A program made the translations under genes and the position numbers. A stretch of 52,405 nucleotides of DNA from Sulfurihydrogenibium sp. (GTDB lineage: Bacteria; Aquificota; Aquificia; Aquificales; Hydrogenothermaceae): the NCBI RefSeq assembly GCF_028276765.1, contig NZ_JAPYVU010000005.1:1-52405 (forward strand), written 5' to 3'. Numbering within the stretch: the first letter of the stretch is position 1; every line of letters starts with the position of its first letter. The notes under the pieces are model-generated. The model did not search any database and was not told the origin of the DNA. It was given only the letters and a program-made list of their open reading frames with translations. Shown here piece by piece: positions 1 through 52,405 of this stretch.

Positions 1-106
1 AATTTCAATCTTATAAGTAGATGGAGAAAGGTTAAGACTTTTGTTGCTTATCTATATGCATATGCTATTGGTTATAGCTTTTTTAGAAAAAGTAAACTAT
101 GGAGGT

Positions 107-125
107 AATTTCTCACCCGACGTAT
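107..125. repeat. End fragment of dispersed MITE-like element (TATAC/GAGAAATT end type)
   Basis: The stretch aatttctcacccgacgtat matches the right end of the element copy at 9251-9431. Only the end is recognisable here, just upstream of ispD. It supplies no visible coding or regulatory signal. Confidence 0.5.
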
Positions 126-163
126 TGATTTATAATTATATTTTAAATTCTTTGGAGTGCAAT

Positions 164-829
164 ATGATAGGATGCATACTTTTAGCAGGTGGGAAAGGTA
201 ATAGATTTGGTTCAAAAAAACAATTTTTAGAAATAAATGGTTTAAAGATTTTTGAATACTCTTTAAAAACGATAGAAAGGGTGGAAGAGATAGATTTTGT
301 AGTTGTTGTTTTACCAAAAGAAGATTTGGATATTGAGATAAAATCTTCCAAAAAAATATTAAAGGTCGAGGGTGGTAGCGAAAGACAGTTTTCTGTATTT
401 AATGGCTTAAAAGCAATTGCAGATTGTGATATTGTAGCAATTCATGACTCTGCACGCCCTTTTGCTACTGTAAATATGTTTAGAGATGGAATTAAAAATG
501 TCAAAGCTGGGTGGGATGGTTCTATTACTGCCTACAGGTCTCCGGATACAATAAAGAGAGTGATAAACAATAAGATTATTGAAACTTTAAACAGAGAGGA
601 GATTTATGTAGTTCAAACACCCCAGGTTTTTGATTTTAAAAAGCTCTTAAAAGCTCATGAGTATGCATCAGAGAATAATATTTTAGCAACAGATGATTCA
701 GCATTGATGGAAAAGCTTGGTTATAGAATTACTGTAAATGAGGGCAGTTTTTTTAATTTTAAGATTACTTATTTAAAGGATTTAGAGATGGTTGAGTGTT
801 TTATCAAAGGTGAAAAAGTGAAGAGTTAA
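164..829 (+). CDS. ispD: 2-C-methyl-D-erythritol 4-phosphate cytidylyltransferase
   Basis: Couples CTP and MEP to give CDP-ME in the cytosolic MEP isoprenoid pathway. The 221-aa protein has the nucleotide-binding loop LLAGGKGNRFGSKKQF (residues 6-21), then GGSERQ, HDSARPF, RSPDTIKRV, TPQVF and TDDSALMEKLG, all in the order expected for IspD and at normal family length. The ATG at 164 is chosen because homology begins there and a GGAG lies at 154-157; the 41 codons upstream in the same frame run through repeat DNA and are not protein-like. No other MEP-pathway gene lies nearby. Function is secure, start nearly so. Confidence 0.93.
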   Translation: MIGCILLAGGKGNRFGSKKQFLEINGLKIFEYSLKTIERVEEIDFVVVVLPKEDLDIEIKSSKKILKVEGGSERQFSVFNGLKAIADCDIVAIHDSARPFATVNMFRDGIKNVKAGWDGSITAYRSPDTIKRVINNKIIETLNREEIYVVQTPQVFDFKKLLKAHEYASENNILATDDSALMEKLGYRITVNEGSFFNFKITYLKDLEMVECFIKGEKVKS

Positions 830-970
830 CGGCTTACGAGCAGCCCCCAACTGCCTGATTGAATAATGAAAGATAAAAAGCAAAATTTTCATTTAACTTG
901 TTTCACTTACTTCTAAACTCTTAACCATGCCAACCCGTCAAAATATTACTTTCTAGTTTGATCTACATAG
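830..970. other. Intergenic stretch, nothing recognised
   Basis: The DNA between ispD and the repeat element has no open frame with a start signal, no clear hairpin terminator and no tRNA. Together with the element at 970-1123 and the promoter before the aldolase gene it accounts for the whole ispD-aldolase gap. Confidence 0.5.
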
Positions 971-1123
971 AGAGTGTTCCAAAATTCCCGTAAGCTTACC
1001 TTTCCGTGTCATTCCGAGGCTGTAAGGTCGAAGGATCTCGTTTTTGATTTTTTGATTTGAAAAGAAAATTATGAGATTCTTCGCCGGCTGCAGAATGACG
1101 GTTTGAATTTTTGGAACACCCTG
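970..1123. repeat. MITE-like element, GTGTTCC end type, with 10-bp flanking direct repeat
   Basis: The ends are inverted repeats (gtgttccaaaatt at the left, aatttttggaacac at the right). The core holds the two hairpin modules shared by the family (gtcattccgaggc...gaaggatctc and gagattcttcgcc...cagaatgac). The element is bounded by GATCTACATA at 960-969 and again at 1124-1133, which looks like a target-site duplication. No open reading frame is present, so mobility would need a transposase supplied in trans. Confidence 0.8.
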
Positions 1124-1171
1124 GATCTACATAAAACTTATGCGAGCCAACCTTATAAAAAACCAAGCTTA

Positions 1172-1199
1172 TTAAAACTTAAAAAAATTCTGATATAAT
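1172..1199 (+). promoter_or_regulatory. Sigma-70-type promoter for the aldolase operon
   Basis: TTAAAA at 1172-1177, a 16-nt spacer, then a perfect TATAAT at 1194-1199 that also has TG just upstream (extended -10). Transcription would begin near 1206, about 27 nt before the TTG start at 1233. Confidence 0.5.
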
Positions 1200-1232
1200 T
1201 AGATAAAACAAAACCCAGAAAGGATTTTAACC

Positions 1233-1808
1233 TTGAATGATATAATCCAGCAAATAATCTTTACTGGTAGAGTTTTGCATGAGTTAAAACTCGTATCATC
1301 CCACGGTGGAAATCTTAGCATAAAAGATGGAGAATATCTTTACATCACAAAAACAGGAAGGATGGCAGGCTTTTTGACAGAAGAAGATATTATAAAACTT
1401 CCAATCCACCAAGAAACAAAGCAAGATAAAGAAGCATCGATAGAGCTTATCGTCCACAGACAGATCTATAAAGACAATCCAAGCATAAATGCAGTAGTCC
1501 ATGCTCATCCAATTACAGCCACAGCCTTAGGCTACTTTCTAAGAGAATTCATACCAATGGATATAGAAGGAGAATTATTCATAAAAAAAGTACCAATCTT
1601 AGAAGTAGAAAAACCATCAGCATCCTTAGAGCTTGCTATTGGGTTAAGTAAATTATTTCAAGAAGGTTATAAAATCTGCATAGTCAAAAATCACGGCTCA
1701 TTTTCAACGGGAAAAACCATCAATGAAGCGTTAAAATATACATCAACCTTAGAAAACTCAGCGGAGATATTCTACAAATGGATGACTCTAAAAAAGATGC
1801 AGTCATAA
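1233..1808 (+). CDS. Class II aldolase/adducin family protein
   Basis: A 191-aa zinc-dependent aldolase-type protein of the fuculose-phosphate aldolase/RhaD/MtnB superfamily. Visible motifs are SSHGGNLSIKDG near the N-terminus (phosphate-binding region), HAHP (zinc ligands) in the middle, IEGE, and KNHGSFSTG (third zinc His) near the C-terminus. The start is TTG at 1233 with AGAAAGGA 8 nt upstream. The substrate cannot be read from sequence: sugar-phosphate aldolase and methylthioribulose-phosphate dehydratase are both possible, and no methionine-salvage or sugar genes adjoin. The gene overlaps the next one by 31 nt, suggesting co-translation. Confidence 0.8.
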   Translation: MNDIIQQIIFTGRVLHELKLVSSHGGNLSIKDGEYLYITKTGRMAGFLTEEDIIKLPIHQETKQDKEASIELIVHRQIYKDNPSINAVVHAHPITATALGYFLREFIPMDIEGELFIKKVPILEVEKPSASLELAIGLSKLFQEGYKICIVKNHGSFSTGKTINEALKYTSTLENSAEIFYKWMTLKKMQS

Positions 1809-2383
1809 ATCACTATCTAAATAAGTTTAACATCCTTCCTACTCAGCTAAACCCAAAAGAAAGAGAATTTTTAGAGTCTTTAACCGAAAAATATGAACTT
1901 CAAGATATCATCGAAGCAATCAACTTGCTTGAAAAAAGACCGAAAAGTTTAAAAACTCTTGAAAAAGAATTGATTAAACATCTAAAAGATTTATCATTTG
2001 TCAAGCATAAAGAAATTGAAAATAATCTTCAAACTAAGCCACCGGAAAATAAAGAAACTCCAAAGCCTAAAGCCAAAGTTTTAAATTCTAAATCTTCCTT
2101 GCCTGAAAAATGGAGTTTATTATTTGATAAATACAGCATTCCTGAAAGTATTGTAAATATCTCAAAGCTTGAAATGTTAAACGACTATCTTAAAAATGTC
2201 TACTTATCCGACCTTGTAGCTGATTATCTGCTAAAAAATTTACCATCTGAAAAATTAAGCAAATACATAAAAAAAGCAGAAAAACATTTTTCAAAAATAA
2301 ACTTAACAGAATCAGAAAAGGAAGAAGCCTATAAAATTTACATTAAGTATTTGATTAAAAAAGATTTAAAAATCTTATTTTAA
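1778..2383 (+). CDS. Hypothetical helical, Lys/Glu-rich protein
   Basis: A 201-aa protein not recognised as any family. It is rich in K, E and L with long predicted helices and no signal peptide or membrane segment, so probably cytosolic. A proline/lysine linker (about residues 82-105) separates an N-terminal helical part from a C-terminal one. The ATG at 1778 lies inside the aldolase gene and has GGAG 12 nt upstream. The 31-nt overlap suggests translational coupling with the aldolase. Its 3' end overlaps the convergent rhodanese gene by 4 nt. Function unknown. Confidence 0.7.
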   Translation: MDDSKKDAVINHYLNKFNILPTQLNPKEREFLESLTEKYELQDIIEAINLLEKRPKSLKTLEKELIKHLKDLSFVKHKEIENNLQTKPPENKETPKPKAKVLNSKSSLPEKWSLLFDKYSIPESIVNISKLEMLNDYLKNVYLSDLVADYLLKNLPSEKLSKYIKKAEKHFSKINLTESEKEEAYKIYIKYLIKKDLKILF

Positions 2384-2730
2384 TATTTTGGCACGGTTGG
2401 GTCTATTTCGTCAGACCAAGCTAAAATGCCGCCTTCTACGTTTTTAACACGGGTAAATCCGTGTTGCAACAGCCATAAAGTAGCCTGAAGACTTCTGTTT
2501 CCACTTCTACAAAATACATATATATCCTTATCTTTTGGAAGGCTGTTTATAACTTTTGGAAGACTCATAAGTGGAACAAGCATCGCATCTTTCTCTTTAA
2601 TTCTTGAAAAAGCGTATTCTTGCGGTTCTCTAACATCTAACAATATAAAATCTTCACCTTTATCTATCTTTTCTTTTAACTCTTTAACGGATATATGTAT
2701 TTTTTTGTACGTCTCTTTGTCTAAGTACAT
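2380..2730 (-). CDS. Rhodanese-domain protein (single domain)
   Basis: A 116-aa cytosolic sulfurtransferase-type protein with one rhodanese domain: LLDVREPQEY near residues 30-39 and the active-site loop CRSGNRS with Cys74 as the persulfide-carrying residue, ending in NVEGGILAW. The ATG at 2730 is preferred over a TTG 12 nt upstream because it has GGAG at good distance. The gene stands alone between convergent and divergent neighbours. A sulfur-carrier role is plausible in a sulfur-metabolising thermophile, but the acceptor is unknown. Confidence 0.88.
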   Translation of the reverse strand: MYLDKETYKKIHISVKELKEKIDKGEDFILLDVREPQEYAFSRIKEKDAMLVPLMSLPKVINSLPKDKDIYVFCRSGNRSLQATLWLLQHGFTRVKNVEGGILAWSDEIDPTVPKY

Positions 2731-2761
2731 TCTTATCTCCAATTTTCTTATTTTGTAAATT

Positions 2762-2790
2762 ATTATAATATTTTAATATTCTAAATACAA
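2762..2790 (-). promoter_or_regulatory. Promoter for the rhodanese gene
   Basis: Reading the minus strand: TTGTAT (2790-2785), 17-nt spacer, perfect TATAAT (2767-2762). The predicted transcription start is about 25 nt before the ATG at 2730. Confidence 0.5.
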
Positions 2791-2824
2791 AATCATGATG
2801 ATAAAAGTCATTTCTAATCATATT

Positions 2825-2990
2825 GAGAGTGCTGTAAAAAATTTTGTAAGCCTACCTTTCAGTGTCATCCTGAGGCTGTAAAGCAGAAGGTTCTCTTTTA
2901 AAAAGTGAGAAGAAATGAGCGAGAGGTAAAAGGATGAAGATTCTTCCCACGGCTGAATAATGACGATACTGGTTTTTTCAAGCAGTCTCT
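2825..2990. repeat. MITE-like element, GTGCTG/GCAGTCTC end variant
   Basis: It has the family core (gtcatcctgaggc, then gattcttcccacggctgaataatgac) between ends gagagtgctgtaaaaaat and ttttttcaagcagtctct, which are imperfect inverted repeats. No flanking direct repeat was recognised. It fills most of the rhodanese-ccsA gap. Confidence 0.65.
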
Positions 2991-3022
2991 ATTCGTCATA
3001 GTTAAAATCGTAAATTTTCTGT

Positions 3023-3028
3023 TATAAT
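3023..3028 (+). promoter_or_regulatory. Possible -10 box before ccsA
   Basis: A perfect TATAAT lies about 30 nt before the ccsA start. No good -35 hexamer is seen at 16-18 nt, so this rests on the -10 alone. Confidence 0.3.
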
Positions 3029-3056
3029 TAAAAATAAAAACCTAAGAAGGTGCTGG

Positions 3057-3857
3057 ATGTTTAAGCTTTTTACGATTTTATTCATAGTCATATACTTTTT
3101 TTCTTCCATTAGCTTTTGGGTTTATTTATATACAAAAAACTCTAAATACCAAAAACTCGGCTATTCTTTCTTTGGAGCTGGGTTTACACTTCAAATTTTA
3201 GTATTCTTATTAAGAACCTATGAAATTAAAGCCTTGCCTTTAAACACTTTGGAAGAACTTTTAAGCTTTTTAGCAATTATTATATCAGCTGTTTTTTATG
3301 GGTTTTCCTTTGTTTACAGAAAAAAATTAATAGAGTTTGGCTCTCTGATCGCTCCTTTGGTTATGTTTTTGACTGCTTTTTCTTTGCCTTTACACTCAGA
3401 AGCTCAAAATATCTATAACAACATCTGGTTTTATCTTCATGTGGCATCTTTGATTTTATCTTACGGATTGATAGTTTTTTCTTCTATTGCTGCAACTTTA
3501 TATATTCTTACAGATAGAGATTTGAAAAATAAAAAACTAAACTCTTTTTTTGTCTCTAAATTTTCTTCTTCTTTAACATTGATTCAAAATCTTGAGTATA
3601 AATCTGTCATTTTAGCTTTCATATTTTTAAGTCTTGGATTAATAGCATCTTCTATATGGACTGCTATTTACATAGGTAAACATTGGACTTGGGATATAAA
3701 GCAGACAATGTTATTTTTACTTTGGATTTTTTATGGTTTTATTTTACATACAAGAATCATTAAACAGATTAAAGGTAGGAAAGCTTCTTATTTAACATTA
3801 ATCGGTAGTTTATTTGCTTTTATAGTATTTTGGCTTATAGGCCATCCAACTTTTTAA
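3057..3857 (+). CDS. ccsA: Cytochrome c biogenesis protein, CcsA/ResC family
   Basis: A 266-aa polytopic inner-membrane protein with about eight hydrophobic segments. It carries the tryptophan-rich haem-handling motif HWTWD (residues 209-213) and candidate haem-ligand histidines His128 and His231. CcsA (with CcsB/ResB in system II) delivers haem across the membrane for attachment to apocytochromes c. AAGAAGG lies upstream of the ATG. The two convergent genes just downstream encode periplasmic CXXCH cytochromes, which are natural clients. The CcsB partner is not in this window. The end overlaps the convergent cytochrome gene by 4 nt. Confidence 0.85.
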   Translation: MFKLFTILFIVIYFFSSISFWVYLYTKNSKYQKLGYSFFGAGFTLQILVFLLRTYEIKALPLNTLEELLSFLAIIISAVFYGFSFVYRKKLIEFGSLIAPLVMFLTAFSLPLHSEAQNIYNNIWFYLHVASLILSYGLIVFSSIAATLYILTDRDLKNKKLNSFFVSKFSSSLTLIQNLEYKSVILAFIFLSLGLIASSIWTAIYIGKHWTWDIKQTMLFLLWIFYGFILHTRIIKQIKGRKASYLTLIGSLFAFIVFWLIGHPTF

Positions 3858-4222
3858 TAGTGGTCGCTTTCTAAGTCATAAGATTTAGTTTGACTTGGTT
3901 TTTCTTTCTCCGAGTAAATCAGTACATACTCTGCTAATTTTCTTGCTTCTTCATAAGGAATGTTAAAAGGTGGCATATATGCAAATCCTGGCCAGTTTGA
4001 TGGATTTGGTTTTATGATAAGTTTTGCGACTTTATCAATAGCTTGCTTACTTTTTCCATACCTTTCTCTTATCTCTTTAAAAGAAGGTGCTGCAAGTCTT
4101 TCTGTTGGTGAGTGACAAGAACCACATCCATACTTTTTAAATAAAGATTTTCCGTCTTCCGCAAAAGAAATGTTTGATATTAGAAGTATCAATAAGATTG
4201 AAATATTTTTTGAAAATTTCAT
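3854..4222 (-). CDS. Periplasmic monohaem c-type cytochrome
   Basis: A 122-aa precursor with a Sec signal peptide (cleavage after about Ala21, ISFA/EDG). One haem-binding site CGSCH (Cys33-His37) and a likely axial Met83 in AYMPP give a class I cytochrome c fold. The C-terminal tail (KSYDLESDHY) is polar and unusual. It lies 41 nt behind the second cytochrome gene with a strong GC hairpin between them, and no ribosome-binding site is visible before its ATG, so expression may be low or depend on read-through. Likely an electron carrier; the partner oxidase or reductase is unknown. Confidence 0.85.
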   Translation of the reverse strand: MKFSKNISILLILLISNISFAEDGKSLFKKYGCGSCHSPTERLAAPSFKEIRERYGKSKQAIDKVAKLIIKPNPSNWPGFAYMPPFNIPYEEARKLAEYVLIYSEKEKPSQTKSYDLESDHY

Positions 4223-4237
4223 GACAAAAGAAAATCA

Positions 4238-4253
4238 GGGGGCTGCTGCCCCC
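4238..4253 (-). terminator. GC hairpin between the two cytochrome genes
   Basis: GGGGGC-tgct-GCCCCC is a 6-bp all-GC stem with a 4-nt loop. On the minus strand it is followed by TGATTTTCTTTT, a moderate U-tract, so it should end or attenuate transcription after the upstream cytochrome gene. On the plus strand it is followed by ATTTTTA, so it may work both ways. Confidence 0.6.
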
Positions 4254-4263
4254 ATTTTTAGAA

Positions 4264-4587
4264 TTACTTGTGTGAAAGAATGAATTGTGCTAATGCTTTT
4301 AATTCATCGTCTTTCATAGCTTTTGTTGTGTTGATTTGTGGCTTCATTACAGCTTCTTTAGCTGGGTCAACGATAGCCTTTCCTTGTCCTTTTAAGAACT
4401 TGATAAGGTCAGCTTCTTTTCCAGCGTAAGCACCTGCAATTTTCTTTAAAGCCGGTCCAACTGTGTCCTTGTCAGCTTGGTGGCAAGCTGTACATCCTTT
4501 TTGTTGGAAAAGAGCTTTTCCGTCAGCCGCAAATGAGCCAGCAGCTAATACTGCTACTGAGAGTGCAGATAAAACTAACTTCTTCAT
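4264..4587 (-). CDS. Cytochrome c-552-like small periplasmic cytochrome
   Basis: A 107-aa precursor with a clear signal peptide (cleaved after about Ala20, GSFA/ADG). The mature 87-residue protein has CTACH (Cys32-His36), the GP that follows the haem site, and a probable axial Met81 (VMKPQ). Length and layout match the small class I cytochrome c-551/552 electron shuttles of thermophiles such as Hydrogenobacter. The ribosome-binding site GGAGGT is 7 nt before ATG and a good promoter lies upstream, suggesting high expression. First gene of a two-gene cytochrome unit. Confidence 0.9.
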   Translation of the reverse strand: MKKLVLSALSVAVLAAGSFAADGKALFQQKGCTACHQADKDTVGPALKKIAGAYAGKEADLIKFLKGQGKAIVDPAKEAVMKPQINTTKAMKDDELKALAQFILSHK

Positions 4588-4621
4588 GCTTCATACCTCC
4601 TATTAAAAATTTTCATTTAAT

Positions 4622-4650
4622 AATCTAACCTATTCTAAATACTCTGTCAA
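4622..4650 (-). promoter_or_regulatory. Promoter for the cytochrome c unit
   Basis: Minus strand: consensus TTGACA (4650-4645), exactly 17 nt, then TAGATT (4627-4622). It lies about 35 nt before the ATG at 4587. It is one of the best -35 boxes seen in the window. Confidence 0.6.
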
Positions 4651-4814
4651 TTACAAATTTTTAATTTAACTTTAATTTTTAATTACTCAAAAACCATGCC
4701 AAAATAAAATGTTAATCTGTTAGCTTTTCCATAAGCTTAGATTTTTAATTTTGCAATTTTTCAAAAAAGTTTGCAAAAGTTTTTAAAGATTGTATATTTA
4801 TATTAGTAGGGGAT

Positions 4815-4988
4815 GATACCTTGAGAGAGAAATTATGTGGTTTTTATATAATTTAAAAAAGGAGATCCTTCGGCCTCAGGATAACAGAGAAAGGTTGAAT
4901 GATAAGCATCAAAGGAAGGATAACCTTATTTGTCATTCTGAGCGAAGCTAAGAATCTCATTCTTTTATTGAATTTTTTACCCGACTAT
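4815..4988. repeat. MITE-like element, GAGAAATT/ACCCGAC end type
   Basis: Left end gataccttgagagagaaatt, core ggagatccttcggcctcagg...tgtcattctgagcg...gaatctc, right end tttacccgactat. The inner part (gaaaggttgaatgataagcatc) matches, in reverse, the copy at 13661-13857. The rest of the gap around it (4651-4814) is AT-rich with nothing recognised. Confidence 0.65.
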
Positions 4989-5073
4989 ATTTATATAGGA
5001 TGATTTAAGTCATAACAAAATAATAATGATTACTGATAAGATTGATTAAAACTTTTAAAGGGAGGTGTATCAC

Positions 5074-5679
5074 ATGGAAGAAAAAGTAATCTTAGTAGGT
5101 CAGCAAGTACCGGATTTTGAGATGGAAACTTACGACCCATCAACAGGGAAGTTTGGAAAGTTCTCTTTGGCAGATGCTAAAAAAGAAGGAAAATGGACAA
5201 TTTTATTCTTCTATCCGGCAGACTTTACATTTGTATGCCCAACAGAATTAGCAGATTTAGCTGAAAAGTATGAAGAATTAAAAAAACTTGGAGCTGAAGT
5301 TGTTTCTGTTTCTACGGATACAAAATTCGTTCATCTTGCATGGCAAAGAGATGAAAAATTACTTGCAAACGTAAAATATCCGATGGGTGCAGACCCAACA
5401 GGAAAAATTTCAAGAATGTTTGGAGTATATGACTGCAATACCGGTTTAGCTTTAAGAGGAACTTTCATCATCAACCCAGAAGGAAAGCTTGTATCTTCTG
5501 AAGTTAACTTCTACAACGTAGGAAGAAATGCAGATGAGCTTGTAAGAAAGATGAAAGCTAACGCATACTTAATGTCTCATCCGGACGAAGCTTGCCCAGC
5601 TAAATGGGAACCAGGTAAAAAGACATTAAAACCATCTGAAGAGCTTGTAGGACACGTTTACGAAGCTTTACAAGATTAA
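5074..5679 (+). CDS. 2-Cys peroxiredoxin (AhpC/Prx1 class)
   Basis: A 201-aa thiol peroxidase that reduces H2O2 and organic peroxides in the cytosol. The peroxidatic Cys55 sits in FTFVCPTE, the resolving Cys174 in DEACPAKW, with a C-terminal helix that fits typical 2-Cys (Prx1/AhpC) enzymes; Arg129 (ALRGTF) is the expected active-site Arg. GGAGGT is 7 nt before the ATG at 5074, and the upstream in-frame GTG overlaps that site, so ATG is the start. No AhpF or thioredoxin gene adjoins. An ATAATGATTA half-site upstream might reflect PerR/Fur-type control, only weakly supported. Confidence 0.93.
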   Translation: MEEKVILVGQQVPDFEMETYDPSTGKFGKFSLADAKKEGKWTILFFYPADFTFVCPTELADLAEKYEELKKLGAEVVSVSTDTKFVHLAWQRDEKLLANVKYPMGADPTGKISRMFGVYDCNTGLALRGTFIINPEGKLVSSEVNFYNVGRNADELVRKMKANAYLMSHPDEACPAKWEPGKKTLKPSEELVGHVYEALQD

Positions 5680-5689
5680 TAATATATAT

Positions 5690-5709
5690 GGGGGCTGTTT
5701 TTCGCCCCC
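5690..5709 (+). terminator. Hairpin terminator after the peroxiredoxin gene
   Basis: GGGGGC, an 8-nt T-rich loop, then GCCCCC, starting 10 nt after the stop codon. The U-tract after the stem is short (ttata), so termination may be partial. Confidence 0.55.
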
Positions 5710-5723
5710 TTATACAAACAACC

Positions 5724-6050
5724 ATGATATTTAAACTAATTAGATATACACCACAAAAAATAGAGATAGAAATTACAGAAAATCAAGTAATCCAAATATT
5801 CCCTATAGAACTTACAGAGCATCCAAATTTTGGTATAATCCAAAGATTTTGGAAATCAGAAAATCAAACTTATAGCATAGATAATTCTGATGCCTCACAA
5901 ATTTTAGACCTATCGACAACAAAAATATATAAAAGATTAAAAGACGATGTTATGTTAGATATTTTAAACAAAGAAGAAAAGCTAAAAATTGTGCTTATTT
6001 ACAATAATACAGAGGATGTTTATGATCTGATTAAGTTATATCCTCAATAG
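5724..6050 (+). CDS. Small hypothetical protein
   Basis: A 108-aa protein if translation starts at ATG 5724; an in-frame ATG at 5688 lies inside the terminator hairpin and is less likely. It is mostly beta-type and helical sequence with no Cys pairs, signal peptide or recognised motif. No good ribosome-binding site is visible. Its end overlaps the convergent transporter gene by 20 nt. Codon use resembles the neighbours, the main reason to keep it. Unknown function; it may not be a gene. Confidence 0.45.
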   Translation: MIFKLIRYTPQKIEIEITENQVIQIFPIELTEHPNFGIIQRFWKSENQTYSIDNSDASQILDLSTTKIYKRLKDDVMLDILNKEEKLKIVLIYNNTEDVYDLIKLYPQ

Positions 6051-7371
6051 ATTTTCCTTTTGCTTCAACGCCAAACTTAGACCATATAAAAAATCCTGCA
6101 AAACCTACAAGCCACAGCATACTTAAACCTAACACGCTCAATTTATAATCTATAGTTGCAAGATAGGTTAGTATTGGTGGAGCTAGCATTCCGGAGATTC
6201 TTCCAATGACAGATAAAACACCGATAGCAGTAGCCCTCAAATAAGAAGGATAAACCTCCATCGCAGACACATAAGCAACGCTTGCAAAAGAGTATGCAAC
6301 CAATGAATAAACAAAAACTGTAGTATAAATATCCTGCGATGTTAAAAAGAAAAAAGATGTTAAGAAAGAAAATAAAGCTACGGTCGTTCCTGTTATTTTT
6401 CTACCAAGTTTGTCAGATAAAAAAGATACAACTATACCACCGATTAAACCACCAATGCTTGCAGTTAGTAAAAGATTTGGAATTTCTTTTGTAGGAAGAT
6501 TATACTGATTTGTAATTACCAAAGGTAAGATAGTAATAAATCCATAGTATGTTGTCAAAATTGTAAAACTCATAGCCGTTCCAAATAAAAACCTTCCTCT
6601 GTACTTTTTAAGAATAATCTTCACTGCATCTAATAAACTACCCTCAAATACAGGAATTTCGCACTGTTTGTTTATTGGCTTTACATGATATTTCTTTTCT
6701 AATTTAAATACAATCTCTTCGGCTTTTTCTATTAGCCCCTTTGATATTAGCCATCTTGGAGATTCTGGAATGAAAAATCTTATAAATACTATCAATATTG
6801 CTAAACTACCGCCAAATAAAAACGCATACCGCCAAGCTTTTTCTTCAGGAAATGAAGACAGTAGATACATTCCAACCAAAGAAGCAAAAATACTTCCAAG
6901 ATTCCATGATGCAGTTATAAAACCATCAACCCTTCCCCTAAATCTTGATGGAATAAACTCATCTATCGCCGAATGGATAGCAGAAAACTCACCGCCAAGT
7001 CCAAATCCTGTGATAAATCTTAAAAGTAATGCAATTTCAAAAGAGTTAGCAAAACCCGTTAAAAATGTTCCAAGAGAGTATAAAAGCAGGGTTATGAAAA
7101 ATATTTTCTTTCTTCCGAACTTGTCAGCTAAATAACCAAAAATAAACGCTCCAACCAAAGCACCAATTAAAAAACTACTAACAAGCCAAGATGATTGAAA
7201 AACAGATAGATTTAAAGATTTAGCCATAGACTTTAAAACTACGCTTACAATTACAACTTCAAAAGCATCTAATATCCAAGTGATGCCAAGAGCTATAACA
7301 AACTTAGTATGAAACCAAGTCCATGGAAGGTTATCAAGCCTACAAGTTAAATCTGTTTTTATGTATCTCAT
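6031..7371 (-). CDS. MFS transporter, sugar/metabolite:H+ symporter type
   Basis: A 446-aa inner-membrane protein with twelve hydrophobic segments. Major-facilitator signatures are the loop 2-3 motif GYLADKFGRKK, RFITGFGLGGEF in segment 4-5, PESPRWL after segment 6 and the second-half repeat SFLSDKLGRK. PESPRW is typical of the sugar-porter/metabolite:H+ symporter branch, including organic-acid carriers such as benzoate and shikimate transporters; the substrate is not predictable. The start ATG overlaps the stop of the preceding 62-aa gene (ATGA), so the two are translationally coupled. Confidence 0.85.
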   Translation of the reverse strand: MRYIKTDLTCRLDNLPWTWFHTKFVIALGITWILDAFEVVIVSVVLKSMAKSLNLSVFQSSWLVSSFLIGALVGAFIFGYLADKFGRKKIFFITLLLYSLGTFLTGFANSFEIALLLRFITGFGLGGEFSAIHSAIDEFIPSRFRGRVDGFITASWNLGSIFASLVGMYLLSSFPEEKAWRYAFLFGGSLAILIVFIRFFIPESPRWLISKGLIEKAEEIVFKLEKKYHVKPINKQCEIPVFEGSLLDAVKIILKKYRGRFLFGTAMSFTILTTYYGFITILPLVITNQYNLPTKEIPNLLLTASIGGLIGGIVVSFLSDKLGRKITGTTVALFSFLTSFFFLTSQDIYTTVFVYSLVAYSFASVAYVSAMEVYPSYLRATAIGVLSVIGRISGMLAPPILTYLATIDYKLSVLGLSMLWLVGFAGFFIWSKFGVEAKGKSIEDIT

Positions 7372-7556
7372 TTGTTATCTTTCTTCTTCAGAGCTTGTTT
7401 GATAAGATTTCTCCCGGGATTTTCCTGCATACATGACTTATACGCACACATTCTACATAAAATGTCATTTGGATTATATCCTTTTGAATATCCATTTTTT
7501 ATTACTTCTTCCGGTAAACTTTCTATTTCTCTTTCTAAATCTTCTTTTTTTATCAT
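7368..7556 (-). CDS. Small Cys-containing protein coupled to the MFS transporter
   Basis: A 62-aa protein with three cysteines spaced CRMCAYKSC (residues 34-42) after an acidic helix and before a basic C-terminal helix. The arrangement could bind a metal, but no named family is recognised. SD-like GGAAA precedes the ATG. It overlaps the transporter start by 4 nt (ATGA), so it belongs to the same transcript. A perfect palindrome lies 26-44 nt upstream of its start. Function unknown. Confidence 0.7.
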   Translation of the reverse strand: MIKKEDLEREIESLPEEVIKNGYSKGYNPNDILCRMCAYKSCMQENPGRNLIKQALKKKDNK

Positions 7557-7581
7557 TTAGATTTCCTGTGTCTTTAATATT

Positions 7582-7600
7582 TTATTCTATTTTAGAATAA
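7582..7600. promoter_or_regulatory. Perfect palindrome upstream of the Cys-protein/MFS operon
   Basis: TTATTCTA-TTT-TAGAATAA has 8-bp perfect arms and lies just before the operon start on the minus strand. It could be an operator for a dimeric repressor or a small hairpin; no T-run follows, so a terminator is less likely. The rest of the gap to argH (7601-7852) has no supported gene. Confidence 0.35.
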
Positions 7601-7852
7601 GGAAAATTACTTAAATTATGAGATTCTTCACAATAAGATTTTATGTCATTTACTTAAATCGTTTACTTAAAGCATGGCTTGAAACAAACTCGGAAAATGC
7701 AGTTAACAAAAGAAGTGCGAATTTAACAATAACTTATTACAATAGTATAGCCAGGAAAAGATTCAGTAAAAGCAGAAGATTTTTAGTATATTTACAAAAT
7801 GACGAATGAGGAGAATTTTTTCATCTATAATATTTTGTTAAGGAGGTTAAAA

Positions 7853-9232
7853 ATGCAAGAAAAAAAGCTTTGGGGTGGAAGATTTTCTGAGAGTACAGAT
7901 GCTTTTGTAGAAGAGTTTACGGAAAGTATATCTTTTGATAAAGAGCTTGCTTTATATGATATAAAAGGAAGCATAGCCCATGCAAAGATGCTTGGAAAGC
8001 AAGGAATTATTCCACAAGAAGATGCTGAAAAGATAATAAAAGGCTTGCAAGAGATAGAACAAGAAATAAAAGAAAACAAAATTGCTTGGAAGAAAGAGTT
8101 TGAAGATGTTCATATGAATATTGAGAAAGCTTTAACAGATAAGATTGGGGAAGCGGGCGGAAAGCTTCATACTGGAAGGTCAAGAAATGATCAAGTTATT
8201 ACAGCTTTTAGGCTTTATTTAAAAGAAAATACACAGGATATAATAAATCTTTTAGAAGACTTGCAAAGAAAACTGTTAGAAAAAGCAAAAGAATATATTG
8301 ATATTGTAATGCCGGCTTATACTCATCTTCAAAGGGCACAGCCAATAAGGGTAGCTCATTACTTTTTAGCATACTTAGAGATGTTTCAAAGAGACAAAGA
8401 AAGATTTATTGATAATCTAAAAAGAATTGATATGCTACCGCTTGGCAGTGGAGCTGTTGCCGGCGTAGATTTTCCAATTGATAGAGAGTATGTAGCAAAA
8501 GAGCTTGGATTTAGTCAGATTATGAGAAACTCTATTGATGCAACAAGCAGCAGAGATTTTGCTTTGGAGTTTTTATCTAACTGTGCAATCTGTATGGCTA
8601 ATATGTCAAGATTTAGTGAAGATATGATAATATACTCATCTTCTGAATTTTCTTTTGTAGAGCTTCCTGATAAATTAACAACAGGTTCATCAATAATGCC
8701 CCAGAAAAAAAATCCCGATGTACTGGAGCTAATTAGAGGAAAAACTGGACGAGTTTATGGAAATTTGGTTTCTCTTTTAACAGTAGTAAAAGGTTTACCT
8801 CTTGCCTACAACAGAGACTTGCAAGAGGATAAGGAGCCGGTTTTTGATAGTGTAAAAACGATAAAAGGTTCAATAATAGGAATTGCTAAGATAGTTGAAG
8901 GTTTAAAGATAAATAAAGAAAAAACACAGCTTGCAGCAGGTGGTTTTGCACTTGCAACAGACTTAGCTAACTACTTGGCTGAAAAAGGTGTACCATTTAG
9001 ACAAGCTCATCATATTGTAGGAAGCATAGTTGGATATTTAGTAAATCAAGGAAGAGAGCTTGAAAGTATAACCTTAGAAGAGCTAAAACAGTTCAGCCCT
9101 CTCTTTGAAGAAGATGCTTTAAAACTTTTATCTCCTTTTGTAGTGGCAGACAGAAGAAAATCTTTTGGTGGAACGGCTAAAGAACAGATTTTATTTCAAA
9201 TAGAATATTGGGATAAAATATTAAACAAATGA
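7853..9232 (+). CDS. argH: Argininosuccinate lyase
   Basis: Last step of arginine synthesis: argininosuccinate to arginine and fumarate, cytosolic homotetramer. The 459-aa protein begins LWGGRFSES and has the fumarase/aspartase-superfamily signature GSSIMPQKKNPD, plus LHTGRSRNDQV and THLQRAQP, at normal family length. The strong AGGAGG at 7841-7846 fixes the ATG at 7853; an upstream in-frame start has no such site. The stop codon once overlapped the symporter start, but a repeat element now separates them. Confidence 0.96.
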   Translation: MQEKKLWGGRFSESTDAFVEEFTESISFDKELALYDIKGSIAHAKMLGKQGIIPQEDAEKIIKGLQEIEQEIKENKIAWKKEFEDVHMNIEKALTDKIGEAGGKLHTGRSRNDQVITAFRLYLKENTQDIINLLEDLQRKLLEKAKEYIDIVMPAYTHLQRAQPIRVAHYFLAYLEMFQRDKERFIDNLKRIDMLPLGSGAVAGVDFPIDREYVAKELGFSQIMRNSIDATSSRDFALEFLSNCAICMANMSRFSEDMIIYSSSEFSFVELPDKLTTGSSIMPQKKNPDVLELIRGKTGRVYGNLVSLLTVVKGLPLAYNRDLQEDKEPVFDSVKTIKGSIIGIAKIVEGLKINKEKTQLAAGGFALATDLANYLAEKGVPFRQAHHIVGSIVGYLVNQGRELESITLEELKQFSPLFEEDALKLLSPFVVADRRKSFGGTAKEQILFQIEYWDKILNK

Positions 9233-9250
9233 TTATTTTTATTGGATTAT
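9222..9250. repeat. 29-bp direct repeat, left copy
   Basis: Identical to 9432-9460. It covers the argH stop codon and would contain the symporter start codon if the insert between the copies were removed. Together with the right copy it brackets the MITE at 9251-9431. Confidence 0.9.
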
Positions 9251-9431
9251 TATACATTGGTTGAGAAATTAGCGGTTTTTGTAGAATTTAAAAAGAGATC
9301 CTTCGGACTTCATCCTCAGGATGACGAAGAAAACTTGATAATCATATACTTGACTAGGGGCAACTTTATTCGTCATTCTGCAGCCGGCGAAGAATCTCAT
9401 GCTTTTAATAAATTTCTCACCCGACGTATAC
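9251..9431. repeat. MITE-like element at the argH/symporter junction
   Basis: This 181-bp insert has imperfect terminal inverted repeats: tatacattggttgagaaatt at the left, and at the right aatttctcacccgacgtata. The core contains gagatccttcgg...ctcaggatgac and gtcattctgcagccggcgaagaatctcat. It is flanked by a 29-bp exact direct repeat. No gene is inside. Confidence 0.88.
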
Positions 9432-9460
9432 TAAACAAATGATTATTTTTATTGGATTAT
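9432..9460. repeat. 29-bp direct repeat, right copy
   Basis: Identical to 9222-9250. It contains the symporter ATG at 9439. Confidence 0.9.
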
Positions 9461-10788
9461 ATTTACTATCTCTTGTAATCATAGCTTTAGTATCAAAGAG
9501 ACTTATATCTTCTGAGAAAGATTATCTTCTTGCAGGTAGGTCGCTGCCTCTTTCTTTGTCTGTTTTTGCATTATTTGCAACATGGTTTGGCTCAGAAACG
9601 ATTCTTGGAGCAACTCAGGAAGTTTTAGAAGGTGGATTTATAAAAGTAATAGAAGAACCTTTTGGCGCTGCCCTGTGTTTAATTTTGGCAGGACTGTTTA
9701 TTGTTAAGCCATTGTATAGAATGAATCTTCTAACTTTTGGAGATTTTTTTAAAGTAAAGTATGGTGAGAAGATAGAAGTTTTAGCATCGTTTTTTTTGAT
9801 AATATCTTACTTTGGATGGATAGCTGCTCAGTACGTAGCTTTTGGATTGGTCTTAAAAACTATCACAGGTTTAAATTTAGAAATATCAACATTTATAGCT
9901 TTTTTGATTTCGCTTTTTATGACGTTTTTTGGTGGCATGTGGTCTGTTGCTTTAACAGACTTTATTCAAACAATTGTAATTCTTATAAGCATCTTTTTTA
10001 TTTTTGGAGAAATTTTAATCAAAGCAGGTGGATTGCAAGCGTTAGAAAAAATACCAACAAGCTACTTTAAAATCTTACCGGATTTAGACATAAAAAGTAT
10101 AATTCTATACATAGTTGCATGGATTACCATTGGACTTGGATCTCTGCCAGGACAAGACCTTTTTCAGCGTTTTATGTCATCTAAATCTGAGGATGTAGCT
10201 TATAAGTCTTCAATAATAGCCGGATTTATGTATCTTACAGTTGCACTTATTCCACTGATTACTGTTTTAGTCATATACTTTAATTTTGGATTTAAAACAG
10301 ATAAAACTTTGCTTGATTATGTATATTTAAATACTTCTCCAATTACAAAGTATCTATTTTTTGCAGGTCTTTTATCTGCTGTATTAAGTACGGCAACAGC
10401 TGCAATTTTAGCACCATCGGCATTGTTAAGCGAAAACATTATAAAAAAATTTTTTAATCATTTATCAGACTTAGCTTTGTTAAATATAACAAGATTGTCG
10501 GTCTTTCTGGTTGCTTTAATATCTCTTTTGTTAGCATACTCCGGAGAAACGATTTACAACTTGGTAGGGTTATCGTCTGTTTTAACTCTCGTGTCGTTGT
10601 TTGCTCCGTTTATATTCGGACTGTATTGGAAAAAGGCTAATTCAAAAGGAGCCTTGGCATCAATGGTTTTAGGGTTTTTGGTATGGTTTATCTTTTATTC
10701 TTTTCTTAAAGAAGAAGAACTTGGTATTTTCTTTGGCTTTATTGTAAATATTTTAGCTATGGTAGTTTTTTCTTTGATCAAGATTTAA
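9439..10788 (+). CDS. Sodium:solute symporter (SSS family)
   Basis: A 449-aa polytopic inner-membrane protein with about thirteen hydrophobic segments, fitting the Na+:solute symporter family (proline/pantothenate/acetate carriers). SSS features include DYLLAGRSLP near the N-terminus, FATWFGSETILGA in the first core helix and GSLPGQDLFQRFMSSKS. Substrate unknown. The start ATG lies in the right copy of the 29-bp repeat; no ribosome-binding site precedes it now, as expected if it was originally coupled to argH by an ATGA overlap. Its end overlaps the next convergent gene by 11 nt. Confidence 0.87.
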   Translation: MIIFIGLYLLSLVIIALVSKRLISSEKDYLLAGRSLPLSLSVFALFATWFGSETILGATQEVLEGGFIKVIEEPFGAALCLILAGLFIVKPLYRMNLLTFGDFFKVKYGEKIEVLASFFLIISYFGWIAAQYVAFGLVLKTITGLNLEISTFIAFLISLFMTFFGGMWSVALTDFIQTIVILISIFFIFGEILIKAGGLQALEKIPTSYFKILPDLDIKSIILYIVAWITIGLGSLPGQDLFQRFMSSKSEDVAYKSSIIAGFMYLTVALIPLITVLVIYFNFGFKTDKTLLDYVYLNTSPITKYLFFAGLLSAVLSTATAAILAPSALLSENIIKKFFNHLSDLALLNITRLSVFLVALISLLLAYSGETIYNLVGLSSVLTLVSLFAPFIFGLYWKKANSKGALASMVLGFLVWFIFYSFLKEEELGIFFGFIVNILAMVVFSLIKI

Positions 10789-10963
10789 CAGAAATAACTT
10801 TATTATCATACTCAACTATAGCCCTTCTTCCGCAATTCTTACATTTTACATCATCAAAACCATAACCATTGATTACTAAAATCACTTTCTTGTTTTCTTC
10901 ACCACATTTACATAAGAAACTTACTTCTTTAAAATCAACTTCTAACTTTTCTAAAGTTTTCAT
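10778..10963 (-). CDS. Small zinc-ribbon-like protein
   Basis: A 61-aa protein with two cysteine pairs, CKC near residue 18 and CKNC near residue 40, spaced like a small zinc ribbon, with beta-type sequence between. The ATG at 10963 is chosen because GGAGGT lies exactly 7 nt upstream; an in-frame GTG three codons earlier overlaps that site. It stands alone and is convergent with the symporter gene. No named family is recognised; nucleic-acid or metal binding is a guess. Confidence 0.7.
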   Translation of the reverse strand: MKTLEKLEVDFKEVSFLCKCGEENKKVILVINGYGFDDVKCKNCGRRAIVEYDNKVISVKS

Positions 10964-11130
10964 CTTAAACACCTCCTATAGTTTTGCTATTAATATACAC
11001 AGAAGGCGTTAAGGGAATATGAAGGTTAGGTTAAGATTATGTAAATTAAGATGCTGTGTTGTGTCATCCAACAACGAAATAAAAGATAGTATTCTAAAAT
11101 TTTTAGAAGTTGTAGAATGTATATGTAGAT

Positions 11131-11259
11131 ATAACCTTACCTTTGGCTGTCATCTTGAGACCGTAGGATCTCTTTTTTGATTTTTTTGACTTGAAAAGAA
11201 AAATAGGAGATTCTTCGCCGGCTGCAGAATGACGATGTGGATTTTTGCAAGCAGTCTCA
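11131..11259. repeat. MITE-like element, GCAGTCTC end variant
   Basis: Core tgtcatcttgagaccgtaggatctc and gagattcttcgccggctgcagaatgacg, ending in tttttgcaagcagtctcag. The remainder of the 10964-11367 gap is AT-rich and shows no other feature. Confidence 0.65.
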
Positions 11260-11367
11260 GTGGAAATTAAAACCTGTCATTCTAAAGCAGTGTGAGCTTG
11301 TAAATTTTTGCTTTTAAATTTTAACTGCCCAAAGATTTTGAATTTCTTGTCCCTGGATATTTATAAC

Positions 11368-12213
11368 CTACTTCTTATAAAGCTTTAATATGGCCGAAAA
11401 GTCTAAATCCTCCAATCCGTTTTTTATTGCAAGACCGTACATTTCTTTTACAGATGCCATACTAAAAGAAGAAAGCTTAAAATCTTTAAGTAGATCCTGT
11501 GCATAATGAAGGTCTTTATAAATTGCTTTTATAGAAAAATGCGGAGAAAAATCCTCTTTTAAAAGTTTTTCTTTCTTAACATTCAAGATATAAGAATTGC
11601 CTGCGCCAAGTTCTAAAATTTTTAAAACAGTTTCTTTTGAAAATCCAATACATTCACCGATGCCTACAGATTGAGATATAGCATCCATAAATATTCCAAG
11701 AACAATATTGTTTAAAAGCTTTCCATAGGTGCCATTTGGAACAGGTCCAAGATAAATTTTTTCTTTTGTAAATAGTTTTAAAACATCTTCAGCTTTCTTA
11801 AAAGCTTCTTCGTCACCGCCAATCAACATTACCAACTCACCTTTTAATGCCGGTATCACAGACCCAAGAACCGGAGCATCAAGGTAGTAAGCTCCTAAGC
11901 TTTTTAGATTTTCATAAGCTTCTTTTACATAGTTATAATGATTAGTGGTTGTATCTACTACTATTTTGGATTTTATATCTCCTTTAACTAATCCATGTTC
12001 ACCAAATATAACTTCTTTGGAAGCTGAGGAATCAAAAACATTAATGACAATAATCTCTGTTTCTTCTAAAAGCTGATAAGGATAATCTACAGTTTTAAAA
12101 TCTTTTACCTTTGATTTAGTTCTGTTATATACAATAACTTCTACACCACACGAAGAGAGCCTTTTTGCTATTGAAGAACCAAGGTTGCCAAATCCTATGA
12201 GTCCTACTTTCAT
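11368..12213 (-). CDS. NAD(P)-dependent beta-hydroxyacid dehydrogenase
   Basis: A 281-aa cytosolic oxidoreductase of the 3-hydroxyisobutyrate dehydrogenase/glyoxylate reductase family. The N-terminal Rossmann fold carries GFGNLG (residues 7-12). The substrate motif is DAPVLGSVIPALKGEL (112-127, usually DAPVSGG). The catalytic Lys165 sits in YGKLLNN, and the C-terminal half is the all-helical dimer domain. AGGAG precedes the ATG. Candidates are succinic semialdehyde/glyoxylate reductase or 3-hydroxyisobutyrate dehydrogenase; sequence alone does not decide. It appears to be a single-gene unit. Confidence 0.85.
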   Translation of the reverse strand: MKVGLIGFGNLGSSIAKRLSSCGVEVIVYNRTKSKVKDFKTVDYPYQLLEETEIIVINVFDSSASKEVIFGEHGLVKGDIKSKIVVDTTTNHYNYVKEAYENLKSLGAYYLDAPVLGSVIPALKGELVMLIGGDEEAFKKAEDVLKLFTKEKIYLGPVPNGTYGKLLNNIVLGIFMDAISQSVGIGECIGFSKETVLKILELGAGNSYILNVKKEKLLKEDFSPHFSIKAIYKDLHYAQDLLKDFKLSSFSMASVKEMYGLAIKNGLEDLDFSAILKLYKK

Positions 12214-12232
12214 TTTAAAACTCCTTTTATCT

Positions 12233-12285
12233 TAATAGAGATCTTTCGGCTTTTACAGCCTCAGGATAACAAAGAAGGACCTCGT
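12233..12285. repeat. Fragment of dispersed MITE-like element
   Basis: gagatctttcggcttttacagcctcaggataac matches one hairpin arm of the family core. Both ends are missing. Confidence 0.5.
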
Positions 12286-12339
12286 TCTAAAACCGGTTAA
12301 AAAATCTTATACTTTATTTAAATTTTTCAGCCAAGATTC

Positions 12340-12849
12340 CTACCTTACCAACATTCTTAATCTATTTTGTGCGTCTTGTTCCCATCCTCTTCTGCCATCG
12401 GTAAGTTTTAAAGCTGTAGCAAGGTTGTTGTATGCGTTTTGTCTGTCTCCGATGCTTTGATAGCTCACACCAAGGAAGTAGTAAAGGTCTGGATTAGAAT
12501 CTATTAAATTTTTAGCATTTTCTAAAACTCTTATACTTTCTTGATAGTTTCCAAGCTTTGTTAAAGAAGCTCCCATTATAAGCTGCGGCATAAAGTACAT
12601 TCTATCAATGTTATATGCTTTTAAAGCATCTTCATAAGATTTTTTAAAGTCTTTAAGCTGATAGTAAACATAAGCTCTGTATGTATATGCAACATTGTTT
12701 TCGGGATATGTTTTTATAGCTTTATCTAAATTTGTTATTGCAACGGCTAAATTTTTATTTTTTATGTTGTCTCTTGCATTTTCGACGTATTTATAACTGT
12801 CTGAAGTTAAGACAAGACGCTTTTTAATCTCTTGAAATTTTTCACTGTC
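12340..12849 (-). CDS. TPR domain, -1-frame continuation of the M48 protease gene
   Basis: This segment encodes about 169 residues that begin DSEKFQEIKKRL and contain three to four tetratricopeptide-type helical repeats (for example AYTYRAYVYYQLKDFKKSYEDA and PDLYYFLGVSYQSIGDRQNAYN). BepA/YfgC-type proteases normally have an M48 catalytic domain followed by TPRs in one chain, so this is the missing C-terminal half. It is reached from the protease frame by a -1 shift at the A_AAA_AAG site at 12849-12855. An independent start inside the protease gene exists but lacks a convincing ribosome-binding site. Confidence 0.75.
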   Translation of the reverse strand, partial: DSEKFQEIKKRLVLTSDSYKYVENARDNIKNKNLAVAITNLDKAIKTYPENNVAYTYRAYVYYQLKDFKKSYEDALKAYNIDRMYFMPQLIMGASLTKLGNYQESIRVLENAKNLIDSNPDLYYFLGVSYQSIGDRQNAYNNLATALKLTDGRRGWEQDAQNRLRMLVR

Positions 12850-13613
12850 TTTTTTAGGAGTAATTTGTCTGGATATTTTGTAGCTATTAGCTGAGAAACA
12901 TTCTGTATTCTTTCTTCCGGTAATGGGTGAGTTAAGAGCCATGCAGGAGCCTGGGTTTTTTCCATTTTTTTAAATTTTTCAAAAGTTGCAATTAAACCTC
13001 TTGGGTCGTAGCCTGCTTCGTAAGTAAACCTAACACCTAAAGCATCTGCTTCTCTTTCTTGGTCTCTGCTATACTTTAATTGTAAAAGACCTGCCGATAC
13101 TTGTGCAAGTTGCATAATGATTTGTTGATACTGAGATTGGGAAGTTGCTACAGCTAATATATTTAGAAGTATGTTTAGTCCGTAGGTTTTTTCTAAAAAT
13201 TTTGCATGGTGTCTTGCGTTAATGTGTCCAAGCTCGTGTGCTATTACTCCGGCAAATTCTGATTCGTTATCAAGGGTGAGTAATAATCCTCTATGAATAA
13301 AGACAGGACCACCCGGCAGTGCAAAGGCGTTTACTTCCCCTGAATTTACTACATAAAACTGATAGTCTACTTTTCTGGGTGTTATTGATGCTAATTTATA
13401 CCCAATGCTTTTAACATATTCTTGAACTTCTCTATCTGGATACAGTCCATCGTTTTCATTTATGGCTTGTGGAACAACCTTTTTACCAATTGCTATTTCT
13501 TCGCTTTCTGGCAAAAGTGTTAGAGTTGGCTTTCCTGTTAACGGATCTTGAACTTGAGCGCAAGAAATTACAAAGAAGAATCCTATTATCAAGGATTTGA
13601 AAATCTTCTTCAT
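12807..13613 (-). CDS. M48 family metalloprotease lipoprotein (BepA-like), zero frame
   Basis: The zero-frame product is 268 aa. A lipoprotein signal (VISC, lipid-attached Cys18) points to an outer-membrane or periplasmic location. The zinc site is HELGHINARHH with the third ligand in EREADALG, followed by HPLPEERI typical of BepA/YfgC proteases that assist outer-membrane protein assembly. ATG 13613 has GGAGGT upstream. The zero frame ends 14 codons after a slippery heptamer. With a -1 shift the product is about 424 aa with TPRs, close to the normal family layout. The alternative is a real one-base deletion or a sequencing error in the A run. Confidence 0.85.
   Translation of the reverse strand: MKKIFKSLIIGFFFVISCAQVQDPLTGKPTLTLLPESEEIAIGKKVVPQAINENDGLYPDREVQEYVKSIGYKLASITPRKVDYQFYVVNSGEVNAFALPGGPVFIHRGLLLTLDNESEFAGVIAHELGHINARHHAKFLEKTYGLNILLNILAVATSQSQYQQIIMQLAQVSAGLLQLKYSRDQEREADALGVRFTYEAGYDPRGLIATFEKFKKMEKTQAPAWLLTHPLPEERIQNVSQLIATKYPDKLLLKKTVKNFKRLKSVLS
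12849..12855 (-). other. A_AAA_AAG slippery heptamer at the protease/TPR frame junction
   Basis: In the protease frame the codons are CTA AAA AAG ACA. A slip of one base back on A_AAA_AAG gives AAA AAA GAC AGT, which enters the TPR frame exactly. This heptamer is the one used in E. coli dnaX. No strong upstream Shine-Dalgarno stimulator is seen; a possible downstream pairing (AAGACA with TGTCTT) is weak. Confidence 0.5.
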
Positions 13614-13660
13614 TTTACTACCTCCCACAAATCTAACAATAAAAGATCTACCTCTTAATA

Positions 13661-13857
13661 AATATACCAAAAGTATGAGATTCTTCGCCGGCTTCAGAAT
13701 GACATATAAGGCTATCCTTTTTCTGATGCTTGTTATTCAACCTTTTCCTGTCATCCTGAGGACGTAAGTCCGAAGGATCTCTTCTTTTAAAAAATGAAAA
13801 AAAGGGGATTCTTCGCCGGCTTCAGAATGACAAGGTTGAATTTTACAAGCAGTCTCA
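13661..13857. repeat. MITE-like element(s), composite copy
   Basis: Two core modules in tandem: gagattcttcgccggcttcagaatgaca (left) and gtcatcctgaggacgtaagtccgaaggatctc followed by gattcttcgccggcttcagaatgaca and ttacaagcagtctc. The inner sequence matches in reverse the copy at 4815-4988. It probably reflects one element inserted in or beside another. Confidence 0.6.
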
Positions 13858-13895
13858 AGGTTCACTTATTCAATTAGTAAAATCTCGCCAAGACT

Positions 13896-15125
13896 TTAAA
13901 TCTCCCTATCAAAAAGGATAAACCTTACCTTTTCTCCTGCTTCTATTTGATGAATATCTTTATCAACAAAAACCAATGCGTTAGCACTTACCATACTTGT
14001 AAGCATGTTAGAAGCTTGTTTACTAAATGGTTTTACGTAAAAATTATCTTCTTTGTATTCAACATATGCTCTTATAAATTCTAATCTATCTGCACTTTTT
14101 CTTTTAAAATCTTCTGTTAAGATTCCTGTGAATATCTTATTTTCTGGATTTTGATATCCCATCATCTTTTTTATGGCTGGTTTTACTAAAATCTCATAAA
14201 CCACCATGGAAGCAACAGGATTTCCTGGAATTCCAAAGAAGATTTTTTCACCCTCTCCTCCCCATGTACCAAATGCAACCGGTTTACCCGGCTTTATTGA
14301 AACTTTCCAAAAGTGAATATCTACATTCAACTCTTTTGATACAAAGTCTTTAACAAGGTCATACTCACCAACAGATACTCCGCCCGTTGTAAGTAATACA
14401 TCGCAGTTTTTAGCCCATTTTAATTTTTCTTTTATATCCTCTGGATTGTCCTTAGCAAAGCCTATGATTGTTGGGATAGCTCCTGTCTCTAAAACTTGTG
14501 TATAAAGTGAGTATGTGTTTGATGTTCTTATTTGAGATTCTTTTGTGATGTTTTCTCCTATATCTAAGATCTCGTCTCCTGTTGTAATGATTCCAACTCT
14601 TGGAACTTGTTTTACATAAACGGTTGCTTTATTTACAGAAGAGAGAACTCCAATTTCAGCAGGTCTTAACCTTTTTCCTTTTGGAATTAGTAAATCTCCG
14701 GCTTTATAGTCTCCGCCTTTTTCTCTGATGTTTGCACCTTTTTTTAATTCTTTAAGAATGAATACAGTGTTTCCTTCCACTTTTGTTAATTCTTTTTGGA
14801 TTATTGTGTCTGCACCTTCTGGAATTAATGCTCCTGTGTATATTGGAATCGCAGTACCTTTTTCTAATTTTGGCGGTAAATCTCCTGCTTTGCTTTCACC
14901 GATGATTTTTAAAGGAACTGGATTATCCTCAGATGCTCCGATGATGTCTTCATGTCTTACAGCAAAGCCGTCCATACCGCTGTTATCAGCAGGTGGATTG
15001 TCTCTGTCAGCATATATATCTTTTGCTAATATTCTGTTTAAAGCCTGATGTATAAAAACTTTTTCATTTCCAAGTGGTTTAGTTTTTTCCAAAACTATCT
15101 TTAAAGCCTCTTCATATGTAATCAA
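13896..15125 (-). CDS. moeA: Molybdopterin molybdenumtransferase
   Basis: Inserts molybdate (or tungstate) into adenylylated molybdopterin, the last step of molybdenum-cofactor synthesis, in the cytosol. The 409-aa protein has the MoeA signature PPADNSGMDGFA (residues 44-55), IREKGGDYKAGD, the MPT-binding TTGGVSVGEYD and FGIPGNPVAS, then the small C-terminal beta domain. Start is TTG 15125, whose ribosome-binding site (GCAGGAG) is formed by the end of the CarB gene two nt before it, so it is coupled to that gene. No other cofactor genes adjoin. Confidence 0.94.
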   Translation of the reverse strand: MITYEEALKIVLEKTKPLGNEKVFIHQALNRILAKDIYADRDNPPADNSGMDGFAVRHEDIIGASEDNPVPLKIIGESKAGDLPPKLEKGTAIPIYTGALIPEGADTIIQKELTKVEGNTVFILKELKKGANIREKGGDYKAGDLLIPKGKRLRPAEIGVLSSVNKATVYVKQVPRVGIITTGDEILDIGENITKESQIRTSNTYSLYTQVLETGAIPTIIGFAKDNPEDIKEKLKWAKNCDVLLTTGGVSVGEYDLVKDFVSKELNVDIHFWKVSIKPGKPVAFGTWGGEGEKIFFGIPGNPVASMVVYEILVKPAIKKMMGYQNPENKIFTGILTEDFKRKSADRLEFIRAYVEYKEDNFYVKPFSKQASNMLTSMVSANALVFVDKDIHQIEAGEKVRFILFDREI

Positions 15126-15127
15126 TT

Positions 15128-16720
15128 TTAAACTCCTGCATGGATTTCTTGTAATGATTTTACTGTTAATCCTTTTTCTTTGTACGATTTTATTGCCATG
15201 ACAGCAGCTTGGGCACCCCTTACAGTTGTAAAGTATGGTGTTTTTGTTGCAACTGCCGCCCTTCTAATATAGTATGCATCAGACCTTTCTCTTTTACCGG
15301 AGGGTGTGTTTATGATTAAAGCTATTTCGTTGTTCTTAATTCTATCAACGATGTTTGGTCTTTCTTCTGAAAGCTTGTTTACAAGATTAGCTTCTATGCC
15401 ATTTTGTGTTAAGTATTTATAAGTTCCCGTTGTTGCATAAATATTAAATCCAAGATTTTTAAGCTCTTTTGCAATATCTAAAATGTAAGGTTTGTCCTTG
15501 TCTGCTACTGATATAAACACATTTCCTTTTTCTGGTAGTATTTGTCCTGCTGCAGCCTGTGCTTTCCAAAATGCAAGACCAAGGTCTTCATCAATGCCCA
15601 TCACTTCTCCTGTGCTTTTCATCTCTGGACCAAGTAATGGGTCTACTTCCGGAAATCTATTCCAAGGGAAAACTACTTCTTTAACTGCAAAGTATTTAAA
15701 GTCTTTTGAGTGGAAATCTGTTGCCGGATGTGGGTCTTTTATCTGGAAAACTTCCGGAACGATTTCTCTTAATTTTTTGCCAATCATAACCTTTGATGCA
15801 ATCTTGGCAAGTGGATATCCGATAGCCTTACTTACAAATGGAACTGTTCTTGATGCTCTTGGGTTTGCTTCAATAATGTAAATTTCATTATCCTTTATTG
15901 CATACTGTATGTTTATAAGTCCTATCGTATTTAAAGCTTTTGCAAGCATTCTTGACTGCTCTTTTATCTTAATTACTACCTCATCCGGAAGTGTGTAATG
16001 TGGAATGCAAGTAGCACTGTCTCCTGAGTGGATGCCGGCTTCTTCTATATGCTCCATCACTGCACCAACTAAAACATCCTCTCCATCACAAACACAATCA
16101 ACGTCAACCTCTATACTTCCATCAAGGAATTTATCTATAAGAATTGGTCTGTCTTCTGTAACCATGACAGCTTCTTCTATGTATTTTAAAAGCTCTTCCA
16201 TGTCATAGACCAATCTCATAGCTCTACCGCCAAGGACGTAAGAAGGTCTTACAAGGACTGGAAAACCTATTTCTTGGGCTACTTTTACAGCTTCATCCTT
16301 TGATTTTGCTATTGCACTTTCTGGCTGTTTTATTCCAAGCTTTATGATTAAATCTCTAAATCTTTCTCTGTCTTCTGCAATGTCTATACTTTCTGGAGAT
16401 GTGCCAAGAATCGGTATATTTAATTTTTCTAATGGTTTTGCAAGCTTTAACGGTGTTTGTCCTCCAAACTGAACAACTACACCAAATGGTTTTTCTTTTT
16501 CTATAATGTTTAAAACATCTTCAAGTACAATAGGTTCAAAGAATAACTTGTCAGAAGTATCATAATCTGTTGATACAGTCTCTGGATTGCAGTTTACCAT
16601 TATAGCCTCATATCCTTCTTCTCTTAAAGACCAAACACAGTGAACGCATGCATAATCAAACTCTACACCTTGACCAATTCTATTTGGACCACTTCCAAGA
16701 ATGATTATTTTCTGCTTCAT
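15128..16720 (-). CDS. carB: Carbamoyl-phosphate synthase large subunit, C-terminal half (split carB)
   Basis: A 530-aa protein equal to the second half of CarB. It has the pre-ATP-grasp part (ILGSGPNRIGQGVEFDY), an ATP-grasp domain (VRPSYVLGGRAM, IEANPRASRTVP) that phosphorylates carbamate, and the C-terminal MGS-like allosteric domain (about 400-530). A complete CarB is about 1070 aa, so the glutamine-ammonia half must be a separate gene, as known for Aquifex; it is not in this window. Its ATG overlaps the upstream hydrolase stop by 4 nt and moeA follows after 2 nt. It serves arginine and pyrimidine synthesis. Confidence 0.92.
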   Translation of the reverse strand: MKQKIIILGSGPNRIGQGVEFDYACVHCVWSLREEGYEAIMVNCNPETVSTDYDTSDKLFFEPIVLEDVLNIIEKEKPFGVVVQFGGQTPLKLAKPLEKLNIPILGTSPESIDIAEDRERFRDLIIKLGIKQPESAIAKSKDEAVKVAQEIGFPVLVRPSYVLGGRAMRLVYDMEELLKYIEEAVMVTEDRPILIDKFLDGSIEVDVDCVCDGEDVLVGAVMEHIEEAGIHSGDSATCIPHYTLPDEVVIKIKEQSRMLAKALNTIGLINIQYAIKDNEIYIIEANPRASRTVPFVSKAIGYPLAKIASKVMIGKKLREIVPEVFQIKDPHPATDFHSKDFKYFAVKEVVFPWNRFPEVDPLLGPEMKSTGEVMGIDEDLGLAFWKAQAAAGQILPEKGNVFISVADKDKPYILDIAKELKNLGFNIYATTGTYKYLTQNGIEANLVNKLSEERPNIVDRIKNNEIALIINTPSGKRERSDAYYIRRAAVATKTPYFTTVRGAQAAVMAIKSYKEKGLTVKSLQEIHAGV

Positions 16721-17280
16721 AAAGCCTCCATCTTTTTAAAATCTTCAATAAGCTCTTTCATGTGAGTAAACCTATGATTTCCGCCCGGATACATCACAAC
16801 ATGAAAACCGTCAAAATATTTTGCTGTTTCTTTACTGTCTAAAAGTTCATCCTCTTCATCAAGATATACGTAAACAAGATTTTTTAAACTTAATAAATCT
16901 TTTACATAAAAGTTTTTTAGACTTTCTAAATTTTCTTGAGAAAAATAATACTCTTCACCGGTTTTAAAGTTTTTTTGAGGTCCGACTTGCTTTTGTAAAG
17001 ATTTGTATGGGTCTATTGATGGGTTTATCAAAACCGCTTTTATTTTAAACTTATCTGCTAAATATAAAGCATAAAATCCACCAAGGGACGTTCCAAAGAT
17101 ATAAAGTTTATCTTTATCTTTTATTGAATCTGTCAAAAATTCTAATAACTTCATTGCTTTGTCGGGTTGATAAGGTAATGTAGGAGCTATGATGTTTTCC
17201 GGACCAAAGGCTTCTTTCAGATGGTTTATTTTATCGCCATAACCGGCAGAGTTAAATCCATGAATGTACAAAATTTTCAT
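16717..17280 (-). CDS. YqiA/UPF0227-like alpha/beta-hydrolase
   Basis: A 187-aa cytosolic esterase-type protein. It starts with the oxyanion strand YIHGFNSAG, has the nucleophile elbow GTSLGG (Ser65), an acidic residue in LDEEDELLD and the catalytic His in GGNHRFTHM. Length and motif order match the small YqiA/YcfP esterase family, whose natural substrates are poorly known. It is the first gene of the hydrolase-carB-moeA operon and overlaps carB by 4 nt (ATGA). Confidence 0.82.
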   Translation of the reverse strand: MKILYIHGFNSAGYGDKINHLKEAFGPENIIAPTLPYQPDKAMKLLEFLTDSIKDKDKLYIFGTSLGGFYALYLADKFKIKAVLINPSIDPYKSLQKQVGPQKNFKTGEEYYFSQENLESLKNFYVKDLLSLKNLVYVYLDEEDELLDSKETAKYFDGFHVVMYPGGNHRFTHMKELIEDFKKMEAL

Positions 17281-17340
17281 CTCTAAGACACCTCAGATTG
17301 ATTTAATATATTTTACAATATTTGAAATTTAAAAATATTC

Positions 17341-17411
17341 AAGAGATCCTTCTGACTTCGTCCTCGGAACAACACGGAAAGGTAGGCTTGCAAGAATTTT
17401 GGAACACCTCG
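17341..17411. repeat. Fragment of dispersed MITE-like element
   Basis: gagatccttctgacttcgtcctcggaac is followed by ggaaaggtaggcttgcaagaattttggaacacc. It has a recognisable GTGTTCC-type right end, but the left module is damaged. Confidence 0.55.
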
Positions 17412-17417
17412 GTCCTT

Positions 17418-17594
17418 AAGATACTGATAGAAATGTATCTTGAGAGACTAAAAGGGTGCAAGGGTTCTCCCTTGAATATTCTAAACCTTTGTCAGAGTCT
17501 AACGCTGAGTTAGGTAAGCATGGATAGATATTTCGCTATACGTGGAATATTTGTTTAATGCAAAGGAAAACTCTTAAGATTTCTATAGCATCTT
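17418..17594. other. Hairpin-rich intergenic region, candidate structured RNA
   Basis: Five hairpins follow each other: AAGATAC/GTATCTT (17418-17441); a nested set AGACT/AGTCT outside CAAGGG/CCCTTG (17446-17500, inner loop TTCT); CTAAC/GTTAG (about 17500-17514); ATATTTC/GGAATAT (17528-17550); AAGAT/ATCTT (17576-17594). No known RNA class is recognised and strand is uncertain. It lies upstream of the bioB promoter and 140 nt beyond the start of the minus-strand hydrolase operon. Confidence 0.4.
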
Positions 17595-17604
17595 ATACAT
17601 CAAC

Positions 17605-17633
17605 TTGAAAAGTCATGTTTTTTAATGTAAACT
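17605..17633 (+). promoter_or_regulatory. bioB promoter
   Basis: TTGAAA (17605-17610), 17-nt spacer, TAAACT (17628-17633). Transcription would begin near 17640, leaving a leader of about 25 nt before the ATG. Confidence 0.5.
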
Positions 17634-17656
17634 TTTCTGTAAAATTGGGTTAACGA
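17625..17656 (+). promoter_or_regulatory. BirA-operator-like site over the bioB promoter
   Basis: The half-sites ATGTAAACT (17625-17633) and GGTTAACGA (17648-17656) are separated by 14 nt. Each matches 7 of 9 positions of the known BirA operator TTGTAAACC-N14/15-GGTTTACAA. The site overlaps the -10 box and transcription start, where a biotin repressor would act. A birA gene is not in the window. Confidence 0.4.
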
Positions 17657-17665
17657 GAGGAAATA

Positions 17666-18664
17666 ATGGAAATTTTAAATAATCTTGCAGAGAGAGTAAT
17701 ATCCGGAGAAAAGCTTACAAAAGAAGAAGGGCTTCAGATTCTATCTATTCCTGATGAGTTAGTAATGGAGCTTGTTGAAGAAGCTTCAAAAGTTAGAGAG
17801 TATTTTTTTAAAAATCAGATGGAGTTTTGCAGTCTGATAAATGCTAAAAATGGAGCTTGTACAGAAGATTGCTCATTTTGTGCCCAATCTTCACATTATA
17901 AAACACCCATCAATGCTTATGGATTAGTTAGTAAAGATGAGATGCTTTCAGGTGCAGAAAAAGCTGTTGCTATAAATGCTAACAGATACTGTATAGTTGT
18001 TAGTGGAAGGAGAGCTTCCAAGGAAGAAGTAGATAAAATAGCAGATGCTGTAAAGGAGATTAAAAAAAGTTATCCAATAAAAGTTTGTTGTTCACTTGGA
18101 ACGATCGATGAAGAAGATTTAACTAAGTTAAAAGATGCAGGAGTAGATAGGATAAATCATAATTTAGAAACATCTGAAAGATATTTTCCGAAGATTGTCT
18201 CTACTCATACCTGGAAAGAAAGGTATGAAACGATTAAAAAGATTCAAAAGGTTGGTTTATCTACATGTACCGGTGGAATTTTTGGTATGGGAGAGTCTGA
18301 CGAAGACATTGTAGATTTGGCAATGACTTATAGAGATTTAAAAGTAGATTCAATACCGTTAAATTTTTTAATCCCAATTCCCGGAACACCTCTTGAAGAT
18401 AAACATAATCTAACACCTTTAAAATGCTTAAAAATTATTGCGTTGTTTAGATTGTTTAATCCAAAATCTGAGATTAGGTTGTGTGGCGGTAGGGAGCTAA
18501 ATTTAAAGGATTATCATGATGTTGCTTTTGAGATTGCTAACTGTCTTATGGTAGGGGGTTATTTAACAAGAGCAGGAAGAGAACCAGGTAAAGATGAAGA
18601 AATGGCAAGAAGATTAGGAAGAGAACTTATTAAAAATGGTGCAAGTTTTAGTGTGAGTAAATAA
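17666..18664 (+). CDS. bioB: Biotin synthase (radical SAM)
   Basis: Inserts sulfur into dethiobiotin using SAM radicals and two Fe-S clusters. The 332-aa protein has the radical-SAM triad Cys65/Cys69/Cys72 (GACTEDCSFC), YCIVVSGR, VCCSLGT and NHNLET, TCTGGIFGMGE, the FLIPIPGTPLE segment, and CGGRE near the end for the [2Fe-2S] site. Length is normal. GAGAGG precedes the ATG. The gene stands alone; other bio genes are absent here. Regulation by a biotin repressor is suggested by the operator-like site upstream. Confidence 0.96.
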   Translation: MEILNNLAERVISGEKLTKEEGLQILSIPDELVMELVEEASKVREYFFKNQMEFCSLINAKNGACTEDCSFCAQSSHYKTPINAYGLVSKDEMLSGAEKAVAINANRYCIVVSGRRASKEEVDKIADAVKEIKKSYPIKVCCSLGTIDEEDLTKLKDAGVDRINHNLETSERYFPKIVSTHTWKERYETIKKIQKVGLSTCTGGIFGMGESDEDIVDLAMTYRDLKVDSIPLNFLIPIPGTPLEDKHNLTPLKCLKIIALFRLFNPKSEIRLCGGRELNLKDYHDVAFEIANCLMVGGYLTRAGREPGKDEEMARRLGRELIKNGASFSVSK

Positions 18665-18720
18665 TTTAAGCGAGATTGTTCCAAAATTTTTAATGTATAA
18701 GTTAAAAGAAATAGAAAGAA

Positions 18721-18963
18721 ATACCTTGGGGTGAGAAATTGGCGGTTTTTATATTATAAGAATTTTAAAAAGAGATCCTTCGGACTAAAGTCTTCAGGAT
18801 AACGAAAAAACTTGATAATCATAGGCTTAACTAGGGGTAACTCTATTCGTCATCTTGAGGACGTAGGCCGAAGGATCTCCTCTTTTGATTTTTGACTTGA
18901 AAAGAAAAATAGGAGATTCTTCGTTTCACTCAGAATGACGATGTGGATTTTTACAAGCAGCCT
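18721..18963. repeat. Composite MITE-like copy
   Basis: A GAGAAATT-type left half (ataccttggggtgagaaatt, then gagatccttcggactaaag) runs into a core plus right end of the other type (gtcatcttgaggacgtaggccgaaggatctcc, gagattcttcgtttcactcagaatgacg, tttttacaagcagcctc). One element appears to have landed in another. The DNA from 18964 to 19129 has nothing recognised. Confidence 0.6.
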
Positions 18964-19129
18964 CCCTCCATAATTTACTTTTTCTAAAAAGCCATAACAA
19001 ATAGCATATTTATATACATGAGCAATAAAAGTCTTAACCTTTCTCCTTCTGATTTTGATTTTCTAAATAGATGCCGAGATCGAATAGAGGATGAATTAGG
19101 AATCTGGCAAGTGTAAGAATATTAGATAT

Positions 19130-19236
19130 CAGAGATTTTTTGAAATAGTGTAAAATAAAGATTGGAGTTTTGCATTTTTACCTCCTTGGCGGAATTTCTG
19201 CTATTAAAATTTTAACTACCACCAAGGAGTTTTTTT
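19130..19236 (+). ncRNA. 107-nt conserved intergenic element, copy 1 (candidate small RNA with terminator)
   Basis: It shares the 5' block ATTTTTTGAAATAGTGTAAA exactly, and clear similarity throughout, with 50557-50663. The 3' part folds as CTCCTTGG...CCAAGGAG followed by seven T, like a rho-independent terminator. A -10-like TAAAAT lies inside the conserved 5' block. It could be a short transcript with its own terminator or an end of a mobile element. It sits about 115 nt upstream of the TnpB gene. Confidence 0.45.
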
Positions 19237-19351
19237 AGGAGGTGCTCAGGCAGTTACTATTTTCTGTAAAAAAGTGTAAAAAAGCGTATATTGATAATAT
19301 AAAAACAAATGGCGTAAAATTGTAAATTGTAAGAAAAGAGAGTAATTAAAG

Positions 19352-20425
19352 ATGACAACACTCCAATGCCTGCTTGAATTTCAAAATACGCAAGATAAAA
19401 AGATAGTATTAGATTTAATGCGTAGATTTTCATCTGCTATGAGATATGCATACCAGAGATTGTTAGAGGGCGAAAAAGAGAAAGATTTAAAAAAACAACT
19501 ATCAAAATTATTTGGCATAAACACAAGATACTCGGGCGATGCTATACTTTTAGCACGATCTACTATCTCATCATGCGAAGAAAGACAGCAAAATCCAAAA
19601 AAGCTTATATTTGGCTCAAGAAAAGTATTTGAGCAACTAAAGAGAAACCATTTAACAGGAAAAAGAAGAAAAGAGTTAAAAGCAAAATGGAAAGAAAGCA
19701 GGCAGGGAAATTTATACTCAAGAGGAGATAAATCTAAACAAGGAAATCTGAATTTAAGGTTTGAGTGGATAAATGATGAATTGTATTTAAGAATAAATAC
19801 AGGAAATAGGCAACACATCTACGCAAGAGTAATTAGAGATGTTAAAAGAAAAAATGACAAATGGATAGATTTTATGTTTATGCTTGAAAATGCATACAAA
19901 TACGGAGAATGGTTTCCGTATAGTGTTAGATTAAAAACAAAGAATGGCAAAATATATGCTTTTATATCTATCGAAGAAAAAATACCACCCATTACAATCA
20001 AAAAAGACAACGGAATAATAGACATAGACTTAAACGCATATCCATTTCATCTTGCATTAGCTTTTACAAGTAAAGACGGAAATTTAGCGAAATACGAAAG
20101 AATTGATTTAAACGAATTATTAGAAGCAACCTCAGAAAAAAGACAGTATTTAGAATGGCAAATAGCACATAAAATAATAAAGATAGCAAAAGAAGAAAAG
20201 AAAGCTATTGCTATTGAGAATTTAGAGAAACTACCAAAAGGCAAGAGAGGAGATGGGTTTGCAAAATTAAGAAGAAGGCTACAAAAATGGAGCTATAAGA
20301 GATTATTAGAAAAAATAGAAGTTTTAGCAAGAAGAAATGGAATAGAAGTAAGAAAAGTCAATCCTGCATATACATGGGACTATGACACTTCCAAAATACC
20401 GCCTGTCAGGGTCGGAAGTGTCTGA
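19352..20425 (+). pseudogene. TnpB-like (IS605 OrfB/IS1341 type) protein, C-terminally truncated
   Basis: A 357-aa relative of the RNA-guided TnpB nucleases. It has an N-terminal helical/wedge region, the RuvC-I motif IIDIDLNAY (Asp224/226) and the RuvC-II motif AIAIENLEKLPKG (Glu289). The chain stops soon after KVNPAYT. The Cys4 zinc finger and RuvC-III aspartate expected after this point are absent, so cleavage activity is unlikely. The last 16 residues are encoded by DNA made of interleaved inverted repeats. No TnpA gene is nearby. It is probably a decayed insertion sequence. Confidence 0.75.
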
Positions 20426-20450
20426 AATGGCGGACTATAAATACCCTGAC
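20384..20450 (+). other. Interleaved inverted repeats at the TnpB 3' end
   Basis: Three perfect pairs overlap in the order A-B-C-A'-B'-C': GACACTTCC (20384)/GGAAGTGTC (20414), CCGCC (20399)/GGCGG (20429), GTCAGGGT (20405)/ACCCTGAC (20443). They cannot all form as nested helices. The position, overlapping the tnpB 3' end, is where omega-RNAs are made in intact systems. Confidence 0.5.
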
Positions 20451-20478
20451 CCAAACTGTGCAAACTGATACACTTTTT

Positions 20479-20515
20479 CACGTTTCACGTTGAACGTTGA
20501 ACGTTTCACGTTTTT
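20479..20515. repeat. ACGTT-based short repeat block
   Basis: CACGTTTCACGTTGAACGTT and the following GAACGTTTCACGTTTTT form a quasi-palindromic run of ACGTT units. A related TTTCACGTaaaACGTGA hairpin occurs near 50730. No function is evident. Confidence 0.4.
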
Positions 20516-20548
20516 ACAGTTTTGTACAGTTTGGTTGACCAGGAGAAT

Positions 20549-21547
20549 TTGAATTTAGGAGTAATTGGTGCAGGCAGTTGGGGAACTGCATTAGCCCAGG
20601 TTCTTAGTGTCAATTTTGAAAATGTCTTTATCTGGGATATAGACAAAGAAGTTTTAGATAGCGTTAAAAATTCAAACATAAATGTAAAATACCATCCGGA
20701 TATTAAGCTAAATACAAACATTAAGCCAATCCATGATTTACAAGAATTGATAAACAAAAGTGATATTCTCATCGTAGTAATTCCTACCCAGTATATTAGA
20801 CAGACACTATCAAGAGTAAAGATAGAAAATAAGCCGGTAATCTCTGCATCAAAAGGAATAGAAATAGAAAGTCTAAAGCTTGTGTCTGATATCATAGAAG
20901 AAAGTCTCGGTACTGATAAAAAATATATATTTGCTTTATCCGGTCCATCATTTGCAAAAGAAGTAATAAAAGGACTACCAACGGCCGTTGTCTTAGCCGG
21001 AAATACAGAAATAGGTAATAAGCTTTTAAGTTATTTAAATACAAAGACTTTTAGAGTATATCTTTCTGATGATTTGGTAGGTGCAGAAGTAGGAGGAGCT
21101 ATTAAAAACGTGATAGCAATAGCTACCGGGATTAGTGATGGACTTGGTTTTGGGAATAATGCAAGGGCAAGTATAATTACAAGAGGCTTGTATGAAATCA
21201 GTAAAATAGTAAAAATATATGGTGGAAATCCACAAACAGTTTACGGACTATCTGGACTTGGAGACTTAGTCTTGACTGCAACGGGAGAATTATCAAGAAA
21301 TAGGACGTTTGGAATGCTTATTGGTCAAGGCTACTCGGTAGAAGAAGCTTTAAAAAAGGTAGGTCAAGTTGTAGAAGGTTATACAACAGTGAAAGCAGTT
21401 TATGATATAAAAAATAAATATAACATTGAGCTACCAATATCTTATCAGGTTTATAGAGTTCTTTATGAAAATCTAAATCCAAAAGATGCTGCCATGGAGC
21501 TTATGAACAGAGGATACAAATTTGAATTTATGGAGGAAAACAAATGA
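20549..21547 (+). CDS. gpsA: NAD(P)-dependent glycerol-3-phosphate dehydrogenase
   Basis: Reduces dihydroxyacetone phosphate to sn-glycerol 3-phosphate, the backbone of membrane lipids. The cytosolic protein has the Rossmann motif [13 protein letters not shown] at its start, [17 protein letters not shown], the catalytic Lys in [14 protein letters not shown] and [17 protein letters not shown]. The start is uncertain: TTG 20549 fits homologues (332 aa), but AGGAG is only 3 nt upstream; in-frame TTGs at 20531 and 20522 would add up to nine residues. The stop overlaps the MFS start (ATGA). First gene of a five-gene operon. Confidence 0.93.
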
Positions 21548-22767
21548 TAGATAAAGATTTTTTACCGGAAGAGAAGAAGATTACCTTAGGCTTGGCTTTT
21601 ATCTTTGCACTAAGAATGCTTGGACTATTTTTAGCTTTACCGGTGTTAAGTATTTACGCTAAGAATATGCCAGGTTCAGATGCATTTTTGGCAGGTCTTG
21701 CAATAGGTGCTTATGGTCTTACTCAGGCTATTTTTCAGATACCATACGGGCTTTGGAGTGATAAGATTGGTAGAAAGCCAATCATAATAACAAGCACAAT
21801 AATATTTATTCTTGGTAGCTTTTTGTCAGCCTATGCTGCAAGTATAGAAAATATACATCTTTTAATCATTGGTAGATTTTTGCAAGGTATAGGGGCTGTT
21901 TCTTCTGTAGTTATTGCACTTCTTGCTGATATGACAAGAGAAGAGATAAGAACAAGAGCAATGGCTACTATCGGTGCATCTATTGGTATGGCGTTTGCTT
22001 TTGGTATGGTATTAGGACCACTGATTGCTTCTCATTTTGGTTTAGCTGGCATATTTACATTTACAGGAATACTTGGTCTAATTTCTCTGCCCTATATAAT
22101 CTTTGGAATAAAAGAGCCTCCTGTAGTTAAACACCATGATGATGCAGAGTTTACATCTTCATATTTAAGTGTCGTTTTAAAAGATAAAAATCTTCTAAAA
22201 ATGGACTTTGGAATGTTTGTATTACATATGACTTTAACGGCGGTATTTACAGCAGTTCCTATTATCTTTGCACATCAGCATACGATTAACGTAAAAGATT
22301 TATGGAAAATTTACTTACTTATGTTTTTTGTAGGATTAACTATAATGGTTCCATCCACAATAATTGCCGAAAAGAAAAACAAGATAAAAGAAGTTAAAAT
22401 GCTTGGAATTTTAGTGTTGATAGTTTCATTTATAATGTTTTTAATGTTTAAAAATAACTTTTATCTTACAGTTTTAGCGATTGTTGTCTACTTTACCGGA
22501 TTTATGATGTTGGAGCCAATCATGCCATCGTTGATGAGTAAGTATGCAAAACCACATGTTAAGGGAACAGCTTCTGGGGTGTTTAACACTGCTCAGTTTG
22601 TTGGTGCTTTTGTTGGAGGTGCTGTTGGCGGTTATTTATTAAAATTAGATGATTCAGCAAACTTTAATTTTATATTTTTAATCATACTAACCGTTATTTG
22701 GCTTGGCTTGGTTTCTACAATGGAGATGCCTAAGAAAAAAGAGGTTTTAAATAATGATACCAATTAA
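21544..22767 (+). CDS. MFS transporter, YajR-like
   Basis: A 407-aa inner-membrane protein with twelve hydrophobic segments and MFS motif [12 protein letters not shown] between segments 2 and 3. The opening [18 protein letters not shown] resembles YajR-type drug/proton antiporters; [12 protein letters not shown] is the segment-4 motif and GMVLGP the segment-5 antiporter-type motif. YajR-like proteins usually have a C-terminal YAM domain, absent here. It overlaps gpsA by 4 nt and the rhomboid gene by 14 nt. The substrate is unknown. Confidence 0.85.
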
Positions 22768-23419
22768 AGATGATGTACCTACAAGGTCATTCCCATTAAT
22801 AACTTTACTTTTGATAGGTTTTAATGTAGGTGTTTTTCTTCATGAAATGAGTTTGTCCGATGAAGAGCTCGAAATATTTATTAGAACTTACGGACTTCTT
22901 CCTCTTGACCTTATTCACTTTAATCTTTTAAATTTTATAACACATATGTTTATTCATGGAAATATTGCACATATTTTTGGAAACATGCTGTTTTTATGGA
23001 TCTTTGGCAATAATGTTGAAGATGCACTTGGAAAATTTAGATTTTTAATATTGTATTTTATGTCCGGGTTTGCTGCTGCAATACTTCAATCTGCAGTTGC
23101 TATATTAGTAGGAGACATAAACATACCTATGGTTGGAGCATCAGGAGCAATTAGCGGTATAATAGCGGCTTACGGAAAGCTTTATCCCTTTGCAAGAGTT
23201 TATGCAGTAATTCCACCGTTTATATTCTTTATCTTTGCTCTTCCTGCCTGGTTTTTTATAGGTTATTGGTTTGTTATTCAAGTTTTATCAGCCATGTTTA
23301 TTCCAACATCTCTTGGCGGTGTGGCTTGGTATGCCCATATTGGTGGATTTCTTGCAGGTTGGTATCTAATAGATAATCTATATCCAAGAGCTAAAAAAAT
23401 TGTGATATATACGAGGTAA
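22754..23419 (+). CDS. Rhomboid family intramembrane serine protease
   Basis: A 221-aa membrane protein with six to seven hydrophobic segments. The catalytic dyad is Ser130 in VGASGAISG and His195 in WYAHIGGFLAG. The family HxxxN part is H73IFGN77, in a segment beginning HMFIHGNIAHIFGNML. Active-site residues are all present, so it should be an active protease cleaving substrates within the membrane. Start overlaps the MFS gene by 14 nt. Confidence 0.92.
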   Translation: MIPIKDDVPTRSFPLITLLLIGFNVGVFLHEMSLSDEELEIFIRTYGLLPLDLIHFNLLNFITHMFIHGNIAHIFGNMLFLWIFGNNVEDALGKFRFLILYFMSGFAAAILQSAVAILVGDINIPMVGASGAISGIIAAYGKLYPFARVYAVIPPFIFFIFALPAWFFIGYWFVIQVLSAMFIPTSLGGVAWYAHIGGFLAGWYLIDNLYPRAKKIVIYTR

Positions 23420-23423
23420 AACA

Positions 23424-23861
23424 ATGAAAAAATTTATTTTTGGACTCGGATTTTTATTAACATTGATAAGCCCATCTTTCAGTTCTTCTCAAAATGATTA
23501 TGCTTGGATGGATAAATACTATCTTGTAGCAAGGTTTACACCATATGATCCATCTTTACTTCAAAAAATGGATTTGGAATTATCTCCAAAACAGATTAAA
23601 CTTATAAAAGCTGAGTATGATAAATACTTTCCAATAATGCTTGGAAAAGCAAGAATTTTAAAAGATAAAGAGGCAGAACTTACAGATACAGTTTATAAAT
23701 CTAACGACCCACAGAAAATAAAAAATCTTATTATAGAAATAGCAAAGTTAAAAACAGAGCTTACGGTTTTAGATATAAATTTATTCAAAGCAGTTCAATC
23801 TATACTAAACAAAAGTCAAAACGAAAAGTTTATCAAATACTTAACATCGGGCAGCATGTGA
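23424..23861 (+). CDS. Periplasmic Spy/CpxP-like small protein
   Basis: A 145-aa precursor with a signal peptide (about residues 1-21, LISPSFSSS). The mature part is all-helical. LSPKQIKLIKAEYDKYFP resembles the LTxxQ motif of Spy/CpxP/heavy-metal-sensing periplasmic proteins, and a second helical hairpin follows. The match is by pattern only. A chaperone-like or stress role is possible. It starts 4 nt after the rhomboid gene and its stop touches the panC start, so it is translated within the gpsA-panC operon. Confidence 0.6.
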   Translation: MKKFIFGLGFLLTLISPSFSSSQNDYAWMDKYYLVARFTPYDPSLLQKMDLELSPKQIKLIKAEYDKYFPIMLGKARILKDKEAELTDTVYKSNDPQKIKNLIIEIAKLKTELTVLDINLFKAVQSILNKSQNEKFIKYLTSGSM

Positions 23862-24703
23862 TGGAAGTAATTACAAATCCAAGACAAATGCAAACTTTGA
23901 TGCTATCTTTAAAAAGGCAAGGTAAAAAAATAGGCTTTGTTCCAACGATGGGCTATCTTCACGAAGGGCATCTGTCTTTAATCAGATGTAGCAAAAAAGA
24001 AAATAATATTACAGTCGTTAGTATATTTGTAAATCCAATACAGTTTGGAGCAAACGAAGATTTTGGAAGATATCCAAGAGATTTTGAAAGAGATAAAAGT
24101 CTTTGTGAAAAAGAAAATGTAGATTATATATTCTATCCAAGCTATGAAGAAATGTATCCTGACGGGTTTCAAACTTATGTTGAAGTTTCAGAGCTTTCAA
24201 AAGGTTTGTGTGGAGATTTTAGACCGGGTCATTTTAAAGGTGTGGCAACAGTTGTAGCAAAGCTTTTTAATATAGTTTGTCCAGACAATGCATACTTTGG
24301 AAAAAAAGATTTTCAGCAACTTAAAGTTATTCAAAGGATGGTCAAAGATTTAAACTTTCCGGTCAATGTAGTTGGCTGTCCGGTTGTAAGAGAGCCGGAT
24401 GGTTTAGCTATGTCTTCACGAAATAAATATCTATCGACTGAAGAAAGAGAATCGGCACTTTATATTAATAAAGCATTGTTTGAAGCAAAAAGAATGTTTG
24501 AAGATGGAATAACAGACCCAAATCTTATAAAAGAAAGAGTAAGACAGATAATATCCCAAGCAAAACATCTAAAAGAAATTCAGTATGTAGAAATCGTTGA
24601 TAGTAATACATTAAAGCCGGTAGATAAAGTAAAAAAATCAGACGTGTTGGCAGTAGCGGTATATATAGGAAATACAAGGCTTATTGATAATATTGAATTT
24701 TAA
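23861..24703 (+). CDS. panC: Pantothenate synthetase
   Basis: Condenses pantoate and beta-alanine with ATP to give pantothenate for CoA synthesis. The 280-aa cytosolic protein has VPTMGYLHEGHLSLI with the nucleotidyl-transferase HxGH histidines His34/His37, then IFVNPIQFGANEDF, the GHFKGVATVVAKLFN region, FGKKDFQQL and the adenylate motif AMSSRNKYLS. The ATG at 23861 overlaps the previous stop (TGATG); a GTG one codon earlier is possible. Last gene of the operon. Confidence 0.96.
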   Translation: MEVITNPRQMQTLMLSLKRQGKKIGFVPTMGYLHEGHLSLIRCSKKENNITVVSIFVNPIQFGANEDFGRYPRDFERDKSLCEKENVDYIFYPSYEEMYPDGFQTYVEVSELSKGLCGDFRPGHFKGVATVVAKLFNIVCPDNAYFGKKDFQQLKVIQRMVKDLNFPVNVVGCPVVREPDGLAMSSRNKYLSTEERESALYINKALFEAKRMFEDGITDPNLIKERVRQIISQAKHLKEIQYVEIVDSNTLKPVDKVKKSDVLAVAVYIGNTRLIDNIEF

Positions 24704-24709
24704 AGATGA

Positions 24710-24772
24710 TATCTTAGGTGAGAAATTTTATATAGAATTTTGAAAAAGGAGATCCTTCGGCCTACGGCCTTA
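24710..24772. repeat. Left-end fragment of MITE-like element
   Basis: atcttaggtgagaaattttatatag, then aaaaaggagatccttcggcctacggcctta, is the GAGAAATT-type left end. The right half is missing; the IS110 relic begins about 55 bp further on. Confidence 0.55.
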
Positions 24773-24828
24773 GATGTTCTATGTTAAATGTCGAGTACAA
24801 AAATTTTCATCAAATGGTCTTCTACTTT

Positions 24829-25656
24829 TTAATACACCAATGCCTGCCTTAATAACTTATGTGCTACAGCTACTAATGCTAACTTTTTAGCTTTACCTTT
24901 ACTTATTAACCTTTCGTATAATTCTCTACAGTATTTGTTAAACCTTATTGCTGATAATGCTGCCATGTATAGCATCTTTCCTGCATATAGATTTCCCATC
25001 TTCTTTATCTTGCCACTTTTCTTTACACTTGATCCACTTTCATATGGACTTGGATTTAAACCAGCAAAGCTAGCTGCTTCCTTTACACTTTTAAATCTTT
25101 TAAATCCTCCAAATATTGATATTACTACTCCTATAACCCTATCACTTACACCAGGTATACTTTTTAAAAGTTTGTACTCCTCTTGAAAATTCTTCTTAGA
25201 CAATTCTTTTATCTCTTTCTCAAGCTCTTTTATGCTTTTTTCTATTTTTCTGATTAGCTCATCGTAATATTCCAAGTTCTCTTTCAATTTTTTCATCGGT
25301 ACATGACTTAATGATTCTCTTTTATTTCTTAGCATTGTAAGCTGATGCTTTAAGTCTTCTAATATCTTTAGTTTTACTTCTATTTCTTTTTCTACATCTG
25401 GTTTTGGTTTATAAAGCTCTCCATCGAAAAACGTTCTTCCATATTCTGCTGTTGTAGTATGAATCAGCTTTATATGTTTTGACTCTTGACATTTTAGCTT
25501 CCATAAACTTCTTTATTGAAAAAGGATTTACTACTTCTCAAACTCTACTGGGTCAGATTTAACTTCAAAAGTTTCTTTCTTGTTATCATACAATACTGTT
25601 GCAGTAAATGATTTTTTAGATACATCTACTCCTACGACAATTTTATAGTTGTTCAT
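24829..25656 (-). pseudogene. IS110-family transposase, decayed
   Basis: ATG 25656 (AGGAGGTG upstream) starts a 41-codon frame with the DEDD-domain strand YKIVVGVDVSKKSFTATV, whose Asp11 would be the first catalytic acid; it ends at TAG 25531. Beyond it, pieces in changing frames resemble the middle of the protein (SIKKFMEAKMSRVKTYKADS, EYGRTFFDGELYKPKP). From 25335 to 24829 an intact 168-codon frame encodes the C-terminal coiled coil and Transposase_20 domain (LKSIPGVSDRVIGVVIS, FKSVKEAASFAGLNPSPYES, with a Ser-rich loop). Total length is well below a normal 1.2 kb gene, so it is internally deleted and inactive. Confidence 0.85.
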
Positions 25657-25683
25657 AAAAGCACCTCCTTTCATAAAATACTT

Positions 25684-25856
25684 GACATGAGAGAAACTTC
25701 CTGATAACCTATCATCGTAATCAATACAGGCTTGAAAGCCTAATGTTCTGATTCAGGTTTTAGGAAGTTTTAGGAAGGACAGTCTAAAACATCCTACAGC
25801 GGCCTTAAAAGACCAATGACAGAAACTTGATCTGTCCTTCCCTTTTCTCTCATGTC
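25684..25856 (-). ncRNA. Bridge-RNA-like structured leader of the IS110 relic
   Basis: This 173-nt segment precedes the transposase start by 27 nt. It is closed by a perfect 13-bp inverted repeat GACATGAGAGAAA/TTTCTCTCATGTC. Inside are GGAAGGACAG/CTGTCCTTCC (10 bp) enclosing a loop of about 55 nt, and CCTGA/TCAGG enclosing the AGGCT/AGCCT hairpin with open flanks. IS110-group elements encode a bridge RNA of similar size in this left-end position, with two loops that pair to target and donor DNA. Loop-to-flank pairing could not be verified by eye. Confidence 0.55.
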
Positions 25857-25860
25857 TGTA

Positions 25861-26021
25861 ATTATTATAAAACTTATTCTCTTAAAGTTTAAAAATTTTT
25901 GGTATACTTAATATACGATGGCAGATAAGGTAATAATTCACTACTCTAAGCGAAGAATATCTTGCTTTCTTGGATTTTTTGAAAGTCTTATTACAATTTA
26001 TTTAGTATTGGAGTAATTTTT
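25861..26021. other. Gap before the polysaccharide operon
   Basis: AT-rich DNA with TATACT at 25903-25908 as a possible -10 box, but no -35 at the right distance, and the short palindrome GTATActtaaTATAC. No gene is seen. Confidence 0.35.
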
Positions 26022-26696
26022 ATGAAAATCTTTATGTATCACAACATAGACATACCACCAAAAGAAGCTAAATTAAAATCGTTATATGTTAAACCAAACA
26101 AATTTGAAACACAGTTAAAAGTCTTAAAAAAACTTGGGTACAACTTTGTGAAAACAGAAGACCTTGAAAACTATCCAAAAAAGTCTATTTTACTAACATT
26201 TGATGATGGTTTTAAGGATTTTTACGATAATGCTTTTCCAATAATTAAAAAATACAACGCTAATGCTATTGTCTTTGTCCCTGCCGGATTGGTAGGTACT
26301 TTTAACCAATGGGATTATGAAAAGTTAAACGTAAGAAAAAAATTAATGAACTGGGAAGAGATAAAGACAATTTATAAAGAAGGCATTGAAATAGGATCTC
26401 ACACATTGACCCATCCATTTTTGACAAAAATACCAAAAGAAATGGCAAAAACAGAGATTCAAGACTCAAAAAAAATATTAGAAGATATGCTATCAACAGA
26501 GATAACGTGCTTTTGCTATCCATACGGAGACTATAACGAGACTATTAGAGATTTAGTCATAGAAGCAGGTTATAAGTATGCTTTTACAACAAAAGAAGGA
26601 AGTTTAGAACAAAGCGATAATTTTTATGAGATAAAACGAGTAATGATTTCAGGATTTTACTCATTGCCAAAGGTTCTATGGAAAACAATTATATAA
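26022..26696 (+). CDS. Polysaccharide deacetylase (NodB/CE4 domain)
   Basis: A 224-aa CE4 metal-dependent deacetylase removing N- or O-acetyl groups from a polysaccharide. Motif 1 is LTFDDGFKDFYDN, motif 2 the metal-binding SHTLTHP, motif 3 FCYPYGDYN, followed by YAFTTKEG. No signal peptide or membrane anchor is visible, so it may act on cytosolic precursors. GGAG lies upstream of the ATG. It overlaps the glycosyltransferase gene by 19 nt. First gene of an envelope-glycan operon with a GT4 and an MsbA-type exporter. Confidence 0.88.
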   Translation: MKIFMYHNIDIPPKEAKLKSLYVKPNKFETQLKVLKKLGYNFVKTEDLENYPKKSILLTFDDGFKDFYDNAFPIIKKYNANAIVFVPAGLVGTFNQWDYEKLNVRKKLMNWEEIKTIYKEGIEIGSHTLTHPFLTKIPKEMAKTEIQDSKKILEDMLSTEITCFCYPYGDYNETIRDLVIEAGYKYAFTTKEGSLEQSDNFYEIKRVMISGFYSLPKVLWKTII

Positions 26697-27781
26697 AAAT
26701 TCTATGGATTAATGCAAATCCAAATCCAAATCCCGGTGGAACAGAGCAGCATTCTATTGACTTTATTAATGCATTAGAAAAGATAGATAATCTTACAATC
26801 TATAAAGCTGTTGCAAAAGGAAGCTTTGTAGACAAAAATACATCAGATAAAAATAAATTCTATATAACTTTAAAGTCTGAATTTTCACCAATAAACACGA
26901 TAAAACTAATAAGATTAGCAAAAAAATTAAAGCCTGACTTTGTAATTGGAAACAACGGCAATGAATATATAAACACTTTTTTAGCCGGTAAACTCTCCGG
27001 AAGTAAAGTCATTCTTTTTAGACATATGCTTAACTATCAGCCGTTTTTCATAAAAAAGTTTATACTTCCAAAGGTAGATAAGATTTTTGCAGTCAGCTAT
27101 GCAAGTAAATTAAGACTTATGAAAGATGGAATAGCAGAAAATAAAATCACGGTTTTATATAACTTTATTGACGAAGAAAAGTTTTATTACTCGGAATTTG
27201 AAAAAAAGCAAGTTAGGCAAGAGCTAAAGATCAGTCCAAATGAAAAAGTTATAACATTTATTGGAAAGGTTGCAGAGGGTAAAGGTATTTTTGACTTTGT
27301 AGAAGTGTCTAAGCTTCTTGCCAAAAAGTATGATAATTTAAAATTTTTGATAATAGGAGATGGAAAAGAGCTTTCAATAGCAAAAGAGATGATAAAAGAG
27401 TATGGACTATCCGATAAATACATAATAACAGGATATACAAACAAACCTGAATACTTTTTAAAAGCTTCTGATTTTGTACTTGTACTATCAAAAGGAGAAG
27501 AGAGCTTTGGAAGGACTGTTGTAGAAGGTTTTGCAGTCAAGAGTTTGGTCGTCGTTTATGATGTGGAGAATTTAAAATATTTAGTAGAAGATTTTAAAAC
27601 TGGCATAGTAGCAGAAAAAGGAAATTTTAAACAAGTATTTGAGAAATTAGATAAAATTTTATCAGATGAGAATTTATATAAAACAATCGTTGAAAATGGC
27701 TATAATGAGTTTAAAAACAAATACACAAAAAAGATAATTTTAGAAAAATTTTTAAAGGAGCTACAAGATTTTAGCCGCTAA
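26678..27781 (+). CDS. Glycosyltransferase family 4
   Basis: A 367-aa cytosolic or membrane-associated retaining glycosyltransferase with the GT-B fold. The N-terminal loop is NPNPGGTEQHSIDF. The C-terminal nucleotide-sugar domain has FIGKVAEGKGIFDFVEV, LIIGDGKE, ITGYTNKPEYFLKASDFVLVLSK and the donor-binding GEESFGRTVVEGFA (E-x7-E type). It overlaps the deacetylase by 19 nt, and the exporter begins inside its last codons. Donor and acceptor are unknown; probably lipopolysaccharide core or another surface glycan. Confidence 0.9.
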   Translation: MENNYIKILWINANPNPNPGGTEQHSIDFINALEKIDNLTIYKAVAKGSFVDKNTSDKNKFYITLKSEFSPINTIKLIRLAKKLKPDFVIGNNGNEYINTFLAGKLSGSKVILFRHMLNYQPFFIKKFILPKVDKIFAVSYASKLRLMKDGIAENKITVLYNFIDEEKFYYSEFEKKQVRQELKISPNEKVITFIGKVAEGKGIFDFVEVSKLLAKKYDNLKFLIIGDGKELSIAKEMIKEYGLSDKYIITGYTNKPEYFLKASDFVLVLSKGEESFGRTVVEGFAVKSLVVVYDVENLKYLVEDFKTGIVAEKGNFKQVFEKLDKILSDENLYKTIVENGYNEFKNKYTKKIILEKFLKELQDFSR

Positions 27782-29438
27782 GTTTATATACGAAAACTTT
27801 AAAAAGTATAAGCTACTTCTTTTTTTAGCACTCATCGGAAGTATTGTAGAAGCCGGAGCTTTAGCAGGATTAACCTTTATAGTCAAAGATGTTATAGATA
27901 AAGTCTTTATAGAAAAAGATTTAAACAAACTTAAACTAATCATTCTTGTACTTTTACTGCTTGTAATCATCAAACAGATTGGATTTATCTTTAAAGAGTA
28001 CATGTATCCACTGGCACTTTATAAAGTGATGAAAAATCTTCGGGAAAATATCTTTAAAAAAATCTTAAACGCAGATATGTCTTTTTTCTTTGGAAAGCAG
28101 TATGGAGAAATACTAAGCAGGACTACAAACGATATAGAAGCTTTTAAATCTGCAATGATTTTAATTGGTGTGGATTTTTTCACTCAGCTATTTACAGTGA
28201 TTGCAATGGTTGGAGTTTTGATTTATAGAGATTGGAAGCTGTTTTTAATCTTTTTGTTTGCAACACCACTTTTTGTTATCTCATTTAACTACTTTGGAGA
28301 AAAAAGGAAAAAATACTCACAAAGAGTTCAAGAATCGGCAGGAGAGTACACACAGTTTATAAATCAGCTTTTGTATGGTCTTGAGACAATAAAACTTTTT
28401 AGTAAAGAGAAAATTCTATCAGTTTTTGAATCTATAAATGAAAGATTTTTTAAAAATCAAAGAAAAAACGCACTTTATGATGTATTTTTCTTATCATCTA
28501 TAGAGATAGCTTCATACTTGGCAGCTGGCGGGATTATATTCTACGGTGGAGTAAGAATAATAAACGGAGAGCTAACAACAGGAGACCTTTTCTCATTTTT
28601 ATCTGCTTTGCTGATTTTAGTAAACTCTTCTCAAATTCTACAAAGAGGATTAATACAGATAAAAGCTGTAAATCCTGTTATAGAAAGAATAAAATTTTTA
28701 CTTGACATTCCACAAGAAAAAGAAGATGGTATAGAATTTAAAGGCTTGAAAGAAAAGATAGAATACAAAAACGTTAGCTTAAAAATAAACGAAAATAAAA
28801 TACTTGAAGATGTAAATGTATTGATAAGGAAAGGTCAAAAAGTTGGGATTATTGGTCAAACAGGTTCTGGAAAAAGTAGTTTTATAAAGCTTTTATATGG
28901 AGTTTTTAGAAATTACGAAGGAAAGATACTTTTAGATGATACAGATTTGAAAGAGTATAACATTAAAACAGTAAGAGATAAAATTGCAGTCATTACTCAA
29001 GATGTGTTTATTTTTAATGATACGATAGAGAATAATTTAAAGATTGCAAAACCTGATGCCACAGAAGAAGAAATCATAAACGCTCTGAAAAAAGCTAAAG
29101 CAGATTTTGTTTTTAGATTAAAAGATACGATTAAGACAATAATAGGCGAAAGAGGAAGCAGTCTATCAGGGGGAGAAAGACAAAGGCTTGCAATAGCAAG
29201 AATCTTTCTAAAAAATCCTGACATTATCATCATAGACGAAGGCACTTCCGCGTTGGATGAAGAGACAGAAAGGTATGTGATGGAAGAGATTTACTCTCAT
29301 TTTCATGATAAAACAATCTTGATAATAGCACATAGATTAAAGACTTTAGAAAAATGTGATATGTTTATAGTGTTTGAAAATGGAAAAGTGAAGGAGATAA
29401 GGGATAGTTTAAATGCTAAGGATAGTACACGTAGTTAA
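27768..29438 (+). CDS. ABC exporter, MsbA-type (TMD-NBD fusion), ATT start
   Basis: A half-transporter of about 556 aa: six membrane segments, then an ATPase domain with Walker A GQTGSGKSS, Q-loop ITQDVF, signature LSGGERQR, Walker B IIIIDEGTSALDE and the H-loop in IAHRLK. The first ATG in frame (28002) would remove two membrane segments. The frame is open back to a stop at 27753 and holds no ATG, GTG or TTG before 28002. ATT 27768 has AAAGGAG exactly 7 nt upstream, so it is the likely start, as in infC. It probably flips a lipid-linked glycan. Confidence 0.85.
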   Translation: MLAAKFIYENFKKYKLLLFLALIGSIVEAGALAGLTFIVKDVIDKVFIEKDLNKLKLIILVLLLLVIIKQIGFIFKEYMYPLALYKVMKNLRENIFKKILNADMSFFFGKQYGEILSRTTNDIEAFKSAMILIGVDFFTQLFTVIAMVGVLIYRDWKLFLIFLFATPLFVISFNYFGEKRKKYSQRVQESAGEYTQFINQLLYGLETIKLFSKEKILSVFESINERFFKNQRKNALYDVFFLSSIEIASYLAAGGIIFYGGVRIINGELTTGDLFSFLSALLILVNSSQILQRGLIQIKAVNPVIERIKFLLDIPQEKEDGIEFKGLKEKIEYKNVSLKINENKILEDVNVLIRKGQKVGIIGQTGSGKSSFIKLLYGVFRNYEGKILLDDTDLKEYNIKTVRDKIAVITQDVFIFNDTIENNLKIAKPDATEEEIINALKKAKADFVFRLKDTIKTIIGERGSSLSGGERQRLAIARIFLKNPDIIIIDEGTSALDEETERYVMEEIYSHFHDKTILIIAHRLKTLEKCDMFIVFENGKVKEIRDSLNAKDSTRS

Positions 29439-29560
29439 CACTTTATCTGGCGGCGGAGCAGAAAGGGTAGCAGTTAGCGTTTATATAATTATCTACTAGA
29501 AAATGTATAAAAAAGATTAGTAAGCGTTTTAACCAAAGATTTTATAAAAAGGCGTTTAAG
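29413..29560 (+). pseudogene. Glycosyltransferase 5' remnant
   Basis: ATG 29413, inside the end of the exporter gene, starts MLRIVHVVNTLSGGGAERVA, the typical N-terminus of a GT4 glycosyltransferase. It reaches a stop after 28 codons. Further pieces in another frame (NYLLENV, then KRLVSVLTKDFIK) continue the same protein, so it is frameshifted. It ends where the convergent GT9 gene begins, so most of the gene is lost. Confidence 0.7.
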
Positions 29561-29561
29561 A

Positions 29562-30626
29562 TTATCCCATCTTTAAACTATACAAATAATCTAAATCCTT
29601 TTCTAACTGATTAAAGTCTGGTGGATTGACTAATCTGCAAATGGTCCAAGGATTAAAATGATAATGTGGAGTATTTTCAAAGTTAAACAAAGCTAAGTTT
29701 GGCTTTTTTAAAGCTACCGCTATATGATATGGTCCGCTATCGCTTGATATAACAATCCGTCCTGCATTTATTGCTCCAACAGACTCTGTTATCGTTGTCT
29801 CTCCTGCTATATCAAAAATAGGAATTTCTTTGTGTTTTAAACTAAATTTTTTTATAAAATCCTGATTTATGTCTTTCTCAAATTTTGCACCGATTAAAAC
29901 AGGGATTAAACCGTACTTTTCATAAGCTTTTGATATTAAAAATTCATAAATGTTAAAATCCGGTCTTTTTGGGATAGCATCTTCAGTACCGCAACCTATA
30001 TTTACAATCAAAATCTCTTGATTTTCAGGCAATCCTAAGCTTTTTCTCAAATTTTCTCTAAATTTTATAGCTTCTTCTGTCTCTTTAATTTCTATTTGAA
30101 TATCTCCTCTTTCTATACCAAGTCTATCCAAAACAACAAAATCCCTGTCTGTATAGTTTAAAACATCCATGTTATGCTTTTTCATAAATTTTTTCACAGA
30201 GTCTGCATGATAGGTGTATAAAAGACCTCTTGGAAAAACTTCATTTATTCCTAAGGTAGGAATTTTGTATTTTAATCTTCCAATCAATGAAACTATCGTT
30301 GTTTCTAAACCATAAGGTTCAAAGTCTATGATAAAGTCAGGTTTAACATCGTTTATAACTTCATATGCCAACTTTATTGCCTTTTTAAAATCCTTAATAT
30401 TGTTAAAGTACTCTTTGTTTATAGTGTGAAAGCTTGACAGTAGATGATGTTTTTTTATAAGCTCTTCTGAAGGATAGCCTGGGTGGTTTGTGATAAATAA
30501 TAAATGAAGATTTACATCAGGACTTTTATTTTTTATAGCTTTCCAAGCTGCTGAACTTCTTAAAATATCACCAATTCCGGCGCTATGGGACTTTAAAAGT
30601 AGAATGTTTTTAAACTTTTCTATCAT
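29562..30626 (-). CDS. Glycosyltransferase family 9 (heptosyltransferase-like)
   Basis: A 354-aa GT-B protein of the ADP-heptose:LPS heptosyltransferase family. It has the N-terminal KSHSAGIGDILRSSAAWKAI, a central LIVNIGCGTEDAIPKRPD strand-loop, and SSDSGPYHIAVALKKPNLALF, the C-terminal donor-site motif (D-S/T-G-x2-H). It fits with gmhA, 2.7 kb away, which makes the heptose precursor. It is co-directional with citrate synthase and overlaps it by 17 nt, so it is transcribed behind the sigma factor and citrate synthase genes. Confidence 0.87.
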   Translation of the reverse strand: MIEKFKNILLLKSHSAGIGDILRSSAAWKAIKNKSPDVNLHLLFITNHPGYPSEELIKKHHLLSSFHTINKEYFNNIKDFKKAIKLAYEVINDVKPDFIIDFEPYGLETTIVSLIGRLKYKIPTLGINEVFPRGLLYTYHADSVKKFMKKHNMDVLNYTDRDFVVLDRLGIERGDIQIEIKETEEAIKFRENLRKSLGLPENQEILIVNIGCGTEDAIPKRPDFNIYEFLISKAYEKYGLIPVLIGAKFEKDINQDFIKKFSLKHKEIPIFDIAGETTITESVGAINAGRIVISSDSGPYHIAVALKKPNLALFNFENTPHYHFNPWTICRLVNPPDFNQLEKDLDYLYSLKMG

Positions 30627-31737
30627 TGTATTTTTTATTTATTTCTCCGATGTATATCTCTGTTGGTCTTATAAGTTTGTTGTCTGTTATGTATTCCTTC
30701 CAATGGGCAAGCCATCCGCTTACTCTTGCTAATGCAAACAATGAAGTGTACATATCTTCGTCAAATCCAAGATATTTATATACTAAGCCTGAATAAAAAT
30801 CTACGTTTGGATACACACCTTTATGTGATAATTTTTCTAAAACATACTTTTCAACTTCTTGGGCGATGGAGTAAAGATTTTTTAGCTCTTCATCTTTGAT
30901 TTCTAAATTTTCTAACATTTTTTTAAGAAGTTTTGCTCTTGGGTCGTAGGTTTTATAAACTCTGTGTCCAAAGCCGGGAATTTTTTTCTTGCTTTCAAGT
31001 TTTTCATCTATGTATTTTTTGACGTTTTGCACGTTTTCTATTTCTTTAAACATTTTTATAACATCTTCGTTTGCTCCACCGTGTAATGGTCCAGACAAAG
31101 CACCGATAGCAGAAGATATAACAGTAAATGGGTCAGCCAAGGTAGAACCAACAACAATGGCTGCAAAGGTAGATGCGTTCATGCTATGCTCTGCATGAAG
31201 AATTAAGCATTTTTCAAGAATTTCAACCTTTTCCTTGGTTGGTTTTTGTCCAAAATACATGTATAGAAAGTTTTCTACATAATCAAAATCCGGATTTGGT
31301 TCTAATGGATTATCGCCGTTTCTAATTCTATTCCAATTTGCTATTATCAAAGGAATTTTTGCTAAAAGCTTTACGATGGATAGATATTGGTAATCTTTAT
31401 TTAAGACATTTTCTTTTTTATAAAACATTCCAAGACAAGATACGACAGATTGCAAGACTTCTATCGGGTGCGCCTTTTCTGGAAAGTTTTTCATCACATC
31501 AATAATCCGAAATTTTAATCTGCTGTGAAGTTTAATATCTTTTTTGAAATTTTCATACTCAACTTTAGATGGTAAATCTCCAAAAATTAAAAGATAGGCA
31601 GTTTCTAAATAGTTTGATTTTTCAAATAATTCTTCTACATCATATCCTCTGTATATGAGCTTTCCGTTTTTTCCATCAAGTAAACAAATTTTTGTATGAG
31701 CTACAGGTACATCTGCCAATCCGGGTATTATATCCAT
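30610..31737 (-). CDS. gltA: Citrate synthase
   Basis: Condenses acetyl-CoA and oxaloacetate to citrate. The 375-aa protein is of the short thermophile/Gram-positive type. Active-site elements are HAEHSMNAS, GPLHGGANEDV (His), PGFGHRVYKTYDPRA (His and Arg) and the catalytic Asp in PNVDFYSGLVY. In Aquificales the TCA cycle can run in reverse, and some members use citryl-CoA lyase, a citrate-synthase relative; the full length and active-site set here fit citrate synthase. AGGA precedes the ATG, 9 nt behind the sigma-factor gene. Confidence 0.9.
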   Translation of the reverse strand: MDIIPGLADVPVAHTKICLLDGKNGKLIYRGYDVEELFEKSNYLETAYLLIFGDLPSKVEYENFKKDIKLHSRLKFRIIDVMKNFPEKAHPIEVLQSVVSCLGMFYKKENVLNKDYQYLSIVKLLAKIPLIIANWNRIRNGDNPLEPNPDFDYVENFLYMYFGQKPTKEKVEILEKCLILHAEHSMNASTFAAIVVGSTLADPFTVISSAIGALSGPLHGGANEDVIKMFKEIENVQNVKKYIDEKLESKKKIPGFGHRVYKTYDPRAKLLKKMLENLEIKDEELKNLYSIAQEVEKYVLEKLSHKGVYPNVDFYSGLVYKYLGFDEDMYTSLFALARVSGWLAHWKEYITDNKLIRPTEIYIGEINKKYNDRKV

Positions 31738-31746
31738 AACTAATCC

Positions 31747-32592
31747 TTATGATAAGAAATCTTTCAAATGCTTTTTTAAAGCGACAGCTTTCAACTTTTT
31801 TAATGCTCTTTGTTCTAACTGTCTGACTCTTTCTCTTGATATTCCAAGCTTTTCACCTACTTCTTCCAAAGTTTTTGGCTCTTCTCCGTTTAATCCGTAT
31901 CTCATTTTTATGATTTCTTTTTCTCTTTGATCTAAAACATCTAACATACTTTCCAATTCTTTATGAATAGTCTCTTCTATCAGCTCTTTCTCGATATCTT
32001 CTGTTCCTTTTTTAGACAAAACATCTAATAAAGTAAAATCTTCTTCACCACCTTCACCAAGTGGCATATCAAGCGAAATTGGTAATCTAACTATTGATAG
32101 TGCATTTTTTACCTTTTTAACAGACGTATTTAATCTTTTTGCGATCTCTTCTTCCGTAGGCTCTCTTCCAAGCTCTTCTTTTAATTTTTCATAAGTTTCT
32201 TTAACTTTTGCTATAAATAATGACTCTTTAACTGGTATTCTAACTGCTCCTGTTTGCTGGAATATAGTTTGCATTATTGCTTGTCTGATCCACCAAACAG
32301 CGTAAGATATAAATTTAACATTTTTATCCGGGTCAAATCTTTTTGCAGCTTCAATCAATCCTAAGTTACCTGCAGCTATTAAGTCAGTTAAAGGTACACC
32401 CCAACCCATAAAGTTTTTGGCTATGCTTACAACAAATCTTAAATTTCCTTCAACAAGTTTTTTTAAAGCTTCTTTATCTCCTTGTTTAGCTCTTATGGCA
32501 AGCTCTTTCTCTTCTTCCGGAGAAAGCATCGGATGCTTTCCCATCTGTTGCATATATAATTGTAATGTTGTCAATTCATCTTGTTCAGCCAT
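31747..32592 (-). CDS. RNA polymerase sigma-70-family factor
   Basis: A 281-aa alternative sigma factor. It has regions 1.2 (LQLYMQQMGKHPMLSPEEE), 2 (NLRFVVSIAKNF, DLIAAGNLGLIEAAKRFDP, FISYAVWWIRQAI), 3 (LGREPTEEEIAKRL) and 4 with the -35-binding helix ISRERVRQLEQRALKKL. It lacks the long region 1.1 and non-conserved insert of primary RpoD, so group 2/3 (RpoS- or RpoH-like) is likelier. AGAGGT precedes the ATG. It heads a sigma-citrate synthase-GT9 unit, an unusual combination. Which regulon it serves cannot be told. Confidence 0.88.
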   Translation of the reverse strand: MAEQDELTTLQLYMQQMGKHPMLSPEEEKELAIRAKQGDKEALKKLVEGNLRFVVSIAKNFMGWGVPLTDLIAAGNLGLIEAAKRFDPDKNVKFISYAVWWIRQAIMQTIFQQTGAVRIPVKESLFIAKVKETYEKLKEELGREPTEEEIAKRLNTSVKKVKNALSIVRLPISLDMPLGEGGEEDFTLLDVLSKKGTEDIEKELIEETIHKELESMLDVLDQREKEIIKMRYGLNGEEPKTLEEVGEKLGISRERVRQLEQRALKKLKAVALKKHLKDFLS

Positions 32593-32662
32593 AGGTATTT
32601 ACCTCTAAGTTTACAGTTTGCCTAATTATTCACCTTAAAACAAAATTTATCAATGATTTTTC

Positions 32663-33247
32663 TCAAATTGAGTTTAAAAACTCTATACTACCATCAGAAA
32701 ATTCAACTTTATTAAACTTAAGCTCTACTTTGATTTCATTTAAGCTTATATCTTTAACGTATCTTAAATTTGGCTTATCATCTTCATAGATAATTTCTAA
32801 TGTCTTTCTAAATGTTTCTCCCGGTCTAATTTTGTTGGTTTTTAGTATATCTAAAGGTTTATAAACTTTTACAGGTTGAACTAACAGCTCGTTCCCATTT
32901 TTATCATAAACAATAAGGTTTCCATAAATCACATCTACATCTTTTTTAAAATTGCTTGTAATGTTAAAAACAAACAGTATCTTATCGTCTCTATCATAAA
33001 GTTTATTCTCGCCTTTATGGAATTTTTTTTCTAATAAAGCATATTCAACTGCCGGCTCATTTTCATTTAGAAGTATAGATTCTTTTTGTTTATTTTGAAT
33101 GATAGGTCTGCCTTCCAACTGGTTAAGTCTGTCTTCAAGCTGCTTAACTTTCTGTTCAAGCTGATTTACTCTATCTTCTAAGCTATTAGCTGATGAAAAG
33201 TGTGCTACTGTTAAGACGCTTAAAAAAATAGCAGTTGTTTTTTTCAT
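32663..33247 (-). CDS. Secreted coiled-coil protein, unknown
   Basis: A 194-aa precursor. It has a signal peptide (about 1-20, HFSSANS), then a leucine-heptad coiled coil (RVNQLEQKVKQLEDRLNQLE, about residues 25-44) that should oligomerise, then a beta-rich domain of about 130 residues (ILFVFNITSNFKKDVDVIYG, GETFRKTLEIIYED). ATG 33247 is chosen for the signal peptide and the GGAGAG upstream; a longer frame exists without these. Divergent from gmhA. Location periplasmic; function unknown. Confidence 0.75.
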   Translation of the reverse strand: MKKTTAIFLSVLTVAHFSSANSLEDRVNQLEQKVKQLEDRLNQLEGRPIIQNKQKESILLNENEPAVEYALLEKKFHKGENKLYDRDDKILFVFNITSNFKKDVDVIYGNLIVYDKNGNELLVQPVKVYKPLDILKTNKIRPGETFRKTLEIIYEDDKPNLRYVKDISLNEIKVELKFNKVEFSDGSIEFLNSI

Positions 33248-33353
33248 TGTCTCTCTCCATTTTGAAATAGGTTTTAGAGATAAGTATATCATAATTTTAG
33301 TATCTTACTCATATGTTAAAATAATCATACTATCAAGAGTATGGGTTTAGAAA

Positions 33354-33938
33354 ATGTTAGAAAATGAAATTATAAGCATTTTTGAAGAAAGTGCTAATTT
33401 AAAAAAAGAGTTTGTTTATGAATATGCAGAAGATATTGTTAATTTAGGAATATTGATAGGAAAAAGATTAAAGCTTGGAAATAAATTACTGATTTGCGGC
33501 AATGGTGGGTCTGCTGCAGATAGTCAGCATTTTGCTGCAGAAGTAGTTGGAAGATTCGAAAAAGAAAGAAAAGGTTTTTCTGCAATAGCATTGACAACAG
33601 ATACTTCTGCGTTAACAGCCATAGGAAATGATTACGGATTTGATAAAGTTTTTTCAAGACAAGTTGAAGCTCTTGGTCAAAAAGGAGATATATTAATTGG
33701 AATTTCTACAAGTGGAAACTCTAATAATGTGATAGAAGCTGTCAAGGTTGCAAAAGGTCTTGGAATTTTTACAGTTGGTTTGCTTGGTAAAGACGGTGGA
33801 CAGCTAAAAGACTTAGTAGATAAAGCATTTATAGTAAGGTCTAACAACACAGCAAGGATACAGGAGGTTCATATTACTTTCATCCATGCAATTTGTAGAG
33901 TTTTAGATTTATACTTAACAGGTAAGATAGAAGAATAA
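33354..33938 (+). CDS. gmhA: Phosphoheptose isomerase
   Basis: Converts sedoheptulose 7-phosphate to D-glycero-D-manno-heptose 7-phosphate, the first step to ADP-heptose for lipopolysaccharide inner core. The 194-aa cytosolic SIS-domain protein has [22 protein letters not shown], the diagnostic GmhA stretch, then [27 protein letters not shown] and a zinc-ligand region near [11 protein letters not shown]. Alone in its transcript but functionally linked to the GT9 gene nearby. The ribosome-binding site is weak. Confidence 0.95.
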
Positions 33939-34147
33939 ATGAGAGCAAGACTACTTTAAATTTCCTCAATTTCTTACAACGACATCCTGCCAGTTTGAAG
34001 CTGGACCAACCTTCTACTATCCTATCCAATATTCCATCAAATCATTAATGCTTTAAATAGGAACAATCTCTTATAGAAAGCTTTCCAAGGATGGAAAACA
34101 ATAATTATTCTTAAAGTTTAAAAACTGCTGATGCCATCCCAAAATCC
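33939..34147. other. Intergenic stretch after gmhA, nothing recognised
   Basis: No frame with a start signal, no tRNA, no clear terminator hairpin with a T-run. Confidence 0.4.
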
Positions 34148-34282
34148 ATACTGTCATTCTACAGCCGTCAAAAAATCTCTGCCTTTTTAACTAACACTTA
34201 TCTACTCTTCTTGCTTTTTAAAGAAATAGGTCCAGTGGCTTTACAGCTTCAGGATGAGACACGTAAAGGTAAACTTACTTAA
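34148..34282. repeat. Degenerate MITE-like element, reversed
   Basis: ctgtcattctacagccgtc and, in reverse, the arm gctttacagcttcaggatgagac are decayed versions of the family core. The ends are not clear. Confidence 0.45.
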
Positions 34283-34368
34283 ATCTTAGCCTCTCTAAAA
34301 TTTTAGTCCTGATATAAACAACATGTCTATGTGTTAAAATATTATTAAAATTTTCTTGGAGGAATTGA

Positions 34369-35508
34369 TTGATTAAAGAAAGACTTTTTACACCCGGACC
34401 GGTACCACTTCCACCGCAAGTTATCAAAGCCTTAGGACAGCAAATAATCCACCATAGAACACAGGAATTTACTAACATATTTTTACAAACAAGAGAAAAA
34501 CTTCAAAAACTATTAAATACACAAAGAGATGTTTTAATGTTTGCCTCTTCCGGAACAGGAGCAATGGAGGCATCTATCGTTAACTTTTTCGATGAAGGAG
34601 ATAAAGTTTTAGTCATAAATGCCGGAAAGTTTGGGGAACGATGGAGAGACTTAGGAAATACATTTGGTTTAAATGTTATAGACTATCAAATCCAATGGGG
34701 TAAAACTTACGATAAAGAAGAGCTAAAAAAAATAGTAGAAAAAAATCCGGACATAAAAGGTATTTTGGTTCAGCATTCAGAAACATCAACAGCAACAGTC
34801 CATGACCTAAAATTTTTAGCACAGGTTAGTAATTCATTAGAAGACTGTTTATTGGTAGTTGACGGAATTACTTCTGTAGGTGTTTATAAAGTATATCCTG
34901 AAGAGATAGGGGTTGATATTCTTATAACAGGTAGTCAAAAAGCACTAATGCTTCCACCGGGCTTATCTGTCTTATACTACAGTGAAAAAGCAGAAAAAAG
35001 ACTTGAAAGCAGTAAACTGCCAAAATATTACTTCTCTGTAAAAGCAGAAAGCAAAAAACAAGCAAAAGGACAAACAGCTTACACACCTGCTATAAATCTT
35101 ATCATTGCTTTAAATGAAAGCTTAGATTTAATCTTAAATGAAGGTTTAGACAATTTAGAGAAAAGACATCACATACTTGCAGAGATGACAAGACAAGGAT
35201 TACAAGAGATTGGATTAAAGCTTCTTTCAGAAAGTCCTTCAAACTCTGCAACTGCTGTATTTACACCGGAAGGTTTAGATGCTGATGTATTTAGAAAAGA
35301 GCTTTTAAAAATAGGAATAAGAGTTGCAGGTGGACAAGACCATCTAAAAGGAAAGATTTTTAGAGTGGCACATATGGGATACTTTGATTATCTTGACATA
35401 ATAGAAGTTGTCGCAGCTGTGGAAATTACACTAAATAAAATGGGCTACAAAGTAGAGCTTGGAAAAGGTGTTAGAAAAGCACAGGAAGTTTATTTAAACA
35501 ATATATAA
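34369..35508 (+). CDS. Class V aminotransferase (serine-pyruvate/alanine-glyoxylate type)
   Basis: A 379-aa PLP enzyme of fold type I. It starts RLFTPGPVPLPP, has the cofactor-binding ASSGTGAMEA, DGITSVG, and the Schiff-base lysine in TGSQKALMLPPG. The best family match is serine-pyruvate/alanine-glyoxylate aminotransferase. Start is TTG 34369 with GGAGG 6 nt upstream. The next gene (15 nt away) is a histidine phosphatase like the phosphoserine phosphatase of Hydrogenobacter, so a role in serine or phosphoserine formation is a reasonable inference. Confidence 0.87.
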   Translation: MIKERLFTPGPVPLPPQVIKALGQQIIHHRTQEFTNIFLQTREKLQKLLNTQRDVLMFASSGTGAMEASIVNFFDEGDKVLVINAGKFGERWRDLGNTFGLNVIDYQIQWGKTYDKEELKKIVEKNPDIKGILVQHSETSTATVHDLKFLAQVSNSLEDCLLVVDGITSVGVYKVYPEEIGVDILITGSQKALMLPPGLSVLYYSEKAEKRLESSKLPKYYFSVKAESKKQAKGQTAYTPAINLIIALNESLDLILNEGLDNLEKRHHILAEMTRQGLQEIGLKLLSESPSNSATAVFTPEGLDADVFRKELLKIGIRVAGGQDHLKGKIFRVAHMGYFDYLDIIEVVAAVEITLNKMGYKVELGKGVRKAQEVYLNNI

Positions 35509-35523
35509 CAAGGAGCTAACAAA

Positions 35524-36159
35524 GTGGTAAGAATTATTTTTGTTAGACATGCAGAAAGTTTATGGAATCCAATAGGAAGATATCAAGGAAGATTAGACCC
35601 AGAGCTTAGCGAAAGAGGGCATAACCAAGCAAGATTGATAGCAAATGCTTTAAAAAAATACAATCCAACAGCTTTATACTCAAGTCCATTAAAAAGAACT
35701 TACCAAACAGCTGAGTATATAAGTAAAGAGTTAAACCTGCCAATCATCAAAAATGAAGATATTATAGAAATAGACCATGGAGATTGGTCTGGATTGTTGG
35801 TTGAAGAAGTAAAAGAAAAATATCCGGAGATGTTTAGACAATGGCTTTTTGAACCACATTTAGTCAAATTTCCAAACGGTGAATCTTTGGAAGATGTATT
35901 TAACAGAGTAAAAAAATTCTTAAAATATGCGTTAGAAAAGCATAAAAATGAAACGATTGTTGTCGTATCTCACACTGTACCAATTAGAGCAAGTCTTACA
36001 GCCGGATTAAATTTAGATATGGATAAGTTTTGGATTTTCGGATGCGATAATGCTTCTTACTCAATTTTAGATTACGACACAGTAAGACCTATACTCTACA
36101 AGCTTAACAATACTTACTATCTTGGAGAATACTTCATTCCAGCATTAGATGCACTTTAA
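35524..36159 (+). CDS. Histidine-phosphatase (dPGM-like), candidate phosphoserine phosphatase
   Basis: A 211-aa cytosolic enzyme with the phosphohistidine motif FVRHAESLWN (His8), GRLDPELSERG, YSSPLKRTYQTAE, the acid in EIDHGDWSG and the second His in VVVSHTVPIRA. In Hydrogenobacter thermophilus, proteins of this length and family (PspA/PspB) are metal-independent phosphoserine phosphatases. Start is GTG 35524 with AAGGAG upstream. Its place behind an aminotransferase supports serine synthesis, but phosphoglycerate mutase or cobalamin phosphatase functions cannot be excluded. Confidence 0.85.
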   Translation: MVRIIFVRHAESLWNPIGRYQGRLDPELSERGHNQARLIANALKKYNPTALYSSPLKRTYQTAEYISKELNLPIIKNEDIIEIDHGDWSGLLVEEVKEKYPEMFRQWLFEPHLVKFPNGESLEDVFNRVKKFLKYALEKHKNETIVVVSHTVPIRASLTAGLNLDMDKFWIFGCDNASYSILDYDTVRPILYKLNNTYYLGEYFIPALDAL

Positions 36160-36177
36160 AAAGAGAGGATTTAAGAT

Positions 36178-37425
36178 TTGAAAATAGACCTACCAAAAGG
36201 TGTAAGAACTTTCAATCCAAAAGAAAGCTTTATCTTAAGCTGGATTGAAAAGAATATAGAAGATAATTTTAAGCTTTGGGGTTATGAAAAAGTAATACTT
36301 CCGCTTCTTGAATACTACGATGCACATAAAAACGTTTTAAATGAGGAAATACTTAAAAATACATTTAGATTAGTAGATAGATACGAAGGTGAAACCTTAA
36401 TCCTTAGACCTGACTTTACAGTTCAGATTGCAAGATACATAGCATCCTTACAAGAAAAAGAATTTCCAATCAGACTTTACTACGCAGGGGATGTTTTTCG
36501 GTACGTAGTTCCAAAAGGTGACAATCTTTATGAAAAAAAACAGATAGGTGTAGAGCTGATAGGTGTTGATAAGATAGAAGCAGACGCAGAAATAATAGCC
36601 ATTGCTATCTCATCTTTAAAAAAACTTTCCATAGAAGATTTTCAGATTGACGTAAACAACGTAAAGATATTTAAAGCAATTACGAAAATTCTAAGCCTTT
36701 CACAAGACCAAACAAAAGAGCTGTTTTTATATCTAAAAAATCGAGAAATCTATAATATTCAAGCATTTTTAAAAGATTTTGATGTAAATAACAAGATAAA
36801 AGATTTTATCTTAAACCTACCAAAATTAAACATAAAAGCTGATAAACTCAAAGAGTTGGCAGAGGAATATGAAGACATAGAAGAAATTTCAAATGCTTTA
36901 AAAGAATTGATAGTAATTTATGAAATACTTAAAGAATACCAGCTTGATGAGTACATAGTTTTTGACCTTTGTGAGCCAAGAGAGTTTAGCTACTATACTG
37001 GAATCGTTTTTGAAATCTTTATTAAAGACTTTCCAAAGATTGTTGGATACGGCGGAAGATATGATAATCTTTTAAGCAATTATAACGGCAATCATCCAGC
37101 CACGGGTTTTGCTTTTGATTTATTAGCTATTTATGACTATATCACAAAGACAACGGAAATAAAAAATGAAAAAGACTTTTACATAATTGACACAACGGAA
37201 GATAAAAAACTTGCCTATAATATAGCTAAAAATTTAAGAACAAAAGGATACACAGTAGCAAGGGATATAATAAAAAGAGATATTGATTTATCAATAGATT
37301 TTGCCTTTAGAAATGGATACAAAAACGTAATTTTAATTACAGTTGAAAATTCAGAAAAAAAGGTATATATTTTAAAGGACAAAAATAAAAAAGAAGAAAC
37401 AAGCTTAGAGGAAATTCTTAAGTAA
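36178..37425 (+). CDS. hisZ: ATP phosphoribosyltransferase regulatory subunit
   Basis: A 415-aa paralogue of histidyl-tRNA synthetase that partners the short HisG in histidine synthesis. It keeps the class II core (RPDFTVQIARYIAS, YYAGDVFRYV, GVELIG, EFSYYTGIVFEIF, VGYGGRYDNLL) but has the degenerate C-terminal part expected of HisZ rather than a full HisRS. Start is TTG 36178, with AGAGAGG upstream, 18 nt after the phosphatase gene. The matching short hisG is not in the window. Third gene of the 34.4-37.4 kb operon. Confidence 0.88.
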   Translation: MKIDLPKGVRTFNPKESFILSWIEKNIEDNFKLWGYEKVILPLLEYYDAHKNVLNEEILKNTFRLVDRYEGETLILRPDFTVQIARYIASLQEKEFPIRLYYAGDVFRYVVPKGDNLYEKKQIGVELIGVDKIEADAEIIAIAISSLKKLSIEDFQIDVNNVKIFKAITKILSLSQDQTKELFLYLKNREIYNIQAFLKDFDVNNKIKDFILNLPKLNIKADKLKELAEEYEDIEEISNALKELIVIYEILKEYQLDEYIVFDLCEPREFSYYTGIVFEIFIKDFPKIVGYGGRYDNLLSNYNGNHPATGFAFDLLAIYDYITKTTEIKNEKDFYIIDTTEDKKLAYNIAKNLRTKGYTVARDIIKRDIDLSIDFAFRNGYKNVILITVENSEKKVYILKDKNKKEETSLEEILK

Positions 37426-37471
37426 AGACGGGGGAAATAATAAAGTTCGTCTGTATTTAAGAATTGCCATA

Positions 37472-37499
37472 TAGTACCAAAAGGTACTAAATATTTTTT
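37472..37499 (+). terminator. Weak hairpin terminator after hisZ (or slyD operator)
   Basis: TAGTACC-aaaa-GGTACTA (7-bp arms), then aatattttttt. The position between hisZ and slyD suits a terminator, but the stem is AT-rich. It also resembles a palindromic operator and is preceded by a -35-like TTGCCA. Confidence 0.4.
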
Positions 37500-37513
37500 T
37501 AAGGAGTTTTAGT

Positions 37514-37996
37514 ATGGAAGTAGGAGACAGAAAGGTAGTTTCTTTTGAGTACACACTCAAAGACAAAGAAACCGGAGAAGTGATTGATGCAAGCGCAGGA
37601 CAACCTCTAACGTTTTTAACTGGTGTAGGAGAGATAATCCCAGGTCTTGAAAGCAGAATGTATGGCATGAAAGAGGGAGAAAAAAGAACGATTGAAGTTC
37701 CGGCAGAAGAAGCTTATGGTCCATCAGACCCTAACCTAATCCAAAAAGTTCCAAGAGAATACTTCCAAGGTATTCAACTTGAGAGAGGTTTGCCACTTCA
37801 AGCTCAAACACCGGAAGGTCAAATCATCAATATGGTAGTTGTAGATTTTGATGATAACACTGTTACTGTAGATTTAAACCACCCATTAGCCGGAAGAGAC
37901 CTTGTATTTGAAATAGAAGTTGTTAATGTAAGAGAAGCAACACCTGATGAAATTTTACATGGACACGCTCACGGAGCAGGTGGTCATCATCACTAA
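37514..37996 (+). CDS. slyD: FKBP-type peptidyl-prolyl isomerase, SlyD
   Basis: A 160-aa cytosolic prolyl isomerase and chaperone. It has the FKBP halves (VVSFEYTLKDKETGEVIDAS and GMKEGEKRTIEVPAEEAYG) with the insert-in-flap domain between (about residues 68-125, LIQKVPREYF...NHPLAGRDLVFEI), and a short His-rich tail HGHAHGAGGHHH that should bind nickel. The tail suggests a metallochaperone role, for example for hydrogenase nickel. AAGGAG lies 7 nt before the ATG. Single-gene unit, convergent with rnr. Confidence 0.94.
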   Translation: MEVGDRKVVSFEYTLKDKETGEVIDASAGQPLTFLTGVGEIIPGLESRMYGMKEGEKRTIEVPAEEAYGPSDPNLIQKVPREYFQGIQLERGLPLQAQTPEGQIINMVVVDFDDNTVTVDLNHPLAGRDLVFEIEVVNVREATPDEILHGHAHGAGGHHH

Positions 37997-38043
37997 AATT
38001 AAATAAGTGAGAAAGTGAGAAGTATTTAATATCTCAGCTCGAA

Positions 38044-38214
38044 GGTGTTCTAATTTTGTCATCCTGAGGACGTAAGTCCGAAGGATCTCTTTTTTGATTT
38101 TTTAATTGAAAAGAAAGGAAGAGATTCTTCGCTTCGCTCAGAATGACATCTTTGAGGTCAGGATTCTTCGCTGGCTGCAGAATGAAGATGTTGATTTTTG
38201 CAAGTAGTCTCACT
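38044..38214. repeat. MITE-like element between slyD and rnr
   Basis: Left end ggtgttctaattttgtcatcctgagg, cores gacgtaagtccgaaggatctc and gagattcttcgcttcgctcagaatgaca, an extra module ttcgctggctgcagaatgaag, right end ttgcaagtagtctc. Both flanks carry related sequence (38006-38036 and 38226-38267) of the form agaaagtgagaa...atttaa...tatctca, a diverged direct repeat. Confidence 0.7.
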
Positions 38215-38231
38215 ATTAAAGAATTAAGAAA

Positions 38232-38268
38232 GTGAGAAAATAGAAGCATTTAACTTCTTATATCTCAC
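38232..38268. terminator. Bidirectional hairpin between slyD and rnr
   Basis: GTGAGAAAATAGAAG and CTTCTTATATCTCAC pair at 12 of 15 positions around a 7-nt loop, 15 nt from the end of rnr. The minus strand continues into a T-rich run. A shorter version lies at the other flank of the repeat element (about 38013-38036). Confidence 0.4.
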
Positions 38269-38282
38269 CACCACCTTCTTAA

Positions 38283-40388
38283 CTATAACTTTTCCACCAA
38301 CTTTAAATCTATCCTTTTAGTATCTTCATCAACTTTTACGATTTCGACTAAAACTTTATCTCCAAGTCTAAACTTCATCTTATCACCTATAAGCTGATGG
38401 TTTTTTTCATCGTATTTGAATTTACCGGGCAGAGAATCTATTGGAACTAAACCATCAATTATATATCTTTCTATTTCTATGAATAAACCAAAAGCCATAA
38501 CGCCTGTAATGATACCTTCAAAATTTTCTCCAACTTTATCTTTGAGAATTCTTAATTTTAAGATGTCTAAGGCATCTCTTTCTGCATCATCTGCCACCCT
38601 TTCTCTTTCTGAGCATTGTTTTGCAATTATATCTAACTTCTTAGGCAATTCTTCCATATCTTTCTTTGTAAATTTCTTTTTGATTGCTTTTTTAAGAAGT
38701 CTATGAACCCATACGTCAGCATATCTTCGTATCGGAGATGTAAAATGAGTATAACATTCTGAAGCAAGGCCAAAGTGTCCTATATTTTCTGGTGAGTATC
38801 TTGCCTGCTTCATCGTTCTTAGAGCTAAGAATCTAACTAATGACTCTTCCGGAGTTCCCACTGCCATTTCTATAATTTTTTGAATAAATTTAGAGTCTAC
38901 ATCTTTTTTAGGATACTCTACTTTGTAGCCAAGACTTGCCATTAAATCTACAAATGCCATAACTTTTTCTAATTTTGGTTTTTCGTGGACTCTATAGATA
39001 AATGGATATCCGTTTTTTTCCATATGTTTAGCGACTGTTTCGTTTGCTATTATCATAAACTCTTCTATAATTCTGTGGGCTAAATGTCTTTCGTAAGGTA
39101 CAACATCATAAGGATTACCGTATTGGTCAAACAGTATTTGAGACTCTGGCATGTCAAAGTCTATACTTCCTCTTTTTTCTTTGGCTTTCATTAAAATTTC
39201 TGCAAGCTCTTTCATATGTTTAAGTGGTTTAACTAAGTATGGAAAGGCTTTTTCAAGTTCTGGCTGTCCAAGGATTATTCCAAGTGCTTGGTCGTATGTA
39301 AGCTTTGCTTTACTTTCTATAACGCTTTCGTATATATCATACTCAACCACGTTTCCTTTTTTGTCTATAAGCATCTCGCATGTGAATGCATACCTTTTTT
39401 CACGAGGTTTTAAACTACAAAGCTGGCTTGCAAGTCTTTCCGGTAGCATATGAAGGGCTCTTTCCGGAAGGTAGTAGGTATTTCCTCTTTGGAATGCTTC
39501 TTTATCTATGGCAGAACCTTCTTTAACGTAGTGGGAGACATCAGCAATGTGAACATATAGTCTATATTTGTCTCCTTCTTTTTCTATCGCTACTGCGTCG
39601 TCATGGTCTCTTGCACTTTCCGGGTCTATGGTAAAACATATCTGTTTTGTTAGGTCTTTTCTATTTTTTGTAATTTTTACAACAGAAGGCAGTTTTTCTG
39701 CTTCTTTTATAGCTTCTGGAGAATGGGTAAGTGGTAAGTCATACTTTCTTGCTACTATTTCTGCGACAGTTTGGGTGTTTTTGACTTTTCCAAGGTCTTT
39801 TATTATTCTTCCTTTTGCTTCTACTTTTGGCTCTGGATATCTTAAAATTTCAACTACTACGTAGTTATCAAGTTCATATTTTTTTGCTTCTTTTTTATCT
39901 ACGTATATTTTATGCGGTATTACAAAGTCAAGCAGATAGACAAAATATCTATTGCCTTCTTGTTTTAATTTTCCAACGGCTGTTTTTACTCTTCTTTCTA
40001 AGACTTTTACAATTTTTGCCTCTTTTTTTCCTCTATAAATCTTTTCTTCTGCTAAGACAATATCTCCATCAAACAAATATCTCATTTCTATAGGTGGAAT
40101 AAAAAGGTCTGGCTCTCCATCTTCTCTGATTAAAAATCCAAAACCACTTTCGTGTGCTTCTACTTTTCCTTTTATAAGATTTTCTTTTTCTTGAATTTCT
40201 CTTTTTAAGATATAGCCACCATTTTTATAAAGGACAATTTTATTTTTTTGAAGTTTTCTAAGCAATCTTCTTACTAATTTTTTATCTTCTTTTTTGTCTA
40301 AATTAAAGGCTTTTAAAATTTGTTTGAGATATACAGGTTTTTTTTGATTTTTAAGAAAATCTACGATGGCGGCTTGTGTTATTTCCAC
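38283..40388 (-). CDS. rnr: Ribonuclease R
   Basis: A processive 3'-5' exoribonuclease, cytosolic, 701 aa. The order is an N-terminal winged-helix (about 1-70), cold-shock OB folds (KGKVEAHESGFGFLIRED, then a second), the RNB catalytic domain with the metal-binding TIDPESARDHDDAVAI and THFTSPIRRYADVWVHRLL, and a C-terminal S1 domain (FEGIITGVMAFGLFIEI). The basic tail of enterobacterial RNase R is missing, as often in thermophiles. Start is GTG 40388 directly after the argD stop, sharing its GGGGAG. RNase R works with the tmRNA/SmpB system; smpB is in the same operon. Confidence 0.94.
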   Translation of the reverse strand: MEITQAAIVDFLKNQKKPVYLKQILKAFNLDKKEDKKLVRRLLRKLQKNKIVLYKNGGYILKREIQEKENLIKGKVEAHESGFGFLIREDGEPDLFIPPIEMRYLFDGDIVLAEEKIYRGKKEAKIVKVLERRVKTAVGKLKQEGNRYFVYLLDFVIPHKIYVDKKEAKKYELDNYVVVEILRYPEPKVEAKGRIIKDLGKVKNTQTVAEIVARKYDLPLTHSPEAIKEAEKLPSVVKITKNRKDLTKQICFTIDPESARDHDDAVAIEKEGDKYRLYVHIADVSHYVKEGSAIDKEAFQRGNTYYLPERALHMLPERLASQLCSLKPREKRYAFTCEMLIDKKGNVVEYDIYESVIESKAKLTYDQALGIILGQPELEKAFPYLVKPLKHMKELAEILMKAKEKRGSIDFDMPESQILFDQYGNPYDVVPYERHLAHRIIEEFMIIANETVAKHMEKNGYPFIYRVHEKPKLEKVMAFVDLMASLGYKVEYPKKDVDSKFIQKIIEMAVGTPEESLVRFLALRTMKQARYSPENIGHFGLASECYTHFTSPIRRYADVWVHRLLKKAIKKKFTKKDMEELPKKLDIIAKQCSERERVADDAERDALDILKLRILKDKVGENFEGIITGVMAFGLFIEIERYIIDGLVPIDSLPGKFKYDEKNHQLIGDKMKFRLGDKVLVEIVKVDEDTKRIDLKLVEKL

Positions 40389-41552
40389 TTACTTCTCCCC
40401 CAAAATTTTTTCTAAAATATTTACTGCTAAATCTATATCATCTTTTTGAATTATCAACGGTGGAACAAATCTTAGCGTATTTTTTCCTGCTGTTCCAATT
40501 ATCAATCCATTTTCTAATGCTTTTTTCATTATCTCTTTTGCCGAAATTTCTTCTGGTAAATCTACACCTATCATAAGACCTAACCCTTTTACCAGATAAC
40601 CAAAAGTTTTTAATCTCTCTTTTAAATACTCTCCATTTTCAATAACTTTATCCAAAAATCCATCAGATAATATCTCTTCTAACACAACCTTAGCAGCGGC
40701 TGTTGCTAAATAGTTTCCGCCAAAGGTTGATGCATGGGTACCCGGAACAAATGATTTTGCTATTTCATCTTTTGCAATGATGGCACCTATAGGAACGCCT
40801 CCACCAAGACCTTTTGCTAAGGATATTATATCCGGCTCTATATCGTAATGTTGGTATGCAAAAAGTTTTCCTGTCCTTCCTATTCCTGTTTGAACCTCAT
40901 CTACTGTAAACAATATTCCATTTTCTCTGCATATAGAGTAAAGCTCTTTTATAAACTCTTTGTCTGCCGGATTTACTCCACCCTCTCCTTGAATAAGTTC
41001 TATTAATATTGCTGCTGTTTTATCGTTTATTAATTGTTTTACAGAGTCTATATCGTTAAACTTTGCATGTTTAAACCCTTCTGGAAGCGGCTGGAATCCT
41101 TCTTGGTATTTTGGCTGAGCTGTTGCTGTAATCGTTGCCAAAGTTCTTCCGTGAAAGCTTCCTTCAAAAGTGATTATCTCATATCTGTTTTCTTTTTTAT
41201 CGTAAAAGTATTTTCTGATGAGTTTTATAAGTGCTTCGTTTGCTTCGGCTCCTGAATTACAGAAAAAAACTTTATCACCGCAGGAATTTTCAACTAAAAT
41301 TTTTGCCACTTCATACTGTGGCTTAACGTAAAAAAGGTTTGATATATGAATTATTTCTTTTGCTTGTCTACAGATGCTTTCAGTCAATTTTGGATGGTTA
41401 TATCCAAGCTGATTCACCGCAATACCTGACAGCATATCAAGATATTTTTTACCATCTTCATCATACAAATAACATCCTTCACCTTTTACAAAAGAGTAAG
41501 GAAGTCTTGCATAATTTGGAAATAAATATTTATCTGCTTCTTTAAAGTTCAT
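40389..41552 (-). CDS. argD: Acetylornithine aminotransferase
   Basis: A PLP-dependent enzyme of arginine (and possibly lysine) synthesis. The 387-aa class III aminotransferase has LDMLSGIAVNQLGYNHP, the cofactor-binding NSGAEANEALIKL, TFEGSFHGRT, VDEVQTGIGRTG and the Schiff-base lysine in SLAKGLGGGVPIGA, with HASTFGGNYLA. Length and motifs match ArgD better than HemL or BioA. Lies 7 nt behind the Rpn gene. Confidence 0.93.
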   Translation of the reverse strand: MNFKEADKYLFPNYARLPYSFVKGEGCYLYDEDGKKYLDMLSGIAVNQLGYNHPKLTESICRQAKEIIHISNLFYVKPQYEVAKILVENSCGDKVFFCNSGAEANEALIKLIRKYFYDKKENRYEIITFEGSFHGRTLATITATAQPKYQEGFQPLPEGFKHAKFNDIDSVKQLINDKTAAILIELIQGEGGVNPADKEFIKELYSICRENGILFTVDEVQTGIGRTGKLFAYQHYDIEPDIISLAKGLGGGVPIGAIIAKDEIAKSFVPGTHASTFGGNYLATAAAKVVLEEILSDGFLDKVIENGEYLKERLKTFGYLVKGLGLMIGVDLPEEISAKEIMKKALENGLIIGTAGKNTLRFVPPLIIQKDDIDLAVNILEKILGEK

Positions 41553-41559
41553 TCTTATT

Positions 41560-41925
41560 TTAGACCTCCATTAACTCGTTAATACTTTTAGCCAAAACAG
41601 CTTTCATTAAAAATTCGTTTAAAAAATTTACATCATCAGAAGAGGATATTAATTTTTCTACATCTTCCGGAACTTGTCCAAATTTAGCTTGGATTATTCT
41701 TTTTATATCATCACGTTTTGCTTCTAATAGGCCTTGTTGTAAGCCTTGTTGTAAGCCTTGTTGTAGACCTTGTTGTAAACCTTGTTGTAAGCCTTGTTGT
41801 AGACCTTGCTGTAGACCTTGTTGTAAGCCTTCTTGCATTGCTTGTTTTTTTGCTAATTTTACTAAATCACCTACGTATGGAAAGTTTTCTACTATTTCTG
41901 CATCTAAGGATACTGTGATTGGCAT
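41560..41925 (-). CDS. Candidate internal C-terminal product of rpn (RpnS-like inhibitor)
   Basis: The in-frame ATG at codon 200 (MPITVSLDAEIVENFPYVG) is preceded by AGGAGG with an 8-nt spacer, better than the start of the full-length gene. The product would be 121 aa: an acidic helix, the GLQQ repeats, and the C-terminal helical domain (RRIIQAKFGQVPEDVEKL-type end), without nuclease residues. In E. coli rpn loci a similarly placed small protein blocks the full-length toxin. Function here is inferred from that layout. Confidence 0.6.
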   Translation of the reverse strand: MPITVSLDAEIVENFPYVGDLVKLAKKQAMQEGLQQGLQQGLQQGLQQGLQQGLQQGLQQGLQQGLLEAKRDDIKRIIQAKFGQVPEDVEKLISSSDDVNFLNEFLMKAVLAKSINELMEV

Positions 41926-42521
41926 TTTTACTTCCTCCTTTAGGACTTTTTCAAAATCTTTTATTAAGTTATCTCTTAGTCCTAAAATGGTCAATATCTT
42001 TGTTATCCAATCGGCTCTTTCCTTTTCTCCTAAGCTGTTTAGTTTTTCTGCTATTTTTTTAAATAGCCTTTCTCTATCTTTTACATTACATAGTGTGGCT
42101 ATGGCTAAGTCTTCTATTTTGTCGCTGTTTAGAAAAATTTCACAAGGTATATCTCTGATGTCTATCAGTCTATAGTTGTACTGTATATTATAATCAATGA
42201 TTTGAGTAATCATCTTTGGTTTGTCTTTGCCGATGTATATCACTATTTGGCGTATGCTTTTGTCCGGGTATGTTTCTTTTATTGCGTGATAGTAGCCAAG
42301 CATTCTAATAGGCATGGTTTTATCGTTTGTACTTTGAAATTCAATGTGTAGCAAGCTGTCATCTTCAAGTTTTAGAAGTAAATCTGCTATTCTTTCTGCT
42401 GTTTTTGGAAAGATAGGGTTTAGTATTTCTACATAGCTGCGAAATCCTAAAATCTTTATTAGCTTATCTGATATGCTTTTAAAAATATCTCTTATTGTTA
42501 TGTCATACTTTTGTTTTGTCA

Positions 42522-42522
<1 letters not shown>
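41560..42522 (-). CDS. Rpn-family PD-(D/E)XK nuclease
   Basis: A 320-aa protein of the recombination-promoting nuclease/putative transposase family. The nuclease core is near the N-terminus: ADLLLKLEDDSLLHIEFQS supplies the D and ExQ residues. A helical middle part and a tail with eight GLQQ repeats follow (about residues 230-265). Its ATG shares one base with the pyrG stop (TAATG). A consensus Shine-Dalgarno and in-frame ATG at 41925 lie inside the gene. Rpn proteins of E. coli are DNA endonucleases with antiphage activity restrained by an internally started C-terminal protein. Confidence 0.85.
41732..41827. repeat. 12-bp coding tandem repeat, eight units
   Basis: On the plus strand the unit is CCTTGTTGTAAG with small variants (..TAGA, ..TAAA, one ..GCTGTAGA). 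In the rpn frame each unit encodes Gly-Leu-Gln-Gln. All units are multiples of three, so copy-number change alters length but not frame. Confidence 0.9.
41934..41939 (-). promoter_or_regulatory. Internal Shine-Dalgarno within rpn
   Basis: Minus-strand AGGAGG, 8 nt before ATG 41925, in the middle of the rpn coding sequence. Confidence 0.6.
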
Positions 42523-44596
<2,074 letters not shown>

Positions 44597-44625
44597 ATTC
44601 TCACCTTCAAAACATTTTTAACCAC

Positions 44626-45420
44626 TCATTTTATTACCGCTAAAATCTCTTTTACCTTTTCTCTTGACTTACAAGATATTGTCCTTCTTACATCTAAAAT
44701 CTCAAAATCTTCAAAGTGGTCTATTATAAGATTGTTATAATGATTGCTTAATACCGACGGAATCCCCTTTTTTGCCAAATCTTTTAAAATTTGAATGAGC
44801 TTCAGCTGGTCTAAGATTGTAAATTTTTCTTGATAATACTGGGTAAAGTTTGAAGTCTTTGAAATAGGTATGTAAGGCGGGTCGCAGTATATCACATCTC
44901 CATAAAAAACATCTTTTAAAGTTTCTTCATAGTTTGAAGTTCTTAACTCTACATCAGCAGTTTTAAGCTTGTTATAAAAAAACTGCATTTCTTCTTCAGG
45001 AAAATAAGGCTTCTGGTATCTTCCAAAAGGTGTGTTAAACTCTCCTCTTTGATTGTATCTAATCAGTCCATTATAACAATGCCTATTTAGATATACAAAT
45101 AATGCAGACTTTAAAACTTTGTCGTTTGTAGTGTTAAATACATCCCTTAGCTCCATGTATCTTTCTTTTGTGTTGTTTTCTGGCGTAAAAAACGTTTTTG
45201 TAAAGCTTATAAAATCTTTGCCATAATCTCCCAATGTACGATAAAGGTTTATCAGGTCTTCATTAATGTCTGCAAGTAGATAAGATTTATAATCAGTGTT
45301 AAGAAAAACAGCGCCAGAGCCTACAAATGGCTCTATAAGTCTGTTGCCGACCGGTAAAAGCTTTTTTATATCTTCTACAATCTTATATTTATTGCCTGCC
45401 CACTTTAAAAAAGGTCTCAT
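44626..45420 (-). CDS. Dam-family N6-adenine DNA methyltransferase
   Basis: A 264-aa class alpha adenine methylase. SAM binding is through LKWAGNKYK at the start and EPFVGSGAVF (motif I); catalysis through YCDPPY (motif IV). RYNQRGEFNTPFG is typical of the Dam/DpnM group that modifies GATC. Length fits Dam. There is no neighbouring restriction endonuclease, so it is an orphan, or its nuclease lies elsewhere. Start ATG directly follows the hemE stop (TAGATG). Confidence 0.88.
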   Translation of the reverse strand: MRPFLKWAGNKYKIVEDIKKLLPVGNRLIEPFVGSGAVFLNTDYKSYLLADINEDLINLYRTLGDYGKDFISFTKTFFTPENNTKERYMELRDVFNTTNDKVLKSALFVYLNRHCYNGLIRYNQRGEFNTPFGRYQKPYFPEEEMQFFYNKLKTADVELRTSNYEETLKDVFYGDVIYCDPPYIPISKTSNFTQYYQEKFTILDQLKLIQILKDLAKKGIPSVLSNHYNNLIIDHFEDFEILDVRRTISCKSREKVKEILAVIK

Positions 45421-46467
45421 CTACTGCCTTCTAACCGAAATTTCTTTTACAGTATCAACTAAAAATTTAACTTTACTTGCGTCCATATCCGGCATCAAAC
45501 CATGACCAAGGTTAAATATATGTCCTGTATCCTCTCCCCATGATTTGATTATATACTCTGCTTCTTTTTTTATAACATCTTTGTCAGCATACAACACCAT
45601 AGGGTCTAAATTTCCTTGAACAGATGCCTTTGGATAGATTAAATCTTTTGCTTTTTTTATGTCTATCATCCAATCTATACTGTATACATCAGCGTTAGAC
45701 TCAAGAATAAAGTCCATAAATCCACAAACGCCTTTTGTAAAGTGTATGATTGGTTTGTTGTAATGCTTAAGATTTTCTATTACTTTCTTAACTGACGGTA
45801 AAGCAAACTCTTTATAATCTTTGGGTGAAAGATGACCAGCCCAGCTGTCAAAGATTTGAACAGCATCAGCCCCTGACTCTATCTGAAAGCTTAAATACTT
45901 TATAGTCATATCTGCGATTTTATCAAGAAGTATTTTAAAATCTTCTTTGTTGTTATACATAAAAGATTTTGTTTTTTTAAAGTCCTTTGAACCTCTGCCT
46001 TCTATCATGTATGCTGCTATCGTAAAAGGTGCTCCGGCAAACCCAATCACCGGAATTTCCCTACTGATAGCCTGATTGACACCTTTTATGATTTCTCCAA
46101 CAAAATAAACATCCTCAGGGTTAAACTCTTTTAGGTTTTGGATGTCTTCTTTGCCTTTGATAGGATTTTCAAAAACCGGTCCTTCTCCTTCCTTAAAATC
46201 AAATTTCATTCCGATTGATTCAAGTGGTGTTAGTATATCAGAAAAAATGATTATTGCATCAACACCGAGTAAGGTGTACGGTAAAATAGAGGCTTTTACA
46301 GCCAAATCCACATTTTTATAATAATTCTTAAAGCTTCCTGCTATTTCCCTTAACTGTCTGTATTCTTTCATGTATCTGCCGGCTTGACGCATTAACCAGA
46401 TTGGTGTTCTTTCTACTTTTTGTCTTCTGCAGGCTCTTAAAAATAAATCATTTTTTGGATTTTGCAT
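45421..46467 (-). CDS. hemE: Uroporphyrinogen decarboxylase
   Basis: Decarboxylates uroporphyrinogen III to coproporphyrinogen III in haem synthesis. The 348-aa cytosolic enzyme has PIWLMRQAGRYMKEYR near the start, SDILTPLESIGM, GFAGAPFTIAAY and GNLDPMVLYAD, with Asp in the FSDILTP loop as the catalytic acid. ATG 46467 is chosen because AAGG is 8 nt upstream; the in-frame GTG at 46476 overlaps that site. The start lies inside the end of the HU gene (20-nt overlap). Confidence 0.95.
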   Translation of the reverse strand: MQNPKNDLFLRACRRQKVERTPIWLMRQAGRYMKEYRQLREIAGSFKNYYKNVDLAVKASILPYTLLGVDAIIIFSDILTPLESIGMKFDFKEGEGPVFENPIKGKEDIQNLKEFNPEDVYFVGEIIKGVNQAISREIPVIGFAGAPFTIAAYMIEGRGSKDFKKTKSFMYNNKEDFKILLDKIADMTIKYLSFQIESGADAVQIFDSWAGHLSPKDYKEFALPSVKKVIENLKHYNKPIIHFTKGVCGFMDFILESNADVYSIDWMIDIKKAKDLIYPKASVQGNLDPMVLYADKDVIKKEAEYIIKSWGEDTGHIFNLGHGLMPDMDASKVKFLVDTVKEISVRRQ

Positions 46468-46747
46468 TTTTTTCACCTTCTAAGGATACACTTTTTAATG
46501 CTCTTTTTAATACTTTACCCGGTTTGAAATGAACAGTTTTTGAATAGCTAACTCTCTTTCTTCCTTTAAGTGGTTTCTTTCTTTTTAAAACTCTAAAAGA
46601 ACCCAGCTTTCTAATTTCTATCTTTTCACCTTTTGCTAAAGCTTCTGCCATCACTTCAAAGATTTCGTCAACAACATCTTTTATACTTTTTAAATCCATT
46701 TCAGGATGTTTTTCTTTTATATATTTAACAATATCGGGTTTTTTCAT
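46448..46747 (-). CDS. HU/IHF-family DNA-binding protein
   Basis: A 99-aa histone-like protein. It has the N-terminal helices, the EIRKLGSFRVLKRK strand (GSF signature), the beta arm with KPLKGRKRVSYSKTVHFKPGK and a basic C-terminal tail of about ten residues. It binds and bends DNA as a dimer. Whether it is HU- or IHF-like cannot be settled; the ...GRKR..K.V.FKPGK pattern leans to the HU/IHF-alpha type. It overlaps the ileS stop by 4 nt (ATGA). Confidence 0.9.
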   Translation of the reverse strand: MKKPDIVKYIKEKHPEMDLKSIKDVVDEIFEVMAEALAKGEKIEIRKLGSFRVLKRKKPLKGRKRVSYSKTVHFKPGKVLKRALKSVSLEGEKNAKSKK

Positions 46748-49563
46748 GCTAATTCCTCCAATTTGATATTCATAATTTCAAGCTGAGTTTTACATCTATC
46801 ACAAACAGGTTGTCCATTTCTGCCAACAGATTCATCATAGATCCAGCATCTTGGACATTTTTCACCTTTTGCTTTGCTAACAGCTACAACAGAGTCTTTC
46901 ACAGATTCACCATTAATTACTACATCGCTTGTAGGATTATCTGAAAGCTCTACTTGGCTAACTGTAAAGAAAAACTTAATCCAATCTAATCTTTTTTCTA
47001 CTATTTCTTTATACTCTTTCGGTAGTTTTAAAATTACTCTTGCTTCATATGGATGTCTTACTAAGTCTTGTTTTCTTGCCTCTTCTATCGCTTTTAGTAC
47101 ATCGTCTCTTATCTCTAAAAGCTTTTCGTAGGTTTCTTCTAAATTTTTATCTATAAATTTTTCATTTACAACAGGCATAATTTCAAGATGAATGCTTTCT
47201 TTTAGACTTGAATCAATCTTTCTTACATACTGCCAAACTTCTTCTGCTGTGAATGAGATGATAGGTGCAAGGATTTTGTTTAATGATAAAAGTAATTCCC
47301 ACAATACAGTTTGTGCCGACCTTCTTTCTAAGCTTTTTGGTGCGTAAACATAGAGTCTATCTTTCAAAATATCGAGATATATTGCTGAAAGGTCTACTAT
47401 TACAAAGTTTTTAATCGTGTGATAGATTTTATGAAACTTGCCTTCTTCATAAGATTTGTCGGCTATTTGTATGATATTTTGAAGTTTAGAAAGCATCCAC
47501 CTGTCTATTTCCAATAGATTTTCGTAAGGAACATAGTCCTGGTTTGGATTAAAGTCGTAAAGATTGCCAAGGAAGTATCTAAATGTATTTCTTATTTTTC
47601 TGTAATCTTCTGCAATTCTTTTTATAAGATTAAAACCTATCTTTATGTCTTCTGTATAATCCTCTGTAACAACCCAAAGTCTTAGTATGTCAGCTCCGTA
47701 TTCATTTATAACCTTTTCCGGTGCTACTACGTTTCCGGCAGATTTAGACATTTTTCTGCCTTTTTCGTCAAGTGTAAATCCATGTGTCAAAACTGTGTCA
47801 TAAGGTGCTCTGTTATAAGATGCTACCGATTCAAGAAGTGAAGACTGGAACCAACCTCTATGCTGGTCTGAACCCTCTAAATACATATCGGCAGGCCATC
47901 TTAACTCTTCCCATTCTCCATACTTTAAAACTGCTGCATGAGACACGCCAGAATCAAACCAAACATCGAGTATATCCTCTTCTTTTTTAAACTCTTGCCC
48001 GCCGCATTTTTTACATTTATAACCCTCCGGAAGCAATTCTTTTGCTGATTTTTCAAACCATATATCAGCCCCAAACTCATCATTTTTAATTAGATTAGCT
48101 ACATGCTCAAAAACTTCCATATCTTTAACGATTTCACCGCAGTTTTCACAGTAAAATACAGTTATTGGAACGCCCCAGCTTCTCTGTCTTGAAATACACC
48201 AATCCGGCCTGTTTTCTACCATGCTTTTTATTCTGTTTTGTCCGTAATGGGGTATCCATTTTACCCTTTCAATCTCTTTTAATGCTGCTTCTCTCAAAGT
48301 TTGATTTTCATTAACTTTTGCTTCCATAGATATAAACCACTGGGGAGTTGCTCTAAAAATTACCGGATTTTTGCATCTCCAACAGTGGGGATAAGAGTGG
48401 CTTATCACTTCTTTATGTATCAACGCGTCCACTTCTTGTAGTTTTTCTATGATTAAATCATTTGCATCAAAAACCCTTATTCCTCTAAGCCAATCAGGTG
48501 CTTCTTGAGTAAACCTTCCTTCATCATCAACAGGTGCAAAAGCATCTACACCATATCTTTGACCGATGATATAGTCTTCTTGACCGTGTCCTGGTGCCAT
48601 ATGTACCAATCCTGTACCGGTACCAAGCTCAACAAACTCAGAGAGATAAACCTTTGAAACTCTATCTATAAACGGATGATAATACTCTTTAAACTCTAAA
48701 TCTTTTCCTTTAACCTGCTTTATTACTTCTCCATTTAATCCGGTCTTTTCTTTAAAGTTTTCAAGTAATTCTTTGGCAACTATCAAAATTCCTTTATCTG
48801 TTTTGAAATAAACATAATCAAACTCTGGATGAACCATTACACCAAGGTTTGCAGGCAACGTCCAAGGAGTAGTAGTCCAAATTACAAGATAGGTATCATC
48901 AGAATCTTTCATTTTAAACTTTACATAGATAGACGGGTCTTTTTTGTCGTAATATTCAATTTCCGCTTCTGCTTCTGCTGTTTTGTCATAGATACACCAA
49001 TAAACAGGCTTTTTACCTCTGTATGCAACGCCTTTGTTAAACACTCTTCCAAGCTCTAAAACTTCCTGTGCTTGATAGAATGGTCTCATTGTAAGATAAG
49101 GTTTTTCCCAATTTCCAATAATGCCAAGTCTTTTAAACTCTTCTTTTTGGATGTTTACAAACTTTAAAGCGTATTCTCTGCATAGCTTTCTAAACTCAGA
49201 TTTAGAAAGGTCTTCTTTTTTAATTTTCTTCTCTTTTAATTCTTTTTCTACCTGTTGTTCAATCGGAAGTCCATGACAATCCCAGCCTGGAACAAAAGGT
49301 GCATCTTTTCCTTTCATGGATTGATATTTAACTAAAATATCTTTTAAGATTTTGTTTAAAGCATGTCCAATGTGTATATGTCCGTTTGCATATGGTGGTC
49401 CGTCATGAAGAATATATTTATCTTTTCCTTTTCTATCTTCTCTAAGTTTCTGATAAAGATTTATTTTTTCCCAAAAAGATAATATTTCAGGCTCTTTATT
49501 TGGTAGATTACCTTTCATAGGAAATTCAGTTTGAGGCAGGTTTAATGTGTCTTTAAATTCCAA
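46744..49563 (-). CDS. ileS: Isoleucyl-tRNA synthetase
   Basis: Charges tRNA-Ile and edits valine, cytosolic, 939 aa. It shows the HIGH motif in PPYANGHIHIGHALNKIL, the editing CP1 domain (TTTPWTLPANLG, GTGLVHMAPGHG), the KMSKS loop in GRKMSKSAGNV, the anticodon-binding domain, and a C-terminal zinc finger CPRC...CDRC. This is the bacterial-type enzyme. Start is TTG 49563 with GGAGGT 9 nt upstream. It heads a nine-gene operon that runs to rnr. Confidence 0.97.
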   Translation of the reverse strand: MEFKDTLNLPQTEFPMKGNLPNKEPEILSFWEKINLYQKLREDRKGKDKYILHDGPPYANGHIHIGHALNKILKDILVKYQSMKGKDAPFVPGWDCHGLPIEQQVEKELKEKKIKKEDLSKSEFRKLCREYALKFVNIQKEEFKRLGIIGNWEKPYLTMRPFYQAQEVLELGRVFNKGVAYRGKKPVYWCIYDKTAEAEAEIEYYDKKDPSIYVKFKMKDSDDTYLVIWTTTPWTLPANLGVMVHPEFDYVYFKTDKGILIVAKELLENFKEKTGLNGEVIKQVKGKDLEFKEYYHPFIDRVSKVYLSEFVELGTGTGLVHMAPGHGQEDYIIGQRYGVDAFAPVDDEGRFTQEAPDWLRGIRVFDANDLIIEKLQEVDALIHKEVISHSYPHCWRCKNPVIFRATPQWFISMEAKVNENQTLREAALKEIERVKWIPHYGQNRIKSMVENRPDWCISRQRSWGVPITVFYCENCGEIVKDMEVFEHVANLIKNDEFGADIWFEKSAKELLPEGYKCKKCGGQEFKKEEDILDVWFDSGVSHAAVLKYGEWEELRWPADMYLEGSDQHRGWFQSSLLESVASYNRAPYDTVLTHGFTLDEKGRKMSKSAGNVVAPEKVINEYGADILRLWVVTEDYTEDIKIGFNLIKRIAEDYRKIRNTFRYFLGNLYDFNPNQDYVPYENLLEIDRWMLSKLQNIIQIADKSYEEGKFHKIYHTIKNFVIVDLSAIYLDILKDRLYVYAPKSLERRSAQTVLWELLLSLNKILAPIISFTAEEVWQYVRKIDSSLKESIHLEIMPVVNEKFIDKNLEETYEKLLEIRDDVLKAIEEARKQDLVRHPYEARVILKLPKEYKEIVEKRLDWIKFFFTVSQVELSDNPTSDVVINGESVKDSVVAVSKAKGEKCPRCWIYDESVGRNGQPVCDRCKTQLEIMNIKLEELA

Positions 49564-49598
49564 TTTTGAGATACCTCCGGCATGATTTTAAAAATATT

Positions 49599-49604
49599 AT
49601 TATA
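49599..49604 (-). promoter_or_regulatory. Possible -10 box of the ileS operon
   Basis: Minus-strand TATAAT about 36 nt before the TTG start of ileS. The -35 region is A-rich without a clear hexamer. Confidence 0.35.
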
Positions 49605-49639
49605 TCATTTGTTTAAGTCTGTTTTTTATGGAATATAGA

Positions 49640-49790
49640 GGGTGTTCCAAAATTTTTGTAAATTTACCTTTCTTTGTCATTCTGAGGCTGTAAAGCCAAA
49701 GGATCTTTTTTTGATTTTTTGACCTAAAAAGAGAAACATGAGATTCTTCGCTTCGCTCAGAATGACAGTGCAGATTTTTGGAATAGTCTC
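49640..49790. repeat. MITE-like element, GTGTTCC end type, with 12-bp flanking direct repeat
   Basis: Left end ggtgttccaaaatttttg, cores tgtcattctgaggctg...aaaggatct and gagattcttcgcttcgctcagaatgaca, right end gatttttggaatagtctc. ATGGAATATAGA at 49628-49639 is repeated at 49791-49802, a likely target-site duplication. Size matches the 970-1123 copy. Confidence 0.82.
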
Positions 49791-49830
49791 ATGGAATATA
49801 GAAACTTTTTGTAAATTTATAAAAGTATAT

Positions 49831-49890
49831 AGATATTCGGGTGAGAAGTTCAATAAAAGTAAGAGATTTTTCCCACAGCTGCAGAATAAC
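49831..49890. repeat. Fragment of MITE-like element, GAGAAATT end type, reversed
   Basis: atattcgggtgagaagttcaataaaag, then agagatttttcccacagctgcagaataac, is the reversed right end of the type seen at 9251-9431. The other end is missing. Confidence 0.55.
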
Positions 49891-49932
49891 ACTGTAGATG
49901 TATGAAATATGAGCTATAAAGTGTTAGCTAAT

Positions 49933-50430
49933 TTAATTATCAAACAAAGAATGTAATAAATTTCTAACAAAAAGGGCTATATCTTCTTTTGATGCTCCAA
50001 TACCTATAACTTCCACAAATGCTTGGTAGAGAAACGGCAACATAATTCCGATCAATGCAATTAACATAACTACCATACCAGCATGTAAATTTCTTTTCAG
50101 AATGCTTTCTGAAGGATTAGAAGGATTGTAATAAACCACAACCTTTTTGTCATTAAAATCGTTTATTATTTTCTCTGCAGTGTTATAGTCAGATTCAAAA
50201 GGAGTTATAAATATCTTATTAGATATATACTCTTTTCCATCTACTTTGTATTTATATTCTATAACCGGTCTATAAGTCTCATATTTGATTATCTCTTTGA
50301 CTCTTTCAACTCTCTTATCTAAAATTTCTCCTTCCGTCTTTTTCCAAAAGAAAAATCTAAAATATTTATATATAACAAACATAGTCAAAACAGACGCAAA
50401 TAGCACGTAAGCAACAAACACTTTAAGCAT
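49933..50430 (-). CDS. DUF3592-type membrane protein
   Basis: A 165-aa membrane protein with an N-terminal hydrophobic segment (about 3-30), a soluble beta domain (GEILDKRVERVKE, YRPVIEYKYKVDGKEYIS, VVYYNPSNPSESIL) and a second hydrophobic segment (about 115-140). This pattern, including the YNPxNPxES motif, is that of DUF3592. Function of the family is unknown. Single gene; upstream DNA is AT-rich without a clear promoter. Confidence 0.75.
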   Translation of the reverse strand: MLKVFVAYVLFASVLTMFVIYKYFRFFFWKKTEGEILDKRVERVKEIIKYETYRPVIEYKYKVDGKEYISNKIFITPFESDYNTAEKIINDFNDKKVVVYYNPSNPSESILKRNLHAGMVVMLIALIGIMLPFLYQAFVEVIGIGASKEDIALFVRNLLHSLFDN

Positions 50431-50556
50431 AGTACAACCCTTAAATAACGGGATTTAAGCTATTATTATAAATCAAATTGCTGTTTGTCTGAAAGCAAAT
50501 TGCTAGCTAAGAGATTCTGTTTGAAAAATTTATCTTAGTAAAAAAGTTAGATGTTC

Positions 50557-50663
50557 AAAGATTTTTTGAAATAGTGTAAAATAAAGTATTAAAGTTTTTT
50601 ATTTTTACTTCCTTGGTGAAAATTTTTGCTATTTAAAATTTAGCTACAATCAGGGAGTTTTTT
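50557..50663 (+). ncRNA. 107-nt conserved intergenic element, copy 2
   Basis: It shares ATTTTTTGAAATAGTGTAAA and the AATAAAG that follows with the copy at 19130-19236, and the same layout: TTTTTAC, TTCCTTGG, TTTTTGCTATT, GCTAC, GGGAG, then six T. The terminal stem is weaker here, but an inner GCTA/TAGC hairpin is present. Possibly a small RNA with its own terminator, or a mobile-element end. Confidence 0.45.
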
Positions 50664-51159
50664 AACTTTTTAATAATTTTATAACTAACTGTACCTTGGC
50701 AATTGAATAGGTTAGCCCACACAAGCTTGTTTCACGTAAAACGTGAGACGTGAGATGGGAGAAATTGGAGATTGGTTTATCAATAATTTAATGATTTTTA
50801 TTTGATTGATTGATGACTTAGTAAGGTGATTTATTAGTCAGTGAAGCTAAGATATTGGTAATGTGATTTTATTTTTTGATGTTTGATTTAAGATTGCTTA
50901 ATGATGGTTTGAAAGAGATTTTTTGAAAAGTAGTTGTAAGTATTTGTTGAATTAAACTTTTTAATTTTGAATTTTTTAATATCTAATTTTTTGAAAATTT
51001 ACAGTTTTTTATTTTGAAATTTTTTAAGATCGGGAAGTTAAGGAGTGGTATTTGCAGCGAGCTTCTGAGTTTTGGGTTTTCAGCGGTTGGCTTGTGATGG
51101 GATGTTAAAGGATAAAATATAATAATATATTTTCTGTATATCGAGGTTTGCTGCAAAAA
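50664..51159. other. AT-rich non-coding DNA upstream of the CRISPR leader
   Basis: About 500 bp without a supported gene. It contains TTTCACGTaaaACGTGA (about 50730) and the 14-mer TTGGCAATTGAATA at 50696-50709, which recurs at 51207-51220 next to the array. The rest is low-complexity T-rich DNA. Confidence 0.45.
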
Positions 51160-51259
51160 ACTTCAACTTGCGGATTTTTTAAAAATTTGGTATAATGTTT
51201 TATACATTGGCAATTGAATAAGGTTTTTGCGATTTTATTTTTGAGTTAAAATTTAACGG
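51160..51259 (+). promoter_or_regulatory. CRISPR leader with promoter
   Basis: TTGCGG (51168-51173), 17-nt spacer, perfect TATAAT (51191-51196), so transcription would start near 51203, about 57 nt before the first repeat, and run through the array. The leader-proximal DNA is AT-rich and ends gagttaaaatttaacgg. Array polarity agrees: the defective repeat is at the far end. Confidence 0.6.
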
Positions 51260-52146
51260 GTTTGTAGCCTACCTATGAGGAATTGAACCTGACCCTTCTA
51301 TAAACGCATGAAACGCACCTTTTCTCGTTTGTAGCCTACCTATGAGGAATTGAACCTTTTTTAAGCGTTTTATATCTACTCCGTTTTTTTCAGGTTTGTA
51401 GCCTACCTATGAGGAATTGAACCATAATGACATAACCTCCTTAAATTATTAATAAAAAGTTTGTAGCCTACCTATGAGGAATTGAACATGTCCAACCCAA
51501 AGACATCAAGGATATGGTCCCTCGTTTGTAGCCTACCTATGAGGAATTGAACTTAGCTTCGTCTACAACAGAATTGTCTTCTGTTGGCGGTTTGTAGCCT
51601 ACCTATGAGGAATTGAACACTGGACAAAGTCAACTAAGAAAACTCTACCGAAATGTTTGTAGCCTACCTATGAGGAATTGAACTATAAAGCAAAAGAACT
51701 TGGAAGAAATAGGGTGGTGAGTTTGTAGCCTACCTATGAGGAATTGAAGCTCGGTTCAGATGTAAAGGATGCCAGCCGTGATTGGCGTTTGTAGCCTACC
51801 TATGAGGAATTGAAGGCGAACGCAATATTACAAAATTCCTCGAATTCTTTTCCGTTTGTAGCCTACCTATGAGGAATTGAAGGGCACTTGAGAGAAATCC
51901 ATGTTTCATCACCTCCTTTGTTTGTAGCCTACCTATGAGGAATTGAAGTATTTTCATCAATTCAAAAATCAATCTAACAATTATAGTTTGTAGCCTACCT
52001 ATGAGGAATTGAAACACTTCTTGGCTACCCAGTGGCAACCATTTTTTACCTTCCCGTTTGTAGCCTACCTATGAGGAATTGAAGCCCGTCAAGCATTCCT
52101 AAACTGAACGCATTAGAAATATGTTTGTAGCCTACCTATGAGGAAT
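51260..52146 (+). CRISPR. CRISPR array, 14 repeats and 13 spacers, no cas genes in window
   Basis: The repeat is 28 nt, beginning GTTTGTAGCCTACC and ending GAGGAATTGAA, at starts 51260, 51327, 51394, 51459, 51524, 51590, 51655, 51721, 51787, 51854, 51920, 51986, 52056 and 52123. Spacers are 37-42 nt counted after base 28. The base after the repeat is C in the first seven units, then G (four), A, G, so the leader-proximal repeats may be 29 nt. The last repeat stops after GAGGAAT. The ATTGAA end resembles the crRNA tag of type I-B/III arrays. No cas gene is in view. Confidence 0.97.
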
Positions 52147-52236
52147 AAAGTAATGATATTGTCCAAAAACTTTTACAATTTAATTGTAATATCATATAAA
52201 ATTATACCTAAAAACTTAAAAATTGGTGAGGTTTTT
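52147..52236 (+). mobile_element. Probable left end of an insertion sequence
   Basis: The 90 bp between the broken last CRISPR repeat and the transposase start hold two inverted repeats: ATGATATT/AATATCAT (52153-52160, 52185-52192) and, inside, TTACAATT-t-AATTGTAA. GGTGAGG precedes the transposase ATG. This looks like IS end DNA that interrupts the repeat. Confidence 0.45.
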
Positions 52237-52405
52237 ATGAAAAGAGACTGGAAAGAATATAATAAACAACTTGTAAAGCGCGGAGAGATAATAATTGATG
52301 AGGATATATTTTTAAGTGAAAACACTTTACCATCAAAAATCCAAAAAGCAGGAAGACCTAAAACCTACTCTGACAGTTTAATCTTATTTGCATTGACGCT
52401 TAAAT
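52237..52405 (+). CDS. Transposase, IS4/IS5-like N-terminus (cut by window end)
   Basis: The first 56 residues of a longer protein, with KAGRPKTYSDSLILFALTLK near the end of what is visible. The GRPxxYSDxLIL pattern is typical of the N-terminal region of DDE transposases of the IS4/IS5 groups. The catalytic part is outside the window. Confidence 0.65.
   Translation, partial: MKRDWKEYNKQLVKRGEIIIDEDIFLSENTLPSKIQKAGRPKTYSDSLILFALTLK

Follow-up and report, generated by a model that had tools for sequence, protein, structure and literature searches.

A 33-bp target duplication that probably kept argH and a neighbouring symporter gene whole through a MITE insertion in Sulfurihydrogenibium

How can a mobile element enter a junction at which the stop codon of one gene overlaps the start codon of the next, and leave neither gene broken? 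The question is posed by the boundary between argH and a sodium:solute symporter gene in a Sulfurihydrogenibium genome (84 contigs, 1.75 Mb), in a stretch of 52,405 nucleotides that we call the window and that is part of contig C5. We conclude, with considerable confidence, that a MITE carrying the ends of a full-length IS inserted here, likely through the transposase of that IS, and that the accompanying 33-bp duplication kept both genes whole. The features concerned are collected in Table 1.

Table 1. Features at the argH/symporter junction and at the left edge of the window, in window coordinates.
Feature	Position	Strand	Remarks
argH, argininosuccinate lyase, intact	7853–9232	+	TIGR00838 equivalog, 651 bits
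Sodium:solute symporter (SSF), intact	9439–10788	+	PF00474, 126 bits
Left copy of the 33-bp target-site duplication	9218–9250	+	argH TGA 9230–9232 and original ATG 9229
Right copy of the 33-bp target-site duplication	9428–9460	+	symporter ATG 9439, within ATGA
TAT, three extra bases at the left copy/element border	9251–9253	+	sole unaligned bases of the left flank against the empty site
MITE, 174 bp	9254–9427	+	multi-copy; inverted ends starting 5'-AC
Left terminal inverted repeat	9254–9270	+	ACATTGGTTGAGAAATT
Right terminal inverted repeat	9411–9427	-	ACGTCGGGTGAGAAATT
Decoy frame from the old start codon	9229–9264	+	11 codons, MIIFIGLLYIG; stop inside the MITE at 9262
argH frame without stops between the argH TGA and the TGA that overlaps the symporter ATG	9230–9442	+	210 nt = 70 codons; TTG at 9242
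Full-length IS of the MITE's family, right end only, cut by the contig edge	1–123	+	flank starts with AT at 124

A preliminary description of this DNA had placed a 29-bp repeat on both sides of a 181-bp element with inverted-repeat ends. The direct repeat is present, but it is 33 nt long and 97% identical between its copies (one mismatch, spacing 210 nt), the 29 bp being its exact core. The inverted ends also hold (ACATTGGTTGAGAAATT and ACGTCGGGTGAGAAATT agree at 14 of 17 positions), whereas the length is better given as 174 bp plus TAT. In the left copy the argH TGA and the original ATG overlap as ATGA, and 206 nt now separate the argH stop from the symporter start in place of the old 4-nt overlap. 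An Rfam scan of positions 7000 to 12000 gave no matches.

We use MITE for an element that is shorter than 500 bp, has no transposase gene, ends in terminal inverted repeats and is multi-copy, and the 174-bp element is such an element in size, gene content, ends and copy number. It is in addition flanked by the 33-bp duplication, has a single-copy empty site in G004 (a closed genome from within the genus), and has 17-bp ends in common with an autonomous element, the IS. At least 45 matches to it occur in its own genome, at least 44 in G004 and at least 45 in G005; a genome search found none in G001, G002, G003 or G006. Its interior (9290 to 9400) is built from a dispersed palindromic repeat that is far commoner across the G004 genome, where GTCATTCTG..GAAGAATCTC occurs about 280 times and GTCATCCTGAG..GAAGGATCTC 335 times, just 51 and 75 of these copies, respectively, lying within paired-end elements.

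The junction without the element is found in G004, which has one 33-bp copy, with the argH TGA and the symporter ATG joined as ATGA (...AATACTAAACAAATGATTATTTTTATTGGATTATATTT). It had been proposed that removing the element with one copy of the repeat would restore such an overlap, and that relatives without the element should have a single copy; G004 bears out both. When the flanks of the insertion are aligned to this genome, whose argH and symporter proteins are 97 to 98% identical to those of the window, they overlap by exactly 33 bases and TAT alone stays unaligned. The three extra bases call for an additional event, slippage, or else for a duplication of 36 bp that has taken on two changes; slippage after insertion is probably their source. 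At its fourth base the left copy has T in place of C, a change that is synonymous in argH (Leu); both the right copy and G004 read ATAC where the left copy reads ATAT, so the left copy mutated after the insertion. All the other genomes of the genus that show the argH/symporter junction (G001, G002, G003, and G006) have a 4-nt overlap there in the form TTGA, the argH TGA lying over a TTG start. Taken with the single-copy ATGA of G004, this makes the overlap ancestral in the genus, and it was thus an ancestral overlap that the insertion split. In G005, third among the nearest genomes, a break falls at this junction, so that it gives no confirmation; in more distant genera argH and the symporter do not overlap, their starts being adjacent or spaced. 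Empty sites in G004 also exist for three further MITEs of the window's genome, whose flanks overlap there by 33, 36, and 22 bp.

Purifying selection still acts on argH and the symporter. The symporter has a dN/dS of 0.088 against G004, and the G000 branch shows 4 nonsynonymous changes as against 18 synonymous ones. The proposal that the duplication preserved the downstream start is upheld, as the symporter ATG lies in the right copy and both genes are intact. The preliminary description had also remarked on the lack of a ribosome-binding site before the symporter; none is present upstream of its ATG in the window, but this is not new, the empty site in G004 being without one too. Because the symporter has no such site now and had none before, it is plausible, judging from the sequence, that it ancestrally depended on translational coupling and that this dependence is no longer served. 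Reinitiation at the old ATG would yield only the decoy peptide MIIFIGLLYIG.

Two ways around such a loss deserve consideration. The element might itself provide a promoter or a leaderless start for the symporter, and a TATACT hexamer resembling a -10 box does lie across the right junction (9427–9432); we think this rather unlikely, however, since only 2 promoter-like sites were observed where shuffling leads one to expect 2.3, and neither promoter nor terminator scans did better than on shuffled sequence. Coupling might otherwise be relayed through the element, by a restart at the TTG at 9242 or by readthrough of the argH TGA, with ribosomes ending at the second TGA, which overlaps the symporter ATG. 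The spacing of 210 nt is divisible by 3 and no stop interrupts the frame for 69 codons across the element, a configuration whose chance under a Markov model is about 0.045 x 1/3, roughly 1 to 2%. Yet the pattern was noticed post hoc, the frame is open in just 6 of 63 MITE copies, and its only starts are TTG, with no ribosome-binding site, so that we regard a relay as unlikely.

What moved the element? The window opens, at its left edge, within a full-length IS of which the right end is present, and an identical IS end occurs at about 20 contig ends of this genome, from which it follows that IS copies break the assembly. Three pairs of these IS-bearing contig ends have perfect common stretches of 29, 33, and 29 bp, and the IS has therefore moved recently in this genome, leaving the same footprint; no partner contig end was found for the copy cut at the window's own edge. 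Full-length relatives in G003, G006, and G043 (the last from another family) are about 965 to 970 bp long, with 963 to 966 bp between AC and GT, and have the ends ACNYYGRGTGAGAAATT. The match between MITE and IS is confined to the 17-bp ends, and the sub-terminal sequences differ, so the MITE is not a simple internal deletion of the IS and its mobiliser has to be deduced. The G004 copy of the IS (L141, 1400–2125) encodes a transposase of 241 aa that lacks the residues separating the catalytic D from the E, and G004 may for this reason hold MITEs without a working parent IS. A wide transposase scan returned 6 loci, mostly in Aquificales bins. The same IS, with an apparently broken transposase frame, was seen with identical flanks in bins labelled Omnitrophota and Aenigmatarchaeota (L202 and L203), which is probably binning contamination.

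The restriction of the likeness to 17 bp, together with the seemingly defective state of the surviving G004 copy, leaves room for a different transposase that recognised the same ends and produced the same insertion and duplication. We consider such a mover distinctly improbable: the sole transposase found inside these ends belongs to one clade, with the catalytic spacing D-100-D-24-E, MITE and IS are alike in the range of their duplication lengths and in their AT...AT edges, and IS copies that are almost identical to one another lie at many contig ends, which speaks for recent activity in the very genome concerned. Mobilisation by the transposase of the IS is the reading that we retain.

The length of the duplication had been described as unusual for a MITE. 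That is so by comparison with MITEs and IS982 relatives generally, but it is normal for the element's own family. Elements were anchored on their AC...GT ends and their flanks were then scored for duplication, which was significant in 44 elements, with a median of 28 bp. Among the 32 duplications with at most one mismatch, 29 measure 23 to 38 bp; AT opens 27 of the 32 and closes 25. When MITE flanks were mispaired, 0 of 2000 draws attained the threshold score, and with mispaired IS flanks 4 of 2000 did, all four at one score. For the full-length IS, duplications flank 11 of 18 copies in G043 (23–38 bp), 3 of 4 in G003 (24, 26, and 33 bp), and all 3 in G006 (25, 27, and 32 bp). About half to four fifths of copies, older or rearranged, have no detectable duplication. 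The long duplication is a trait of the whole family, common to the MITE and the full-length IS. An origin of the 33-bp repeat other than transposition (a pre-existing repeat, recombination, or misassembly) is scarcely credible, for the only thing that speaks for it is the 3-nt irregularity on the left side, the single copy in G004 refutes a pre-existing repeat, the pattern recurs at three other loci, and comparable repeats flank dozens of copies across genomes.

Only one of the 43 insertions flanked by a duplication, that at argH/symporter, spans a stop and a start together, and 25 are intergenic by a mechanical ORF call; we therefore rejected the idea that gene overlaps are targeted. At some other sites a likely ribosome-binding site lies inside the duplicated stretch, as judged by eye (e.g., AAGGAGG at L019). 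Independent MITE and IS insertions at L008, L019, and L092 surround the ribosome-binding site of an apparent repeated gene (GAGGAATAGTAATGGATAAG / AAGGAGGAATAATAATGGATAA), which suggests a local insertion hotspot.

Insertion by the IS machinery, the reading that we favour, would have proceeded as follows. The 174-bp non-autonomous MITE, bearing the ends of the IS of about 970 bp, was most likely mobilised in trans by the IS transposase into an AT-rich site that straddled the stop-start overlap. The transposase would link the element's two 3' ends to the target, one to each strand, with about 24 to 38 bp between the joining points, and gap repair after such a staggered cut would duplicate the whole stretch between them. 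The left copy would in this way retain the argH stop, and the right copy the start of the symporter, both genes staying whole because the duplicated 33 bp covered the two signals. If the two genes are important, insertions that failed to spare both would presumably have disappeared, and the neat fit would reflect survivorship and not targeting.

More tentatively, the elements may represent a separate IS family of the Aquificales, with a D-100-D-24-E transposase whose stagger always spans some three helical turns between AT edges, and that is unusually harmless at gene boundaries; we hold this for possible, though short of an even chance. If true, the long duplication would place complete stop codons, start codons or ribosome-binding sites on either side of the element, and the rarity of damage at gene boundaries would let the IS and its MITEs spread heavily in compact genomes. 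The geometry of strand transfer fixes how long a target duplication is, and a few bases are the norm. The clade offers thermophile transposases of about 290 aa, many fresh insertions, short ends, and, in the true IS982 of the same genome, short-duplication controls, which makes the question of long duplications directly testable. The argH/symporter junction is a clean natural case, in which a stop-start overlap was split with neither gene broken, but the broader interest lies beyond this single junction, in an IS clade with long duplications. The open-access literature that we searched contained no description of these elements in Sulfurihydrogenibium and no IS982 relative with long duplications, an absence that is weak evidence. 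A long-duplication IS clade in the Aquificales, with MITEs bearing its ends and an odd catalytic spacing, is apparently undescribed.

Among known systems, the IS982 family is the closest in general build, with an IS of about 1 kb, a single transposase of about 290 aa, inverted ends starting 5'-AC, and DDE chemistry (PMC7335449). The transposases studied here (282–299 aa) find their best NCBIfam match in IS982 (NF033520) at 48.4, 31.3, and 21.0 bits, against a cut-off of 130, and match Pfam DDE_Tnp_1 marginally. In an alignment that included true IS982 from this phylum, seven of eight clade members have catalytic spacings of 100 to 101 and 24, and the eighth, apparently broken, 89 and 24; the eight true IS982 have 79 to 83 and 45 to 46 (D-80-D-46-E). 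The duplications differ as well, at 23 to 38 bp in the clade versus 2 to 10 bp published for IS982 (PMC7335449) and about 5 to 15 bp in five of six true IS982 that served as controls in G003, the sixth having none. The transposase is thus distantly IS982-like and the clade resembles IS982 in size and ends, but we do not place it there on account of its score below the cut-off, its catalytic spacing and its duplication length. The absence of K/R seven residues after the catalytic E was discarded as a discriminator, since K stands there in the clade and in most of the true IS982 tested. Modelling of the transposase fold (pLDDT 66) yielded no more than weak matches to the catalytic domains of P element and mariner-type transposases (best E 0.009), which were left out of the family assignment.

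Long duplications are known elsewhere, with different machinery. Those of IS1182 span 2 to 60 bp (PMC7335449). The IS1202 group resembles the clade in its unusually long duplications of 16 to 28 bp, but has transposases of 441 to 457 aa (quoted for the ISAjo2 type) and 5'-TGT ends, against about 290 aa and 5'-AC here (PMC10132070). IS1549 and IS1634 likewise make long, variable duplications (8 to 514 bp), for which, as for those of IS1202, no mechanistic model had been proposed as of 2008, but they are 1.5 to 2 kb in length with other ends, and the range of the clade is narrower, 23 to 38 bp (PMC2266710). Among prokaryotic MITEs, QMITE2 is similar to the element at argH in its length of about 170 to 190 bp, inverted ends, AT-rich targets, stable hairpin, and many copies, and is set apart by direct repeats of 7 to 9 bp, as opposed to the 33 bp that spared both genes here (PMC10969869).
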